Positions 1-64,000 of a DNA stretch of 64,000 nucleotides are shown in pieces. A program made the translations under genes and the position numbers. Below the pieces are notes generated by a model. It had not been told where the DNA came from. It saw only the letters and a list, made by a program, of their open reading frames with translations, and ran no database searches. This stretch comes from Alloalcanivorax xenomutans (GTDB taxonomy: Bacteria; Pseudomonadota; Gammaproteobacteria; Pseudomonadales; Alcanivoracaceae). The first letter of the stretch is position 1. Each line of letters opens with the position of its first letter. The stretch lies in NCBI RefSeq assembly GCF_900217905.1, contig NZ_OBMO01000021.1, positions 1-64,000 on the forward strand, written 5' to 3'.

Positions 1-90
1 CCACAGTCTGTACCCTAGGGTCAGAAGCTTGCCTGGTCCCTCCACCCCGACAAGTCTCTTCTTTCTAAGACTTGCCGGGTAACCATACAA

Positions 91-154
91 GCTTGCCCGC
101 AAGCGAATTTTTTCGGAGTTCAGCCCGATTCGCTTGCAGGGCAAGCTCCTACAG
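91..154. repeat. REP-like inverted repeat pair (degenerate)
   Basis: Two small palindromes face each other. One is GCTTGCCCGCAAGC followed by GAAT (91-108); the other is ATTC followed by GCTTGCAGGGCAAGC and TCCTACAG (128-154). The same core occurs in a better-preserved pair at 17962-18038, so this is a dispersed family of extragenic palindromes. The left arm has lost the outer CTGCAGGAG part. It lies downstream of the SDR gene. Nothing else is visible in bases 1-195. Confidence 0.7.
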
Positions 155-195
155 AGCCTTCGTAGACCCCCCTGAGGGAAGCTGGCCGGAGCGGA

Positions 196-1005
196 TCAGT
201 CGTGCTTTCCCTTCCAGCTGTACATGGACGTGGAAACGCCGGTGTATTTGGCTACCTGATCCCAGAGGCGGCGCGGCAGCACGCCTTTGAGCAGCTCCAC
301 GGAACGGGCCATGGGCGGCTCGATCACGAAGGGCTCACCGGCGGCGATGCCCTTGAGAATGCTGGAGACCACCTTGTCCGGTGTCAGCATGGGGGAGAAC
401 AATGGGGTTTTTACCCCTTTGAACATACCCGTGGCGATGTAACTGGGGCAGACCGTGGTGACTTTCACATTACGCAGGCCGCGTTCGGCCAGTTCCAGGC
501 GTAACGATTCGGAGAAACCCACCACCGCCCATTTGCTGGCGGCATAGCTGCTGCCGTAGGGCAGGCCGATGAAGGCGGAGGCGCTGGCGATATTCACCAG
601 ATGGCCGCGCCGTGCCTGTATCAGATCGTCAAGAAAGGCATGGGTGCAAGCCATCAGGCCTTCGCTGTTGACCTTGAAGGTCTGCAAATGCTGATCCAGG
701 GAAACTTTCTCGAATTCGCCGCCGAACACCACGCCAGCATTGTTGATCAGCATGGTCAGCGGCCCGACTTCCTCATGGATCTTGTCGCGCAAGGTGGTGA
801 TCGAGCTGATCTTCCCCACATCCAGGGTATAGGCGTGGGCGGTGCCGCCAGCGTTGGCGATATGTTTCACCACCTCGCGGGCGGCGTCGATGCGGCGGGC
901 GGTGACGATCACCTCCGCCCCACGGCCGGCCATCCGTTCCGCCATCAGCCGGCCAATGCCGGCCCCGGCGCCGGTGATCAAAACCCGGTGTCCAGAAAAT
1001 CGCAT
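196..1005 (-). CDS. SDR family NAD(P)-dependent oxidoreductase
   Basis: A 269-residue classical short-chain dehydrogenase/reductase. The N-terminal Rossmann motif reads TGAGAGIG (near residue 10), followed by NNAG and the catalytic pair YAASK. These proteins move hydride between NAD(P)H and an alcohol or ketone. The substrate cannot be told, but the C-terminal region (LLKGVLPRRLWDQVAKYTGV) resembles SDRs found beside lipid-catabolism genes. I chose the start at 1005 because AGGAGG lies 7 bases upstream; an earlier in-frame start at 1041 has no such site. It is the last gene on the minus strand before the left edge and stands 70 bases downstream of the antiporter gene. Confidence 0.9.
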   Translation of the reverse strand: MRFSGHRVLITGAGAGIGRLMAERMAGRGAEVIVTARRIDAAREVVKHIANAGGTAHAYTLDVGKISSITTLRDKIHEEVGPLTMLINNAGVVFGGEFEKVSLDQHLQTFKVNSEGLMACTHAFLDDLIQARRGHLVNIASASAFIGLPYGSSYAASKWAVVGFSESLRLELAERGLRNVKVTTVCPSYIATGMFKGVKTPLFSPMLTPDKVVSSILKGIAAGEPFVIEPPMARSVELLKGVLPRRLWDQVAKYTGVSTSMYSWKGKHD

Positions 1006-1075
1006 CGAATCCCTCCTGGGCTTTTGCTCGCTTGAACGCAAAACAGGGCCTGCGATCCCTGATTTTTACAGTGAA

Positions 1076-2776
1076 TTATTGCGGCAGTTTGATGCCCGCC
1101 ATGATCACCCGCCCTTTTTCCACGGTGCGGGCGCGCAATCTCAGGCCGCCCAGTTTAAGGGTGTCGCCCACCACGGCATGTTGGCCGAAACGATCCTCGA
1201 AGGCCGCTTCCACGGTCATGCCCTTGAGGCGCTCCTCCAGCTCATGGATACCGTATACCGCCACCAACTGATCCACCGGTACGCTGCCGCGCACGATGAA
1301 GTCGCCGAAATAGCGTCTTTCCGCCACGGTGATCTTGTGGCACATGTCCGACAGATAGTCCTGTTCACTCAGCGGCGCCAGCCAACTGACCATGTCCCCG
1401 GCCTCGATTTGTGGATCCTCGGACAGATTGAGGAAAGCCTTGTCCCGAATGATCAGCACCGGGGTGATACGCTGGGTGGTGATGGTGCCAAGCCGCTGGC
1501 CCTGGGCTTTGGCGCCTTCTTCCACCTCGAATTGCATCAGATAGCGGTTGGCGGAATGCGCCATGGGCACCATCTGCTTCGGCGCCGCTGTCGCTGGTAC
1601 CGAGACTTTCAACAATCGTGCCATGTAGCGCAGGCTGGCCCCCTGGGCCAGCAACGAGATCAAAACCACCACCAGGGTGATATCAAACAGCAGGCGGGTC
1701 TCGCCCACACCGGCCAACAGCGGGAACACCGCCAGGACAATGGGCACCGCCCCGCGCAGACCGGTCCAGGCGATGAACAGCTTTTCGCGCCAGGTGAAAA
1801 TAAAGGGAATCAGGCTCACCCACACCGCCGCCGGCCGCGCCACCAGCATCAGGAACAGGGCCACCAGCAACGCGGGCAGCAGATGCTGGCCCAGCTCCGA
1901 CGGTGTGATCAGCAGGCCCAGCATCAAGAACATGCCGGACTGGGCAAGCCAGGCCATGCTGTCCATGGAACGCAACACGTTGTCCCCGGTGCCGCCGCGG
2001 CGGTTACCGGCGACCAGGCCGGTCAGATAGATCGCCAGGAAGCCGCTGCCGCCGGCAAGATTGGTGAGGGCGAATACCATGGCGCCGCCGCTGCACAGTA
2101 ATAAGGCGTGCAGGCCTTCGTTGCTGCGCACCCGCAACAGGATTTCACTGAGCACCGCGCCCAGCCCCAGGCCGATGATCGCCCCCAGGCCAAACTGCTG
2201 GATCAGGGTCAGGATCATGCCGAAGCCGAAGGCGGCGTCCGGCTCCACCAGCACGCCGACCAGCATCAGGGTGATGAAGATCGCCATCGGGTCGTTGAGA
2301 CCGGATTCGATTTCCAGAGTGCTGGCCACCCGCTCATTGATATTGACCCCGGCGCCCTTGATCACGCTGAATACCGCCGCCGCGTCGGTTGAGCCGATAA
2401 TGCCGCCCAGCAGCAGCCCCAGGCGCCAGTCCACGCCCATCAGCCAGGTGGTGAAGGCGCCGACCAGGGCGGCGGAGATGGCCACGCCCAGGCTGGCCAG
2501 GGACAGCGCCGGCTTCAGGGCCAGACGAAAGGTGTCCATACGGGTGCGCAGGCCGCCATCCATGAGGATGACCGCCAGGGCGATGTTACTGATGACGTAA
2601 GCGGTGGAAAGATCGTCGAATTCAATACCGCCGATGCCGTCCTCACCGGCGGCCATCCCCACCAGCAGGAACATCAACAGGGACGGTACGCCGATGCGGG
2701 TGCTCAGGGAGCCCAAAAGCAGCCCGATGAACATCAATCCGGTGCCGATCAGCAGAAACAGATTCAACGAATCCAA
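1076..2776 (-). CDS. nhaP2: NhaP2-type potassium(sodium)/proton antiporter
   Basis: About 566 residues of the CPA1 family. About 12 hydrophobic segments fill the first 390 residues and carry the family core (GIIGSTDAAAVFSVI, then ESGLNDPMAIF). A soluble C-terminal half has a TrkA-C-like domain and a CorC/HlyC-like tail, as in E. coli NhaP2/CvrA (578 residues), which exports K+ or Na+ in exchange for protons and protects at low osmolarity. The start is ambiguous: GTG at 2782 directly abuts AGGAG, while TTG at 2776 sits 5 bases after it and gives MDSLNLFLLIG, which matches the family N-terminus better, so I use 2776. It is divergent from mnmG. Confidence 0.92.
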   Translation of the reverse strand: MDSLNLFLLIGTGLMFIGLLLGSLSTRIGVPSLLMFLLVGMAAGEDGIGGIEFDDLSTAYVISNIALAVILMDGGLRTRMDTFRLALKPALSLASLGVAISAALVGAFTTWLMGVDWRLGLLLGGIIGSTDAAAVFSVIKGAGVNINERVASTLEIESGLNDPMAIFITLMLVGVLVEPDAAFGFGMILTLIQQFGLGAIIGLGLGAVLSEILLRVRSNEGLHALLLCSGGAMVFALTNLAGGSGFLAIYLTGLVAGNRRGGTGDNVLRSMDSMAWLAQSGMFLMLGLLITPSELGQHLLPALLVALFLMLVARPAAVWVSLIPFIFTWREKLFIAWTGLRGAVPIVLAVFPLLAGVGETRLLFDITLVVVLISLLAQGASLRYMARLLKVSVPATAAPKQMVPMAHSANRYLMQFEVEEGAKAQGQRLGTITTQRITPVLIIRDKAFLNLSEDPQIEAGDMVSWLAPLSEQDYLSDMCHKITVAERRYFGDFIVRGSVPVDQLVAVYGIHELEERLKGMTVEAAFEDRFGQHAVVGDTLKLGGLRLRARTVEKGRVIMAGIKLPQ

Positions 2777-2935
2777 ATGCACTCCTGGAATATCGGGGGG
2801 AGGATAAAGACAAGGATTATCATAACAGACCGCCGGGCCTTTCTTTTAATTCCCATGGCACTATACTAGCGCGCCCGGACTGATCATATTTTGCACAGCC
2901 CTGATCGGGTACAGCACTCTGAGCGAGATATTTCC

Positions 2936-4822
2936 ATGGATTTTCCCCAGCGATTTGGCGTGATCGTGATTGGCGGTGGCCACGCCGGCACCGAAGCAGC
3001 CCTGGCGGCGGCGCGCATGGGCGTGGAAACCCTTTTGCTCACCCATAATATCGAGACTCTGGGTCAGATGAGTTGCAATCCGGCCATTGGCGGCATCGGC
3101 AAGAGCCATCTGGTGCGGGAAATCGATGCCCTGGGCGGGGCCATGGCCCGCGCCACCGATCAGGCCGGCATCCAGTTCCGGGTGCTTAATGCCCGCAAGG
3201 GGCCGGCGGTGCGCGCCACTCGGGCCCAGGCCGATCGCATCCTTTATAAAGCCGCTATCCGCCATGCTCTGGAGAATCAGCCGCATCTCACACTGTTCCA
3301 GCAGGCCGCCGATGATCTGATCGTCGAGCAGGGCCGCTGTGTGGGCGTGGTGACCAACATGGGATTGCGTTTCCACGCCGATGCCGTGGTGCTGACCGCG
3401 GGAACTTTTCTCGGCGGGGTCATCCATGTGGGGATGGAAAATCATCAGGGCGGCCGGGCCGGCGATCAGCCCTCCAATGCTCTGGCCCGCCGGCTGCGTG
3501 AGCTGCCGTTCCGTGTCGACCGGCTGAAAACCGGCACGCCGCCGCGTATTGACGGCAGAAGCGTGGACTTCTCCGTGATGGAGGAACAGTGGGGTGACAG
3601 CCCGACGCCGGTAATGAGCTACCTGGGCAGGGTGGAGGACCATCCGCGCCAGGTGTGTTGTCATGTCACCCATACCAACGAGCGCACCCACGAGATCATT
3701 CGCTCCGGCTTTGATCGCAGCCCGATGTTCGCCGGCGTTATCGAAGGCGTGGGGCCGCGCTATTGCCCGTCCGTGGAAGACAAGGTCAATCGCTATCCGG
3801 ACAAGACCAGCCACCAGGTGTTCGTGGAGCCGGAAGGGCTGAACACCCATGAGCTGTACCCCAACGGCATTTCCACCAGTTTGCCGTTCGATATCCAGCT
3901 GGCGGCGGTACGTTCCATCCGCGGGTTCGAGAACGCCCACATCACCCGGCCGGGCTACGCCATTGAGTACGATTTCTTCAATCCCCAGGATCTTAAGCAC
4001 AGCCTGGAGACCAAGCACATGCCGGGGTTGTTCTTCGCCGGCCAGATCAATGGCACCACCGGGTATGAAGAAGCCGGCGCCCAGGGCTTGCTGGCGGGGC
4101 TGAACGCGGCCCTGATGAGCCAGGAGAAAGCGCCGTGGACGCCGCGCCGGGACGAAGCCTACCTGGGCGTACTGGTGGACGATCTGATCACCATGGGCAC
4201 CCGCGAGCCGTACCGTATGTTCACCAGCCGCGCCGAATACCGCCTGTTACTGCGTGAGGATAACGCCGACCTGCGTTTGACCGGGAAAGGCCGCGAGCTG
4301 GGGCTGGTGGACGATGAGCGCTGGGCCGCCTACAACGAAAAGCGTGAGGGGATGGCGCGCGAACAAGCGCGCCTGAGCGCTACCTGGGTGCGCCCCGGAA
4401 CGGCGGCGGCGGACAGCATCAATGCCCTGGTGGATAAGCCGCTGCCCCACGAGTACAACCTGCTGGATCTGCTCAAGCGCCCGGAAATCGACTACCACGC
4501 CCTGATCGGGGCGATGGGGCTGGAACCGGAGACCCCGCCGGTGGTGGAGCAGATGGAAATCCTCGCCAAATACGCGGGTTACATCGACCGTCAGGAAGCG
4601 GAGATAGCCCGGCTGCGCGCCGCCGAGCATCAGCGTTTGCCGGCGGACTTCGACTTCGGCCAGGTGCAGGGGTTGTCCAATGAGGTCAAGCAGAAGCTCG
4701 CCGAGGTTCGCCCGGAAACCATCGGCCAGGCCGGCCGTATTCCCGGCGTGACGCCGGCGGCCATTTCCCTGTTGTTGATCTACCTGAAAAAGCACCAGCA
4801 CCGGGCGGCCCGCCAGGCATGA
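2936..4822 (+). CDS. mnmG: tRNA uridine-5-carboxymethylaminomethyl modification enzyme MnmG (GidA)
   Basis: 628 residues, against 629 in E. coli. With MnmE and FAD it installs the (carboxymethyl)aminomethyl group at position 5 of wobble U34 in several tRNAs, in the cytoplasm. The FAD-binding motif [13 protein letters not shown] is at residues 11-23, followed by TAGTFLGGV and the C-terminal helical MnmE-interacting domain. I chose ATG 2936 ([11 protein letters not shown]) over an upstream in-frame start at 2891 because it matches the family N-terminus. The stop overlaps the rsmG start by 4 bases (ATGA), so the two are translationally coupled. mnmE is not next to it in this window. Confidence 0.98.
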
Positions 4823-5436
4823 CCGAAGATCAACAGCGGCTGGCGCGGGGGCTGGCCGAACTGAATATCGACCTGGACCGGGAGCAACAGGAGCGCCTGT
4901 TGCTCTATCGGGATCTGCTGGTGCGCTGGAATCGTGCCTACAATCTTACCGCCGTGCGCGATCCAGCGGAGATGGTCACTCGCCACCTGCTCGATTCCCT
5001 GGCAGTGTTGCCCCATGTGGAACCGGTGGACACCCTGGATGTGGGCACCGGTGCCGGGCTGCCCGGTATCCCTCTGGCCCTGGCCCGTCCGGACCAGTCC
5101 TTCGTGCTGCTGGACAGCAATGGCAAGAAACTCCGTTTCATCCGTCAGGCGCGACGGGAGCTGGGTTTGCATAACGTGGAGGTTGTGCACGCCCGCGTGG
5201 AACAGTACCGTAAGGCTCCATCACAGATTATCAGCCGCGCTTTCGCCGCCTTGCCGGACATGTTGGAGTTACTCGGACCCCTGATGCAGGGCGATGTCCG
5301 GTTATTGGCGATGAAAGCCGCCGCCGCCGATCAGGAGATGGCAGCCCTGCCAGCCTGCTGGCGGGTGCAACGCGAAACCCTGAGCGTGCCCGGTTTGGCG
5401 GAATCAAGGGTGTTGTTGATCGTGCGTCGCCAATGA
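4819..5436 (+). CDS. rsmG: 16S rRNA (guanine-527-N7)-methyltransferase RsmG (GidB)
   Basis: 205 residues, the usual length. It methylates G527 of 16S rRNA using S-adenosylmethionine; loss of it gives low-level streptomycin resistance in many bacteria. The SAM-binding motif [11 protein letters not shown] lies at residues 73-83, and VVHARVEQY and ISRAFA follow as in the family. It overlaps mnmG by 4 bases and is followed by parA after 27 bases, so mnmG-rsmG-parA-parB probably form one transcript. Confidence 0.97.
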
Positions 5437-5463
5437 CGCGCGTCGCCAATGAGAGGGAGCGTC

Positions 5464-6276
5464 GTGACCACCGTTTTTGCCATTGCCAACCAAAAGGGCG
5501 GGGTCGGCAAGACCACCAGTAGCGTCAATCTGGCGGCGTCGTTGGCGGCTACCCGCAAGAAGGTGCTGCTGGTGGATATCGACCCGCAGGGGAACGCCAC
5601 CAGTGGCGCCGGCGTCGACAAGCACGAACCGGAATACACCATATTGGACGTGTTGCTCGGCGAAGCTGATATGGCCGAGGCCATCGTGATCACGCCGGAA
5701 GAGTCCGGCTTCGATCTGGTGGCCGCCAACGGTGATCTGACCGCCGCGGAAGTGCAGTTGCTGGAACTGGACAGCAAGGAGTACCGGCTGCGCGACGCGC
5801 TGGTCGGAATCCGTGACCGCTATGACTACATCATTATCGACTGCCCGCCGTCGCTGAACATGCTGACCGTGAATTCCCTGGCGGCGGCGGACTCCGTTAT
5901 CGTGCCGATCCAGTGTGAGTACTATGCGCTGGAGGGGCTGACCTCGTTGATGAACACCATCGAGAAGATCCGCTCGGTACTGAATCCGAAGCTGCATATA
6001 GGCGGCCTGTTGCGGACCATGTATGACCCGCGCAACAGCCTTTCCAACGACGTTTCCAATCAGCTGATCAGTCACTTTGGTGACAAGGTCTATCGCACCA
6101 TCATTCCACGCAATGTGCGTTTGGCGGAGGCGCCCAGCCACGGCGCGCCGGTGATCACCTATGACCCCAAATCCCGGGGTGCGGTAAGCTATCTGGCGCT
6201 GGCCGGTGAAATCCTGCGGCGCGAGCAGACGGTGGCATCGACGGCACCCTCCCAGCAGCCCCCCGAGACGCCGTGA
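5464..6276 (+). CDS. parA: Chromosome partitioning ATPase ParA (Soj)
   Basis: 270 residues. This is a deviant Walker-type ATPase that binds DNA non-specifically and moves ParB-parS complexes during chromosome segregation. The deviant Walker A is KGGVGKTT (residues 11-18), with DIDPQGN (39-45) and the Walker B IIDCPPS. I chose GTG 5464 because it yields MTTVFAIANQKGG, the family N-terminus, and has GAGGGAG about 4 bases upstream; ATG 5449 would add five residues. It is followed by parB after 71 bases. Confidence 0.97.
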   Translation: MTTVFAIANQKGGVGKTTSSVNLAASLAATRKKVLLVDIDPQGNATSGAGVDKHEPEYTILDVLLGEADMAEAIVITPEESGFDLVAANGDLTAAEVQLLELDSKEYRLRDALVGIRDRYDYIIIDCPPSLNMLTVNSLAAADSVIVPIQCEYYALEGLTSLMNTIEKIRSVLNPKLHIGGLLRTMYDPRNSLSNDVSNQLISHFGDKVYRTIIPRNVRLAEAPSHGAPVITYDPKSRGAVSYLALAGEILRREQTVASTAPSQQPPETP

Positions 6277-6347
6277 AGGCAGTGACGTCGGGCGATAATC
6301 TCCGGTGGCGCAGCGCCACCGCAACCGAACATGAGCGAGTTTGAATC

Positions 6348-7271
6348 ATGGCGGCAAAGCGTAAACGCGGTCTCAGCAAAGGACTCGATGCCCTGCTCAG
6401 CACCAGTGCGAGCTATCAGCAACATCAGGAAGAAGTCGCCGTCGGCGCCGCGGCCAGCCCGGCTGAGCCTGCTCAGGAACAACGTCCGCCCCGGGATGGG
6501 GAGCTGCGCCATCTGCCGGTGGAGTTCATGCAGCGAGGCCGTTACCAGCCGCGCAAGGACATGTCCGCCGACGCTCTCGAGGAATTGGCGGAGTCGATCC
6601 GGGCTCAGGGCGTGATGCAGCCTATCGTGGTGCGTCCACTAAGCGAGAATCGTTACGAAATCATTGCCGGTGAGCGCCGCTGGCGTGCCGCGCAAATGGC
6701 GGAACTGGACTCCATTCCCGCGGTGATCCGTGAGGTGCCGGATGAAGCCGCCATCGCCATGTCGCTGATCGAGAACATCCAGCGTGAAAACCTCAATCCG
6801 ATGGAAGAGGCGCTGGCGTTGTCACGGCTCAAGGATGAGTTTGGCCTGACCCACCAGCAAGTGGCGGATGCCGTGGGGAAATCCCGTGCCATGGTTACCA
6901 ATCTGCTGCGTCTGATGACGCTGGAAGCGGATGTGAAGAAGCTGCTTGAGCACGGTGACCTGGAAATGGGGCACGCCCGGGCGCTGCTGGCGCTCGGAGG
7001 GGACAAGCAGGTGGAAGCGGCCCGCGTGGTGGTGGCCAAAGGGCTTTCGGTGCGCCAAACCGAAGTGCTGGTAAGGGAATTCGAGAAACAGAAGCCGGCC
7101 AAACCGGCGCCGAAAAAGGAAGATCCCAATGTCCGCTCTCTGATCACCGATCTGTCCGATCGTCTCGGTGCGCCGGTGCAAATCCAGCAGGGCTCGGGAG
7201 GAAAAGGCAAGCTGGTGATCAGCTACAACAATCTGGACGAACTTGACGGGATCTTGTCCCACATCAAGTAA
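6348..7271 (+). CDS. parB: Chromosome partitioning protein ParB (Spo0J), CTPase and parS-binding
   Basis: 307 residues. It binds parS sites, spreads along DNA as a CTP-dependent clamp and is moved by ParA. It begins with the usual MAAKRKRGLSKGLDALL. A variable linker then leads to the ParB/sulfiredoxin-like CTP-binding domain (GERRWRAAQMA; ENIQRENLNPMEEA), a helix-turn-helix (THQQVADAVGKSRAMVTNLL) and a C-terminal dimer domain ending DELDGILSHIK. I saw no parS consensus (TGTTTCACGTGAAACA) in the window, so its sites must lie elsewhere. A probable terminator follows at 7345-7379. Confidence 0.97.
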   Translation: MAAKRKRGLSKGLDALLSTSASYQQHQEEVAVGAAASPAEPAQEQRPPRDGELRHLPVEFMQRGRYQPRKDMSADALEELAESIRAQGVMQPIVVRPLSENRYEIIAGERRWRAAQMAELDSIPAVIREVPDEAAIAMSLIENIQRENLNPMEEALALSRLKDEFGLTHQQVADAVGKSRAMVTNLLRLMTLEADVKKLLEHGDLEMGHARALLALGGDKQVEAARVVVAKGLSVRQTEVLVREFEKQKPAKPAPKKEDPNVRSLITDLSDRLGAPVQIQQGSGGKGKLVISYNNLDELDGILSHIK

Positions 7272-7344
7272 CTTGACGTTTGGTTGAAAAAGGAGGACGC
7301 TTTGCAAGTTCTGGGTGGATACGAATAAAGCCTATTTGTATACG

Positions 7345-7379
7345 AAAGAGCAACCGTCTGTTTTTTGGGCTCTTTTTTA
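7345..7379 (+). terminator. Probable Rho-independent terminator after parB
   Basis: AAAGAGC (7345-7351) pairs with GCTCTTT (7369-7375) and is followed by more T residues, TTTTTTAT in all. The stem is only 7 bp with a 17-base loop, so it is weak, but it lies between parB and the atp promoter. Confidence 0.5.
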
Positions 7380-7411
7380 TCAAATTGGGCCAAACTATCG
7401 CGCTCAGCCGG

Positions 7412-7440
7412 TTGATACCGGATAACCTTCCCCATATACT
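7412..7440 (+). promoter_or_regulatory. Sigma70-type promoter of the atp operon
   Basis: TTGATA (7412-7417), a 17-base spacer, then TATACT (7435-7440). Each hexamer matches consensus at 5 of 6 positions and the spacing is ideal. The predicted transcript start near 7447 gives a leader of about 75 bases before the atpI GTG. Confidence 0.65.
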
Positions 7441-7477
7441 TCCCGCGCCAAGATCAGGGGGTACCCGCGACCTTCGC

Positions 7478-7501
7478 CTGGTGAATCGCATTTTTCACCA
7501 G
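7478..7501 (+). promoter_or_regulatory. Hairpin in the atp mRNA leader
   Basis: CTGGTGAA (7478-7485) pairs perfectly with TTCACCAG (7494-7501) around an 8-base loop. It ends 20 bases before the atpI start codon and just before the GGGAG ribosome site. No T-run follows, so it is more likely to affect translation or RNA stability than to terminate. Confidence 0.45.
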
Positions 7502-7521
7502 TAGCCAAACACGGGAGCACG

Positions 7522-7950
7522 GTGACCAGTTTCGACTTACGAGCCCGCAGAACACTGTTCTGGGGTTTGATGCGCGCCCAAATCATCACTTTGGTGATTG
7601 TCGCCATACTGACCACGGTGCTGGCGGATGCCACCGCGGGCTTGTTTGCAGCCTGGGGCTCGGCCATCAGCCTGATCGCATACGCCTGGGGTGGCTACCA
7701 GGTATGGCTTCATCCGGGCAATATCAAGCCCGACCGTATGGCGGGTGCCGCCATCCGGGGCGAAGCCGGAAAAGTTTTGATAATGCTCGCGCTCTTCGGG
7801 CTGACCTTCGCCGAAGTGCGGCTTTCGCGCGAGTTCAGGAATGTAACGGTCCTGCTTCTGGGGTTTCTGCTGACGCAGATTGTCGGATGGATTCAGGTGA
7901 TGCGCCTGGATCGCCGCCTGGGAGCGGAGCGGGACGGGCAAGACGACTAG
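7522..7950 (+). CDS. atpI: ATP synthase protein I
   Basis: 142 residues with four hydrophobic segments and short charged ends. AtpI assists assembly of the c-ring and is not part of the final enzyme; it is the usual first gene of gammaproteobacterial atp operons. The start is GTG (7522), with GGGAG 6 bases upstream; a weak start of this kind is common for atpI and may keep its level low. It is followed by atpB after 24 bases. Confidence 0.9.
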   Translation: MTSFDLRARRTLFWGLMRAQIITLVIVAILTTVLADATAGLFAAWGSAISLIAYAWGGYQVWLHPGNIKPDRMAGAAIRGEAGKVLIMLALFGLTFAEVRLSREFRNVTVLLLGFLLTQIVGWIQVMRLDRRLGAERDGQDD

Positions 7951-7962
7951 ACTGACGACTAG

Positions 7963-8883
<921 letters not shown>

Positions 8884-8905
8884 GCACTGTTTTTACCTTA
8901 ACTGA

Positions 8906-9154
<249 letters not shown>

Positions 9155-9189
9155 ATCGATTGCTGCCGCACCCGATTTAAGGAGGCGCA

Positions 9190-9660
9190 ATGAATATCAA
9201 CCTGACACTGATCGGCCAGGCCATCTGGTTCGCTCTGTTCGTCGCCTTCTGCATGAAGTTCGTCTGGCCGCCCATTTCACGGGCACTGGAAGAACGAAAA
9301 CAGAAGATCGCCGAAGGCCTGAGTGCCGCTGATCGCGCCGAGCGTGATCTGGAGCTGGCTCAGGAAAAAGCGACGGCCAATCTCAAGGAAGCAAAAGAGA
9401 AGGCGGCCGAAATCATTGAACAGGCCAACCGCCGAGCAAATCAGATTGTGGAAGAAGCGAAAGATCAGGCCCGCACCGAAGGTGAGCGTCTGATTGCCAA
9501 AGCCCAGTCTGAGATTGAGCAGGAAGTCAATCAGGCTCGCGAGCAGCTGCGTAAGGAAGTGTCCGCACTGGCGTTGAACGGCGCCGAGAAAGTTCTCGGT
9601 GGTGAAATCAACCGCGACACTCACAAGCAGCTTCTGGACCAGTTGGCGGCTGAACTCTGA
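9190..9660 (+). CDS. atpF: F1Fo ATP synthase subunit b
   Basis: 156 residues, matching E. coli b (156). One N-terminal membrane helix (about residues 5-25) is followed by a long charged coiled coil rich in Ala, Glu, Lys and Arg, which forms the peripheral stalk as a homodimer and binds delta at its C-terminus. A strong AAGGAGG lies 5 bases before the ATG. Confidence 0.97.
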
Positions 9661-9675
9661 GTAAACGGGTAAACC

Positions 9676-10212
9676 ATGGCTGAATTGACCACCATCGCAC
9701 GCCCCTACGCCAAAGCGGCTTTTTTGTACGCTAAGGAAGCAGGGGTCCTGGACAAGTGGGAACAGATGCTGACCACGATGGCGGCTGTGGCGCAGGACGC
9801 CACCATGCGCGCCTTTCTGGATCGGCCCCAACTGGACGACGCCGCTAAAGTCGACGCTTTTGCCCAGGTTTGCGGCGATGTGTTGGACGAGAGCGGCCGT
9901 AATTTCATTGCCCAACTGGCGCGCTACAAGCGCCTGTCGCTTCTGCCGCTGATTTTGGCGTTATTCCACGAACTGCTGGCCGAACAGCAAGCGTTCACGG
10001 ATGTGGAACTCATCTCCGCTTACGAGATGGAAGACGCCGATATCAGCCGACTGGTCGATGCTCTGAAAAGACGTCTCGGCGGCGAAGTGAAAATCAGCAC
10101 TTCCGTGGACCCCGCCCTGATCGGCGGCGTGCTGGTTCGAGCCGGTGATACCGTAATTGATGGCAGTGTGCGTGGCCGACTGAACCGTCTGGCAGAGCAA
10201 CTGAACTCTTGA
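9676..10212 (+). CDS. atpH: F1Fo ATP synthase subunit delta
   Basis: 178 residues (E. coli 177). It joins the top of the alpha/beta hexamer to the b stalk. It starts with the family pattern [14 protein letters not shown] and ends with the conserved [26 protein letters not shown]. It stands 15 bases after atpF and 16 before atpA. Confidence 0.97.
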
Positions 10213-10228
10213 GTTTGAGGGACTAGAG

Positions 10229-11773
<1,545 letters not shown>

Positions 11774-11796
11774 TTCGCTAAAAAAGGATTAGTCCT

Positions 11797-12657
11797 ATGG
11801 CTAGCGGTAAAGAGATCAAAGGCAAGATCTCTAGCGTCCAGAGCACAAAGAAGATCACCCGTGCAATGGAGATGGTGGCGGCCAGCAAAATGCGCAAGGC
11901 GCAGGACCGCATGGCTGCCAGCAAGCCCTACGCCACCCGCATTCGTCAGGTGGTGGCGCATCTTGCCAACGCTGATCTGGAATACCGGCACACCTACCTG
12001 CAAGAGCGGGAAGTGAAAAGCGTGGGCTATATCGTGGTGACCTCCGACCGGGGTCTGTGCGGTGGCCTGAACGTGAACCTGCTCAAGAAAGTGGTGCAAG
12101 GCGCCCGCGAATGGCAGGAACAGGGTGCCAAGGTAAGCTATTGCCTGGTGGGTTCCAAGGGAATCAGCTTCTTCAAGAGCATGGGCGGTGATGTGCAAGC
12201 CACCGTCAACGGTCTTGGCGATACCCCGCATCTGGAAGACCTGGTGGGTTCCATCAAGGTCATGCTGGAAGCCTATGAGTCTGGTGAGATCGATCGTCTG
12301 TACATCATGTACAACGAATTCGTGAACACCATGACGCAACAGGCCAAGCAGATCCAGTTGCTGCCGCTGGAGCCGGGCGACGATGAAGAGCTCAAGCGCC
12401 ATTGGGACTACATCTATGAGCCGGCGCCCAAGGAGCTGCTTGATGAACTGCTGGTGCGGTTCATCGAGTCCCAGGTATACCAGGGTGTGGTAGAGAACAA
12501 TGCCTGCGAACAGGCGGCGCGGATGGTAGCGATGAAGGCGGCCAGTGATAACGCCGGTGACATCATTCGTGATCTGCAACTGGTGTACAACAAAGCGCGC
12601 CAGGCAGCCATTACGCAGGAAATTTCCGAAATCGTTGGTGGTGCCGCCGCGGTATAA
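11797..12657 (+). CDS. atpG: F1Fo ATP synthase subunit gamma
   Basis: 286 residues. It forms the central rotating shaft that couples c-ring rotation to the catalytic sites. The N-terminal helix begins [30 protein letters not shown] and the C-terminal helix holds the conserved [15 protein letters not shown], both typical of gamma. AAAAAGGA precedes the start. Confidence 0.98.
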
Positions 12658-12704
12658 CGGCTTGGCGACAATACCGGTAAACGCGGCGAAAAACGCAAGT
12701 TTAA

Positions 12705-14102
<1,398 letters not shown>

Positions 14103-14123
14103 CCTGCACGGGGAGGAACCGAA

Positions 14124-14549
14124 ATGGCGATGACCGTGCATTGCGATATTGTGAGTGCCGAAAAGCAACTCTTCTCCGGTCTGGTGGAGATGGTGGTGGC
14201 GGCTGGTGTCGAAGGTGATCTGGGTGTTCTGCCCGGCCACGCTCCGTTGCTGACCCGCCTCAAGCCAGGCCCGGTGCGAGTGAAGCTGCAGAACGGTGAG
14301 GAAGAAGTGTTCTACGTATCCGGTGGCTTCCTGGAAGTCCAGCCGAAATTGGTGACGGTGTTGGCCGACACCGCCGAGCGCGCCCAGGATATGGACGGTG
14401 CCCAGGCGGAGCAAGCCAGACAGCGTGCCAAGGAAGCGCTGGAAGGGAAGAACTCGGAAATGGATTACACCCGTGCCGCCGCTGTTCTGGCGGAGGCCTC
14501 CGCCCGCCTGCGGACCATTGAGCAGATCAAGAAAATGGCGAAGCGCTAA
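14124..14549 (+). CDS. atpC: F1Fo ATP synthase subunit epsilon
   Basis: 141 residues (E. coli 139). It binds gamma and the c-ring and inhibits ATP hydrolysis through its C-terminal helices. The N-terminal beta-sandwich ([33 protein letters not shown]) and the two-helix C-terminal part are both present. It is the last gene of the atp operon, followed by a strong terminator. Confidence 0.98.
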
Positions 14550-14581
14550 CACTTGCGGTGGCACCATTTTCAAAGAGATGT

Positions 14582-14613
14582 AAAAAAGGGTGGCCATGTG
14601 CCGCCCTTTTTTT
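14582..14613 (+). terminator. Rho-independent terminator of the atp operon
   Basis: AAAAAAGGGTGGC pairs with GCCGCCCTTTTTTT around CATGT, with one G-T mismatch inside the stem, and the right arm runs into a T-tract. It is a strong intrinsic terminator. The A-run on the left could allow it to work in both directions. Confidence 0.85.
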
Positions 14614-14677
14614 ATTTGCAATGGTCGAGGGATAGGATAAACACCCTTTAGACCCCGTTATGGAGCCCGGAACAGAC

Positions 14678-16045
14678 ATGAACCTAGCGGTAGTGATCCT
14701 TGCCGCGGGTAAAGGAACCCGCATGAAGTCCGCCCTCCCCAAAGTGCTTCACGGCATCGCCGGGCGGCCGATGGTGCAGCATGTTGTCGACGCGGCGGCG
14801 GCGCTCGACCCGTTGAATACCGTGGTGGTGTATGGCCACGGTGGCGAGAAGGTGCGCGAAGCGGTGCAGGGGACCAACCTGCGCTGGGCGGAACAAGCCG
14901 AACAGCTCGGCACCGGCCACGCGGTGGCCCAGGCGCTGCCTTATCTGGAAGAGGACGTGGTACTGGTCCTCTACGGTGATGTTCCGCTGATCCGGCCGGA
15001 AACCCTGCGGGAGTTCGTTGCCCGGGTAAACGAACGGACCCTGGCGTTGATGACCCTGACCATGGACGACCCTTCCGGTTACGGGCGTATCGTTCGTGGA
15101 GAGGACGGTAAGGTACAGCGCATTGTTGAGCAGAAAGACGCCAGCGAAGACGAAAAACGCATCCCGGAGATCAACACCGGTATCCTCGCCTGTACCCGCG
15201 GGTTTCTGTCGGAAAGTCTGCCGGCACTGTCCAACAACAACGCTCAGGGCGAGTATTACCTGACCGATCTGATCGCCATGGCGGTGGAAAAAGGAATGAC
15301 GGTGGAAACCGCCCAGCCCGCTTTTCCGTGGGAAGTGGACGGCGTCAATGACCGCGTGCAACTGGCACGGCTGGAACGGGTTTATCAACTGAACCAGGCC
15401 GAAGCGCTGATGCGCGCCGGTGTCACGCTGATGGATCCGGCCCGTCTTGATGTGCGTGGCGATGTCCAGGTGGCCGGTGACGTGATGATGGATGTCAACG
15501 TGGTCCTGGAAGGCAAGGTCACCATCGAGTCCGGCGTGCGCATCGGCCCCAATTGCTTGATTCGGGATGCCCATCTCGGCGCTCACACCGTGGTTGAAGC
15601 CAACTCTGTCATTGATGGTGCCCGCGTAGGCGAGCATTGTCAGGTGGGGCCGTTTGCCCGCCTGCGACCGGGCACGGAACTGGCGGCCAAGGCAAAGGTC
15701 GGCAATTTCGTGGAGACCAAGAAAGCAACCATCGGCGAGGGGTCGAAGGTAAATCACCTGACCTACATCGGCGACAGCCGGATCGGCAAGGGCGTGAATG
15801 TGGGCGCGGGCACCATCACCTGTAATTATGACGGCGTTAACAAATACCAGACGATCATGAAGGACGGCGCTTTCATCGGTTCCAATTCTTCACTGGTCGC
15901 GCCGGTCACCATTGGCGAGAATGCAACCATCGGCGCGGGCAGCACCATTACCCGGGATGTGGAAGACAACGCTCTGGCAGTGGCGCGTGGTAAACAGCGC
16001 AACATTATGGATTGGCAGCGTCCTGTAAAAAAACAGGATCAGTGA
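14678..16045 (+). CDS. glmU: Bifunctional glucosamine-1-phosphate acetyltransferase / N-acetylglucosamine-1-phosphate uridyltransferase
   Basis: 455 residues (E. coli 456). It makes UDP-GlcNAc, the precursor of peptidoglycan and LPS, in two steps. The N-terminal uridyltransferase has [18 protein letters not shown] (residues 8-25); the C-terminal left-handed beta-helix has hexapeptide repeats and the acetyltransferase residues in [11 protein letters not shown] use ATG 14678 ([13 protein letters not shown]) instead of the in-frame ATG 14660, which lacks a ribosome site and would add six residues. The last codons contain a small TCCTGT/ACAGGA hairpin. glmS follows after 19 bases. Confidence 0.98.
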
Positions 16046-16064
16046 AGCAAGGAGTAAGACCGTT

Positions 16065-17894
16065 ATGTGCGGAATCGTCGGAGCTGTGGCTCAGCGCAAC
16101 GTCAGCAATATTTTGATCACTGGCCTGAAACGCTTGGAATACCGGGGTTATGACAGTGCCGGTGTGGCTTTGATCAATGATCAGGGTTTGCAGCGCGTGC
16201 GTCGCCAGGGAAAAGTGGCCGGATTGGAGCAGGCGGTTCGTGAAACCGATGCCTCCGGCTTCACCGGTATCGCACACACCCGTTGGGCTACTCATGGCCG
16301 CCCTTCCGAGAAAAACGCCCACCCGCACCTGTCCGGTGAGGAACTGGCTCTGGTGCATAACGGCATCATCGAGAACTTCCAGGAATTGCGCGAGGAACTG
16401 GAAAGCGAAGGCTATCAGTTCGCTTCCGACACCGACACCGAGGTGGTGGTCCATTTGGTCCATCGCGCCATGGCGGAAACCGCTGATCTGTTCCGTGCCT
16501 TGCAAAGCGTGGTCAAGCGGCTGCGGGGCGCCTATGCTCTGGGCGTGATCCATGCCCGGGAGCCTCATCGTCTGGTGGCGGTCCGCTCCGGCTCTCCGTT
16601 GGTGGTGGGATTGGGTATCGACGAAAACTACGTGGCATCCGATCAACTGGCGTTGTTGCCGGTGACCAATCGCTTCGTGTTCCTGGGTGAAGGGGACATG
16701 GTGGACGTGACACTCGAAGGCGTGCGCATCTTTGACGCGGATGGCAACGAAGTGAACCGCGAGGTGCATGAGCTGGACGGCGCCCACGAGGATGCGGAAA
16801 AAGGCGAATACCGGCATTACATGCAGAAGGAAATCTTCGAGCAGCCGGCGGCCATCCAACGCACCCTGGAAGATCGCATCGACTCACCACAAAGCGTGAG
16901 CGACGCTTTTGGAGAGCGGGCGACGGCGATTTTCGACCAGGTGCGTACCGTGCAGATCGTTGCCTGCGGCACCAGCTACCATGCTGGTATGGTGGCCCGC
17001 TACTGGCTGGAAGCGCTCGCCGGCATCCCTTGCCAGGTGGAAGTGGCCAGTGAGTTTCGTTATCGCCAGCACGTGGTGCCGGAAGGCACGCTGTTCGTCA
17101 CCATCTCCCAGAGTGGGGAAACCGCCGATACCCTGGCGGCTTTGCGTGACACCGACTCCAGCAACTATGTGGGCCGGCTGGCGATCTGCAATGTGGACGG
17201 CTCTTCTTTGGTACGCGAGTCCGAATTGGTGTTCCTGACCAAGGCCGGCCCGGAAATTGGCGTGGCCTCCACCAAGGCGTTCACGACCCAGCTGACCGCT
17301 TTGTTGATGCTGGTAATGGCGCTCGGCCGGCGCAAAGGCATGGCGGACGAGAAAATCGAAAGTATTCTCAACGAGCTGCGCCAATTGCCGAACCTGATCG
17401 AACAAGCCGCTTCTCTGGACAAGCCCATCGAGCAGCTCTCCCGGGCCTTCGTGGAAAAGCATCACACCCTGTTCCTGGGGCGTGGTGTACAGTTCCCGGT
17501 GGCCATGGAAGGGGCGCTCAAGCTCAAGGAGATTTCCTACATCCATGCCGAAGCGTACCCCGCTGGTGAGCTGAAACATGGCCCCCTGGCCTTGGTGGAC
17601 AAGGACATGCCGGTGGTGGCGGTGGCGCCCAACGACGAACTGCTGGAGAAGTTGAAATCCAACCTGCAGGAAGTGCGTGCCCGCGGCGGTGAGCTGTACC
17701 TGTTCGCCGACAAGAACGCCCATGTGAAGGAAGGCGAGGGGATCCACGTGCTCAATCTGCCAGCGGTGCCGGAAATCATCGCTCCCATCGTCTATACCGT
17801 GCCGTTGCAGCTGCTCAGCTATCATGTGGCGGTACTGCGTGGCACCGATGTGGACCAGCCCCGTAACCTGGCGAAGTCGGTGACGGTGGAGTAA
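16065..17894 (+). CDS. glmS: Glutamine-fructose-6-phosphate aminotransferase (isomerizing)
   Basis: 609 residues, matching E. coli GlmS. It makes glucosamine-6-phosphate from fructose-6-phosphate and glutamine, the first step toward UDP-GlcNAc. C2 of MCGIVGA becomes the N-terminal nucleophile of the glutaminase domain (1-240); two SIS domains (about 290-600) carry CGTSYHA and SQSGETADT, and the C-terminus ends LAKSVTVE. The order glmU-glmS is that of E. coli. A large inverted repeat lies 68 bases downstream and may protect or end the transcript. Confidence 0.98.
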
Positions 17895-17961
17895 TAACGC
17901 CGGCACCGTACGCGCTCCATCATTGCCGGCCTTGGAAGCGGGATTCGGAGGTAGCTAAAAG

Positions 17962-18038
17962 GCCACTGCAGGAGCTTGTCTGCAAGCGAATCGGACCTCG
18001 TTTCAGGCATTCGCTTGCAGGCAAGCTCCTGCAGTGGC
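17962..18038. repeat. REP-like inverted repeat, 30-bp arms
   Basis: Arm 1 (17962-17991) and arm 2 (18009-18038) are inverted copies matching at 29 of 30 positions around a 17-base loop. Each arm holds CTGCAGGAG, an internal small palindrome (GCTTGCCTGCAAGC in arm 2) and CGAAT. It lies between the convergent ends of glmS and the MarR gene. It belongs to the same repeat family as 91-154. No T-run follows. Confidence 0.85.
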
Positions 18039-18080
18039 TTCATAGCACATCGTGATAGTGACTGCGTATCGAAGGCGCGG

Positions 18081-18611
18081 TTATCCGTCGCCTCCCTTGC
18101 TCAACCGGAATGGCGCGCTGCCGTTTTCGTTATTGGCTTCCACCAGTCTGATCAACTGCAACATGAAGACATCACGCTGATCTTTCGGGATGGCTTCGAT
18201 GGTGCGATCGTGAGCCCGTTGCACGGCGGGCTCCATCTTTTTCAGTAAATAAACCCCTTTGCGGCTCAGCTTGACCAGTTTGAAGCGCCGGTCCTCGTCG
18301 CTCTGCCGGCGTTTAAGCAAACCCCGGGCTTCCAAGCGGGGGATCACCTCGGCCACGCTGGTGCGTTCCAGGCCGATCTCATGAGCCAGGCTGTTCTGGT
18401 CCATCTCTCCGTGGGTGCTTAACGTGGTCATCAGACTGTACTGAACCGGCGTGATGTTGTGCTCCCGGGTTTCATCCAGAAACAGTCCGCAGTGGATCTG
18501 GTGCAAACGACGAATAAGAAAACCCGGACGGCCAAGCAGGGCGGATCGTTCGACCGCATTGGCCAGTTGAGCGGCGGCCGCTTTCCTGGATGTCTTAGAG
18601 GAATTGCCCAT
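18081..18611 (-). CDS. MarR family transcriptional regulator
   Basis: 176 residues. MarR proteins are dimeric winged-helix repressors that release DNA on binding small, often aromatic ligands. The winged helix spans about residues 50-125: TPVQYSLMTTLSTHGEMDQN, SLAHEIGLERTSVAEVIPRL, then the wing RRQSDEDRRFKLVKLSRKG. A 30-residue extension precedes the domain. It is divergent from the Rieske oxygenase operon across 364 bases, the usual position for a local repressor. I infer that it controls the catabolic island. The Shine-Dalgarno site before ATG 18611 is poor. Confidence 0.9.
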   Translation of the reverse strand: MGNSSKTSRKAAAAQLANAVERSALLGRPGFLIRRLHQIHCGLFLDETREHNITPVQYSLMTTLSTHGEMDQNSLAHEIGLERTSVAEVIPRLEARGLLKRRQSDEDRRFKLVKLSRKGVYLLKKMEPAVQRAHDRTIEAIPKDQRDVFMLQLIRLVEANNENGSAPFRLSKGGDG

Positions 18612-18750
18612 AAAAAATGTGGAGAAATATCTGGTGAGAATAAGAAGAAGTAAAGACCAGCGCCCTTCGGCTTGTCAACCTGGGTTGCGACATGACGGGA
18701 GAACGGGCGAGAGAGCGTGATAATCGTCGTCCTTTCATGCTCAACTAAGA

Positions 18751-18762
18751 GGCATACCACAT
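18751..18762 (+). promoter_or_regulatory. Shared operator-like motif GGYATACCACAT, copy 1
   Basis: GGCATACCACAT. Three other copies lie at 26328, 26406 (opposite strand) and 26553, all in the transporter/amidohydrolase intergenic region. The core approaches the palindrome TGGTATACCA, a shape typical of dimeric MarR or GntR repressors. Confidence 0.55.
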
Positions 18763-18915
18763 AAAGATGCCTTGCCCAATGGCACGCTTTACCTTCAAAG
18801 CCGCATTTTCATGGCCGCTATATAAACTCGGAATCCTCTAATATAACCACGAAAATCAGCCACTTAAGTCAATGCGGGAAAGGTCTGTAACGGCCAGGCT
18901 GGGCTTGAAAAAGGG

Positions 18916-18931
18916 TGGCATACAACTTGCT
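18916..18931 (+). promoter_or_regulatory. Sigma54-type (RpoN) promoter before the Rieske oxygenase
   Basis: TGGCAT, five bases, TTGCT. It fits the -24/-12 consensus TGGCAC-N5-TTGCW except at one position, with invariant GG and GC at the right spacing. Transcription would begin near 18942, about 34 bases before the ATG. No sigma54 activator gene is in the window. Confidence 0.5.
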
Positions 18932-18975
18932 TTTCAAAGGTATTACTCCGGCCGCTGTAATCGAGGAAGATACCG

Positions 18976-20016
18976 ATGAACTGCAGAGAACAGCTGAACC
19001 AGCAGGACTTTACCCTGGAGCCCGCGTTGTTGAACGACTGGCACGTGGTGGCTGCTTCCGACGAAGTAACGGAAGGTAATTTGATACCCTCCACCCTGTT
19101 CGAGCGCGATCTGGTGATCTGGCGTGATTCAAGTGGCCAGGCTCATGTGTGGGAAGATCTGTGCATCCACCGGGGAGCGCGGCTCTCCAAAGGGTTTATC
19201 GCCAGTGACCGGGTCGTGTGTCCTTACCATGGCTGGAACTACGATGGCACGGCGCAGTGCCGGCTAATCCCCGCTTCCCCGGGGGAGACACCGATGAAAA
19301 AGGCCAAGGCCATCAGCCATCACGTCAAGGAAGCCTATGGCTTCATCTGGACCAGCCTGGGCGAACCGGAGCACGATATACCGGATTTCCCCGAGTGGAA
19401 CGATGACAGCTACAAGAAGGTGGTGTGCGGCCCCTACCGCTTCAAGTCCGGCTATCGGGCGGTGGAGAATTTCATTGATCCCACCCATTTCCCTTTCGTG
19501 CACGCGGGCGTGAACGGCCTGATGGATGATCCGGATCCGATCGGAGCCTATGACGTCTGGGAGGAGAACGGCGGCCTGGCCTCTTCCGAAGTGCAAGTGA
19601 CCCAGCCTTATGGGGATCCGCGTAATGTGCCGGTAACCGCATTCTATGCCTACAAATGCTTGCGGCCGTTGGTGGCCTACTTTAAAAAACGTGTCCTGAT
19701 TACGGACCCGGACCGCGCCCATGAAGGTAATCCCAATGATCGCTTCTGCACTTATCTGACCGCCCAACAAGTGAGCGAGACGGAAAGCATCGTTCGGATT
19801 TGCTGCGCCATGAACTTCAACCCCATGCCGACGGATGATGAAGTGCGTCAACGTCAGGATCTGGTCTATGCCCAGGACAGTGACATTGTCGATACGCAAC
19901 GCCCAGAACGGATTCCCACTGATCTGCGTCAAGAGCTTCACCACCGTACCGATCTGCTCGGTATGAAGTACCGTTCCTGGCTGCAGAAGATGGGAGTTCA
20001 GTATGGCACGGTCTGA
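18976..20016 (+). CDS. Rieske non-haem iron oxygenase, alpha subunit (VanA/PobA-type)
   Basis: 346 residues. This is the terminal oxygenase of a two-component ring-hydroxylating or O/N-demethylating system. The Rieske 2Fe-2S ligands are C63, H65, C82 and H85 (CIH...CPYH); the mononuclear iron motif E164-N-F-I-D168-P-T-H171-x4-H176 is complete. No beta subunit gene is present, as in VanA-type enzymes that act as alpha-only trimers. AGGAAG precedes the ATG. It overlaps the reductase gene by 14 bases, so the two are one operon. The substrate is unknown: aromatic ethers, carboxylates and quaternary amines are all used by relatives. Confidence 0.9.
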   Translation: MNCREQLNQQDFTLEPALLNDWHVVAASDEVTEGNLIPSTLFERDLVIWRDSSGQAHVWEDLCIHRGARLSKGFIASDRVVCPYHGWNYDGTAQCRLIPASPGETPMKKAKAISHHVKEAYGFIWTSLGEPEHDIPDFPEWNDDSYKKVVCGPYRFKSGYRAVENFIDPTHFPFVHAGVNGLMDDPDPIGAYDVWEENGGLASSEVQVTQPYGDPRNVPVTAFYAYKCLRPLVAYFKKRVLITDPDRAHEGNPNDRFCTYLTAQQVSETESIVRICCAMNFNPMPTDDEVRQRQDLVYAQDSDIVDTQRPERIPTDLRQELHHRTDLLGMKYRSWLQKMGVQYGTV

Positions 20017-20983
20017 TACCGGTGTTTTTCAGGATACCGGGACCTTGCCGGTTCGTTTGGACACCATTCGCTATGGTGCGGAAGAAATTATCTTCTATGA
20101 GTTCGAGGCGATTACACCAGCGGCTTTGCCGCCGGTCTCCGCCGGCGCGCATTTGGACATTGGTTTGCCGGGTGGGGTGCTACGTCAATACTCGCTGATA
20201 ACACCGCTGTGTTCGCCGCGGCGCTATGTTATCGCGGTAAAGCGGGAAGAGAACGGCAGGGGCGGCTCTCGCTGGCTGCACGACAGCGCCCGGGTAGGAC
20301 AGGTATTTGATCTGAGCCCGCCTCGCAACCAGTTCGAGATAACGCCGGGTACCTCACCGGTATTGCTGTTGGCGGGGGGGATCGGTATCACCCCAATCTA
20401 CTCTATGTATGAGCATGTCCGCGCAAGCGGTCGGCCGGTACGGCTGCATTACTGGTGCCGCTCAAAAAAACACGGATTGTTTCTGGAAACGCTGCGCGGT
20501 CGCAGCGATGTTACGGTCCATTACGCCGCTTCTCCGGAGGATAGCGCCGGGCAATTTGCCGCTGTGGTCAGGGGCGTGACCAGGCAGACCGAGATCTATT
20601 GCTGCGGCCCTAAGGGGATGCTCGATCACCTGGAGCGGCTGGGAGAGGAGCTGAATGCGCGGCGCCGCATCCATATGGAGCGCTTTCAGGCCGCCCCACT
20701 AGCGGCGGCTTCGAATGATGCGTTCGAGGTGACTTTGGCGCGCTCCGGCGCGCAGGTGCGGGTGGCTCCCGGGCAAACTATCCTGGACGCCCTGCGAGAT
20801 GCCGGCGCCGACGTCATGTATTCCTGTGAACAGGGGCTTTGCGGGGCCTGCGAGGTGAGGGTATTGGAAGGGCGCCCGGATCATCGTGACACGGTATGTT
20901 CGGCGGAAGAGCATGATCGCCGTGGCACCATGATCATCTGCTGCTCTTCAAGCCAGTCGGCCAGTTTGGTGCTGGATATCTGA
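20003..20983 (+). CDS. Phthalate-dioxygenase-reductase-type electron transfer protein (FMN, NAD, 2Fe-2S)
   Basis: 326 residues. It passes electrons from NAD(P)H to the oxygenase. An N-terminal flavin domain (RQYSL near residue 57), a nucleotide-binding domain (GGIGITPIYSM; YCCGPKGML) and a C-terminal plant-type ferredoxin domain with C275, C280, C283 and C313 give the order typical of phthalate dioxygenase reductase and VanB. It overlaps the end of the oxygenase gene by 14 bases, which fits a dedicated partner made in fixed ratio. Confidence 0.92.
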   Translation: MARSDTGVFQDTGTLPVRLDTIRYGAEEIIFYEFEAITPAALPPVSAGAHLDIGLPGGVLRQYSLITPLCSPRRYVIAVKREENGRGGSRWLHDSARVGQVFDLSPPRNQFEITPGTSPVLLLAGGIGITPIYSMYEHVRASGRPVRLHYWCRSKKHGLFLETLRGRSDVTVHYAASPEDSAGQFAAVVRGVTRQTEIYCCGPKGMLDHLERLGEELNARRRIHMERFQAAPLAAASNDAFEVTLARSGAQVRVAPGQTILDALRDAGADVMYSCEQGLCGACEVRVLEGRPDHRDTVCSAEEHDRRGTMIICCSSSQSASLVLDI

Positions 20984-21014
20984 TTCTTCCGTGGATTCTC
21001 CGTCTGATGGTCTT

Positions 21015-21491
21015 TCAGGTACCTGTCGCGAGCAGCTCCGTCAACGTCGTGGTGTGCCTGAAGTGATGTCGCCAAAGCCGAGCACCGAGCGCGCCGGAGG
21101 GATCCAGTGATGAGCCCAGGGTCAGGTCCGTAATCAGAGTCGGGCGCAGCCCCAGATCAAACAGCGCGAAGCCGGCGGCGAGTACGCAGGTTTCGGTCTG
21201 GATGCCGCACACCAAAACCCTTTCCGGGGCCAGTTGGATAAGATGGTGCAGCACCTCGTTGGTAGGACGGTAGCCATGTTTGACGAAGTGCCGGTCGGCC
21301 GCGATCAGACTTCGTTCCTGTTCCGGCGGCCGCCAACCCAATTGCGCCTGAAAGGGTGTGATCGCTTCGTCATGACACTCCACGGTCGCCACGGTCGGCA
21401 TATGGCCGAGCAAACGGTCAATGTCCCGAAGAAGCCAGGCCGGCGGAGAAAACGAAGGTTGTACGTCGACAATCAAAAGAACCTGTCGCAT
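21015..21491 (-). CDS. Isochorismatase-like cysteine hydrolase
   Basis: 158 residues, short for the family (usually 180-220). The catalytic triad is complete: D9 (LIVDVQ), K71 (FVKHGY) and C102 (GIQTETCV). The family includes nicotinamidase, N-carbamoylsarcosine amidase, ureidoacrylate and biuret hydrolases, all of which cleave amide or ureide C-N bonds. It is the last gene of the minus-strand transporter operon, 68 bases after livF, so its substrate is probably related to the imported compound. That link is inferred. Confidence 0.85.
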   Translation of the reverse strand: MRQVLLIVDVQPSFSPPAWLLRDIDRLLGHMPTVATVECHDEAITPFQAQLGWRPPEQERSLIAADRHFVKHGYRPTNEVLHHLIQLAPERVLVCGIQTETCVLAAGFALFDLGLRPTLITDLTLGSSLDPSGALGARLWRHHFRHTTTLTELLATGT

Positions 21492-21559
21492 ACCGTAGTC
21501 TCCAGGTGAATAACGTGGTTCAGTCTAGCCGCTGGTGGCGCGGGCTGACCATGGGAGCC

Positions 21560-22264
21560 TTATCCGCCCAGATAAGCTTTGCGGATATCCGGATTGTCAC
21601 GCATTTCCCTGGCGGTGCCCTGCAATACCACCCGTCCGGTCTCGAGGAGATAGGACCGATCGCACAATTCCAGCGCGGCATAGGCGTTCTGTTCCACCAT
21701 TAGTACGGTGGTGCCGGCAGCGCGGATTTCGGCGGTCAACTCAAAAACCTGCTCGACGAAGTTGGGCGCCAGGCCCAAGGAGGGTTCGTCGAACATAACC
21801 AGTCGCGGACGGGACATCAGCGCCCGTGCGATGGCCAGCATTTGCTGCTCACCGCCGGAAAGGGTGCCCGCGGGTTGTTCGATACGTTCACGCAACCGTG
21901 GGAAACGGTCCAGCATGGACTCAAGGTCATCACGGATACCGGCATGATCGCCGCGGCAGTAAGCCCCCATCTCCAGATTCTCGCGCACGTTCAATTGAGA
22001 GAATACACGACGCCCTTCCGGGCAATGGGCAATACCGTGCTCGATAATGCTCTGTGGCCTGGCGTTGGTAATCGGCTTTCCTTCAAAGGTGATAGTGCCG
22101 GAGACCACGGGTTCCAGGCCGCTGATGGCCCTGAGCGTGCTGGACTTGCCGGCGCCATTGGAGCCGATGAGGGTGACGAACTCACCTTCATTCACTTCCA
22201 GCGATACTTTGTCCACCGCCACGGTGGCGCCATAGTGAACGGTAATATCATCAAGCTTTAGCAC
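21560..22264 (-). CDS. livF: Branched-chain amino acid-type ABC transporter, ATP-binding protein LivF
   Basis: 234 residues, the usual LivF length. Walker A GSNGAGKSS (near residue 34), ABC signature LSGGEQQ, Walker B LVMFDEPSLGL. With LivG it powers a HAAT-family importer that in different bacteria carries branched-chain amino acids, urea, amides or aromatic acids. The start overlaps the end of livG by 14 bases. Confidence 0.93.
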   Translation of the reverse strand: MLKLDDITVHYGATVAVDKVSLEVNEGEFVTLIGSNGAGKSSTLRAISGLEPVVSGTITFEGKPITNARPQSIIEHGIAHCPEGRRVFSQLNVRENLEMGAYCRGDHAGIRDDLESMLDRFPRLRERIEQPAGTLSGGEQQMLAIARALMSRPRLVMFDEPSLGLAPNFVEQVFELTAEIRAAGTTVLMVEQNAYAALELCDRSYLLETGRVVLQGTAREMRDNPDIRKAYLGG

Positions 22265-23054
22265 GTTGCAATCCTGATCCCAGATACGCCCGAATTACCT
22301 CCGGGTCGCTTTGAATGTCGGCGGGGCCGCCGTCGGCAATGCGATGCCCCTGGTTCAACACCACGATGTAATCAGAGATCGACATCACCATGTGCATGTC
22401 ATGCTCCACCAGAAGAATGGTGATGCCGCTGTCGGCTACACGCCGCACCATCTGCTTGAAGTCCTCGGTTTCCGATGGGTTCAAACCCGCGGCGGGTTCA
22501 TCCAGCAATAACAGCTTGGGCCGGGCCGCCAGGGCAATACCGACGCCGAGCAGACGCTGTTCGCCATAGGACAGATTGGCGGCAAGATCATCGGCGCGAT
22601 GCTCCAGTTCCAGAAAACCAAGCATCTCCCGTGTACGTGCCTCCAGCGCCTGCTCTTCTCGCTGGAAGGCGGGCAGCCTGAATATGGCACCGAAGAGTCC
22701 GCTACGACCTTGCATGTGAAAAGCGGTAAGCAGGTTTTCGAAAACGGTGCAGTTACCAAAGATATTGGTCCTCTGGAAACTGCGGACCAAACCCAGTTCG
22801 GCTATCTCATGGGGTTGTTTGCCGGTAATGTCCAGTCCGAGAAAATGCACGGAACCGGCACTGGGGCGCATATAGCCGGAGATAATATTGAACGCCGTGG
22901 TTTTGCCGGCGCCATTGGGGCCGATCAGACTGACGATCCGGCCGGGTTCAACCCGGAGGTCCACGTCGCTGAGAATCTGCAGGCCGGCGATGCGCAGGCT
23001 GATGCCGGACAAGGACAGTAACGTTTCCGGCTGCTCCGCGGCCGATACAGTCAT
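22251..23054 (-). CDS. livG: Branched-chain amino acid-type ABC transporter, ATP-binding protein LivG
   Basis: 267 residues. Walker A GPNGAGKTT, signature LSYGEQR, Walker B LLLLDEPAAGLNP. LivG-type ATPases are slightly longer than LivF, as here. I chose ATG 23054 (MTVSAAEQPE), preceded by AAGGAG and overlapping the livM stop by 4 bases; the open frame continues upstream into livM but without reason to start there. Confidence 0.93.
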   Translation of the reverse strand: MTVSAAEQPETLLSLSGISLRIAGLQILSDVDLRVEPGRIVSLIGPNGAGKTTAFNIISGYMRPSAGSVHFLGLDITGKQPHEIAELGLVRSFQRTNIFGNCTVFENLLTAFHMQGRSGLFGAIFRLPAFQREEQALEARTREMLGFLELEHRADDLAANLSYGEQRLLGVGIALAARPKLLLLDEPAAGLNPSETEDFKQMVRRVADSGITILLVEHDMHMVMSISDYIVVLNQGHRIADGGPADIQSDPEVIRAYLGSGLQRAKA

Positions 23055-24079
23055 GAGCTGGCTCCTTGAGTAGCGGAGGGGCGGCGCACGGAAATCCTGC
23101 CGCGCTTTAATAAGCCACCAAAGGCGGGAACGATGCCTTTGGGCATGAACAGAAGAATCAGGATCATCAAAGCGCCGTAAATCATCCATTGCACTTCCGG
23201 TGCCACCACCCCTCTGAGCATTTCCGGTAAGAGCCCGAAAATAAGACCGCCTACTACCGGACCAGCCAGGGTGCCTTTGCCGCCGGCGATCACCATGATC
23301 ACCATGGTAATGGTGTAGATGAACAGAAAAACGTCCGGGTCAATGATCCGCACGGTATGGGCGTAGAGACCGCCAGCGGCACCGGCGATACCGGCGGAGA
23401 GGACCGAAAAGACGATCAGGCACCGGGTCACCGGGATACCGATGGACTTTGCCAGTACCTCGTTTTCCCGTAACGCGATGGCGGCACGGCCGATGCGGCT
23501 GCGTACCAGATTGGCCACGATCACGTAGGCCAGCACACCGGCGGCCAGTACCAACCAGTACGTCGAGGCTTTGCTGACCAGGCGGACAACGCCTTCGCCG
23601 GGAACCCAGAGGCTCAGGGGTGGAATGGAAACCAGAGCCATGGGGCCTTCGGTCAGATCGACCCAGTTGAGCGCCACCATGCGCATGACCTGAGCAAAAC
23701 TGATGGTGACGATCACGAAGTAGGCACCGCGTACGCGAAAAGCAACCTTGCCCAACAGCCATCCAAACAGTGATGCCATGACGATGCCACCGGCGAAAGC
23801 CACCCATACCGGTTTGGGTGCTACTACCAGAGGCGATGAGAAGCCCAGATCGACGTCGAAGCCCAGGGAGAGCAGCGCACTGGTATAGGCGCCAATGCCA
23901 AAAAAAGCGGCGTGTCCGAGACTGAGCTGGCCAGTGAAGCCGAGCAGCAGGTTAAGACTGATGGCGGCGATGATCATGATTCCCGCGGCCGCTACCACCG
24001 ACAGCAAATAGGGATCGGGCCACAGCACCGGCAGCAAAGCCAGTGCGGCCACAATGACAAGAAAAGACAATCTCCGCAT
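23051..24079 (-). CDS. livM: Branched-chain amino acid-type ABC transporter, permease LivM
   Basis: 342 residues with about ten hydrophobic segments and the LivM core (NLLLGFTGQLSLGHAAFFGIGAY). An inner-membrane permease that pairs with LivH. ATG 24079 lies 2 bases after the livH stop; a TTG at 24085 is a weaker alternative. It overlaps livG by 4 bases. Confidence 0.92.
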   Translation of the reverse strand: MRRLSFLVIVAALALLPVLWPDPYLLSVVAAAGIMIIAAISLNLLLGFTGQLSLGHAAFFGIGAYTSALLSLGFDVDLGFSSPLVVAPKPVWVAFAGGIVMASLFGWLLGKVAFRVRGAYFVIVTISFAQVMRMVALNWVDLTEGPMALVSIPPLSLWVPGEGVVRLVSKASTYWLVLAAGVLAYVIVANLVRSRIGRAAIALRENEVLAKSIGIPVTRCLIVFSVLSAGIAGAAGGLYAHTVRIIDPDVFLFIYTITMVIMVIAGGKGTLAGPVVGGLIFGLLPEMLRGVVAPEVQWMIYGALMILILLFMPKGIVPAFGGLLKRGRISVRRPSATQGASS

Positions 24080-24081
24080 AA

Positions 24082-24954
24082 TCAACCCACCCTTTCCCTG
24101 GCCGCGAACAACCCCTGTGGGCGGGCGATCATAACGGCCAGAATCACCAGGAAACCGATCGCGTCGCGATAGGCTGTGGAAATGTAAGCCGCCCCGAACT
24201 CTTCAATCAGCGCCAGCGCGAAGCCGCCGAGCGCCGCTCCGCGTATGTTGCCGAGACCGCCAAGAATAACGATGGCGAAGGCCTTCAGGCTGGCCAGGTC
24301 GCCCATTGTCGGTGTGACTACGAAAACCGGTGCCAACAGCGCCCCGGTAATGGCCGCCAGTGACGATCCCAGACCGAAGGTGAGTGTGTAAATCCGGCCC
24401 ACGTTGACGCCGACGATACGGGCCGCGTCCTCGTCCTGAAAGGTGGCGCGCATCGCCAGCCCCAACCGGGAACGTTCAATCACCAGATAGAAGGCCAACA
24501 GCAGCACAATGGCCGCGCCAAGAACAAACAATCGTGTTGGTGACAGATAGATGCCGCCGATAATAATGGACTCCTGCGGGAACGGGGTGGGGACTACTTT
24601 GGCGACCCCGCCCCAGGCCAGCAGTTCGGCGTTCTGCATAATGATCATGACCCCAATCATGATCAGCATGACCTCGTCGATGTTCTCCAGACGGCAACGC
24701 CGCAACAGCAGGAACTCAATGCTCGCGCCCAATAGCAAACCCAGGCCTGCCGCGAGGATAAGCGCCACGAAATAATCCATCTGCAACAGCGATACCAGAG
24801 CGTAGGCCACATAGGCACCGAAAGCGTATAACTCGCCATGGGCGAAGTTGACCACTTTCATGATGCCGAAGATAAGCGTGAGCCCGATGCCAAGCAGGGC
24901 ATAGGTGGCACCGAGCACCGTGCCGTTGACGAGGTGCTGGAGGAACTGGTCCAA
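24082..24954 (-). CDS. livH: Branched-chain amino acid-type ABC transporter, permease LivH
   Basis: 290 residues with about eight membrane segments; N-terminal LVNGTVLGATYALLGIGLTL and GIMKVVNFAHGELYAFGAY are LivH hallmarks. The start appears to be TTG (24954), 6 bases after AGGGAG. It comes 56 bases after the substrate-binding protein gene in the same operon. Confidence 0.92.
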   Translation of the reverse strand: MDQFLQHLVNGTVLGATYALLGIGLTLIFGIMKVVNFAHGELYAFGAYVAYALVSLLQMDYFVALILAAGLGLLLGASIEFLLLRRCRLENIDEVMLIMIGVMIIMQNAELLAWGGVAKVVPTPFPQESIIIGGIYLSPTRLFVLGAAIVLLLAFYLVIERSRLGLAMRATFQDEDAARIVGVNVGRIYTLTFGLGSSLAAITGALLAPVFVVTPTMGDLASLKAFAIVILGGLGNIRGAALGGFALALIEEFGAAYISTAYRDAIGFLVILAVMIARPQGLFAARERVG

Positions 24955-25010
24955 AATAATCTCCCTGACTCACATCCACCTTTCATTGCGCAAAGGGGAT
25001 AAGGGTGCCG

Positions 25011-26159
25011 TTACAGTGCTGAAACTTCGCCGTCTTGCAACTGGATGATGTAGATATTGGGTGTGTTCTGGCCGCTTTCCCGGCCTTCAGGGCCTTCCTT
25101 GTGAAAGGCGATGTCGCCATTCACACCGGCCAGCTTGACCTTCCAAAGCGCATCGCGGATCGCTTCCGGTTCGGCTTTTCCGGCCACGCGAATTGCTTCC
25201 GCGATGGTAAGAATGGCGTCATAGCCGCGAAAGCCTTCGGTCAGACCCGGGAACGGATAGCCTTTTGCTTCCCAGGCATCCATGTAAGTCCTGGCGATAT
25301 CCGGATGAATGGATTGATCCGCGGTCCAGGGTGAGAAAAACAACAGGTGCGTGCTGACGTATCCCTTGGGTCCCGGATTTTTCACCAGGGGTTCGGGAAA
25401 CGACCCACCAGTGGTGACCAGCCGTTGTTTTATGCCTTGCTCGGCTGCCTGGCGAATCGCCAAAGTTAGCTGTTCCACACCTGATGTAACGATAATGGTG
25501 TCACTGCCGCTGTTTTTGAGGGCAGCCAATTGCGCGGATAAATCAGTGGCATCCGGAGCGATGATTTCGGAACGGCCTACTTCAATCCCCTTGCTTTCCA
25601 GCACCTCCTTGAAGGCGCCGGCCGCGCCCAGTCCCCAGTCGTTGTTCACCGACAGGAAATCCACCTTCTTGATAGCAGGAGCGAACGAGGAGAGCTGTTT
25701 GGCGAACGCCTGGGCTTCCATCATCGAAGTCGGGCTGATACGGAAAACCCAGGGATTACCGGAAGTGGTAACCTTGGATGAAGAAGCGGTCTCCACCACC
25801 ATGGGAACGCCGTACTCCTCCAGCTTCGGCATTGTCGCCAGGGTGAAGGTGGAACCCCAGGCCCCCATCATGACCGGCACTTTATCGCGCAGGATCAGTT
25901 TCTCCGCGGTGTTGACCGCCTCCCTCGGGTTGGACTTGTTGTCCTCGATAATCAGCTCCAGAGGTTTGCCCAGTACACCACCTTTACCGTTGATGTGCTC
26001 CACGGCCAGACGTGCGCCGTTGGTGACGTAGGTACCGGAAGCGGCCACGGATCCGGTTAACGGCTGTGAAACCCCGATCCTGATGGTGTCGTCGGCCTGC
26101 GCCTGAGATGCCAGTAATGCTCCCCCGAGCAGCATCGCATACAGCGGTTTGATCAACAT
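25011..26159 (-). CDS. Branched-chain amino acid-type ABC transporter, periplasmic substrate-binding protein
   Basis: 382 residues. A Sec signal peptide (residues 1-23, cut after ASQAQA) is followed by the Peripla_BP_6 fold (DDTIRIGVSQPLTGSVAASG; GKPLELIIEDNKSNP). It catches the ligand for LivHMGF. I chose ATG 26159, 6 bases after GGAG, since it puts the signal peptide at the N-terminus; 26216 would add 19 residues before it. Its distance from characterised LivK proteins and its neighbours suggest a ligand other than leucine, perhaps an amide or ureide. First gene of the operon, with operator-like motifs upstream. Confidence 0.92.
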   Translation of the reverse strand: MLIKPLYAMLLGGALLASQAQADDTIRIGVSQPLTGSVAASGTYVTNGARLAVEHINGKGGVLGKPLELIIEDNKSNPREAVNTAEKLILRDKVPVMMGAWGSTFTLATMPKLEEYGVPMVVETASSSKVTTSGNPWVFRISPTSMMEAQAFAKQLSSFAPAIKKVDFLSVNNDWGLGAAGAFKEVLESKGIEVGRSEIIAPDATDLSAQLAALKNSGSDTIIVTSGVEQLTLAIRQAAEQGIKQRLVTTGGSFPEPLVKNPGPKGYVSTHLLFFSPWTADQSIHPDIARTYMDAWEAKGYPFPGLTEGFRGYDAILTIAEAIRVAGKAEPEAIRDALWKVKLAGVNGDIAFHKEGPEGRESGQNTPNIYIIQLQDGEVSAL

Positions 26160-26327
26160 AAAGCGCTCCTGAAGTACGATTGGATTTATCACTATGATGA
26201 TGCCGGCCCCAGCCATGGCTGGAATGCTGATAAGGCGGCAGCAAGTCCTGTGCCATCGTCGATTTAAAGCCTATGTTGTGAGCGTAACCTTATGATTTTA
26301 TTTGGTATGTTCTATATGTATAAAAGG

Positions 26328-26339
26328 GGTATACCACAT
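26328..26339 (+). promoter_or_regulatory. Shared operator-like motif, copy 2
   Basis: GGTATACCACAT, about 170 bases upstream of the substrate-binding protein start, in an AT-rich stretch suited to the transporter promoter. Identical to the copy at 26553. Confidence 0.55.
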
Positions 26340-26405
26340 TAATGATGACACGATGAATACCGGCGACGGTTCCGAAAAAGGGCTTGCGCACCACAATGCG
26401 GCAAT

Positions 26406-26417
26406 ATGTGGTATGCC
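26406..26417 (-). promoter_or_regulatory. Shared operator-like motif, copy 3
   Basis: Reads ATGTGGTATGCC on the plus strand, i.e. GGCATACCACAT on the minus strand, identical to copy 1 at 18751. It lies between copies 2 and 4. Confidence 0.5.
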
Positions 26418-26552
26418 AACTATATGATGATAAGAGAATGGCAACGCTGCTTCTTGAAGCGGCGCGCACCGTCGGTGCACAGTCCAGGGTTCGAATTGGT
26501 GCCGGCGCAGATCAAGCCGTCTTGAATGCGCCCTTCATTTTTCCATATAAAT

Positions 26553-26564
26553 GGTATACCACAT
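26553..26564 (+). promoter_or_regulatory. Shared operator-like motif, copy 4
   Basis: GGTATACCACAT, containing the perfect palindrome TGGTATACCA (26552-26561) right after a TATAAA stretch. It lies 127 bases before the amidohydrolase ATG. Confidence 0.55.
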
Positions 26565-26690
26565 AAATATTGAAGAACGTAAACCCATGAATAACAGCAA
26601 GTTAGAGATTCACAAAAAGAATAATGGCTATGGATTGGCATGTGTATTGCTACCTGATCGTCATCAGTAACATTTACCTGGAAGGTCTTC

Positions 26691-27962
26691 ATGCAAGCAT
26701 TACTACTGCACGGCGGTCGTGTGATCGATCCCGCCAACGGCATTGATGAGGTTTGTGACGTTCTTGTGCGCGACGGACGTATCGCCGCTGTTGGCCGGTT
26801 GCAGGGTGGCGATGTACCCGGGGACGTGGAAAGAGTCGACTGTAGCGGCAGGCTGGTACTGCCCGGGTTGATCGATACCCACAGCCATGTCTATCAATAT
26901 GTTACCGGGCGATTTGGATTGAATGCGGATCTTTGCGGTGTGCATTCCGGCGTCACCACTCTGGTCGATCAGGGGGGCGCCAGCTGCATGACACTGCCAG
27001 GCTTTCGCAAGCATGTGATCGAGACTTCCCACAGCCGGGTGTTGTCCTTTATTTCCGCTTATTTGGTGGGAGGGCTGGAAGGCCATTTTTATCCACAACT
27101 GTACCGGCCGGATTGCGCCGACATTGCCGCCACCGTCAAGGCGGCCAAAGCCAACGCGGATGTGGTGAAGGGCATCAAGGCTCACGCTGAACTGGGCGGT
27201 TTTGCCCGTTGGGGAACGGAAGTGATGCAAAAGGCCGCCGCCATCGGCGAGCAGACAGGGCTGCCGGTCTACATTCATTTTGGCCAGCTTTGGCCGGAGC
27301 CTGAAGAGGGCGGCATGGATGTGGACCCGGACTCCATCTTTACTCAGGTGGTGGATCTGCTCAAACCGCGTGATGTGCTGGCGCACCCTTTCAGCCGCCA
27401 CCCCGGCGGGTTCGTTGAGCTGAATGGGGAAGTGCACCCGCTGGTACGGGATGCCATCGAGCGCGGGCTCAAGGTGGATGTGGGGCACGGTTCCCACTTC
27501 AGTTTCAAGATGGCGGAGAAGGTGCTGAGCGCGGGTATCGTGCCGCATACGCTCGGTTCCGATATGCATGGCTATAACACTTCGGTGCCGGCGCCGGCCG
27601 GTACTCCCGAGGAGCATGAGCACCCGGATGAGGAGCACATGTTCAAGGGCACCTCCCGCTTCAGCCTGGTGTCGGCGATGACCAGCATGATCGCATTGGG
27701 CCTGAGTCTGGAGCAGGTGATTCCGATGGTGACAGTGAACGCGGCGCGCATGGTGGGTATGAGTGATGAGATTGGCTCTCTTGGCGTTGGCCGGGTGGCG
27801 GATATCAGTGTGCTGTCCGATGAAAGCGGCCGTTGGTTGATGCGGGATAATGAAGGCACGGAGGTGATTGCCGAACGTATGTTGCAGCCCGTGTTCTGCC
27901 TGCGTGAGGGGCGGCGTTTTGACGCCACGGCGTCGATTCTGCCGATACCGGAGGTGGCTTGA
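26691..27962 (+). CDS. Amidohydrolase/deacetylase family metallohydrolase
   Basis: 423 residues of the amidohydrolase superfamily (dihydroorotase/deacetylase branch). Metal ligands are visible: H64 and H66 (DTHSH), a candidate carboxylated lysine in VVKGIKAHAE (K160 or K163), H196 (VYIHFG), H232 (LAHPF) and D291 (LGSDMHG). Such enzymes hydrolyse cyclic amides, N-acyl amino acids or imides. The C-terminal GVGRVADISVL strand is typical. GGAAGG precedes the ATG. Its stop codon ends directly before the next ATG, so it is coupled to the DUF1116 gene. The substrate is unknown; a ring-opening or deacylation step is inferred from the family. Confidence 0.88.
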   Translation: MQALLLHGGRVIDPANGIDEVCDVLVRDGRIAAVGRLQGGDVPGDVERVDCSGRLVLPGLIDTHSHVYQYVTGRFGLNADLCGVHSGVTTLVDQGGASCMTLPGFRKHVIETSHSRVLSFISAYLVGGLEGHFYPQLYRPDCADIAATVKAAKANADVVKGIKAHAELGGFARWGTEVMQKAAAIGEQTGLPVYIHFGQLWPEPEEGGMDVDPDSIFTQVVDLLKPRDVLAHPFSRHPGGFVELNGEVHPLVRDAIERGLKVDVGHGSHFSFKMAEKVLSAGIVPHTLGSDMHGYNTSVPAPAGTPEEHEHPDEEHMFKGTSRFSLVSAMTSMIALGLSLEQVIPMVTVNAARMVGMSDEIGSLGVGRVADISVLSDESGRWLMRDNEGTEVIAERMLQPVFCLREGRRFDATASILPIPEVA

Positions 27963-29144
27963 ATGGCATCCGACCCAAGGGCCGGGATGGATGCCGTGGA
28001 GAGCGCCAATCGGGCGGCGCTGACGAAGGTTCGGCTGGTCCGGCCACAATGGTCTGGTGTGGCGGAAGCGCGGCGAGCGTTGCCGTTGCCGGACCGGACC
28101 TTGTTGCACGCCGGCCCGCCATTCGAGGACCCGCGGGACCCCAGCCCGCCGATCCTGTCTTCGGCGGTTCTGTGTTGCCTGTATGAAGGGTGGGCACGAA
28201 ACGAGGAGGAGGCGGAACGATTGATCAGCACGGGCCAGGTGAGAATGCTGCCGGCTCAGTCGTTCTCGGTGGTCACACCGCTTGCCGCGGTGATCTCGCC
28301 ATCGACGGCGTTGGCGGAAATCAGTGACGCCGCGAATCCCGGGCACCGTTGCTGGTCTTTGCTGAGTAGCGGAAGCGGGCCTCAGATCCGCTTCGGCAGC
28401 CGGGATCCGGCGATCCTGGAGCGGTTGTACTGGCGCGACCGGATCCTGGCGCCGGCACTGCGAAAGGGGCTGGCGACCCGGCCGGTCGCGTTACTGCCGT
28501 TGGCCCGTCTGGGGCTTGAAGCGGGTGATGATTTGCATGCCCAAACCAGCCATGCCAATACGGCCTTATGCGCGGCGATGCCATCCACGTTGCCCGTTGA
28601 GGTTGTTGAGTGTTTGGGCAATACACCGCTGTTTTTTCTTACTTTATGGATGGGCGCCTGTCATCTGATGCTGGCCGCCGCCGCCGGGGAAGCCGGCTCC
28701 AGCCTGGTGTTGGCGTTGGCGGGCAATGGCCGCCGGGTGGGGCTTCGAGTGGCCGGAGACCCGGCTCGCTGGCATACCCGCGCCGCGCCGGTGCCCGAGG
28801 GGCCCCGAATATCAGCCTCCGCCGTGCCGGTCAGCCCCATGGTTGGCGACAGCGGCGTGATCGATGCTTTCGGGCTGGGAGCCCAGGCGTGGAGGTGCTG
28901 TTCCGGAGTGGCCGAGGCACTGGCGCCATGGTGGCCAAATCCGGCGGAGGCGTCACCGGACTGGCTGATCGGAGCGCATCCTTTATTCGAGGATTTGCAG
29001 TTGCCGATCGGGCTCGCATGTCATCGGGTCACGGCTGATACGGACCTGCCCAGGGTGGCCATCGCCATGGTGGGCGGCGACGGACGGGCTGGTCTGCTGG
29101 GGCGAGGACTTTGCGTACCACCGGCGTCGCTGTTCTTGGGCTAA
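27963..29144 (+). CDS. Divergent DUF1116 (AllG/YlbE-like) protein
   Basis: 393 residues. I recognise a remote DUF1116 pattern in order: LLHAGPP (near 47), YEGWA, PLAAVISPS, GDDLHAQTSHANTALCAA where the family has GDE-HNRN, VVECLGNTPLFFLTLWMGA, VVGDSGVIDAFGLGA and a C-terminal block ending VPPASLF. DUF1116 proteins include AllG, a subunit of oxamate carbamoyltransferase in allantoin breakdown. Here several normally invariant residues differ (EDPRDPSP replaces the MCGP region), and no AllF (FdrA) or AllH partner is nearby. It follows the amidohydrolase with no gap. The assignment is from memory of the family pattern, so it is moderate. It may be an altered or non-catalytic member. Confidence 0.6.
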   Translation: MASDPRAGMDAVESANRAALTKVRLVRPQWSGVAEARRALPLPDRTLLHAGPPFEDPRDPSPPILSSAVLCCLYEGWARNEEEAERLISTGQVRMLPAQSFSVVTPLAAVISPSTALAEISDAANPGHRCWSLLSSGSGPQIRFGSRDPAILERLYWRDRILAPALRKGLATRPVALLPLARLGLEAGDDLHAQTSHANTALCAAMPSTLPVEVVECLGNTPLFFLTLWMGACHLMLAAAAGEAGSSLVLALAGNGRRVGLRVAGDPARWHTRAAPVPEGPRISASAVPVSPMVGDSGVIDAFGLGAQAWRCCSGVAEALAPWWPNPAEASPDWLIGAHPLFEDLQLPIGLACHRVTADTDLPRVAIAMVGGDGRAGLLGRGLCVPPASLFLG

Positions 29145-29217
29145 GAGCCGGTTTCGGCATCCCGCATTTCCCCCTACACTGGACGGTCAGACTTCTTGGA
29201 CCGACAGGCCGGCCAGT

Positions 29218-30552
29218 ATGACGCAAACTCCCGCCCGGGCATGGGCGCTGATCCCGCTACTTTTCTTTCTTGTCGTCTTTCTCGGTAGCGGGCTTTATTT
29301 CAGTGCCGCGGGGGCGGAGTTCGCGTTCTATCAAATCAAGGCGCCGGTGGTGGCGGTTGTCGCCATTGTGTTGTCATTCCTTCTGGCACGGCAGTCCTTC
29401 CATCACAGTGTCGAACGCTTGCTGGTGGGCGTCGGCCATCCCAACATCATTCTCATGTGCCTGGTATTCCTGTTGGCCGGCGCCTTCGCCAGCGTCAGCA
29501 AGAGTATCGGCAGCGTTGATGCCACCGTTCAATTCGGGTTGCAGATCATGCCGGCCAGTTGGGTACTGCCGGCTCTGTTCCTGATCTCCGCTTTTATCGC
29601 TACCGCCATGGGCACTTCCATGGGAACCATCGCCGCCACCGCGCCGATCGCGGTGGGGTTCGCCCAGGCCACCTCGTTGTCGTTGCCCTTGTCCTTGGGA
29701 GCCGTGGTTGGCGGCGCCATGCTGGGCGATAACCTGTCGATGATCTCGGATACCACCATCGCCGCCACTCGCAGTCAGGGCGTCTCGCTCAAGGACAAAT
29801 TCCGGGTGAACGTCTGGATAGCGCTGCCGGCGGCGTTGGCGACGGTGGTGTTGCTGGCGCTGCTGGGGGACGGCGAACACACGGTGCCGTCCGAATCCGT
29901 GTCCTACTGGCGGGTCATGCCTTACCTGCTGGTGTTCGCTCTGGCGCTGTCCGGGATGAACGTATTGGTGGTGCTGGTGATTGGTATCGTCACCGCCGGG
30001 CTCACTGGCGTGATACTGAGTCCGGAATACGGTCTGGTCGACGTCAATGGGGCGATCTACCAGGGCTTCGAATCCATGTTCGAGATCATGTTGTTATCGA
30101 TGCTGATCGGTGGGTTGTCGCAACTGATGAATGATCAGGGTGGCACGCGCTGGCTGATCGAACGTATTCATTCGCTGACCCGCTGGCTGAAGCTGTCCAG
30201 TCAGCGCGCCGGTGAGATAGGTATCGCGCTGCTGGTGGTCACCGCCAATCTGTTTGTCGCCAACAACACGGTATCGATTGTGCTGTGCGGTGAAATGGCC
30301 AAGGAGATCGCCGCGGAATATGGCGTCGATCCGAGGCGCTCGGCCAGCCTGATGGATATCTTTTCCTGCGTGGTGCAAGGGCTGATTCCTTACGGCGCTC
30401 AAGTCCTCCTGGCCTGCTCCATTGCATCACTGTCGCCGTTGTCATTGATCGGCGCCATTCACTATTGCTGGGCGCTGGGGGTGGCGGCTCTGCTGGCGAT
30501 CGCCTTTAACCGGCCGCGTTTGAAAGCGCGCCAGCCGGCGCGATCGATTTAG
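29218..30552 (+). CDS. NhaC family sodium/proton antiporter-like transporter
   Basis: 444 residues with about eleven membrane segments. The stretch GGAMLGDNLSMISDTTIAATRSQG is the NhaC family signature. Relatives exchange Na+ for H+, and some exchange organic acids or amino acids (MleN, TyrP-like members). It starts 73 bases after the DUF1116 gene on the same strand and may carry a pathway substrate or product; this is inferred from position. Its stop overlaps the end of the convergent LysR gene by 4 bases. Confidence 0.85.
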   Translation: MTQTPARAWALIPLLFFLVVFLGSGLYFSAAGAEFAFYQIKAPVVAVVAIVLSFLLARQSFHHSVERLLVGVGHPNIILMCLVFLLAGAFASVSKSIGSVDATVQFGLQIMPASWVLPALFLISAFIATAMGTSMGTIAATAPIAVGFAQATSLSLPLSLGAVVGGAMLGDNLSMISDTTIAATRSQGVSLKDKFRVNVWIALPAALATVVLLALLGDGEHTVPSESVSYWRVMPYLLVFALALSGMNVLVVLVIGIVTAGLTGVILSPEYGLVDVNGAIYQGFESMFEIMLLSMLIGGLSQLMNDQGGTRWLIERIHSLTRWLKLSSQRAGEIGIALLVVTANLFVANNTVSIVLCGEMAKEIAAEYGVDPRRSASLMDIFSCVVQGLIPYGAQVLLACSIASLSPLSLIGAIHYCWALGVAALLAIAFNRPRLKARQPARSI

Positions 30553-31442
30553 AGAGTAAAGGCGGTTTTCAGCCATTGACGTAATGTGTCGATGGCGTCG
30601 TCCTTATCGGCCTGGTGGGCCCAGACCAGATAATAGCGATGTACGTCGATTACCTGGGTCTTCCACAATCGAACCAGACGGCCTGCCGCAAGCGCATCCC
30701 GCACCAGATGATGCCGCGCCAGCGCGATACCTTCGCCGTTCTCCGCCGCTGCGAGCAAACTGGTCAGGTTGGGAAAGAGCGGGCCTTGATCGCTGTTGGC
30801 CAGTGCCAGGCCCGCGGCCTGAAGCCACAGAGCCCAGGGCTGTGCCGCGTGCCGTAGCAAAACGCAATGGCCCAGATCCGCCCGCCTGCGGGGCAGTTTG
30901 CCATCGCGATAATCCGGACTGGCCACCGGGTATACCCACTCCGAAGACAATGCCTCCGATTGCAGGCCGGGCCAGCCTCCGGGGCCGTAGCGCAGTGCCA
31001 CGTCGCTGTTCGCGTTACCGCCCAGCTTGACCAGATCGACGTCTGTGGATACCTCCACGCGGATGTCGGGAAAGCGTTGATGGAAATCGGCCAGACGCGG
31101 TAACAGCCAGCGTTGCGCGATGCTCGGTAAGGTGCTCAAACGTAACGTGGTGGCGCGGTGCCTGCGACGAGGTGTCTTGAAGGCCCGCTCCAGCACACCC
31201 AGGCCCTGGCGCACCTGCAAGGCCAGATGTTGAGCTTCCCTGGTGGGGGCAGCGCCCTGACGTTGCCGTTCGAACAACCGCCGTCCCAGACGCTGCTCAA
31301 GGGAACGGATGTGCTGGCTGACCGCGCCCTGGGTCAGTGACAGTTCCTGTGCGGCCAGAGTGAAGCTGCGCAGCCGGACGCTGGCCTCGAAAGCCACCAG
31401 TGTTTGCAGGGGCGGAAGCGAGTTTCTATCCATGGGCGACAT
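30549..31442 (-). CDS. LysR family transcriptional regulator (GcvA-like)
   Basis: About 297 residues. N-terminal winged helix with LPPLQTLVAFEASVRLRSFT, LAAQELSLTQGAVSQHIRSLE and RLFER (about residues 8-70), then a periplasmic-binding-like effector domain. The opening LPPL and TQGAVSQ pattern places it near GcvA/AmpR-type regulators. The start is uncertain: ATG 31442 or 31433, neither with a clear ribosome site. It is divergent from the GST gene across 91 bases, which it may control, and convergent with the NhaC gene. Confidence 0.88.
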   Translation of the reverse strand: MSPMDRNSLPPLQTLVAFEASVRLRSFTLAAQELSLTQGAVSQHIRSLEQRLGRRLFERQRQGAAPTREAQHLALQVRQGLGVLERAFKTPRRRHRATTLRLSTLPSIAQRWLLPRLADFHQRFPDIRVEVSTDVDLVKLGGNANSDVALRYGPGGWPGLQSEALSSEWVYPVASPDYRDGKLPRRRADLGHCVLLRHAAQPWALWLQAAGLALANSDQGPLFPNLTSLLAAAENGEGIALARHHLVRDALAAGRLVRLWKTQVIDVHRYYLVWAHQADKDDAIDTLRQWLKTAFTL

Positions 31443-31533
31443 TAATATCACTAATGCCCAGACCCTACAAAGTATCGTTTGTCCGGTTCAGGACGGACTT
31501 CTAGGCTGACATTCCCGTTCAAGGAGTCGAGCC

Positions 31534-32178
31534 ATGAGCTATCAGTTGTATTATTCGTCCGGTGCCTGCTCCATGGCAGTGCATATCGTATTGGAGGAAC
31601 TGGGTGCGCCGACCAGGTTGATGCCCCTGCGGATTCACGACGGCGATACTTCCAAGCCGGGTTACCTGGCCATCAACCCCAAGGGGCGGGTACCGGCTCT
31701 GGCTATTCCGGGCGAAGCGGGCGTGCTTACCGAACTGCCCGCGATCCTGACCTTTCTGGCGGAAAGCCATGACACGCCGGCCCTGTTGCCGCCGACCGCT
31801 CTGCAGCGCGGCCGTGTTCAGGAATGGCTGGCGTGGTTGGCTGGCTGGATGCACGGTACCGGCTACGGTCTTATATGGCGTCCGCATCGGTTCAGTGCCG
31901 ATCCGGATGACGCCCCGGCTCTGAGGGAACAGGGTCTGAAGGTGGTGGCCCAGGCCAATCAGGATGTGACCGAGCGCTTGGCACAACCAGGGCCCTGGGC
32001 GCTGGGTGACCAGTACAGTGTGGTGGATCCGTTTCTGTTGGTGCTGTTCAGGTGGGGCAGTCTGGTGGGGCTGGATATGAGCGAGCATACGGCGTGGATC
32101 GAACACACTCGGTGCATGCTCCAACGCCCGGCGGTAAACCGGGTGTTGGAGCGGGAAGAGGTGACGATCCCTTTGTGA
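31534..32178 (+). CDS. Glutathione S-transferase family protein
   Basis: 214 residues. N-terminal thioredoxin-fold domain beginning MSYQLYYSSGACSMAVHIVL, with C12 in the place of the beta-class GST cysteine; NPKGRVPAL and TELPAIL hold the glutathione-binding cis-proline and Glu/Ser region. An all-helical C-terminal domain follows. It probably conjugates glutathione to, or reduces, electrophiles. Divergent from the LysR gene. Confidence 0.9.
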   Translation: MSYQLYYSSGACSMAVHIVLEELGAPTRLMPLRIHDGDTSKPGYLAINPKGRVPALAIPGEAGVLTELPAILTFLAESHDTPALLPPTALQRGRVQEWLAWLAGWMHGTGYGLIWRPHRFSADPDDAPALREQGLKVVAQANQDVTERLAQPGPWALGDQYSVVDPFLLVLFRWGSLVGLDMSEHTAWIEHTRCMLQRPAVNRVLEREEVTIPL

Positions 32179-32188
32179 GCTCGCCAGG

Positions 32189-34186
32189 TCAGGGTTGCAG
32201 GTCCAGTTCGTACACCGCTTCGTTGTTATCGTTGGTCTCCAGGAATACCGCTTCCGGCGCTTTTTCGGCAACGAAGTTTCGGGCCCGGTCGGTATTGGGC
32301 ACCCGGAACACGATGGTCAGATCGGTGGCCGCGTCAATCGGCGCGAACGACCAGTTGCCGTCGGCGGTGGGCGTAACCGGACTGTTTTCCCGGATGTAGT
32401 CCGCCAGGACCGCGCGGTTCTCATCCGGTGACTCAATGACGATGTGGTCGCCACCGGTGCCCGCGAACTTGCCGCCGCCAGCGCGGTAATTATTGGTGGC
32501 GATCAGGAATTCATCGTCGTCCGCCACCGGGTTGCCCTGATAGGCCAGATTGACGATGCGCTGGCCGTCACTGACCTGGACGCAGTCGCCGTCATAGCGC
32601 GCTGGCTGGGTAACGTCGATCTGGTAGGTGAGGCCATCGATAACGTCGAAGTTATAGGTGGGAAAGCCGCTGTAATTCACCAATTCCTGAGGGGCGCTGG
32701 TGCTGGTGTCGATCTGGAAAAACTGGGAAGCGGAGCATTCCAGCCATTGAGTCAGCTCGGCGCCATTGGCTTTCACCGCCATCAGTGTATTCGGATACAG
32801 ATACAGGTCGGCGGCGTTTTTCACTTTCAGTTCGCCTTTGGGCACCACGGTGAAGGCGCTTTCATCGGCGCAGATCCCTTCCCGGCTGCAGGCCTTGAAT
32901 GGCGCGGCGGCGGACAACACCGGCAGATCCTGGAGATTGACGTCGCCTTCGATCAGATTCTCCACGTAGGCCTTCTGGGCATCCGCCACGATCTGAATGG
33001 ACGGATCGTCCTTCACCACCGCCAGGAAGCTGTAGATGTCGTCAGTGGATTCACCGATGGGCTGGTTCATGTAATCGATGGTGGCCTGGTGATCCCCGGC
33101 CAGCTTGGCCACCAGAGCCGCGTCGGCTTCCACCGCGGGGGCATCGTCCGCGAAGATCGGCTGGGCCTGCACTTGGGAGTTGGTGATGGACCACTGATCC
33201 GCTCCGGTATCGTAGGACAGGGTCATATCGATGACGCCCAGATGGCTGCCCCAGTAACCGGGCATGACCGCCGGAACGCCCTTGATGGTGCCTTTTTCCA
33301 CGTCCACATTGGGGGTGTCGGCGAAGCTGTCGGATGGGAACAGTAAATGGCTGTGGCCGAACATGATAGCGTCGATGCCCTCCACGTCCGCCAGATACCA
33401 ACTGCTGTTCTCCGCTTTATCCGCTTCGGAGTAAGCCGTGGTGCTGATACCGGAATGGGGAATGGCGACAATAACATCGGCGCCTTCCGCCTTCATCCGC
33501 GGCACATAGCGCTCGGCCATGGCCTTGATGTCCTTGGTGATCACCTCGCCTTCCAGGTTCTTCTTGTCCCACTGCATGATTTGCGGCGGCAGGAAGCCGA
33601 TGAATCCGACCGTGATGTCATGACTGTTGCCGTCGCGGTCCCGGACCGACTTGGTTACCAGTCGGTAGGGCTCGAAGTACAGCTGATCGTTGTCCGGATT
33701 GTCATCGTCGTCGTCCACGAAGACGTTCGCGCTAATGTACGGGAAGCCGGCGTCGTTGACGCTTTCGGCCAGGAATTCCAGACCATAGTTGAATTCATGG
33801 TTGCCGTAGTTGGCCACGTCATAGCCGAGCTCGTTCATGGCCTTGTAAACCGGGTGGATCTCGCCGGCAGGGAGGCCTTCGGCGTGACGCCAATCGCCCA
33901 TGGGGCTGCCTTGGATAAGATCGCCGTTATCCACCAGGAAGCTGTTGTCCGGGAAGTCGAGGGCGGCGCGAGCCTGCTTGATCAGTGTGGCGGTACGCAC
34001 CAGTCCCACCTTGGGGTCGGCGGCATCGCCATAGTAGTTATAGTCCATCACATTGGCGTGGATATCGGTGGTTTCCATCAGGCGGATATCCACCAGGGGG
34101 TTGTTATCGCTATCGCTGCCGCAACCGGCAAGCAGGACACCGCTGGAGATGATACCCAGCCAGAACGTTCTTGAAGAAACAGACAT
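32189..34186 (-). CDS. Exported 2',3'-cyclic-nucleotide 2'-phosphodiesterase / 5'-nucleotidase family lipoprotein
   Basis: 665 residues. A lipoprotein signal peptide with lipobox LLAGC (cysteine near residue 22) is followed by a calcineurin-like metallophosphatase domain (TDIHANVM, DNGDLIQGS, NYGNHEFNYG, FGHSH) and a C-terminal 5'-nucleotidase domain, the order of UshA and CpdB. It would release nucleosides and phosphate outside the inner membrane. An acidic insertion (VDDDDDNPDND) might bind calcium. I chose ATG 34186, after GAGGG, because it starts at the signal peptide; the open frame begins 29 residues earlier. CpdB-like is favoured by the TTDIHANV sequence, but UshA-type activity is possible. 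Confidence 0.88.
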   Translation of the reverse strand: MSVSSRTFWLGIISSGVLLAGCGSDSDNNPLVDIRLMETTDIHANVMDYNYYGDAADPKVGLVRTATLIKQARAALDFPDNSFLVDNGDLIQGSPMGDWRHAEGLPAGEIHPVYKAMNELGYDVANYGNHEFNYGLEFLAESVNDAGFPYISANVFVDDDDDNPDNDQLYFEPYRLVTKSVRDRDGNSHDITVGFIGFLPPQIMQWDKKNLEGEVITKDIKAMAERYVPRMKAEGADVIVAIPHSGISTTAYSEADKAENSSWYLADVEGIDAIMFGHSHLLFPSDSFADTPNVDVEKGTIKGVPAVMPGYWGSHLGVIDMTLSYDTGADQWSITNSQVQAQPIFADDAPAVEADAALVAKLAGDHQATIDYMNQPIGESTDDIYSFLAVVKDDPSIQIVADAQKAYVENLIEGDVNLQDLPVLSAAAPFKACSREGICADESAFTVVPKGELKVKNAADLYLYPNTLMAVKANGAELTQWLECSASQFFQIDTSTSAPQELVNYSGFPTYNFDVIDGLTYQIDVTQPARYDGDCVQVSDGQRIVNLAYQGNPVADDDEFLIATNNYRAGGGKFAGTGGDHIVIESPDENRAVLADYIRENSPVTPTADGNWSFAPIDAATDLTIVFRVPNTDRARNFVAEKAPEAVFLETNDNNEAVYELDLQP

Positions 34187-34324
34187 GACACCCTCGTCGT
34201 CGTAAAAGAAAGGCCGGAAAGTCCGGGCCGGCGTAACGAGGGTGAGAACGGAACATGACCGGGGAATAACCAACAGATTATGGTTTTATGATGGCCTGTG
34301 ATTTCTTTAACCGGTTTGGCCTCG

Positions 34325-35401
34325 CTATTCGAACAACGTCAGGTATTGGCCGTAACCGGCGGCGGCCATGTCTTCCTTGGGAATGAAACGCATGGCGGCG
34401 GAGTTCATGCACCAGCGCTCCCCGGTGGGCCGCGGACCGTCCTTGAAGACATGCCCCAGATGAGAATCGGCGTAGCGGCTGCGGACCTCGGTGCGAACCA
34501 TCCACAAAGTACTGTCTTCACGGGTGGTTACCGCATCGGGGCTAATCGGTTTGGTGAAGCTGGGCCAACCGGTGCCGGATTCATACTTGTCCGTGGATGA
34601 GAACAGCGGTTCACCACTGACCACATCCACATAGATACCTTGCTGTTTATTGTCCCAATAGGTGTTTTTGAAGGCCGGTTCGGTATCGTCTTCCTGGGTC
34701 ACCTGAAAGCTCAGGGGAGACAGTCGGGCCCGCAAAGTGGCTTCATCAGGCTTGTTGAAATGCTCGGGCCCGCGCCAGCTCATCGGGGCTTCCGCGTTTG
34801 CCTTCTTGCCACCGGGCAGGTGATCCGGATCATCCCAGTGCTTTTCAAGAAACTGGTCCCGGCCGGAGTTGTAGCGATAAAACTTATACCGTAGCGGATT
34901 GCGCTTATAATAATCCTGATGGTATTCCTCGGCGGGATAGAACGCCTTTAATGGGGTGATTTCGGTAACGATGGGCTTCTCGAACCGGCCACTTTTTTCC
35001 AGTGCCGCCTTGGAGGCCCGTGCCTGTTTTTCCTGTTCCGGCGTCTCGAAGAAAATGGCACCCCGGTACTGGCGGCCGCGATCGACAAATTGACCGTCGG
35101 CGTCGGTGGGATCCATGTGGCGCCAGAACCAATCCAGCAACTGAGCGTAGCTGATCTTGTCCGGATCATAGATTACCTGCACCGATTCGGTGTGGCCGGT
35201 GGCACCGCTGGAGACCTGCTCATAGGTGGGGTTGGCCTCGTCACCGCCGGCGTAGCCACTGATGGCCTCGCTGACACCGTCGAGTTTCTCGAAGTCCGAC
35301 TCGGTGCACCAGAAACATCCGCCAGCGAACACCGCCGTGGCTTGCGCCGCCAGGGCGGGGCCCGTGATCAGGGAAATTAGAAGCGCGGCGATGACCCGCA
35401 T
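34325..35401 (-). CDS. msrAB: Exported bifunctional methionine sulfoxide reductase MsrA-MsrB
   Basis: 358 residues. A signal peptide (1-19) precedes an MsrA domain with the catalytic GGC29FWC32 and an MsrB domain (about 215-350) with the catalytic C331 in RWCMNS. It repairs both stereoisomers of oxidised methionine, here in the periplasm. The MsrB part lacks the two CxxC zinc motifs of E. coli MsrB, as in Neisseria PilB. Unlike PilB, there is no N-terminal thioredoxin domain, so reducing power must come from another periplasmic thiol protein. GGAGGA precedes the ATG. Confidence 0.93.
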
Positions 35402-35627
35402 GACCTGGTCCTCCTGCTTGTAGAAAAGCTGACTGAAGGATTGGATGCCTGAATTTGCTTTATGTTACGCCGATGGAGAGAAAAATTTCCGTGAAGGCTT
35501 GGAGTATCGTGTCATTGACGGTGCTCAAAAGCCATAATTTTCATAGCGGCGATCTTCGGGTTTGTGAGTATTATCGAATCATCCGTTCACGCATGGTGCG
35601 CGCGGAAATCACCTGGGGAGAAGGCCC

Positions 35628-36059
35628 ATGGGTATGATCAAGGAATTTCGTGAATTCGCGATAAAGGGAAATATGGTCGATATGGCGGTGGGCATCATCA
35701 TCGGTGGGGCGTTTGCCACCATTGTGAAGAGTCTGGTCGCTGACGTCATCATGCCACCTATCGGGTTATTGCTGGGCGGGGTGGATTTCGGCAATTTGTT
35801 CGTGGTCCTGCGTGGCACCGGTGATTTCGCTACCTTGGCCGAAGCCCAGGCCGCCGGTGCCGTGACGATCAACTATGGGGTGTTCTTCAATAATGTCATC
35901 AGCTTCCTCATCGTCGCCTGGGCGGTGTTCTTCCTGGTGCGCGCCATTAACAGGCTGAAGCGTGAGGAAGAAAAAACAGAGGAAGCCGCCGCGCCGCCGC
36001 CGACTCCGGAGGATATCTTGTTGCTGCGGGAAATCCGTGACAACCTTAAACAACGTTGA
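35628..36059 (+). CDS. mscL: Large-conductance mechanosensitive channel MscL
   Basis: 143 residues (E. coli 136). A homopentameric inner-membrane channel that opens under extreme turgor. First helix [25 protein letters not shown], second membrane helix [19 protein letters not shown], and the cytoplasmic bundle [16 protein letters not shown] at the end are all typical. Both ATG 35628 and 35634 are possible; GGGGAG is better spaced for the first. Confidence 0.96.
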
Positions 36060-36087
36060 GGGAATAACCAGGCACGGAAGAGGTCTT

Positions 36088-37491
36088 TTGTCCGATACCA
36101 CCAGATCCAGATCGCGGTCGTCCCTGGTGCCGGGTGCCGGCGTCGATTCCGACTTCGCGTTGGTTGCCGACACTGGCGAAGCCTTCTTGCTGCGCATGGC
36201 GACGGCCCGGGCCGCCAGGCGTTCTCTGGATCTGCAGTATTACATCTGGGACAACGACCAGGTCGGACGGCGCTTGATATGGGTTGTGCTCGAGGCGGCA
36301 CGCCGCGGTGTGCGGGTGCGTTTACTGCTGGATCATATCAATCAGTTGGGCCGGGACCGGAATTGGGCGACCTTGAACGCCCATCCCAACGTGGAAGTCC
36401 GTCTGTTCAATCCTTTACGCGGTCGCGGTCTTAATTTGCTGCGCTGGCTTTACCGGGCGCCCAAACTCAATCGCCGCATGCACAACAAAGCCTGGATCGT
36501 CGATGGTGAAGCCGCCATTGTTGGCGGGCGCAATATCTCTGAACACTACTTTGGCGTCAACGCGGTCACCAACTTCCGTGATCTGGACATCTATGCCGAT
36601 GGTCCGGTCGCCGCCGACACCCAGGAAGCCTTCAATCGATATTGGCACAGCCCTTTGTCGGTGAGTCTGAGGCAGTTCCGGCGCCGTTCCAGTGATGATG
36701 CGGAAGCATTGTGGATGAGTCTGGATACGGAGCAGCGTTCCCGGCACCGGGATGATAGCGTGCTGTCCGAGCATACGCTGCAAGCGGTACGGGCAAGGCG
36801 GGTTCGCGCTCCGGCGGCATTGTTATTCGACAGTCCGGAAAAAGCGCACGGTTCTCCTCAGCGCCTGATGGGAACGCAACTGGCCCGGCTGCTTGGCCGT
36901 CATTCCGCCCGGGAGATTCTGCTCGAAGCCAGCTATTTCATTCCCGGTGATGATTTCACCCGCGCGTTAAGCGGTTGGCGCAAACGGGGGTGCCGGGTGG
37001 CGGTACTGACCAATAGTCTGGCCACCAACGATGTCATCGCCGCCCATGCCGCCTATCAACGCTATCGCCCGGCGCTGGTGGATGCCGGATTGGAGTTGCA
37101 CGAGCTGCAACCCAATGCCCGCAGCATGATGCGCCAGGCCCGGCTGTTGCGCGGGCGGTCCAAAGCCAGCTTGCATACCAAGGCCATGGTGCTGGACCGG
37201 CGTGAGTTGTTTGTCGGCTCGTTTAACGCGGATCCCCGTTCCGTGCACTTCAATACCGAGATGGGGTACTACATTTACTCTCCGTCGTTGGCGGCATCGG
37301 TGGCCGCGTTCATCGAAGAAGGCATGGCGCCGCAAAACAGCTACCGGCTGTCTCGTGAAGAGGGGCGGCTGACATGGGCCGGAGGGAGCGACCAGGGCCC
37401 CGTGGTCTGTCACCGGGAGCCCCTGGTATCGATACCGCGCCGGTTGGCCAGCGCGGTGTTGGCGTTGCTGCCGATCGAGAATCTGCTGTAA
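36088..37491 (+). CDS. Phospholipase D family protein (cardiolipin synthase-like)
   Basis: 467 residues. Two HKD motifs are complete: HNKAWIVDGEAAIVGGRN and HTKAMVLDRRELFVGSFN. They transfer or hydrolyse phosphatidyl groups. No N-terminal membrane helices are seen, so it resembles soluble ClsC/YmdC-type enzymes (473 residues in E. coli) more than ClsA. I infer a TTG start at 36088, 4 bases after AGAGG and 28 after mscL; the frame is open further upstream but overlaps mscL. It probably shares a transcript with mscL. Confidence 0.85.
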   Translation: MSDTTRSRSRSSLVPGAGVDSDFALVADTGEAFLLRMATARAARRSLDLQYYIWDNDQVGRRLIWVVLEAARRGVRVRLLLDHINQLGRDRNWATLNAHPNVEVRLFNPLRGRGLNLLRWLYRAPKLNRRMHNKAWIVDGEAAIVGGRNISEHYFGVNAVTNFRDLDIYADGPVAADTQEAFNRYWHSPLSVSLRQFRRRSSDDAEALWMSLDTEQRSRHRDDSVLSEHTLQAVRARRVRAPAALLFDSPEKAHGSPQRLMGTQLARLLGRHSAREILLEASYFIPGDDFTRALSGWRKRGCRVAVLTNSLATNDVIAAHAAYQRYRPALVDAGLELHELQPNARSMMRQARLLRGRSKASLHTKAMVLDRRELFVGSFNADPRSVHFNTEMGYYIYSPSLAASVAAFIEEGMAPQNSYRLSREEGRLTWAGGSDQGPVVCHREPLVSIPRRLASAVLALLPIENLL

Positions 37492-37497
37492 CCGGAA

Positions 37498-39108
37498 TCA
37501 GCCCCGTTCTTGCTGTTGCTGCTCTTTCCAGTAAGGGTCACGCAGTTCCCGCTTCAGAATCTTGCCAATGGTGCTGCGTGGCAAATGATCCCGAAGTTCC
37601 ACGTCGTGCAGACGCTGAGCCTTGCCCAGTTGCTGGTTGGCCCAGTCACGGATCTCGTCGGTGCCAGTGTCACTGCCCTCGCGACGTACCACCAGGCCCA
37701 GCGGTGTCTCACCCCATTGCTCGCTGGGGATGGCGATCACCGCCGCATCCGCCACATCAGGGTGCTTGAGCAGCATTTTTTCCAGGTCTTCGGCATAGAT
37801 GTTGAAGCCACCGGAAATGATCATATCCTTGCGGCGGTCCAATACGGACAGGAAGCCGTCTTCGTCGAGCCGCCCCATATCACCGGTGCGATAGAACACC
37901 TCTCCTTCCGGGCTGGTCCAGAGCATCTCGTTGGTTTTGTCTTCTCTTTTGTAGTAGCCGCGCATCATTGCGCCGGCACGGCCGACGATTTCGCCGATGG
38001 TGCCGGGGGGCACTTCCTTGAGATCCTCGTCGATGATGCGCAGCTCGCAGCCTTCGCCGGCACGGCCGACGGTATCCCATTTATCAGGGAACTCGGCACA
38101 GTTGAGGATGGTGCTGACGCCGCCTTCAGTGAGGCCGTAGAACTCGATGATATTGCCTGGCCAGCGTTGCATTACCTCGGCGATGACATGGCCGCGCAAG
38201 GGGGCGCTGGTGGAGAACTTCACTTTGAAGCTGCTCAGATCGAAACGATCGAATTCCGGATCGGAAAGGATCCGCTGGTACTGGACCGGCACCAACATGG
38301 CATGGGTGACGCGATGCTTCTCACACAATTCAAGGAATCTACGTGCGTCGAATTTGCCCATGGTGACGATGGTGCCGCCGCCGAACAGAGTGGGCAGCAC
38401 GGAAACCAGAGTGGTGTTGGAGTACAGTGGCGTGGACACCAGGTTGATCGCGGTGTTGTCGAATCCCAGCGCGGTGAAACGGTCCATTTGCCGGGACCGC
38501 AGACGGTGGTCGTGCAAAATACCCTTGGGTACGCCGGTGGTGCCGGAGCTGTAGATAATGTTGAATGGGTCGTCCGCGCCGGGTTCGCGATTCGGTTTGG
38601 TGCTTGGGGCGTCACCAACCCAGTCCATGAAGTTGCTCCAGCCACTATCCTGGAAATCCAGGGCGATGCGCTGTTGTGGGGAGACATTCTCCAACTGATC
38701 GAGCAGCGGCGTGATCAGTTCCTGATTCTTCCTGGAGATGAACAGGAAGCGGGCATCACAGTCGTTGATCATCAGTGCCAGGGTGTCCCCGGCGGCCATG
38801 CTGGAAAGAGGGACCATGCAGCCGCCGGCGGTGAGCACGCCCATGAACAGGGTAAAATAGGGAATGCTGTTTTCGGACAGGCCGGCCACGGTATCGCCAG
38901 GTTGCAGGCCGGCGTCGATCAGACGGTTGGCCACGCGGTTAACCTGATCCACGAACTGCCGCCAGGTCAGGTTGCCATTGTCATCGTAAATGGCTGGATG
39001 ATCGCCCTGCTCCGCGGCCAGTTCCTGGAGTCGGCGTGGCAGACAACGGAACTCTTCATTGTCGACTTGCGGTGCGTATTGGGGCATGGCGTTGCTGACT
39101 GCGGTCAT
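37498..39108 (-). CDS. AMP-binding acyl-CoA synthetase
   Basis: 536 residues of the ANL superfamily. The P-loop-like motif YSSGTTGVPKG is at residues 186-196, YGLTEGG and YRTGDMGRLDEDGF follow, and the C-terminal catalytic lysine lies in RSTIGKILKREL. It activates a carboxylic acid to its acyl-CoA through an acyl-AMP. The specific acid is unknown, but medium- or long-chain fatty acids fit the neighbourhood. It converges on the phospholipase D gene (6 bases between stops) and is divergent from a hot-dog thioesterase. Confidence 0.9.
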   Translation of the reverse strand: MTAVSNAMPQYAPQVDNEEFRCLPRRLQELAAEQGDHPAIYDDNGNLTWRQFVDQVNRVANRLIDAGLQPGDTVAGLSENSIPYFTLFMGVLTAGGCMVPLSSMAAGDTLALMINDCDARFLFISRKNQELITPLLDQLENVSPQQRIALDFQDSGWSNFMDWVGDAPSTKPNREPGADDPFNIIYSSGTTGVPKGILHDHRLRSRQMDRFTALGFDNTAINLVSTPLYSNTTLVSVLPTLFGGGTIVTMGKFDARRFLELCEKHRVTHAMLVPVQYQRILSDPEFDRFDLSSFKVKFSTSAPLRGHVIAEVMQRWPGNIIEFYGLTEGGVSTILNCAEFPDKWDTVGRAGEGCELRIIDEDLKEVPPGTIGEIVGRAGAMMRGYYKREDKTNEMLWTSPEGEVFYRTGDMGRLDEDGFLSVLDRRKDMIISGGFNIYAEDLEKMLLKHPDVADAAVIAIPSEQWGETPLGLVVRREGSDTGTDEIRDWANQQLGKAQRLHDVELRDHLPRSTIGKILKRELRDPYWKEQQQQERG

Positions 39109-39153
39109 CGTCCTCTCCCGTGGTCCGGAACCGGGTTCCGGAGCTTCTGGTTA

Positions 39154-39177
39154 TTTTGAAAAACGGTTTGCAAAACG
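39154..39177. repeat. Tandem 12-bp repeat in the ligase/thioesterase intergenic region
   Basis: TTTTGAAAAACG is followed directly by GTTTGCAAAACG, identical at 10 of 12 positions. Each unit is itself close to a palindrome. It lies 46 bases upstream of the acyl-CoA ligase start, in a position suited to a fatty-acid-responsive regulator; that role is inferred. Confidence 0.4.
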
Positions 39178-39337
39178 CATTTGGAATTTGGCAGGCAGAA
39201 TACTACCAGGTATGTTGGCGAACAATACCGGCCGGTCACGGCTTGCCTGGGGTGGCCTGTAACCCTTGTAATATAAGGGGGCTGAGCGATTTCTCCGCCG
39301 CCCATAAATGTAAAGGATACAAACCAAGGAGTGTTTC

Positions 39338-39775
39338 ATGAGTGAGCCTTTCCGTTACCGGCTGCGCGTGCGTTACAGTGAATGCGATGCTCAGCATGTA
39401 GTGTTCAACGCCCGTTACGGTGACTATGTCGATCTGGCCATGACCGAGTTCATGCGTGCTCTGGGGCGGGATTACGGTGCCCTGCTGGCGCGTGGACTGG
39501 ATAACCAGGTGGTGAAGCTCACCCTGGAATGGAAAGCATCCGCCCGTTTCGACGACGTGCTCGAGATTCAGGTCAGACCATTGTCGTTGGGCAACACCTC
39601 GTTCTCGCTGGAATTCCTTATTCTGAATGCGGAGAGCCAGCAGCTGCTGTGCCGGGCGGAACCGGTGTACGTGATGATGACCACGGAACCGTTCGAGAAA
39701 ACCCGGGTGCCCGACGATCTGCGGGCCGCGTTGCAGGAAGGCGCGGTCGGTAAGGTGTGCGATCAGAGCGGTTGA
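39338..39775 (+). CDS. Acyl-CoA thioesterase, 4HBT hot-dog fold (YbgC/FadM-like)
   Basis: 145 residues, a single hot-dog domain. The signature YSECDAQHVVFNARYGDYVDLA includes the catalytic-type aspartate region of 4-hydroxybenzoyl-CoA thioesterases, although the usual Asp-x-x-x-x-Val pattern is altered to CDAQHVVF. It hydrolyses acyl-CoA; FadM and YbgC relatives prefer long- or short-chain esters. AAGGAG precedes the ATG. Divergent from the acyl-CoA ligase. Confidence 0.88.
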   Translation: MSEPFRYRLRVRYSECDAQHVVFNARYGDYVDLAMTEFMRALGRDYGALLARGLDNQVVKLTLEWKASARFDDVLEIQVRPLSLGNTSFSLEFLILNAESQQLLCRAEPVYVMMTTEPFEKTRVPDDLRAALQEGAVGKVCDQSG

Positions 39776-39784
39776 AAGCGGACA

Positions 39785-39808
39785 TGGCCCGGCGGTGCCG
39801 CCGGGCCA
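39785..39808. terminator. GC-rich stem-loop between convergent genes
   Basis: An 11-bp perfect stem, TGGCCCGGCGG with CCGCCGGGCCA, closed by only two bases (TG). It lies 10 bases after the thioesterase stop and 19 before the end of the convergent quinone oxidoreductase gene. There is no T-run, so it may stop RNA decay or act with Rho rather than be a classical terminator. Confidence 0.5.
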
Positions 39809-39826
39809 ATACTGAAATAGTCGGGA

Positions 39827-40801
39827 TCAACCGACTTTCAGCACCACCTTGCCCTTGGCGCGACGAGAGCTCAATGCCGCCAGGGCCTGCTCATATTCCT
39901 CGAACGGGAAGACTTCGCTGACCTTGGGGTTGATCTTCCCTTCCGCGAACATCCGCATCAGATCCTTCACGTTCTGGATGTGCGCTTCCGGCTCCTTGCG
40001 GGTGAAGGTGCCCCAGAACACACCGACCACGCTGCAGCCCTTGAGCAACGGCAGGTTGGCGGGGATCTTCGGAATCTCGCCGGCGGCGAAGCCGATGATC
40101 AGGAAGCGGCCGTTCCAGGCCATGTTGCGCAGCGCCGGCTCGGTGAAGCGGTCGCCCACCGGGTCGTAGATCACGTCGATGCCCTGCGGATAGCGGCTCT
40201 TCAGCACATCCTTCAGGTCTTCCTCGGTGTAGTTGATCAGATCGTCGGCGCCGGCTTCCCGGGCCACTTCCAGCTTGTCGGCGGTGCTGGCGGCGGCGAT
40301 CACCTTGGCGCCCATGGCTTTGCCCAGCTCCACCGCGGCGAGACCGACGCCGCCGCTGGCGCCCATGACCAGCAGGGTTTCGCCCGGCTGCAGATTGGCC
40401 CGCTGTTTCAGCGCATGGTAGCTGGTGCCGTAGACCATGCTGAAACCCGCCGCCTGTTCGTCGGACATACCGTCCGGAACCGGAATCACGCGATCAGCGG
40501 TGACCACCATTTCCTCGGCGAAGCTGCCGTAGCCGGTGAGGCCCATTACGCGCTGGCCCGGCTTATAGCCCTTGACGTTCTCGCCCACCTCGACGATCTC
40601 GCCGGACATTTCGCCGCCCGGAGAAAAAGGCAGTTCCGGTTTGATCTGGTACTTACCCTCGATGATCAGAGTGTCAGGGAAGTTCAGGCCGGCGGCCTTG
40701 ACCCGGACCTTGATACCGTCGGCGCCGACGGCGGGGGAAGGAACGTCCTCGATGACCAGCTTATCCGCCGGCCCCAACTCCTTGCAGAGAATGGCGCGCA
40801 T
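39827..40801 (-). CDS. NADPH:quinone oxidoreductase family protein (MDR)
   Basis: 324 residues of the zinc-free medium-chain dehydrogenase family. GroES-like N-terminal domain, then the NADPH-binding motif GASGGVGLAAVELGKAMGA and the substrate-side YGTSYHAL. It reduces quinones or enoyl compounds with NADPH. I chose ATG 40801 (MRAILCKELGPAD) with GGGAGA 7 bases upstream; the open frame continues 27 residues further without support. Divergent from alkB. Confidence 0.92.
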   Translation of the reverse strand: MRAILCKELGPADKLVIEDVPSPAVGADGIKVRVKAAGLNFPDTLIIEGKYQIKPELPFSPGGEMSGEIVEVGENVKGYKPGQRVMGLTGYGSFAEEMVVTADRVIPVPDGMSDEQAAGFSMVYGTSYHALKQRANLQPGETLLVMGASGGVGLAAVELGKAMGAKVIAAASTADKLEVAREAGADDLINYTEEDLKDVLKSRYPQGIDVIYDPVGDRFTEPALRNMAWNGRFLIIGFAAGEIPKIPANLPLLKGCSVVGVFWGTFTRKEPEAHIQNVKDLMRMFAEGKINPKVSEVFPFEEYEQALAALSSRRAKGKVVLKVG

Positions 40802-41119
40802 GCATCTCTCCCGAATAATACTTATTGAGACCGACACGCTACCCCTGGTCCGTGCATTAGACAAATGCATAAGACTCATCAAAGGGCATAAACAGTATGA
40901 ATGCTGGGCCGGCCGAGGAAAGGACGAGGATTCATCGGTCGTCGATGAGTGTGAGTATTTACTACCTTTTCAGGTCCCGATATTTATGGAGTACGGCGCT
41001 TTTATGGGCGACAGAAAGCGATTGTCTTTTGGCCACACCAGGCAAGGCTGTTCATATTGACATTGTTCGATGTAAAGGTTGATCATGAATTGATCGGGCG
41101 TGGGCGAGGACGAATAACG
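40802..41119. other. Intergenic region upstream of alkB
   Basis: 318 bases, AT-richer than the flanking genes. Apart from the putative alkB promoter at 41057-41086 I see only short palindromes such as TGATCA. No regulator gene is adjacent. Confidence 0.5.
41057..41086 (+). promoter_or_regulatory. Putative alkB promoter
   Basis: TTGACA (41057-41062), an 18-base spacer and GATCAT (41081-41086). The -35 is perfect; the -10 matches 4 of 6, so an activator or alternative control is likely. The start of transcription would be near 41093, 27 bases before the chosen ATG. Confidence 0.4.
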
Positions 41120-42298
41120 ATGAAGACCGTAACCATGCAGACTCAATCAGGTGAAATACAAGAATGGCGGGACGGCCGCCGCTACCTTTGGTTGCTCAGT
41201 ACGCTGACCATGCTGTTGCCCCTGTTCACGGTCTGGCTGGCCAGCACAACTGGCTGGGCCCTGCTCTGGTGGTTTGGATTCCTGTTCGTATTCGGGGTGA
41301 TCCCGTTGCTGGACATGCTGCTTGGCGAAGAGACCGAGAATCCGCCCGAAGCGCTGGTGCCGCAGTTGGAACAGGACCGGTATTATCGCTGGGCGGTGTA
41401 TGTGTGCCTGCCGTTTCTCTATAGCGCTTTTATTTATGCCGCCTGGGTGGCCGCCACCTGGAGCCTGCCCTGGTACAGCTACCTGGGGCTGGCGATCTCC
41501 ACGGGCTGCGCCACGGGTATCGCCATCAATACCGCCCATGAGATGGGGCACAAGACCGACCGCCACGAGAAATGGATGGCCAAGCTATGTCTCGCCCCGG
41601 TGTTCTATGGGCACTTCTATGTGGAACATAATCGTGGGCATCACGTGAGGGTTTCCACGCCGGAGGATCCGGCATCCTCCCGGTTCGGCGAGACGTTCTG
41701 GGAGTTCCTGCCGCGCACCGTGATCGGCAGCCTTAAATCCGCCTGGTCGCTGGAGAAACAGCGGCTGGAGCGGCAGGGGCTTTCGGTATGGAGCTGGCAT
41801 AACGACAATCTGCAGGCCTGGGCATTGTCGGTGGTGCTTTGGGGTGCCCTGATACTGTGGTTGGGCTGGGCGGTGGTGCCGTTCCTGCTGATTCAGAGCC
41901 TGTTCGGTTTTCAGTTGCTGGAGGTGGTCAACTATCTCGAGCACTACGGGTTGTTACGGCAAAAAAAGGACAATGGACGCTATGAACGCTGCCTGCCGGA
42001 GCATTCCTGGAACTCGAACCGCCGGGTAACCAATATTTTTCTTTATCAGCTGCAACGGCATTCCGATCACCACGCCTATCCCACGCGCAGTTATCAATCG
42101 CTGCGGCATTTCGATGAGTCCCCTCAATTACCAGGTGGATACGCATCGATGATCCTGCTGGCGTGGGTACCTCCGCTGTGGTTCAGGATCATCGACCCGA
42201 TGGTGGTGCGTCATTATCAAGGCGATATGAGCCGCGCCAACATCAAGCCGGGGATCCGGGACGAGGTATTGGCCAGATACGGACAAAGCCCGAGCTGA
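41120..42298 (+). CDS. alkB: Alkane 1-monooxygenase AlkB
   Basis: 392 residues, an integral-membrane non-haem di-iron enzyme that hydroxylates the terminal carbon of medium-chain n-alkanes with electrons from rubredoxin. All histidine boxes are present: HEMGHK (140-145), EHNRGHH (169-175), LQRHSDHHA (311-319), plus the AlkB-specific NYLEHYGLL (271-279). About six membrane helices. I chose ATG 41120 (MKTVTMQTQSGE), 9 bases after GAGGA; an earlier in-frame start at 41057 falls on the promoter -35. No rubredoxin or rubredoxin reductase gene is next to it. Confidence 0.96.
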   Translation: MKTVTMQTQSGEIQEWRDGRRYLWLLSTLTMLLPLFTVWLASTTGWALLWWFGFLFVFGVIPLLDMLLGEETENPPEALVPQLEQDRYYRWAVYVCLPFLYSAFIYAAWVAATWSLPWYSYLGLAISTGCATGIAINTAHEMGHKTDRHEKWMAKLCLAPVFYGHFYVEHNRGHHVRVSTPEDPASSRFGETFWEFLPRTVIGSLKSAWSLEKQRLERQGLSVWSWHNDNLQAWALSVVLWGALILWLGWAVVPFLLIQSLFGFQLLEVVNYLEHYGLLRQKKDNGRYERCLPEHSWNSNRRVTNIFLYQLQRHSDHHAYPTRSYQSLRHFDESPQLPGGYASMILLAWVPPLWFRIIDPMVVRHYQGDMSRANIKPGIRDEVLARYGQSPS

Positions 42299-42313
42299 GC
42301 CCGGGCGGGTGGA

Positions 42314-43123
42314 TCAGGGGCGCCGCTCGCGGACCAGCAGATTCTGCTGAGCGACGCCGATCGGGCCCTGCTCATCGTGAAGCACGGAGCGGGTCAGCCC
42401 GATTCCCGATGGCTCGATCCAGGTTTGACTGTCCAGCCCGACCCATTCGCTGACCGGCGGCCGTTGCAGATAAACGGTCAGGTCGGTATTGGCGAACAGA
42501 TATCTATCCAGTGGCAGCACCCAACTGAGGCCATTGCCGAAATCCGCCGCGGCCACCGCTCGGGCGGTCGCCGTGGTGGTCCGATCCTCGATCAGGGGCA
42601 CCGTCAGCCGCAGCCAGGCCGCGGCTGGCCCGGGGCGGTCGGTACGCCCGCGGGCCACCCGGGATTCCATCGCGGTGTAATGAAAACTTTCCTCCCGACT
42701 CATGCCGGGGATGGTGACCGGTTCCTGACAATCACCGGGCGCCGGCAGCGGCGCTTCGTCGGTGGCCTGGCCAGTGTCGATACCGTTGGCCAGCACCAGT
42801 ACCGCCAAGCCTTCCGCTACTGGCCGCCCTTGATGTTGCAGACAAACGGAAACCCGCCGGACCGTGCGCCCGCCCCCTACCTTTATCGTGCTTTCCAGCG
42901 GTGCCACTGGCACCGGCCGCACCAGTTCCAGGGTGAGCCGGACCAATTGGTATCCCTCTCCGGCCAGGGCTTCCTCGGCCAGGGCCGCGATCAGTGCGGC
43001 CGGGGCGCCACCATGCTGGGCGTCCGGGCTCCAGGGACCGCGCGACAGCCCGGTGGGATTCAAGTGTTGCCCCTGCTGCTGGAAGACACAGTCGCTGGCG
43101 GCGATCGAGATCGGATCAGACAT
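42314..43123 (-). CDS. Acyl-CoA thioesterase family protein, double hot-dog
   Basis: 269 residues with two hot-dog halves. The N-terminal GPWSPDAQHGGAPAALIAALAEE and the second-half W..P.DRY region are typical of TesB-like thioesterase-family proteins (4HBT_3). It probably hydrolyses acyl-CoA, but catalysis cannot be proved from the sequence. The start overlaps the end of the Rieske oxygenase gene by 8 bases (ATGAGTTAA context), so the two are cotranscribed. Its stop is 15 bases from the end of the convergent alkB. Confidence 0.85.
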   Translation of the reverse strand: MSDPISIAASDCVFQQQGQHLNPTGLSRGPWSPDAQHGGAPAALIAALAEEALAGEGYQLVRLTLELVRPVPVAPLESTIKVGGGRTVRRVSVCLQHQGRPVAEGLAVLVLANGIDTGQATDEAPLPAPGDCQEPVTIPGMSREESFHYTAMESRVARGRTDRPGPAAAWLRLTVPLIEDRTTTATARAVAAADFGNGLSWVLPLDRYLFANTDLTVYLQRPPVSEWVGLDSQTWIEPSGIGLTRSVLHDEQGPIGVAQQNLLVRERRP

Positions 43124-44099
43124 GAGTTAACTCCAGTTTTTCGTGGTGAGAGGCGGGCAGAGGTGAGAACTGCGTGGCCCAGCGGCGGAATTTCATGATC
43201 GGGCCGTCGCCGGCCGCCAGACTGGGGCGTTCCCAGCGGGCTTTGTGACGCCAGATGGGCACATCCTCGCTGACCTGGCGTATTGCTTCCTGAACCAGCT
43301 CCAGGCTCATATCCGGAGAGCGGATTCCCTCCAGACGGGCCATCAGGCTGAAGTTCAGGTCGACTTCGCGGGCGCCACGCACGGTAATGCCATCAATGAA
43401 CAGGATCTCGGCGAGATCGCCGACGCGGAATCGGACCAGTGCCAGATAAGGGCCATGGAGGGTGGTCTGAATGAAACCGGGCACCACGCCGGCCGGGGTG
43501 TTGAAGCGGTGGTGGATATCCACGTCCAGCACCGTGCCCTGGTTCTCGCAGCGTTTCACTTCCGCCAGGCTGTTGACGCCATGCAGGTAATGGAAGTGAG
43601 TGCTGTCGACGATGTTCTCCTGGATCTCGTACCACACGGTGGGCACGTTCCAGCCGTGGCGGTGATAGCGCGACCATTGTGGGTCGCGGTACTCGGGCAG
43701 GTCGGGAAGCTGGTAGTCCGGGGCCTGGTTCTCCGGGTGCCACCAGGCGAACAACAGGCCATGGCGCTCCACCAGCGGCAGTGAGCGCAGTCCACGATGA
43801 CTCAGGCGAGCGTCGGGGCTGTAGGGAATTTCCACGCAATCGCCGTCACCGTCGAAACACCAGCCGTGGAACGGGCATTGCAGTGCCGAGCCTTTGACCC
43901 GGCCGCCGTGGCCCAGATGGGTGCCCAGGTGGCGGCAGTAAGCATCCATTAGGTGTGCCCGACCTTCTTCGTCTCGCCACAATACGAACTCCCGGTCGAA
44001 GGCCCGGAAAGGCCGTACCTCGCCCGGTTTGAGCTGATCGCTGTACTCCACCTGGAACCAGCCGCAGGCAAAGGGATTGATTCGTGCTGAGTTGGTCAT
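43116..44099 (-). CDS. Rieske 2Fe-2S oxygenase, KshA/DAF-36-like
   Basis: 327 residues. Rieske ligands C55, H57, C75 and H78; mononuclear iron motif E161-N-I-V-D165-S-T-H168-x4-H173. The C-terminal part (IWRHKARWERPSLAAGDGPIMKFRRWATQF) resembles the KshA oxygenase domain used on steroids and sterols. I infer a hydrophobic polycyclic or terpenoid substrate. No reductase gene is nearby. I chose ATG 44099, 7 bases after GGGAGG; the frame is open for a further 279 codons into and past the TetR gene, which is an artefact of GC-rich antisense. Divergent from a TetR regulator. Confidence 0.85.
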   Translation of the reverse strand: MTNSARINPFACGWFQVEYSDQLKPGEVRPFRAFDREFVLWRDEEGRAHLMDAYCRHLGTHLGHGGRVKGSALQCPFHGWCFDGDGDCVEIPYSPDARLSHRGLRSLPLVERHGLLFAWWHPENQAPDYQLPDLPEYRDPQWSRYHRHGWNVPTVWYEIQENIVDSTHFHYLHGVNSLAEVKRCENQGTVLDVDIHHRFNTPAGVVPGFIQTTLHGPYLALVRFRVGDLAEILFIDGITVRGAREVDLNFSLMARLEGIRSPDMSLELVQEAIRQVSEDVPIWRHKARWERPSLAAGDGPIMKFRRWATQFSPLPASHHEKLELTHV

Positions 44100-44190
44100 G
44101 ATGCACCTCCCGCGCTCGTTCAGAGCGTCTGTTTTGTTATGTAATCGGCTCGAGGTTAAAAAATGTGCATGACGGTTGCAACAAGAAATG

Positions 44191-44201
44191 GAACATGATT
44201 C
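44191..44201. promoter_or_regulatory. Candidate TetR operator
   Basis: GAACATGATTC, a near-palindrome (GAA/TTC arms around CATG), placed 10 bases before the TetR start in the 111-base divergent region shared with the Rieske gene. A second short inverted repeat, TGCA-N7-TGCA, lies at 44167-44181. Confidence 0.3.
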
Positions 44202-44210
44202 ATTCTTTGT

Positions 44211-44828
44211 ATGGCATATCGACGTACCCCAAAAATGGAAGCGCGCATGGCGCGTACCCGGTCCCGCATTCTGGAGGCTGCCCAGGCGCTGGTGGCGGAG
44301 GGAGGCTATGCCGCCGCCGGCATGCCCGCGGTGGCGCAACGGGCGGAGGTCTCCACCGGACTGCTGTACCGCTACTTTCAATCGAAAACGGACTTGTTCG
44401 ACCAGGTATTCCGACGTGCCTCCCAGCATGAAATCGACATCTGCGCGGAGGCCGCCGCCGTGGCCGGTGATGCCCGGGAACGGGTGGCGCGGGTGGCGGA
44501 GACGTTTTCCCGGCGGGCGCTGAAAGGCTGGCGGTTGGCGTACGCGCTGCTGGCGGAGCCGGTGGATCGCACCATCGAGTTCGACCGCCTGCATTTCCGT
44601 GAGCCGTACCGCGCCATTTTCGCCGGGATCATTCGTGACGGCATCGCCGCCGGTGAGATCGCCGAACAGGACGCGCAGTTGCTGGCCACCGCCATAGTCG
44701 GTGGTATCGCGGAAACCCTGGTGGGGCCGCTCAGCCAAAGACCGGCGCCGGAACAGGAAACGGCCCTGGTGGAAAGCGTAAAACGCTTTTGTGTGCAGGC
44801 TGTGGGGCCGCCCCCGCAGGAAACCTGA
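44211..44828 (+). CDS. TetR family transcriptional regulator
   Basis: 205 residues. N-terminal helix-turn-helix: TRSRILEAAQALVAEGGYAAAGMPAVAQRAEVSTGLLYRYFQSKTDLF (about residues 16-63, shown in the family order), then a ligand-binding helical domain. It probably represses the divergent Rieske-thioesterase operon and perhaps the acyl-CoA dehydrogenase that follows after 30 bases. Both ATG 44211 and 44235 or 44247 are possible starts; none has a strong ribosome site. Confidence 0.88.
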   Translation: MAYRRTPKMEARMARTRSRILEAAQALVAEGGYAAAGMPAVAQRAEVSTGLLYRYFQSKTDLFDQVFRRASQHEIDICAEAAAVAGDARERVARVAETFSRRALKGWRLAYALLAEPVDRTIEFDRLHFREPYRAIFAGIIRDGIAAGEIAEQDAQLLATAIVGGIAETLVGPLSQRPAPEQETALVESVKRFCVQAVGPPPQET

Positions 44829-44858
44829 ACAGCCGACCAAGACTATAAGGAGAAGAAA

Positions 44859-46511
44859 ATGGATCCGTTCTTCCAAACGCCGCCACAGACGGGCAACCGC
44901 TTTCACACCGATCCCACGTTGCGTCTGGCATTGCAATGGCGCCTGCCGGAGGCGGTTTTCCAGGCGGCGTCACCGGCTCTGGAAAACATGGGGCGATTGG
45001 CCGCCGACACCATGCCGCCACTGGCCGAACAAGCCGAAAACAATCCGCCGCGGCATCTGCCCTACGATGCCTGGGGGCGGCGGGTGGACCGGGTCGAAGT
45101 GGATGAGAGCTGGCTGGAACTGGTGCGTTTGGGGCAACGCCAGGGTCTGGTGTCGTTGCCCCACGAAGATCCTTACGGGGTGCATACACGAATCGTGCAG
45201 GCCGGGTTGATCAATCTCTACGACCCGGTCAGCGCGGTGGCGGATTGCCCGCTGGTTATGACCGATGGGGCCACCTGCCTTCTTAAGGAGCACGATCCGG
45301 AACTGGCGAAACAATATGTGCCGCGCCTGACCGCCCGGGAGCAGGCCTGGACGTCGGGGCAATGGATGACGGAGCGGGAAGGGGGATCGGATGTCGGCCG
45401 CAGTGCCACGATAGCGCGACCCGGTGACGGCGGAACCTGGCATCTTTTTGGTAGCAAGTGGTTCACATCCGCCACCACCGCCGATATGGCCCTGGCTCTG
45501 GCCCGGCCGGAAGGTGCCGGCGGCGGCAGTCGTGGGCTGTCGCTGTTTCTGTTGGAGTTGCGGCAGGCCGACGGCGGCTGGAATGGACTGACGGTACGGC
45601 GGCTCAAGGACAAACTGGGCACCCGCGCCCTGCCCACCGCGGAGCTGGATCTGGCCGGTGCCCGGGCGGTACCGGTGGGGGGGTTGGGGGATGGCGTGCG
45701 CAAGCTTACCGGATTGCTGGGCGTTGCCCGCTATTGGGCGGCCATAGGAGGGCTGGCCGGAGTCGGGCATTTGCTGGCGTTGGCGCGGGACTATGCCGGC
45801 AAGCGCGAGGTGTTCGGCCGGTGCTTGGCGGATCACCCGATCCATCGGGAATGGCTCGCCCGCATCGCCTCGGTGTACGACGCCATGGTGGTGTTGAATC
45901 TGGAAACCGCCTGGCAGTTGGGACGGGCTGAGCACGGGGAGGACGGAACGCTGGCGCGGCTGTTTACCTCCCTGGGTAAGCTGGCCTGTGCCCGCCAGGG
46001 GGTGTGGGCCGCCAGCGAATTACTGGAGAGCTTCGGTGGCGCCGGCTATGTGGAAGATACCGGGATCCCGCGTCTGTTCCGCAACCTGCATGTCAACTGT
46101 ATTTGGGAGGGGACGTCCTCGGTACTGGCTCATGATGTGTTACGGGCACTGAAAAAACCGGAAACCGGAGAGGCGTATATCGAAGAAGTGGTAAGGCGCC
46201 TGGGGGCGCTTCGCCATCCGGCCAGCGGGTCCATGCGCGAATGTATCGAAGAGGCGCTGGAGTCGCTGGTGCCGATGATCAATTCGCCCAGAGAAGAACA
46301 GGCCCGGCGGCTGGCCTGGGGTATGGCGCGGACCTTCCAGGCGTTGCTGCTGACGGAGTTCGCCGAGTGGCGGCTGAACTATTATGACGACGGCATTGGT
46401 GTGACAGTGGCGCGTTTGTTTGCCGCGGAAGGACTGGTGGAGGCGGGTTGCGATGAGTCGGCCGCCGCCTTACAGGCAGTGGCGTTCACGGGACAGGCGC
46501 TGCCGCGGTGA
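44859..46511 (+). CDS. Acyl-CoA dehydrogenase family protein (AidB-like)
   Basis: 550 residues, longer than standard acyl-CoA dehydrogenases (about 385) because of N- and C-terminal additions like those of AidB (541). Typical blocks: QWMTEREGGSDVGRS, GSKWFTSATTADMALALARP, KLGTRALPTAEL, LLESFGGAGYVEDTGIPRLFRN and IWEGTSSVLAHDVLRAL, which bind FAD and substrate. Whether it oxidises an acyl-CoA or has another AidB-like role is open. AAGGAG precedes the ATG. Convergent with the MerR gene. Confidence 0.9.
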   Translation: MDPFFQTPPQTGNRFHTDPTLRLALQWRLPEAVFQAASPALENMGRLAADTMPPLAEQAENNPPRHLPYDAWGRRVDRVEVDESWLELVRLGQRQGLVSLPHEDPYGVHTRIVQAGLINLYDPVSAVADCPLVMTDGATCLLKEHDPELAKQYVPRLTAREQAWTSGQWMTEREGGSDVGRSATIARPGDGGTWHLFGSKWFTSATTADMALALARPEGAGGGSRGLSLFLLELRQADGGWNGLTVRRLKDKLGTRALPTAELDLAGARAVPVGGLGDGVRKLTGLLGVARYWAAIGGLAGVGHLLALARDYAGKREVFGRCLADHPIHREWLARIASVYDAMVVLNLETAWQLGRAEHGEDGTLARLFTSLGKLACARQGVWAASELLESFGGAGYVEDTGIPRLFRNLHVNCIWEGTSSVLAHDVLRALKKPETGEAYIEEVVRRLGALRHPASGSMRECIEEALESLVPMINSPREEQARRLAWGMARTFQALLLTEFAEWRLNYYDDGIGVTVARLFAAEGLVEAGCDESAAALQAVAFTGQALPR

Positions 46512-46550
46512 GGTCGTTGTGATCGGGGGAAGCGTCGCTGGGGCCCGGTC

Positions 46551-47396
46551 TCAGTGATGCTTCTCCAGGTGGGCCAGCACGTTTTCCAGCCGGTCCACCA
46601 GTACCTTGTTGATGCTTTTTTCCAGCACCCGGCCCAGTTCGTCGTTGACCACCGCTTCCGCCAGTGGCCGGATGCGGGTGATGAATTCCGCCAGGGTGGC
46701 CACGTCTTCCCCCTGGGGGAGGCTGTTCTCACCGTATTTGTCGTCCACCAGATGCTGGATGATCATACCGATGAAACGCTCGGCCAGCTTGTCCACCTCC
46801 TGGCGAACCAGACGCACATGGGTGAGTACCGCATCCAGCGGCACTCCGGCTTCCACCAGTTCCTTGCCGGCGTTGTAGACGCGTGGATAAGGCACGCGCA
46901 GGCGCATGCCTTCGGGAACGATATAACCCAGGCTGACCGCCTTGGTCATGACTTCCGGGGTGATGTCCTCACCAAAGTCGTCGATCAGGTCCTGATAGTC
47001 CACATAGGAGGGCACTTGTGGATTGCGCCAGGAGGTCACCGCCACTTCCAGGCCGAGGATATCGTTGAGGTCGCGGCCCTCTTCCCAGGCACTGAGCAGA
47101 TCACGAATATTGTTCAGGGTATAACCCCGTTCCAGCAGGGCGCCGATGATCTTCAGGCGAGCCAGATGAACATCGCTGTAGATGCCGGTACGGCCGCGCT
47201 TCTCCGGTGGCGGCAGCAGGCCACGGTCCTGGTAGGCGCGCACGTTGCGCACCGTGGAGCCGGCCTCCCGGGCCAACTCGTCGATGGTGAATTCCTGGCG
47301 TTTTTCCAGGTCGGCGCTGGTGCTCCCCGTCGGCCGGAAGGCTTGCTGACGCAGGGAGCGCAGCAGCGCGGCAGGGGTTTTTCGTGATGAACTCAT
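46551..47396 (-). CDS. MerR family transcriptional regulator
   Basis: 281 residues. The MerR DNA-binding domain occupies about residues 35-105: FTIDELAREAGSTVRNVRAY, QDRGLLPPPEKRGRTGIYS and HLARLKIIGALLERGYTLNNI. The long C-terminal region (170 residues) has no metal-binding cysteines, so a metal sensor is unlikely; it may bind a small organic ligand. A 30-residue extension precedes the domain. It ends 40 bases from the convergent acyl-CoA dehydrogenase and begins 52 bases after the fusion gene on the same strand, so the two may be cotranscribed. Confidence 0.88.
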   Translation of the reverse strand: MSSSRKTPAALLRSLRQQAFRPTGSTSADLEKRQEFTIDELAREAGSTVRNVRAYQDRGLLPPPEKRGRTGIYSDVHLARLKIIGALLERGYTLNNIRDLLSAWEEGRDLNDILGLEVAVTSWRNPQVPSYVDYQDLIDDFGEDITPEVMTKAVSLGYIVPEGMRLRVPYPRVYNAGKELVEAGVPLDAVLTHVRLVRQEVDKLAERFIGMIIQHLVDDKYGENSLPQGEDVATLAEFITRIRPLAEAVVNDELGRVLEKSINKVLVDRLENVLAHLEKHH

Positions 47397-47448
47397 GGGG
47401 GCGATAATAGACCCTATGCCGCGGTGGTGCCAGGGATCCCGGCCTTCC

Positions 47449-49179
47449 TCAAGGGGTCAGATCCAGCCGTGCCAGCCGCCGCGCCAGCGCCGGGCTGAAA
47501 CGGCCCACCAGGCGCATGCCGCTGGCTTCGGCGCTGACCGGCACTTCCGCCCGGTTCTCCTCCACCGCGGAGACGATGGCGGCCGCCACCCGGTCAGGGG
47601 TGAAGCCCCGGCGCCGGTAGAAGCGCTCCGCTGACGCCCTGCGACGCGCTTGTTCTTCGTCATCGGCACCGACAAAACGAGTGCGGCCGGTGATGGGTGT
47701 ATCGATGATGCCGGGGCAGATGGCGGAGACGCCGATACCCTGGTCCGCCAGTTCCGCGCGCAGGCACTCAGTCAGCATCAGTACCGCGGATTTGCTGGTG
47801 GCATAAGCGGGCAGGACCTTTGAGGGCAGGTAGGCGGAAGCCGAGGAAACATTGACGATATGGCCGGCCTTGGCCTGGTCGATCATTTGCCGGGCGAACA
47901 GCCGGCAGCCGTGGATCACGCCCCACAGATTGACGTCCAGCACCTGTTTCCAGTCCTTCACGCTGGTATCCAGCAGCGGTCCGGCCAACCCGATGCCGGC
48001 ATTGTTCACCACCACATCCGGAGCGCCCAGTTCCCGCTCCACATAGCGTGCCAGCGCTTCCATGGAGCGCGCGCTGGCGACGTCCGCGCGGCGGCCGAGA
48101 GCCTGGCCGCCGGCATCGACAATGTGTTGAGCGGTACGCTCGGCGGCGCCGCCATCAATGTCGGTACACAGCACGGTGGCGCCACGGGCGCCGAAAGCCA
48201 GTGCGGTGGCTTCACCGATACCGGAACCGGCGCCGGTGATGACCACCAGCTTGCCGCTGTCCGGCTGCGGGGCAGCGGGCACGCGCGCCCGTTGCAGGGA
48301 GGGGCTCTCCGGCGCCCCTTCGATATGCGCGATGAACTCACGCAAGTAACCGGCGGTGATGTCCGGGTGGGCCTGCAGCGGCCCCCAATGACCGGTATGC
48401 ATTTCCCGGCGCCACACCCGTTCCGCCCACCGCGGTACTTCGTCCAGCAGTTCCGGGCCGACGTAGCGGTCGCGCAGCGCCACCAGCAATTGCACCGGCA
48501 CCTGGGTGTGGCGTTCCCGGGGATGCAGCAGGCACGGCAGCATGTTGGCGCGGTAGAGGGCGATACCGTTGATGCCGTCCCGGCGCTGAGTGGGGCTTGG
48601 CGCCACCCGCAGGTGTTCGGTGCGCCGCAACAGGTCCGGCCAGGCGCGATCCAGGCCCAGGCGCCACGCCATGGGCGCCAGACCGGGCAGGTGAAAAGCA
48701 CCGATATACCAGCTCTTGGCCAATTGACCGAGACCGGAGGTCAGGGAAGAGCGGCGCCGCAGGCGCTGGCCCATGTGATCCAGGCAGGGCCCCGACAGGC
48801 TGGTGAACGAGGCCAGGCGGCGTCCGGAATCCGGCTCGGTGACCGCTTCCCAGGACTGGATCGAACCCCAGTCGTGGGCCAGCAAATGCACGGGCTTGCC
48901 GGGGCTGACCGCATCGATTACAGCGAACAGGTCGTCGCGCAACTCGCCGAGGCGATAGGCGGACACCTCCGTTGGCGCGGAGGAGGCGCCGGCGCCACGG
49001 ACGTCGTAAGTGACCACATGCAGGTCCTCCCACAGGGCCTCGGCCAGCTTGTCCCAGGTCTCGCTGTTGTCCGGATAGCCGTGCACCATGACCAGAACCG
49101 GGCCGTCCGGGTTGCCCCCCTGGCGTATCGCCAGATTGACGCCTTCGCGTACCACGGTTCGATGTTGCCACTGCATCAT
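47449..49179 (-). CDS. Alpha/beta hydrolase (epoxide hydrolase-like) fused to SDR oxidoreductase, EphD-type
   Basis: 576 residues. The N-terminal half is an alpha/beta hydrolase: oxyanion motif HGYPDNSETW and nucleophile elbow HDWGS with D103, an aspartate as in epoxide hydrolases and dehalogenases. The C-terminal half is an SDR: TGAGSGIG (near 315), NNAG, and YATSK. The same architecture is Mycobacterium EphD. It could open an epoxide and oxidise the product, but no substrate is shown. I chose the first of two adjacent ATGs (49179), 7 bases after GGAG. The frame stays open upstream by antisense chance. Confidence 0.9.
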   Translation of the reverse strand: MMQWQHRTVVREGVNLAIRQGGNPDGPVLVMVHGYPDNSETWDKLAEALWEDLHVVTYDVRGAGASSAPTEVSAYRLGELRDDLFAVIDAVSPGKPVHLLAHDWGSIQSWEAVTEPDSGRRLASFTSLSGPCLDHMGQRLRRRSSLTSGLGQLAKSWYIGAFHLPGLAPMAWRLGLDRAWPDLLRRTEHLRVAPSPTQRRDGINGIALYRANMLPCLLHPRERHTQVPVQLLVALRDRYVGPELLDEVPRWAERVWRREMHTGHWGPLQAHPDITAGYLREFIAHIEGAPESPSLQRARVPAAPQPDSGKLVVITGAGSGIGEATALAFGARGATVLCTDIDGGAAERTAQHIVDAGGQALGRRADVASARSMEALARYVERELGAPDVVVNNAGIGLAGPLLDTSVKDWKQVLDVNLWGVIHGCRLFARQMIDQAKAGHIVNVSSASAYLPSKVLPAYATSKSAVLMLTECLRAELADQGIGVSAICPGIIDTPITGRTRFVGADDEEQARRRASAERFYRRRGFTPDRVAAAIVSAVEENRAEVPVSAEASGMRLVGRFSPALARRLARLDLTP

Positions 49180-49415
49180 TGCCTGTCTCCCTGCGGGTCG
49201 GATTCCTGAAGCCAACGGATTCCATTGTCGCCCCAGGACTGGCGCGGGTAATTTGCCCCGGCGCCGGTGCCCGGGGGCAATACGCCCGGCCGGTCCACCA
49301 TTTTGGCCCCAGCGGATCGGTTTGCGGGTGGACGGCCCTGGTGCGCGGATGCTCCGGAGTGGTGCATCACTATCGAAAAGTCCGTCTCGCGCCCCAGAGT
49401 GGGGAGGCGGCCCGT

Positions 49416-49429
49416 CCTTGCATGCAAGG
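49416..49429. promoter_or_regulatory. 14-bp perfect palindrome, candidate regulator site
   Basis: CCTTGCATGCAAGG. It lies about 117 bases upstream of the sigma54-like element of the dppA-type gene, in the range where an enhancer-binding protein would sit. Confidence 0.3.
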
Positions 49430-49532
49430 CGGTGGGGCGGCGCGCCTCGGGCCTCTCCGCAACCCCTCCCCATGGCCTTCGCGGCATCGCCCAACACCTT
49501 TAAAAAAAGGCCTCCCAGCGCCCGCCGCCATC

Positions 49533-49548
49533 TGGCCCGGAATCTGCA
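49533..49548 (+). promoter_or_regulatory. Possible sigma54 promoter of the peptide transporter operon
   Basis: TGGCCC, five bases, CTGCA: the invariant GG and GC are correctly spaced, with 9 of 11 consensus positions matched. It lies 56 bases before the ATG of the substrate-binding protein. Confidence 0.35.
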
Positions 49549-49603
49549 TACCGGAAGTCGCATACAAGTTGGTATTCATGTTAACCCGCAGGGGGCAGTG
49601 TTC

Positions 49604-51226
49604 ATGTACCGTCGCGATTTTCTAAAAGGGGTCTCCGCTTTGTCCGTGGGTGTGGGCGCCCTGACCTTCCTCAAGAGCATGCCGGCGCTGGCGGCCCGGA
49701 ATGACACCCTGGTGGTGGTTACCGGAACCACCATCAACAGTCTGGACATCCACCGTAGCGGCACCAACCGGCCCAGTTACCAGGTGGCGGTGAACTGCTA
49801 CGACCGTCTGCTGACGTTTGGCCACAAGCAATTGGAGGACGGGTCTTTCAGCTACGATTACGACAATCTGCAACCGGAGCTGGCCGAATCCTGGGACGTC
49901 TCCGAGGACGGCCGCACGCTGATCTTTAAACTTCGTGACAACGCCCGCTTCTGGGATGGCAAGCCGGTCACCGCCCATGATGTGAAATGGTCCTTCGATC
50001 GTGCCGTGACACTGGGGGGCTTCCCCACCGCGCAGATGGCCGCCGGCTCCCTGGAAGAACCGGAGCAGTTCGAAGCGGTGGACGACAAGACCTTCCGGAT
50101 TCGTTTGCCGCACTCGTCCAAATTGACGCTGCCGGATCTGACCACGCCGGTGGCCATCGTCATCAACTCGGAAGTGGCCAAGGTGCACGCCACCGATCAG
50201 GACCCCTGGGCCACGGAATACCTGCATCGTAATCCGGCCGGTTCCGGCGCCTTCCAGGTGGAACGCTGGGACTCCGGTCAGCAACTGGTCTATAGCCGCA
50301 ACGACGACTGGGCCTGCGGGCCGGTGCCGAAGATCCAGCGCGTGATTATTCGCGAGATTCCGTCCCAGTCCACGCGCCGTGCCTTGATCGAACGGGGGGA
50401 CGTGCACTTCTCCCAGAGTATCCCGGCCAAGGACGCCCGCGAACTGGAGGCGGCCGGTAAGGTGAAGGTGGTCAGCACGCCGATCGAAAACTGTCTGCAT
50501 GTGCTCTGCACCAATCTCAACTTCGAACCGTTCCAGGATAAAAAAGTACGCCAGGCCATCGCCCATGCGGTGCCCTACGAAGCGATCTTCAACAATGCCG
50601 CCTACGGGCGTGGCGTGCCGATGTGGGGCGGTGACAGCACCAAACCGGAAAGCACCGCCTGGCCGCAGCCCTTTCCCTACAGCCAGGATCTGGAGAAGGC
50701 CAAGGCTTTGATGGCGGAGTCCGGCCATGCCGACGGTTTCTCCGTGCCGCTGTCGTTCGATCTGGGCCAGGCGGACTGGGCTGAACCCACCGCGCTGCTG
50801 ATCCAGGAAGCGTTGGGCAAGATCGGCATCAAGGTGTCCTTGAACAAGGTGCCGGGTGCCAACTGGCGAACCGTGGCACTGGTGGAGAAATCCCTGCCGC
50901 TGCACCTGGAAAATTTTGGCGGCTGGCTAAACACGCCGGACTACTATTTCTATTGGGCTTACGTAAAAGGCAACCTGTTCAACTCCTCCAACTACGACAA
51001 CAAGGAAATTGCCGGGCTGGTGGATGAAACCCTGTACATGGCCCAGGACGATCCCAAGTACGCCCCGAACATTCGCCGCATGATCGAAATCGCCATCGAC
51101 GATGTGCCGCGTATTCCACTGTATCAACCGTCGCTGAACGTGGCGATGCAACAGAACACGGGCGGTTACGAGTACTGGTACCACCGTCAGTTGGATGTCC
51201 GGCCCCTGACTCTGAAACAGGACTGA
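49604..51226 (+). CDS. ABC transporter, dipeptide/oligopeptide-type substrate-binding protein
   Basis: 540 residues of the SBP_bac_5 family. The N-terminus MYRRDFLKGVSALSVGVGAL is a twin-arginine (Tat) signal with R3 and R4, so the protein is probably folded before export. Typical blocks: ELAESWDVSEDGRTLIFKLRDNARFWDGKPV, HDVKWSFDRA and the C-terminal IPLYQPSLNVAM. Family members carry peptides, nickel, glutathione or opines; the ligand here is unknown. First gene of a four-gene operon; dppB-type permease starts 3 bases after its stop. Confidence 0.92.
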   Translation: MYRRDFLKGVSALSVGVGALTFLKSMPALAARNDTLVVVTGTTINSLDIHRSGTNRPSYQVAVNCYDRLLTFGHKQLEDGSFSYDYDNLQPELAESWDVSEDGRTLIFKLRDNARFWDGKPVTAHDVKWSFDRAVTLGGFPTAQMAAGSLEEPEQFEAVDDKTFRIRLPHSSKLTLPDLTTPVAIVINSEVAKVHATDQDPWATEYLHRNPAGSGAFQVERWDSGQQLVYSRNDDWACGPVPKIQRVIIREIPSQSTRRALIERGDVHFSQSIPAKDARELEAAGKVKVVSTPIENCLHVLCTNLNFEPFQDKKVRQAIAHAVPYEAIFNNAAYGRGVPMWGGDSTKPESTAWPQPFPYSQDLEKAKALMAESGHADGFSVPLSFDLGQADWAEPTALLIQEALGKIGIKVSLNKVPGANWRTVALVEKSLPLHLENFGGWLNTPDYYFYWAYVKGNLFNSSNYDNKEIAGLVDETLYMAQDDPKYAPNIRRMIEIAIDDVPRIPLYQPSLNVAMQQNTGGYEYWYHRQLDVRPLTLKQD

Positions 51227-51229
51227 ATC

Positions 51230-52261
51230 ATGGTGCGTGTGCCCAAACGTTTGCGGCTGGTGGGTTACCGCCTGCTGCAGGCGATTCCGGTATTGATCGG
51301 CATTGTCGTGGTGTCGTTCCTGTTGACCCGGGCATTGCCCGGGGACCCGGCGGTGTACTTCGCCGGGCCGGCGGCGTCGGAGGAGTCCATCGAACAGATC
51401 CGCGTCAGCATGGGACTGGATCGGTCACTGCCGGTTCAGTTCCTTGCCTACGTGGGAGATCTGCTGCGCGGGGAACTGGGGCAATCCATTTCCACCGGTC
51501 AGCCGGTGCTCACCGAACTGACCACGCGTTTGCCGGCGTCGCTGGAGTTGACCGGATTCGCGCTGCTGTTCTCCATCGCGGTGGCGATGCCGCTGGGGAT
51601 TTTGGCCGCCACCCGGCCCAATTCCTGGATCGATCACCTGTGCCGGTTCGTGGTCACCGCCGGGGTATCGCTGCCCACTTTCTTTACCGGCTTGGCGCTG
51701 GTTTACCTGTTCTACTTTCTGCTGGGCTGGTCGCCGGCGCCGATGGGGCGGCTCGATATTCTTTATCTGTCACCGCCCCACGTTACCGGCTTTTATGTGA
51801 TCGATGCGCTGATTGACGGTGATTTCGAGACGGCACGGGCGGCGCTGGCGCAATTGATCCTGCCGGCGGTGACGCTGGGCCTGTTCACGCTAGCGCCGAT
51901 TGCCCGCATGACCCGGGCTGCCATGTTGCAGGTGCTGGAAGGTGACTTCATCCGCACCGCCCGGGCGGCGGGCCTGTCTGGCAATAAAGTGCTGTACACC
52001 TACGCCTTGCGCAACGCCATCCTGCCGGTGATCACCACTTTGGGCATGGTGTTTTCCTTTGCCCTCGGCGCCAATGTGCTGGTGGAAAAAGTGTTCGCCT
52101 GGCCGGGCATCGGTTCCTACGCAGTGGAAGCGCTGGTGGTGTCCGACTACGCCGCGGTGCAGGGATTCGTGTTGTCCATGGCGCTGCTGTTCGTGATCCT
52201 CAATTTGCTGATCGATGTGACTTATACCCTGGTCGATCCCCGTCTGGGTATGGAGGACTGA
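51230..52261 (+). CDS. ABC transporter permease, DppB/OppB type
   Basis: 343 residues with six membrane helices. The N-terminal RLLQAIPVLIGIVVVSFLLTRALPGDPA and the EAA loop region (TARAAGLSGNKVLYTYALRNAILPV) are typical of DppB. It pairs with the DppC-type protein that follows 4 bases later. Confidence 0.94.
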   Translation: MVRVPKRLRLVGYRLLQAIPVLIGIVVVSFLLTRALPGDPAVYFAGPAASEESIEQIRVSMGLDRSLPVQFLAYVGDLLRGELGQSISTGQPVLTELTTRLPASLELTGFALLFSIAVAMPLGILAATRPNSWIDHLCRFVVTAGVSLPTFFTGLALVYLFYFLLGWSPAPMGRLDILYLSPPHVTGFYVIDALIDGDFETARAALAQLILPAVTLGLFTLAPIARMTRAAMLQVLEGDFIRTARAAGLSGNKVLYTYALRNAILPVITTLGMVFSFALGANVLVEKVFAWPGIGSYAVEALVVSDYAAVQGFVLSMALLFVILNLLIDVTYTLVDPRLGMED

Positions 52262-52265
52262 TCCG

Positions 52266-53126
52266 ATGTCATCTTCCTCGGTGAAGAATTTCGCCCGCCA
52301 TGCCCGTTATGTGATGACGGAAAACCCGGTCACCGCACTGGCGGCGCTGCTGTTTCTGCTGATTGTCATCGCCGCCGTGGCCGGACCCGCGCTGGTGCCC
52401 TACGATCCGATGGCCACCAACGACACCCGTGCCTTGCAGCCGCCGTCCTGGGATCACTGGTTCGGTACCGACCATCTCGGCCGCGACGTGTTTTCCCGGG
52501 TGGTGGTGGCGACCCGTCTGGATCTGATGATTTCTCTGGCCGCGGTGGCCATGGCCTTTGTCATCGGTTCCGCCATGGGCGCGGTAGCCGGCTACTTCGG
52601 TGGTTGGGCGGATCGCATCACCGGCCGGCTGCTCGATACCATCATGGCGTTTCCGCTGTTCGTGCTCGCCATGGGCGTGGTGGCGGCGGCGGGCAATACC
52701 ATTGAAAACATCGTCTATGCCACGGCCATCATCAACCTGCCGTTCTACGCACGCATGGCGCGGGCCGAAGTGAATATCCGCCGCAACGCCGGCTTCGTGC
52801 AGGCGGCGCGTCTGTCCGGCAATGGCGACTGGCGCATCCTCGCCCAGCATATCTTTCCCAACACCCTGCCGCCGATGATGGTGCAAATCTCGCTCAACAT
52901 GGGCTGGGCCATTCTCAACGCCGCTGGCCTTTCGTTCATCGGTCTGGGGGTACGCCCGCCGACGCCGGAGTGGGGGATCATGGTGGCGGAAGGCGCCAAC
53001 TTCATTGTCTCCGGTGAGTGGTGGCTGGCGTTTTTCCCGGGTGTGGCACTGATGCTGGCGGTGTTCACGTTCAACCTGCTCGGTGACGGTCTGCGCGATC
53101 TGGTCGACCCGCAGCGGCGTACTTGA
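52266..53126 (+). CDS. ABC transporter permease, DppC/OppC type
   Basis: 286 residues. N-terminal OppC_N segment, then HWFGTDHLGRDVFSRVV, a hallmark of DppC, and the EAA loop FVQAARLSGNGDWRILAQHIFPN. Ends LGDGLRDLVDPQRRT as usual. Forms the membrane pore with the DppB-type partner. Confidence 0.94.
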   Translation: MSSSSVKNFARHARYVMTENPVTALAALLFLLIVIAAVAGPALVPYDPMATNDTRALQPPSWDHWFGTDHLGRDVFSRVVVATRLDLMISLAAVAMAFVIGSAMGAVAGYFGGWADRITGRLLDTIMAFPLFVLAMGVVAAAGNTIENIVYATAIINLPFYARMARAEVNIRRNAGFVQAARLSGNGDWRILAQHIFPNTLPPMMVQISLNMGWAILNAAGLSFIGLGVRPPTPEWGIMVAEGANFIVSGEWWLAFFPGVALMLAVFTFNLLGDGLRDLVDPQRRT

Positions 53127-53135
53127 GGTGAGAAT

Positions 53136-54830
53136 ATGAGCATACCGTTACTGGATATAAAAGCGCTCACGGTGGAATTCGGTACCCGTCGCGGCGTGGT
53201 GGACGCGGTGCGGCAGGTTTCGGTCACCGTGGCCAAGGGGGAAACCGTCGGCATCGTCGGGGAATCCGGCTCGGGCAAGTCGGTGACTTCCTACGCGGTG
53301 ATGCGGATCCTTGATCGTGCTGGCCGTATCGCCGGTGGCAGCATCGTGTTCGGCGGCATCAATGTGGGCAAGGCCGATGAGCGTACCATGCGGGATCTGC
53401 GTGGCCGTGAGATGTCGATGATCTTCCAGAATCCAAGGGCGGCGCTCAATCCGATCCGTTCGGTAGGCCGGCAAATCGAGGACGTGCTGATCGAACACAG
53501 TCTGGCCACCCGCGCCGATGCCAGGGAAAAAGCCATCGACGTGCTCAAGGCGGTACGTATCAACGATCCGGAAAGCCGCTACCATGCCTATCCGTTCGAA
53601 CTGTCCGGGGGCATGTGTCAGCGGGTGGTGATCGCCATCGCCCTGGCCTGCCGGCCGCAGCTGCTGATCGCCGATGAACCCACTACCGGTCTGGATGTGA
53701 CCACGCAAAAGGCGGTGATGGATCTGATCCGCGAGCTCACCGCCGAGCGTAATATGTCGACCTTGTTGATTACGCACGACCTCGGTCTCGCCGCCGCTTA
53801 CTGTGACCGCATCGTGGTGATGGAAAAAGGGCGGGTCGTCGAGGAAGCGGATACCGCCACCTTGTTCGCCAACCCCCGGCATCCCTATACCCGGCGGTTG
53901 TTGCAGGCGACACCAAGACTTGATTCAAAGGTGGCGGATCTGTTGCCGGAAGAGGATTCGCGCCGCCGTACACCGAGTACGCGCCCGCCTGGCGAAACGC
54001 TGCTGCAAGTACAGGATCTGGTCAAGGTATTCCCCGGCAAGGACAAGGGCGATGAGTACCGGGCCGTGGACGGCCTGTCCTTCGAAGTACGCTCCGGTGA
54101 AAGCCTGGGGCTGGTGGGCGAGAGCGGCTGTGGCAAGTCCACCACCTCGTCGATGATCATGCGTTTGCTGGACCCCACATCCGGCCACATTCTGTTTAAC
54201 GGTGAGGACATCGGCGCGGTGCCGGGAAAACGTTTTGCCGGCCATTCGGCCCGTGCCAGTCTGCAGATGGTGTTCCAGGACCCGACCGACAGTCTTAACC
54301 CCCGCTGGAGCGCGCGCCGCTCGATCAGTGATCCGCTGATGCGGCTTGCCAGTGTGGGCGGCTCCGCGTTGCGCGCCAAGGTGGAGGCAGTGGCGGAAAT
54401 GGTGGGGCTGCCGGATCACCTGCTTGACCGCTTTCCCCATCAGCTCTCCGGCGGTCAGAAAGCGCGGGTGGGAATCGCCCGGGCGATTGCCCTGGAACCG
54501 AAGCTGCTGATTCTCGACGAGCCGACGGCGGCGCTGGACGTATCGGTGCAGGCAGTGGTGCTCAATCTGCTGGTGGAACTGCGCGAGCGTCTGGGTATGA
54601 GCTATCTGTTCATCAGCCACGATCTCAATGTGGTGCGGCTGTTGTGTGAGCGGGTGCTGGTAATGAAAGCGGGGCGGATTGTCGAGCAAGGGTCGGCTGA
54701 ACACTTACTGGACCGTCCGGAACATCCCTATACCCGTGAGCTGCTTGCCGCTATTCCTCATCCGCCATCCTCCCCGCCCCGGGTTTCTTCGGAGAGCGAG
54801 GATTCGGTGATCGCGGCAAGGTGGCCATAG
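53136..54830 (+). CDS. ABC transporter ATP-binding protein, fused DppD-DppF type
   Basis: 564 residues carrying two complete ATPase domains. First: Walker A GESGSGKS (42-49), LSGGMCQRV and Walker B LLIADEPTTGLD. Second: Walker A GESGCGKS starting near residue 328, LSGGQKARV and LLILDEPTAALD. Both domains look catalytically competent. Such fusions occur in YejF and GsiA. One polypeptide therefore replaces the DppD/DppF pair. GAGGTGAG precedes the ATG. Confidence 0.94.
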   Translation: MSIPLLDIKALTVEFGTRRGVVDAVRQVSVTVAKGETVGIVGESGSGKSVTSYAVMRILDRAGRIAGGSIVFGGINVGKADERTMRDLRGREMSMIFQNPRAALNPIRSVGRQIEDVLIEHSLATRADAREKAIDVLKAVRINDPESRYHAYPFELSGGMCQRVVIAIALACRPQLLIADEPTTGLDVTTQKAVMDLIRELTAERNMSTLLITHDLGLAAAYCDRIVVMEKGRVVEEADTATLFANPRHPYTRRLLQATPRLDSKVADLLPEEDSRRRTPSTRPPGETLLQVQDLVKVFPGKDKGDEYRAVDGLSFEVRSGESLGLVGESGCGKSTTSSMIMRLLDPTSGHILFNGEDIGAVPGKRFAGHSARASLQMVFQDPTDSLNPRWSARRSISDPLMRLASVGGSALRAKVEAVAEMVGLPDHLLDRFPHQLSGGQKARVGIARAIALEPKLLILDEPTAALDVSVQAVVLNLLVELRERLGMSYLFISHDLNVVRLLCERVLVMKAGRIVEQGSAEHLLDRPEHPYTRELLAAIPHPPSSPPRVSSESEDSVIAARWP

Positions 54831-54891
54831 AAGCCCGCTCTGCTGTTAGAGCCTTACTCAACCCCCTTTCCGTGACCTGCGATATCCGTCC

Positions 54892-54915
54892 CACATACCC
54901 CATATGGGGTATGTG
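54892..54915. promoter_or_regulatory. 24-bp perfect palindrome at the lipoprotein operon promoter
   Basis: The left half CACATACCCCAT is followed at once by its exact reverse complement. Inside it, TACCCCA and TGGGGTA are separated by two bases, the 7-2-7 layout of NarL/FixJ-type regulators. A -10-like TAAACT follows at 54925-54930 while no -35 hexamer is seen, so the palindrome covers the -35 position. Confidence 0.6.
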
Positions 54916-55076
54916 CGGCCGCTCTAAACTGTCTAGTCTTGCCCGGTAGCCGGAGGGAGCCCGCGGGGGTCCTTGGGGAGCCGGCTTTTCCAAAGCGTTC
55001 TGAAGTACGTCGCGCCGCGTTGCTTTATCCCCGCAGGCGATTGTCGGCCCGACCGTGTATACGGAGGCGGACAATA

Positions 55077-55706
55077 ATGATCCGGAAGAGTTTGGTTGCC
55101 GCGGCGGTACTGGCCGGAATTCAAGGCTGTGCTCCAGTACAAGTGGATAATGTGGCCGGACAGGCCACCGTATATGAAGACCCAACCACATCCGGACGGG
55201 TACAGGGTGTGGGTATCGAATCACAGGACGTGGTGGCCATGACCGACCAGATGATGCGTGACATGCTCGCCAACCGCATTCTTGCGGCCCGCGACGTGCC
55301 GCCACGGATCATCATCGACAACGAGTATATGCGCAACGAAAGCTCGTCGATCATCAATACCAATCTTCTCACTGACCGCCTGCGCGTGGAACTGAACCGG
55401 GCCGCCAATGGCCGGTTGATCTTTGTCGGACGTCACTATGCCGACATGGTGGAGAAGGAACGGGCGCTGAAGCGGGATGGTGCCGTGGATGGAGGAACCA
55501 TCCGCAAGACCCAGGCCACCGCGGGTGCGGATTACCGCCTTGGCGGGCGGGTCGCTTCCCTGGACGCAATGGATCGCAATACCCAGACCCGCTCCCGTTA
55601 CCATCAGGTTACCTTCGAAATGGTGGACCTGGAGCTGGGCACCATCGTTTGGAGTGGCTCTTACGAAATGCGCAAAGCGGCTCAGGACAATGTGCTCTAT
55701 CGCTAA
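55077..55706 (+). CDS. LpoB-like lipoprotein (penicillin-binding protein activator family)
   Basis: 209 residues. Signal MIRKSLVAAAVLAGIQGC puts the lipidated cysteine at residue 18 (lipobox GIQGC is imperfect). The mature part has the LpoB/CsgG-like pattern: TDQMMRDMLANR, PPRIIIDNEYMRNESSSIINTNLL (in pieces), GRLIFVGRHYADMVEKER, and ADYRLGGRVASLD. In E. coli, LpoB is an outer-membrane lipoprotein that activates PBP1B and is encoded next to ycfL, as here. Whether this copy activates a synthase is inferred. GGAGG lies 9 bases before the ATG. It is the first gene of a five-gene operon. Confidence 0.82.
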   Translation: MIRKSLVAAAVLAGIQGCAPVQVDNVAGQATVYEDPTTSGRVQGVGIESQDVVAMTDQMMRDMLANRILAARDVPPRIIIDNEYMRNESSSIINTNLLTDRLRVELNRAANGRLIFVGRHYADMVEKERALKRDGAVDGGTIRKTQATAGADYRLGGRVASLDAMDRNTQTRSRYHQVTFEMVDLELGTIVWSGSYEMRKAAQDNVLYR

Positions 55707-56919
55707 ACTGATGGCCGCCGGTGTGGCCGTTATGGCTCTCGCGGGCTGCGCCACCGGCCCCACTCAGTATCAGCCGCGAACACTTTCAGTGGCTCAGCAG
55801 GAAGTGGTGGACCAAAAGCCTCCATCATTGCGACCGCTGTACCGCGCACTATTTGAAGAAGGCCGCCGCAATGAGGTCCTCAATTTGATGGAAATCGGCG
55901 CGGCGGCATTTCATTTGCAGGAATATGATCTGGCCCGCGCCGCGTTCGACCAGGCCATTGTCAACATCGAAAGCGTATACGCGGACAACGATGCCGCACA
56001 CCGGGCGCGCAGCCTTTGGTACGAGGAAGGAGAAAAGGAATTCAAGGGCGAGCCCTACGAGCGGAGCATGGTGTTCTACTACCGGGGTTTGCTGTTCCTG
56101 CGTGAGGGTGATTACGGCAATGCGAGGGCGGCTTTTATGAGTGGCCTATTGCAGGATGCCTTCGCCGAGGAAGAGCAGCACGCCACGGACTTTGCGTCCT
56201 TGATCTTCCTGGCGGGCTGGGCGGCGCGCCTGGATGGTAACGGCAGTTTGGCCAAACAGCACTTTGCCGAGTATCGGCGGCTCCGCCCGAATGGCCCCTT
56301 GCCGGATGACGACGACAACACCCTTGTCATTGCCGAAACCGGCAGTGCCCCGCGCAAGTTAGCTGACGGTGTTGGACACTATCAATTGGTCTACCGCCGT
56401 GGCCGTGAGATACAGACACAGGGTGCTCGCCTTGAAACGGCCGCTGTATCACAGTCGCTTTTCCCGATCGAGGATGTTTTTTTTCAGGCATCAACTCGGG
56501 GAGGGCGGACCGTGGACCGCATTATCGAAGGTAAGGTTCAGTTCAAGAAAAGTGCTGAGGCCACGGGTGATGCTCTGACCTCGGTCAGCGACAGCAGCGT
56601 GCTGGCCGGGCTCAGCACCAGTGCCGGCGGTGCGGTGGCGGCTGGCTTTCACACCATCACCGCCATCGGCGTGGCGGCGCAAGGATTGTCCGCTCGTTCG
56701 CGTACTCGGGCGGACACACGCTATTGGCGTCGGCTTCCCGATCAAATTCATCTGACCACCGTGCGAAGTGATCCTGTCAGCAACGGGTCGCGGATGGTGT
56801 TCCTGGATGCCGATGGTGCGCTGATGGTGGATAGAGTCGCCACCATAGCCGTCCATTACGACGGCAAAGGCAATGGCTTTGCCTTCGTCCGATCTACACC
56901 AGAAGGGGTCTCACCATGA
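55690..56919 (+). CDS. COG3014-like lipoprotein with TPR-like helices
   Basis: 409 residues. Lipoprotein signal with lipobox LAGC (C20). The N-terminal third is helical and repeat-like (YRALFEEGRRNEVLNLMEIG, YDLARAAFDQAIVNIESVY, GDYGNARAAFMSGLLQDAF), similar to COG3014 proteins that sit beside lpoB and ycfL homologues in Vibrio and Shewanella. The C-terminal part has a glycine/alanine-rich segment (VLAGLSTSAGGAVAAGFHTI). Function unknown. I chose ATG 55690, which overlaps the previous gene by 17 bases and keeps a lysine in the signal n-region; ATG 55711 is possible. Stop overlaps the next start by 4 bases. Confidence 0.78.
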   Translation: MCSIAKLMAAGVAVMALAGCATGPTQYQPRTLSVAQQEVVDQKPPSLRPLYRALFEEGRRNEVLNLMEIGAAAFHLQEYDLARAAFDQAIVNIESVYADNDAAHRARSLWYEEGEKEFKGEPYERSMVFYYRGLLFLREGDYGNARAAFMSGLLQDAFAEEEQHATDFASLIFLAGWAARLDGNGSLAKQHFAEYRRLRPNGPLPDDDDNTLVIAETGSAPRKLADGVGHYQLVYRRGREIQTQGARLETAAVSQSLFPIEDVFFQASTRGGRTVDRIIEGKVQFKKSAEATGDALTSVSDSSVLAGLSTSAGGAVAAGFHTITAIGVAAQGLSARSRTRADTRYWRRLPDQIHLTTVRSDPVSNGSRMVFLDADGALMVDRVATIAVHYDGKGNGFAFVRSTPEGVSP

Positions 56920-57374
56920 TGCGAACCAGATTGATGAATGCGGTTTGGGCGATGGGCTTGCTGTCTTTAATGGGCGGCTGTCAAAGCCCGGGGATGAGTA
57001 AAAAGGAGCTGAGCCAGCGCCTTGAAGAGCCCGGTTTCAATACCGTCGTCTTCGCCGACTACGACCTGAACCGGAACTTCAGCGAAGGGCTGTTCGGCCC
57101 GGATAAAGTGTTGCGCCTTTCCAGCGCGGGGCATGGCATTGGATACACGGATACAGGAACCTCTGAAGTCTGGCTGGAGCTGCGCAATCACACCGATCAC
57201 AACTATGTAGTGGAGGCGAGAACCCGGTTTTTTTCCCAACAAGGCATACCGGTGGATGCCAAACCCGTATGGCAACGTTTGCCGGTACCAGCTAATTCCA
57301 GCGCGGTGTACCGGGAAAAATCCGTGGGCACGGAACGGCTGCAATATCGTATTGAAGTGAGGCAGGCACGATGA
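56916..57374 (+). CDS. YcfL-like DUF1425 lipoprotein
   Basis: 152 residues. Signal with lipobox LMGGC (C22), then a small beta-rich domain (SEVWLELRNHTDHNYVVEARTRFFSQQGIPV, shown by its parts NHTD and YVVEARTRFF) that fits the DUF1425/YcfL family. In E. coli ycfL lies beside lpoB. Role unknown. It overlaps both neighbours by 4 bases (ATGA), showing tight translational coupling. Confidence 0.75.
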   Translation: MMRTRLMNAVWAMGLLSLMGGCQSPGMSKKELSQRLEEPGFNTVVFADYDLNRNFSEGLFGPDKVLRLSSAGHGIGYTDTGTSEVWLELRNHTDHNYVVEARTRFFSQQGIPVDAKPVWQRLPVPANSSAVYREKSVGTERLQYRIEVRQAR

Positions 57375-58189
57375 GCTGCGTTCAGGCTACGGTCTTGATG
57401 TTGGCGTTGGCGGGTATTGGCGCCGCGCTAGCACAGGATCATTCCGCCGCGCCGATGATGGCCCCGGCCAGATCCCCGCTGACGGAGCAGGGGTGGAGTG
57501 ACTTAAGTACGCGGTCGGGGCGCATCAGTGATGCTGACTCTATTGTTGATCAATTCCGCGAGCGGTTTCCCGATCGCCCTCGTATCGCTGTGCTTTGGCA
57601 CCAGGCGCTGTCCGACCGCGTCAGCGACTGGTATGGCTACCATCGGACCACGTTGGCCATGAGCGGAAAGTCTTCACAAAGCGACGGAAAAAAAAGGACG
57701 CAACAACAGGGAAATGTTGCCGCGGGTGTGCAATCGGAAACCCGTGGCGTGCCGGGTGAACGGCAAAAGGAAACCTCTTTCGCCTTACGGGATGGCCTGA
57801 TCGGAACGTTCCAGTCGGCGGGGGCAAGCATGGTGGATGAGGGACTGGCGCGGCGTCTATCCGATAATGCCTTGGAGGATGGCACCTTCTCGCGCTTGTC
57901 TCCGGACCAGTTGCGCCTGCAGATGCGCGCACTGGCGGAATACGCCGACTATGTCCTGGAGTTAACCGCCGGCGATGGCAGTGATCCGGGGTATCGGGTG
58001 AGGGTCCTGTCCACGGAAAACGCCACGGTAGTGACAACGTTTTCAACCACGGCGGAACCTCCAGAGAGCGAGAAGGAATCGCATTGGGTGGCGACGTCCA
58101 GTGGCTACCAGAAACGTGATATGCCGGTATCACTGAGCCAGATAGGCCGAGAGTTAGCGTTGCTGACCATGGAAAGAATGCGGCCTTGA
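57371..58189 (+). CDS. Exported protein of unknown function
   Basis: 272 residues. Sec signal peptide, probably cut after AALA (residue 21); no lipobox cysteine. A block PRIAVLWHQALSDRVSDWYG and later RLRLQMRALAEYADYVLELTA recall CsgG/LpoB-like folds, but the match is loose and I do not assign a function. Overlaps the previous gene by 4 bases. A long polar linker (KSSQSDGKKRTQQQG) lies near residue 100. Confidence 0.65.
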   Translation: MSCVQATVLMLALAGIGAALAQDHSAAPMMAPARSPLTEQGWSDLSTRSGRISDADSIVDQFRERFPDRPRIAVLWHQALSDRVSDWYGYHRTTLAMSGKSSQSDGKKRTQQQGNVAAGVQSETRGVPGERQKETSFALRDGLIGTFQSAGASMVDEGLARRLSDNALEDGTFSRLSPDQLRLQMRALAEYADYVLELTAGDGSDPGYRVRVLSTENATVVTTFSTTAEPPESEKESHWVATSSGYQKRDMPVSLSQIGRELALLTMERMRP

Positions 58190-58227
58190 AAAACGATTAC
58201 GACAACATTTCCTGAAAGGGCGTTACC

Positions 58228-59115
58228 ATGAGAATGAAAGCCATCCTGCACGTATTGGGGTTCGTGCTTCTGGTTCAATTGACGGGCTGTGCATCATCAC
58301 TGTCGCCAGCCGGCTCTGGTGCCATTGGCGCGGGGCTGGTGAAGCACAGAGGCTACCCGATGGTAGTTCGGATCAACCCTGGTTCGGTGGCGGAACAAAG
58401 TGGACAAATCCTGCTGGGGGATCTGATTCTGGCGGCGGCACCCACACCGGAATCTCAATGGGTCATATTGAAAGGCTACGGTCTTAACCAGGCAATCCAT
58501 GTGATTCGTGGCGAACCCTATACTCGGGTAAAACTGAAACTGATGAACAATCAGGACTCACAAGAGCGTGAAGTGGTCCTGATACGAGGGCCGGAAGGCC
58601 GTGCTTCCGAGTTGACCTATCTTGAAGGGCAAAAGGGGTTGGATACACAAGGTGAGACGGCGGCCCCGGTTAATATCGCCGACCTGGTGATTTCGGATAA
58701 CTCCGGGCCGTACCTCAGCCCTTATACCTCCGACGGTGTCACTGCAGAATGGGTGAATAAGGCGATCAACACCAAAATGGGGGAGGCCACGGGGTCCGCT
58801 GTTGGCGCCGCTGCCGGGGCTTACGCAGGGCGAAAGCTGATGGAGAATGTACCTGGGGGCGGTTTTTTTGGCAGCTTTCTGGGCGGCATGGCAGGGTCGA
58901 AAAGCGGTAAGGCGGTTGGCCGTGACGCGGCGATCAAGGCATCCGGGGGGTGGGAGTACATCCGTGCCACATCGGATCAGTCGTTCCACTCGGTCGGTGA
59001 CATGGCGCGGTGGCTGGTGAATACACATGGCGGTAGTGCCAACTTCAAGGACGTGATTGACGCCGCTTCGCATGTCTATCCGGATCTGCAACCCGCGTTG
59101 GCAAGACAGCGATAA
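58228..59115 (+). CDS. Lipoprotein with PDZ-like and glycine-zipper segments
   Basis: 295 residues. Lipoprotein signal with lipobox LTGC (C21). Residues about 40-120 form a PDZ-like domain (MVVRINPGSVAEQSGQILLGDLI; VIRGEPYTRVKLKLM). Residues about 185-235 are a glycine zipper (GSAVGAAAGAYAGRKLM, FFGSFLGGMAGSKSGKAVG), which can enter or cross a membrane. No protease domain is present. It closes the five-gene operon after a 38-base gap. Function unknown; a scaffold role in the envelope is inferred. Confidence 0.75.
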   Translation: MRMKAILHVLGFVLLVQLTGCASSLSPAGSGAIGAGLVKHRGYPMVVRINPGSVAEQSGQILLGDLILAAAPTPESQWVILKGYGLNQAIHVIRGEPYTRVKLKLMNNQDSQEREVVLIRGPEGRASELTYLEGQKGLDTQGETAAPVNIADLVISDNSGPYLSPYTSDGVTAEWVNKAINTKMGEATGSAVGAAAGAYAGRKLMENVPGGGFFGSFLGGMAGSKSGKAVGRDAAIKASGGWEYIRATSDQSFHSVGDMARWLVNTHGGSANFKDVIDAASHVYPDLQPALARQR

Positions 59116-59175
59116 TTGTTCTTAACTTGCATTCCGGTTGGGAGTGTGCCGGCTCGAATGTACCAGCTCTCTCTT

Positions 59176-59213
59176 TAAAAAAACCGCCGACGCACGTCGC
59201 ATCACGTCGGCGG
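59176..59213 (-). terminator. Rho-independent terminator for the aldehyde dehydrogenase operon
   Basis: CCGCCGACG (59184-59192) pairs with CGTCGGCGG (59205-59213); on the minus strand the stem is followed by seven T residues. It ends transcription coming from the right. Confidence 0.75.
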
Positions 59214-59253
59214 AAAGGCACCAGACCATCAATCCGTTGGAGCCGGCGGTTAT

Positions 59254-60768
59254 CTAAACCGCCATGAAAACAGATTTGGTTTCCAGGTACGCATCCAGGG
59301 ACTGCCGGCCCATGTCACGACCGAAGCCGGACAGCTTATAGCCACCGAACGGTACCGCGACGTCCAGCATGTTGTGGCAGTTGACCCACACCGTTCCCGC
59401 TTTGATTTTCGGTACCAGACGATGCACTCGCGACAGATCGTTGGACCAGATACTGGCGCCAAGCCCGTAGGGGGTATCGTTGGCGCGGCGGGCCACATCG
59501 TCCAGATCCTCATACGGTAGCGCCACCACCACCGGACCAAAAATCTCCTCCCGCACGATACGCAGATCGTCATCGGTACTGGCGAATACCGTGGGCTCGA
59601 CAAAGTAACCGCTGCGACTGGCGCGCGCGCCGCCGGTCACCAGTTCCGCGCCCTGTTCACGACCCAGGTCGATATAACCGCACACCCGGTCCAGTTGTTC
59701 ACGGGAGACCAGAGGTCCGAGATGGGTTTGCGGATCCAGCCCTGGCCCCATGGGCAGCGCCTTGGCCAGGTCCGCGAGTTCCGCCACCACGTTGTCGTAC
59801 AGCTTTTTGTGTACGTAAAGGCGTGACCCGGCACAGCACACCTGACCGTGGTTGAAGAAAATCGCCTGGGCGGCGCCCTGGGCAGCCAGGGCCGGATCAC
59901 AGTCGTCGAGTACGATCATCGGTGATTTACCACCAAGCTCCAGGGTGACCCGGGTCATGTTGTCCATGGCGGCGCGGCCGATCAGTTTGCCCACTTCGGT
60001 GGAGCCGGTGAAACTCACCTTGCTGACCCCGGGATGAGCCACCAACGGAGCGCCGGCATCCGGACCGTCTCCGGTGATGATGTTCACCACACCATCGGGG
60101 AAACCGGCCTCCTGCAGTAGCGTGCCGAGATAAAGTGCGGTGAGCGGCGTCTGCTCGGCGGGTTTGAGAACCACGGTACAACCGGCCGCCAATGCCGGCG
60201 CTAACTTCCAGGTGGCGACCAGCAGCGGGAAATTCCAGGGTACCACCGCCGCCACCACGCCGACCGGTTCACGGCGGGTATAGGCGAAAAATTCGCTTTC
60301 CGGTGGAGCGAACGGTACCGAAACGTCCAGCGACGCGCCTTCGATCTTGGTGGCCCAGCCGGCCATGTAGCGGAAAAATTCAATACACAGAGTGATGTCC
60401 ACTGCTTGCGCGATTTGCGCGGACTTGCCGTTGTCGATGGACTCGATCTCGGCCAGCACCTTGGCGTCGCGTTCGATCAAATCCGCCAGTTTGAGCATCA
60501 GGTTCTGGCGTTCGGAGGGGCGCATTCTTCCCCACGGGCCGTTTTCAAGGGCTTGCCCGGCGGCGCGTACCGCGCGATCCACATCGGTTTGCCCGGCGGC
60601 CGGAACGGTGCCGAGTACGGTTTCATCCGCCGGGTTGATCACCTCCAGACGTTGCCCTTCGACGGCTTCCACCCACTGGTCACCGATCAGCATGCGATGG
60701 TGGGTGGCTTCCAGAAAGGTCCGGGTGCGACTCTCAATGGTGTGACCGAATTCCGTCATCATATTCAT
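59254..60768 (-). CDS. NAD-dependent aldehyde dehydrogenase
   Basis: 504 residues of the ALDH superfamily. Catalytic residues are visible: N179 in PWNFP, E277 in LELGGKSP, C311 in GQVCCAGSR, with GSTEVG (256-260) for the cofactor. It oxidises aldehydes to acids. The position downstream of the PQQ alcohol dehydrogenase on the same strand (73 bases) mirrors ExaC next to ExaA, so it probably handles the aldehyde made by that enzyme. GGGGAG lies 8 bases before ATG 60768. Confidence 0.93.
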   Translation of the reverse strand: MNMMTEFGHTIESRTRTFLEATHHRMLIGDQWVEAVEGQRLEVINPADETVLGTVPAAGQTDVDRAVRAAGQALENGPWGRMRPSERQNLMLKLADLIERDAKVLAEIESIDNGKSAQIAQAVDITLCIEFFRYMAGWATKIEGASLDVSVPFAPPESEFFAYTRREPVGVVAAVVPWNFPLLVATWKLAPALAAGCTVVLKPAEQTPLTALYLGTLLQEAGFPDGVVNIITGDGPDAGAPLVAHPGVSKVSFTGSTEVGKLIGRAAMDNMTRVTLELGGKSPMIVLDDCDPALAAQGAAQAIFFNHGQVCCAGSRLYVHKKLYDNVVAELADLAKALPMGPGLDPQTHLGPLVSREQLDRVCGYIDLGREQGAELVTGGARASRSGYFVEPTVFASTDDDLRIVREEIFGPVVVALPYEDLDDVARRANDTPYGLGASIWSNDLSRVHRLVPKIKAGTVWVNCHNMLDVAVPFGGYKLSGFGRDMGRQSLDAYLETKSVFMAV

Positions 60769-60841
60769 GGCAAAAGCTCCCCGTGGCCCGGATAAACCGG
60801 GCCGTGTTGCTGTGTGAGTGATTGAAAAAAGTGGTATCGAG

Positions 60842-62938
60842 TTATTTCTTGGGTCTTATCGCGTCGGCGGTTCCTTGAATGAACGCCTTGATCTTTTCCA
60901 CGTCTTCCGCGCTGAGTTTGCCGGTGAAGTCCGGCATTCCCCGCGACACAAAGGGGCCGTTGAAGACGAACTTGTCGAGATTTTCAATAAAGCTCTTGTC
61001 CACATAACCCAGATTGGGAATGTTGCCACCCTTGTCGACACCGGGGACGCCATGGCAGAACACGCAGTTGCTGACGTAAAGGTAAGTGCCTTCTTCCACC
61101 AGGGCCGGGTCGTACTTGACGCCGGTAAGAAGATTGCCGAGCTGGTGTTTCGTGAACTCCGGCATCTCCGCTTTGCCATTCAATTTGAAGGTATAAACGG
61201 TACCCGGTGTCGTCGTCTCCGAAGCGCGCTGAGTCTGGCCGAATACCCCGCCCCAGCCAGCGGCGATGGTGATGTACTGCTCGCCGTCCACCTGGTAGCT
61301 GATTGGCGCGGCAATTACGCCGGTACCCATGGGGGACTGCCACAGTACATCGCCGCTGCCGGCGTCGAACGCCATCAGCCTGGCGTCAGCGGTGCCCTGG
61401 AACACCAGGTTTCCGGCGGTGGACAGCGTACCGCCGTTCCAGGGCGCCACATGTTCATAACGCCAGCGCTCCTGCTGCTTGACCGGGTCCCAGGCCAGCA
61501 GCCGGCCGAACGGTTTGCTGGAAGGTGTCTCGGCATTGATCAACATGCCGGTATTCCAGCCGATGCCGCTCATTGGTTGTCCCGGTTTGTTGCTGCCGTG
61601 CTCGGTCCAGTTTTTATCTTCCATCAGATTCAGCGGGATATTCTGCGCCGGAAAATAAGCCAGTCCGGTTTTCGGGCTGTAGGACATGGAATGCCAATTG
61701 TGTCCGCCGAAGGGGCCGGGGATAGCGTCAAAGGGTTTGTCCTCGGAGCGGGCTTCGGCGATCTCGATTGGCCGACCGTTCTTGTCATAGCCGGTGGCCC
61801 AGTTCACATCGACAAAGTTTTGCGCCGATATGAATTTGCCGTTGGTGCGATCCACGACAAAGAAGAAGCCGTTCTTCGGCGCATGCATGATCACCTTGCG
61901 CAGCTTGCCGTCAATTTTAATGTCGGCCAGGATAAGATCCTGGGTTGAGGTGTAGTCCCAGTTGTCCCCTGGTGTTTCCTGGTAGTGCCAGACGTAGTCA
62001 CCGGTTTCCGGATTGATCGCCACGATGGAGGCCAGGTAAAGGTTGTCGCCGCCGGCGGGGCTGCGTTTGCGATGTACCCAGGGGTTTCCGTTACCGGTAC
62101 CGATGTACATCAGGTTCAATTCCGGGTCGAACACCATGGAATTCCATACCGTGCCGCCACCGCCAGACTCCCAATACTTACCCTTGGGATCCCAGGTCTT
62201 CGCCGCTTTGGCCATGGCTTCGTTTTCGTACGGCTTGGCCGGGTCACCGGGCACGGTGAACCAACGCCATTTTTGCTTACCCGTCTCGGCATCGTAGGCG
62301 GTGATGTAACCGCGAACACCGAACTCCGCGCCGCCGTTGCCGATGATCACATTGCCGCGAAAGACGCGCGGTGCCCCGGTAACGGTATAGGGCCGGGAGC
62401 GGTCAATGATGGTGTCTTTTTCCCAAAGCTTCTTGCCGCTGTTGGCGTCCAGTGCCACCAGTCGCCCGTCCAGTGAGCCGACGAAAACCTTGCCCTTGTA
62501 AACGGCGACGCCGCGGTTCACCACATCGCAACAGGCCTGGTACGCTTTCTCGCGGGGCACTTCCGGATCATAGCTCCACAGACGTTTGCCAGTCTTGGCG
62601 TCAAGAGCGTGCACCACACTCCAGGAGGCGGTTACGTACATGGTGCCATCCACCACGATCGGCGTGGCTTCAATGCCGCGCGTGGAGTTCAGATCGTAGG
62701 ACCAGGCCAGGCCGAGCTCATCCACGTTCTTGCTGGTGATCTGCGTAAGTGGGCTGAAGCGGGTACCGGCGTAATCAAAACCATGGCTGGGCCAGTCCTT
62801 GCCACTGTCGCGGTTGGCGACTATGGAGGCCTCGTCCGGTCCGGCCTGGTCAGCCAGAACCGGCGTCGTGGCAAACAGGGACGACAGTAGTAACAGGGAG
62901 GGTATGGACGCCCTCCGGGATGCAAGCATCAAATTCAT
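60842..62938 (-). CDS. PQQ-dependent quinohaemoprotein alcohol dehydrogenase
   Basis: 698 residues. Signal peptide (1-29, ending PVLA), an eight-bladed PQQ propeller with repeated W-containing motifs (LDAKTGKRLWSY; LDANSGKKLWE), a vicinal disulfide C136-C137 as in methanol and ethanol dehydrogenases, and a C-terminal cytochrome c domain with C625-V-F-C628-H629 and probable axial M668. This is the type II soluble quinohaemoprotein arrangement, so electrons leave through the attached haem c. It oxidises primary alcohols in the periplasm. ATG 62938 follows AGGAG by 9 bases and starts at the signal peptide. Confidence 0.94.
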   Translation of the reverse strand: MNLMLASRRASIPSLLLLSSLFATTPVLADQAGPDEASIVANRDSGKDWPSHGFDYAGTRFSPLTQITSKNVDELGLAWSYDLNSTRGIEATPIVVDGTMYVTASWSVVHALDAKTGKRLWSYDPEVPREKAYQACCDVVNRGVAVYKGKVFVGSLDGRLVALDANSGKKLWEKDTIIDRSRPYTVTGAPRVFRGNVIIGNGGAEFGVRGYITAYDAETGKQKWRWFTVPGDPAKPYENEAMAKAAKTWDPKGKYWESGGGGTVWNSMVFDPELNLMYIGTGNGNPWVHRKRSPAGGDNLYLASIVAINPETGDYVWHYQETPGDNWDYTSTQDLILADIKIDGKLRKVIMHAPKNGFFFVVDRTNGKFISAQNFVDVNWATGYDKNGRPIEIAEARSEDKPFDAIPGPFGGHNWHSMSYSPKTGLAYFPAQNIPLNLMEDKNWTEHGSNKPGQPMSGIGWNTGMLINAETPSSKPFGRLLAWDPVKQQERWRYEHVAPWNGGTLSTAGNLVFQGTADARLMAFDAGSGDVLWQSPMGTGVIAAPISYQVDGEQYITIAAGWGGVFGQTQRASETTTPGTVYTFKLNGKAEMPEFTKHQLGNLLTGVKYDPALVEEGTYLYVSNCVFCHGVPGVDKGGNIPNLGYVDKSFIENLDKFVFNGPFVSRGMPDFTGKLSAEDVEKIKAFIQGTADAIRPKK

Positions 62939-62981
62939 TTTCAGGTGCTCCTTTTCGTTTTTATCACGCTGCCTGTGAACG

Positions 62982-63003
62982 CACCGGTGCCGGAGCACCG
63001 GTG
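62982..63003. promoter_or_regulatory. Intercistronic stem-loop
   Basis: CACCGGTGC, four bases, GCACCGGTG: a 9-bp perfect stem with a CGGA loop between the outer-membrane protein gene and the PQQ dehydrogenase gene. No T-run follows on either strand, so RNA stabilisation or partial attenuation is more likely than full termination. Confidence 0.5.
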
Positions 63004-63013
63004 ACGCTACTGA

Positions 63014-63937
63014 TCAGAATGCCTTGAGAATTCTCAGGTTGAAACGATTGTTTTCCTTGAAACCATTTTCAACGGAAAGATCGCGCCCATAATTCGCCAG
63101 TAGCTGCACGGAAGGCGTGACGAACCAGCCACTGCCAATGGTCATCTTGGTGGTTCTGGAACGATCATCCTGGTCGGTACCGTTGATTTCGGTTTCCCCG
63201 CCGAAGGTGTGGGAAAGCCCGGCACGTAAATCCAGATTTTCACGTAGCTGATAGCGCAGGAAGGTCTGGACCTGGAACAGGGGGTCTTGCTTCAGTGTGT
63301 CCTTGTTTGCTCCAAAATCATCATTTTTTCCGTGCACGGTGACATCGGCGGCGATGTCGAGGAACACCTTCTCGGTGAGGCCGGTGATATAGCCCGCCTG
63401 CAGAGCGAACTTCCATCGGTTCTCGCCAAGGTTAAGCGCGTCGTCGTGGTCATAGGTGCCAGTAGGCACATAAACAAAAGGTGTAATACCAAAGTAGGTA
63501 TTGGTTTCAGGTTTGTTCACCAACCAGACCGTGGCGGCGAGAATCAAATCGCCGAGACCATCGGCATCGCCCAGTGACTTGGTGTCGTCCTTCCCTTCCA
63601 GGTGGCCGAAGGGAAGCAGGAACTGGGGGTCAACGATGTAATCGCCAATTTTCGTGAAATGAACGCCGCGTAAAATGCCAACATGGGACTCGAGTCCGGC
63701 ATCAATGGGTACGCGGTCGCCGTCACTGTAGAGGCGGTCGCGATCGGCGTACTGGTAATAGACCATGGCCAGATTGGTACCCGCGGGCAAGGCGGTGTAG
63801 TCGCCGGCATCCACGTCCACGGCGTGGCTCTGGCCCGCCGCTACCGAGAGCGCGCCGACCAGCAGTGACAGGGCGGTCTTTTTCTTCGGTATGATGGGTT
63901 TTCGGGAAGCCGCTTTTACATTCTTGTCGTCGTTCAT
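63014..63937 (-). CDS. Outer-membrane SphA/MetA-pathway-like transporter (COG4313)
   Basis: 307 residues. Long N-terminal basic region, then a signal peptide ending SHAVD near residue 40. The mature part is a run of amphipathic beta-strands with a C-terminal aromatic residue (RFNLRILKAF), typical of outer-membrane barrels. The pattern fits the phenol-degradation MetA-like/SphA family, found next to genes for hydrophobic or alcohol substrates. It may let the alcohol enter. Transcribed ahead of the PQQ dehydrogenase; the promoter may lie past the right edge. Confidence 0.78.
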   Translation of the reverse strand: MNDDKNVKAASRKPIIPKKKTALSLLVGALSVAAGQSHAVDVDAGDYTALPAGTNLAMVYYQYADRDRLYSDGDRVPIDAGLESHVGILRGVHFTKIGDYIVDPQFLLPFGHLEGKDDTKSLGDADGLGDLILAATVWLVNKPETNTYFGITPFVYVPTGTYDHDDALNLGENRWKFALQAGYITGLTEKVFLDIAADVTVHGKNDDFGANKDTLKQDPLFQVQTFLRYQLRENLDLRAGLSHTFGGETEINGTDQDDRSRTTKMTIGSGWFVTPSVQLLANYGRDLSVENGFKENNRFNLRILKAF

Positions 63938-64000
63938 GAAATCGGTTCCTTGTTTCTGTTATTCGATAGAAAGCGTCGCAAAAAAATAGAAGTCCTCGAA

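Follow-up and report, generated by a model that had tools for sequence, protein, structure and literature searches.

The genes considered here lie between positions 18081 and 30552 of the window, by which we mean the whole stretch of 64,000 nucleotides that was analysed from Alloalcanivorax xenomutans. All genes named in an earlier, sequence-only reading correspond to open frames at their places, and each of the nine window proteins run against family libraries matched its family (9 of 9), while LivF, LivM and LivH were named by their place and their relatives instead. A MarR-family regulator on the reverse strand (18081..18611; PF01047, 53.3 bits) diverges from a forward-strand Rieske non-haem iron oxygenase (18976..20016; Rieske and VanA_C families) and its FAD/NAD and 2Fe-2S reductase (20003..20983, forward; family match), the start of which overlaps the oxygenase stop at 20003-20016. 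The reverse strand then carries a LIV-type importer, also with overlapping genes as had been claimed, comprising the substrate-binding protein (25011..26216; PF13458, 212.8 bits), a LivH-type permease (24082..24954), a LivM-type permease (23051..24085), a LivG-type ATPase (22251..23189; NF008449, 268 bits, below the cut-off of 362), a LivF-type ATPase (21560..22264) and, as the final gene of that strand, a short isochorismatase-like hydrolase (21015..21491; PF00857, 37.8 bits against a cut-off of 27). On the forward strand beyond it are an amidohydrolase that we presume to be of the COG3964 type and refer to as AHS (26691..27962; NF006689, 409.7 bits, curated cut-off 371), an AllG/DUF1116 protein beginning directly after the AHS stop (27963..29144; PF06545, 190 bits, above cut-off) and an NhaC-like antiporter of doubtful membership (29218..30552; PF03553, 79.9 bits).

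The active-site motifs reported for the oxygenase, the reductase and both hydrolases were recovered on reading by eye, namely CxH...CPYH and DPTHFPFVH in the oxygenase, RQYSL, GGIGITP and CEQGLCGAC in the reductase, HSH and SDMHG in AHS, and a D9, K71, C102 triad, with its positions checked, in the isochorismatase-like protein; the catalytic meaning of the motifs in these four proteins is taken from family background. The oxygenase joins Rieske and VanA_C domains to a linked reductase, the combination expected of HpxD-like Rieske enzymes. Its closest solved structures are SxtT/SxtDIOX, followed by NdmA; the SxtT/SxtDIOX pathway was set aside, the remainder of the cluster not looking like it, and the likeness was taken as one of family only. 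A paralogue elsewhere in the genome is 38-41% identical over a partial stretch of ~180-200 residues (39% over residues 13-202 only), and a further Rieske paralogue is 27% identical over 328 residues. The true start of LivG is probably further in than the frame suggests, because the Pfam match begins at residue 73 and the first 54 residues are less conserved in the related genome G006 (76%, against 98% for the remainder). The best solved matches of the LIV binding protein are named branched-chain amino acid binders.

Four MarR boxes are predicted. One lies in the MarR/Rieske divergent promoter (18747..18762), is among the five exact copies of GGYATACCACAT in the genome and agrees with a palindromic consensus at 13 of 16 positions; the others (26324..26339, 26406..26421 and 26549..26564) were likewise obtained from the exact-motif genome scan and comparison with that consensus. 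Exact GGYATACCACAT occurs 5 times in the 4.35 Mb genome, 4 of these within the two divergent promoters of the window, against 1 occurrence of the reversed control, and with up to 2 mismatches the window holds 7 copies compared with 2.04 +/- 1.21 in 100 shuffles (largest 5), so that the shared motif noted earlier stands above chance by both counts. The fifth exact site (C44:83111) lies, by eye, in or just before an AraC-like frame and was taken as chance. A strictly symmetrical core is weaker, with 3 places in the genome (G000), of which 1 is in the cluster, against 2 for its control; other genomes have 5 (G006, 3 in the cluster), 3 (G007, 1 in the cluster) and 2 (G012, none in the cluster), and at all 4 outside places examined the neighbouring genes seem, by eye, to be unrelated. 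Related boxes also occur upstream of the matching genes in other genera, and together with the motif statistics they support the earlier proposal that the two divergent units form one regulon. MarR relatives 63-81% identical are found within the clusters of those genera, and the regulator would be released from its boxes upon binding the substrate or a product.

Homologues of the core are not scattered. MarR, AHS and AllG occur together in Pseudomonas, Amphritea, Paraburkholderia, Cupriavidus and Azospirillum, and in other genera they are joined to an oxidising enzyme and a transporter, as the sequence-only reading had anticipated. The oxidising enzyme is the part that changes: among 31 AllG loci, 24 carry a molybdenum hydroxylase, 4 a Rieske oxygenase with reductase, and none both. 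The AHS tree requires 4 changes of the molybdenum label, at least 3 of them forced by starred branches. In two loci (L015, L016) the Rieske pair stands behind AHS, AllG, an amidase and an HpxW-like gene on a single strand. Loci L010 and L011 lack both hydroxylases within the stretch and carry instead a 2OG oxygenase and an SDR; as L023 has a molybdenum hydroxylase together with 2OG/SDR genes, the 2OG enzyme cannot be read as just one more alternative. Repeated exchange of the molybdenum hydroxylase for the oxygen-dependent Rieske enzyme in otherwise similar clusters would amount to a clean non-homologous replacement, and it suggests that the C-H bonds attacked by the two are alike in kind. Importer types also vary, with an amino-acid-type binding protein in 21 of the 31 loci. 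In Methylobacterium and Geminicoccaceae, AllG is missing from the stretch and an alpha/beta hydrolase stands at its place.

This comparison trims the proposed gene set. The exact combination, earlier offered as new, is indeed peculiar to this genus; what recurs elsewhere is a smaller core, beside which the Rieske pair and the molybdenum hydroxylase can stand in for each other. The isochorismatase-like gene is real and matches its family; its standing as a core part is weakened, since only the window's close relatives were seen to have it and clusters in other genera yielded none. The case for NhaC is weakened as well, as the gene falls in the stretch of only 2 of the 31 AllG loci (L012 and L040), was not found in cluster stretches of other genera, and is kept in L040 where the cluster is lost; it is probably a bystander.

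DUF1116 was given a function in 2024, when AllG was assigned as one of three subunits of the E. coli oxamate carbamoyltransferase AllFGH, according to the part of the report considered here (PMC11326118). The window protein had been linked to that enzyme, and its membership of the AllG family stands, whereas a working enzyme of this kind finds no partners: AllH (PF11392) was found in 0 of 13 genomes of the genus, with a positive E. coli control, and AllF gave only 22-23% matches over ~175 of 555 residues (24-26 bits) in 12 of the 13, in frames of 304-354 aa that we take, partly from their size, to be SucD. Neither AllF nor AllH was found in the 31 AllG loci at E <= 1e-5. With AllH not found and AllF seen only as a weak partial match, the known AllG reaction (oxalurate and phosphate to oxamate and carbamoyl phosphate) cannot be assumed, and on gene content the window's AllG is not the known oxamate carbamoyltransferase. 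Its structure model is good and superposes on 3clq with a TM of 0.88-0.90 by query length, but 3clq belongs to the same family and is the sole match at E <= 0.001, thus giving no hint of mechanism. A literature search found nothing uniting DUF1116 with most of Rieske, xanthine dehydrogenase, amidohydrolase, gene cluster and hydantoin; the term DUF1116 occurs in the available text of PMC3364942 and PMC12625717, and Hpx terms gave no match in PMC6219798.

Among the neighbours of AllG in relatives, HpxZ is present in 18 of the 31 loci, an amidase in 19 and an HpxW-like gene in 11, and these neighbours support the earlier view that a nitrogen-containing small molecule is the likely substrate. In 6 of the 18 loci with HpxZ (L013, L014, L015, L016, L023 and L042) AllG and an HpxZ-like domain share one open frame, a fusion checked by Pfam in L042 and L015; separate HpxZ adjoins AllG in L017 and lies nearby in Azospirillum, and all three separate proteins tested pass the HpxZ model ("oxalurate catabolism"). 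We know of no assay of HpxZ's own reaction. The amidase has as its best solved match 6c62, named biuret hydrolase, which we take to be AtzE, and the HpxW-like protein matches 5hft far above any other. HpxW itself is an oxamate amidohydrolase, according to the portion of PMC5270733 considered. No HpxW, HpxY or HpxZ was found in window positions 10001-40000 at E <= 1e-6; on contig C3 of that genome three genes adjoin, for HpxZ, an HpxW-like protein (57-58%) and an amidase of the same NCBIfam family, with the Rieske paralogue and an OHCU decarboxylase within ~23 kb and purine genes near. The corresponding island in other species of the genus carries 2OG oxygenases 35-38% like that of L010, and the HpxW-like protein also occurs in 4 of 8 genus genomes that lack AllG.

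Taken together, the co-regulated genes probably serve to take up a small, nitrogen-rich cyclic compound, which is then oxidised and ring-opened so that its nitrogen is recovered. More specifically, we give a probability of about 0.45 to a catabolic module that is controlled by MarR and acts on a small N-heterocycle, in which AHS would open a cyclic ureide that then follows an oxalurate/oxamate-type route. The importer would take up the heterocycle, and the Rieske oxygenase with its reductase may put oxygen on a ring carbon beside nitrogen, a task that would fall to the molybdenum hydroxylase in most relatives. AHS, for which ring opening of a cyclic ureide or amide is predicted, would hydrolyse the resulting hydantoin- or parabanate-like ureide or imide to an open ureido acid, possibly oxalurate or a close compound, and AllG with HpxZ, the AtzE-like amidase and HpxW could convert this to oxamate and then to oxalate and ammonia. 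In the window's genome the last enzymes would be supplied by the separate C3 island, perhaps assisted by the local isochorismatase-like hydrolase. The link to oxalurate is drawn from relatives and from this unlinked island, the window itself being without HpxZ, HpxW-like and AtzE-like genes. The AllG-less clusters of Methylobacterium and Geminicoccaceae and the two loci without either hydroxylase also sit uneasily with the route, as do the occurrence of the HpxW-like protein in genus genomes that lack AllG and the activities known for the COG3964 family, whose characterised members are known as esterases or deacylases.

An unlikely alternative is a second purine pathway, in which the Rieske pair would act HpxDE-like on a purine or methylpurine and AHS would open a ring derived from it, upstream of the usual purine genes. 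This reading fits the partial paralogue beside the OHCU decarboxylase and the high place of NdmA, which demethylates methylxanthines, in the comparison of the oxygenase with solved structures. It also fits the NMT1-type importer and IPNS-like oxygenase of L010 and L011, kinds that a riboswitch paper ties to purine oxidation in the sections considered (PMC7373994). However, the two purine genes sought, OHCU decarboxylase and a PuuE-like gene, are in neither the window nor the 31 loci at E <= 1e-5; no xanthine (NMT1-motif) riboswitch reached the gathering score in 11 sources (the window, L010, L011, L036, L056, L057, L059, L023, L013, L015 and L016); and the prevalent binding protein is of the amino-acid type.

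It is quite unlikely that AHS is instead an esterase or deacylase in a cluster degrading an N-acyl or amide compound, with the HpxZ and HpxW-like proteins of relatives acting on a side product. Its NCBIfam match, which falls under PRK09237 / COG3964, is named amidohydrolase/deacetylase, and its nearest solved structure is 2ogj, which we take to be an acetyl-mandelate esterase; the structure model of AHS itself was poor (mean pLDDT 62.6) and was set aside. Against this, hydroxylases of the N-heterocycle type, HpxZ and HpxW-like proteins are frequent neighbours. Least probable is the hydroxylation, opening and deamidation of a pyridine- or quinoline-type heteroaromatic with the isochorismatase-like protein as a maleamate-type amidase, to which the L042 molybdenum hydroxylase, closest among solved structures to quinoline 2-oxidoreductase, lends some colour, but none of the genes inspected was recognisable as a ring-cleaving dioxygenase, HpxZ points to oxalurate, and only close relatives carry the isochorismatase-like gene. 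Homarine/trigonelline was also considered as a known system, and nothing relevant was among the literature matches listed.

A generalisation of the cyclic-ureide reading is more tentative, and we would sooner doubt it than rely on it: a widespread, undescribed route for cyclic ureides of the hydantoin, imidazolone or parabanate type, in which AllG without AllF or AllH, coupled or fused to HpxZ, might act hydrolytically on oxalurate after a first hydroxylation by an interchangeable molybdenum hydroxylase or Rieske oxygenase. Parabanate is known to form from urate with singlet oxygen. Should a cyclic ureide be the substrate, the module would add a way of recovering nitrogen from oxidised purines or imidazoles. 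The defined box of the regulon, its testable importer and the fused protein open AllG and HpxZ to direct assay.

The window cluster resembles HpxDE-type purine hydroxylation, as outlined in the part of PMC7373994 considered, in the proposed use of a Rieske oxygenase and reductase on an N-heterocycle and in having a paralogue near purine genes, but it has MarR rather than a riboswitch and adds AHS and AllG. With E. coli AllFGH, as far as the available part of PMC11326118 describes it, the window shares the AllG family, its invariant residues and, by the 3clq match, the family fold, whereas its AllG recurs without AllF and AllH. Compared with Klebsiella hpxWXYZ, as presented in an excerpt of PMC3560190, HpxZ, the amidase and the HpxW-like protein are linked to AllG in many relatives, up to outright fusion of AllG and HpxZ, while the window cluster lacks them and its genome has them elsewhere. 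A further counterpart is the molybdenum form of the module in Paraburkholderia xenovorans LB400, Azospirillum brasilense Sp 7 and Pacificitalea, which shares MarR, AHS, AllG and an importer but carries a CoxL/M/S-type hydroxylase and a CoxG-like protein where the window has the Rieske oxygenase and its reductase.

The cluster at 18081..30552 of the window is, as judged from sequence, a real and putatively co-regulated module with a conserved core, whose parts belong to known families. All the genes listed in the sequence-only reading are present in the window, a part of contig C41 in a genome of 4.35 Mb, and profile searches matched all nine proteins searched to the families proposed for them. 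Among solved structures the oxygenase is closest to SxtT/SxtDIOX, followed by NdmA, and the COG3964-type amidohydrolase (AHS; 26691..27962, forward strand), which scores over the NF006689 cut-off, is closest to 2ogj. The DUF1116 protein (27963..29144, forward strand) is AllG (PF06545), present as one copy in the window's genome and 92 % identical to that of Alloalcanivorax balearicus MACL04, the closest named genome met.

The claim that the cluster's promoters share a DNA motif was borne out by a genome-wide exact-match search, in which GGYATACCACAT occurs five times, four of the copies lying within the cluster's two divergent promoters (18751, 26328, 26406 and 26553); its reversed control has one match in the genome. 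When up to two mismatches are allowed, the window holds seven matches against 2.04 +/- 1.21 expected, and seven was reached in none of 100 shuffles. A symmetrical core pattern discriminated less well: it occurs at three places in the genome, one of them in the cluster, with two for its control. This predicted MarR box was also surveyed in 28 hand-picked loci (the window, L010 and L011 with a 2OG oxygenase and an SDR, 22 of the 31 loci of the AllG scan, and three others, L046, L049 and L067). Loci nearly identical to the window were omitted, as were those truncated ahead of AHS or MarR. Sites that agree with ATGTGGTATACCACAT, a consensus derived from the window, at 12 or more of the 16 positions number 38 (four contributed by the window itself) in 28,759 bases upstream of genes for MarR, AHS, the importer or the Rieske enzyme, and five in 566,641 bases elsewhere in the same loci. 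At least one such site is present in 19 of the 28 loci, and no site at this threshold was found in the other nine (L020, L022, L024, L025, L028, L033, L038, L049 and L067). At 13 or more matches, there are 13 sites inside promoter regions and one outside, in nine of the 28 loci. The reversed consensus gave none inside and one outside, and eight shuffled palindromes gave 0-5 inside and 1-26 outside.

AllG was present in five of the 94 genomes searched, all of them among the 13 genomes of the genus. Two of these (G006 and G007) carry the cluster with the same gene order, and two others (G012 and G003) carry MarR, an AHS at 63-65 % and an AllG that is distant (33-36 %); these are accompanied instead by genes for an SDR, a 2OG oxygenase of IPNS-like type and an NMT1-type importer. 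Alcanivorax sp. 24 (L040) has a deletion that reaches from inside MarR to inside AllG, window positions 18546-28934 and 18219-18435 being without a match, while both flanks and NhaC are kept. The cluster can thus disappear in one piece while NhaC stays, which weakens the earlier placing of NhaC within the amidohydrolase-DUF1116 unit. At the deletion, about 9741-10204 of that locus, a MarR remnant abuts a remnant of the AllG end, and the flanking genes including NhaC are kept.

Beyond the genus, a scan of the genome collection provided 31 AllG loci (L012-L042), which are biased to near relatives because they were found by peptides of the window's AllG. AHS, complete or partial, accompanies AllG in 26 of the 31 loci, and a Rieske relative (79-99 %) does so in four (L012, L013, L015 and L016). 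AHS is missing where the stretch stops before its place (L021, L032, L034 and L037) and where it is deleted (L040). A Mo-hydroxylase large subunit at 76-100 % to that of L017 is found in 24 of the 31 loci and a distant one (34 %) in L036; none of the 31 has both hydroxylase types, L037 being cut and L040 deleted. The Mo-type locus L042 and the Rieske-type locus L015 are otherwise alike: both have the same importer type, MarR, AHS, an AllG with HpxZ domain, the amidase and an HpxW-like gene. In a tree built from 31 AHS proteins, taken from the window and the loci of several searches with the partial L031, L035 and L036 omitted, the Mo label needs four changes, at least three of them forced by well-supported branches, so the hydroxylase switch was not one single event. 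More Mo forms occur in Azospirillum, Pacificitalea, Caballeronia, Paraburkholderia largidicola and one distant genome of the class. Plasmids of Methylobacterium and Geminicoccaceae (L081 and L080) carry AHS with an alpha/beta hydrolase, a Mo-hydroxylase and a LIV importer, and AllG was not found in these stretches. The module is rare in the class: of 369 genomes drawn from it, two hold AHS at E <= 1e-130 and one holds the oxygenase at E <= 1e-90, the window's own counted in each case.

Two observations stand beside these. In L023, an AllG-scan locus, the start of a frame behind LivF (20758-21170) appears XdhC-like by eye, XdhC being a maturation factor for molybdenum hydroxylases. On the Rhodococcus ruber plasmid pmega_2 (L044), two Rieske/reductase pairs and genes of nitrilase type lie near a DUF1116 gene; the second of the oxygenases shares 53 % identity with that of the window.

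Many AllG loci also carry genes of an oxalurate type. HpxZ was found in 18, in one frame with AllG in six and separate in 12; an AtzH/HpxZ-like domain (PF11533) forms the end of AllG in L042 (9977-11554) and L015 (9932-11491), single open frames are also seen in L013, L014, L016 and L023, and in L017 the domain is a separate next gene. All three proteins tested (from L017, Azospirillum and the window's own genome) passed the NCBIfam HpxZ model ('oxalurate catabolism protein HpxZ'). An amidase, whose closest match is 6c62, presumably AtzE, occurs in 19 of the 31 loci, and 11 of them hold a GGT-like protein (68 % or more). The one in L042 best matches the two chains (373 and 287 bits; runner-up 279 bits) of 5hft, which we take to be Klebsiella HpxW. 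For that Klebsiella enzyme, the relevant passage of PMC5270733 cites Hicks and Ealick 2016.

The genes for HpxZ, the HpxW-like protein and the AtzE-like amidase are absent from the window's cluster; the three adjoin one another on contig C3 of the same genome, where the HpxW-like protein is at 57-58 % to that of L042, the amidase falls in the same NCBIfam family as the relatives', and a Rieske paralogue and an OHCU decarboxylase lie within about 23 kb. Across the genus an HpxW-like protein at 57-60 % is present in nine of 13 genomes, all five with AllG and four of the eight without, a helpful though loose association. The island on C3 (about 53-92 kb; L056 and L074) holds, besides the HpxW-like protein, the amidase and HpxZ, the OHCU decarboxylase, detected by family search, Rieske paralogues and a creatininase-family protein, and by eye more purine-type genes and NMT1-like binding proteins.

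The swapping of Mo-hydroxylase and Rieske oxygenase points to hydroxylation of a C-H adjoining a ring nitrogen, and by analogy a route from a cyclic ureide or imide to an oxalurate-type product is plausible. The Rieske enzyme, or the Mo-hydroxylase in relatives, would hydroxylate at the C-H beside the ring nitrogen; AHS would next open the ring of the cyclic ureide or imide, so that a hydantoin- or parabanate-like ring may yield oxalurate or a close relative. Passages of PMC7373994 describe the Rieske system HpxDE as oxidising hypoxanthine and xanthine, and passages of PMC5703782 describe parabanate as a product of urate and singlet oxygen that hydrolyses to oxalurate. Parabanate induces oxamate transcarbamylase in a Streptococcus according to the title of a 1965 work cited by PMC11326118, and in a passage of PMC5491218 parabanate use is impaired in a Burkholderia cenocepacia ntrC mutant. 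This literature makes the proposal plausible, nothing more. The sequence-only reading knew of no described pathway with this exact set, and the combination is indeed undescribed among the literature matches listed, most subscription journals lying outside the search.

At the place of AllG, an alpha/beta hydrolase in two lineages hints, by analogy, at a hydrolytic step. E. coli conjugative plasmids (L078 and L075) carry a row of fdrA, DUF1116, carbamate kinase and cytosine permease, to which L078 adds DUF2877 and an annotated cysteine hydrolase; this set is allFGH-like and plasmid-borne. In the genus, AllH was found in none of the 13 genomes, and the sole AllF match, weak and partial, occurs in 12; at E <= 1e-5 neither was found in the 31 AllG loci. 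The window's AllG is thus no member of the known three-subunit enzyme. Residues common to E. coli AllG and 20 others, including H49, E75, D189, H192, N255, D296 and S297, are retained in 21 of 21 aligned proteins, and the predicted model has a fold like 3clq. The window's protein can therefore be considered AllG-like in sequence and predicted fold, and perhaps also in the ligand bound.
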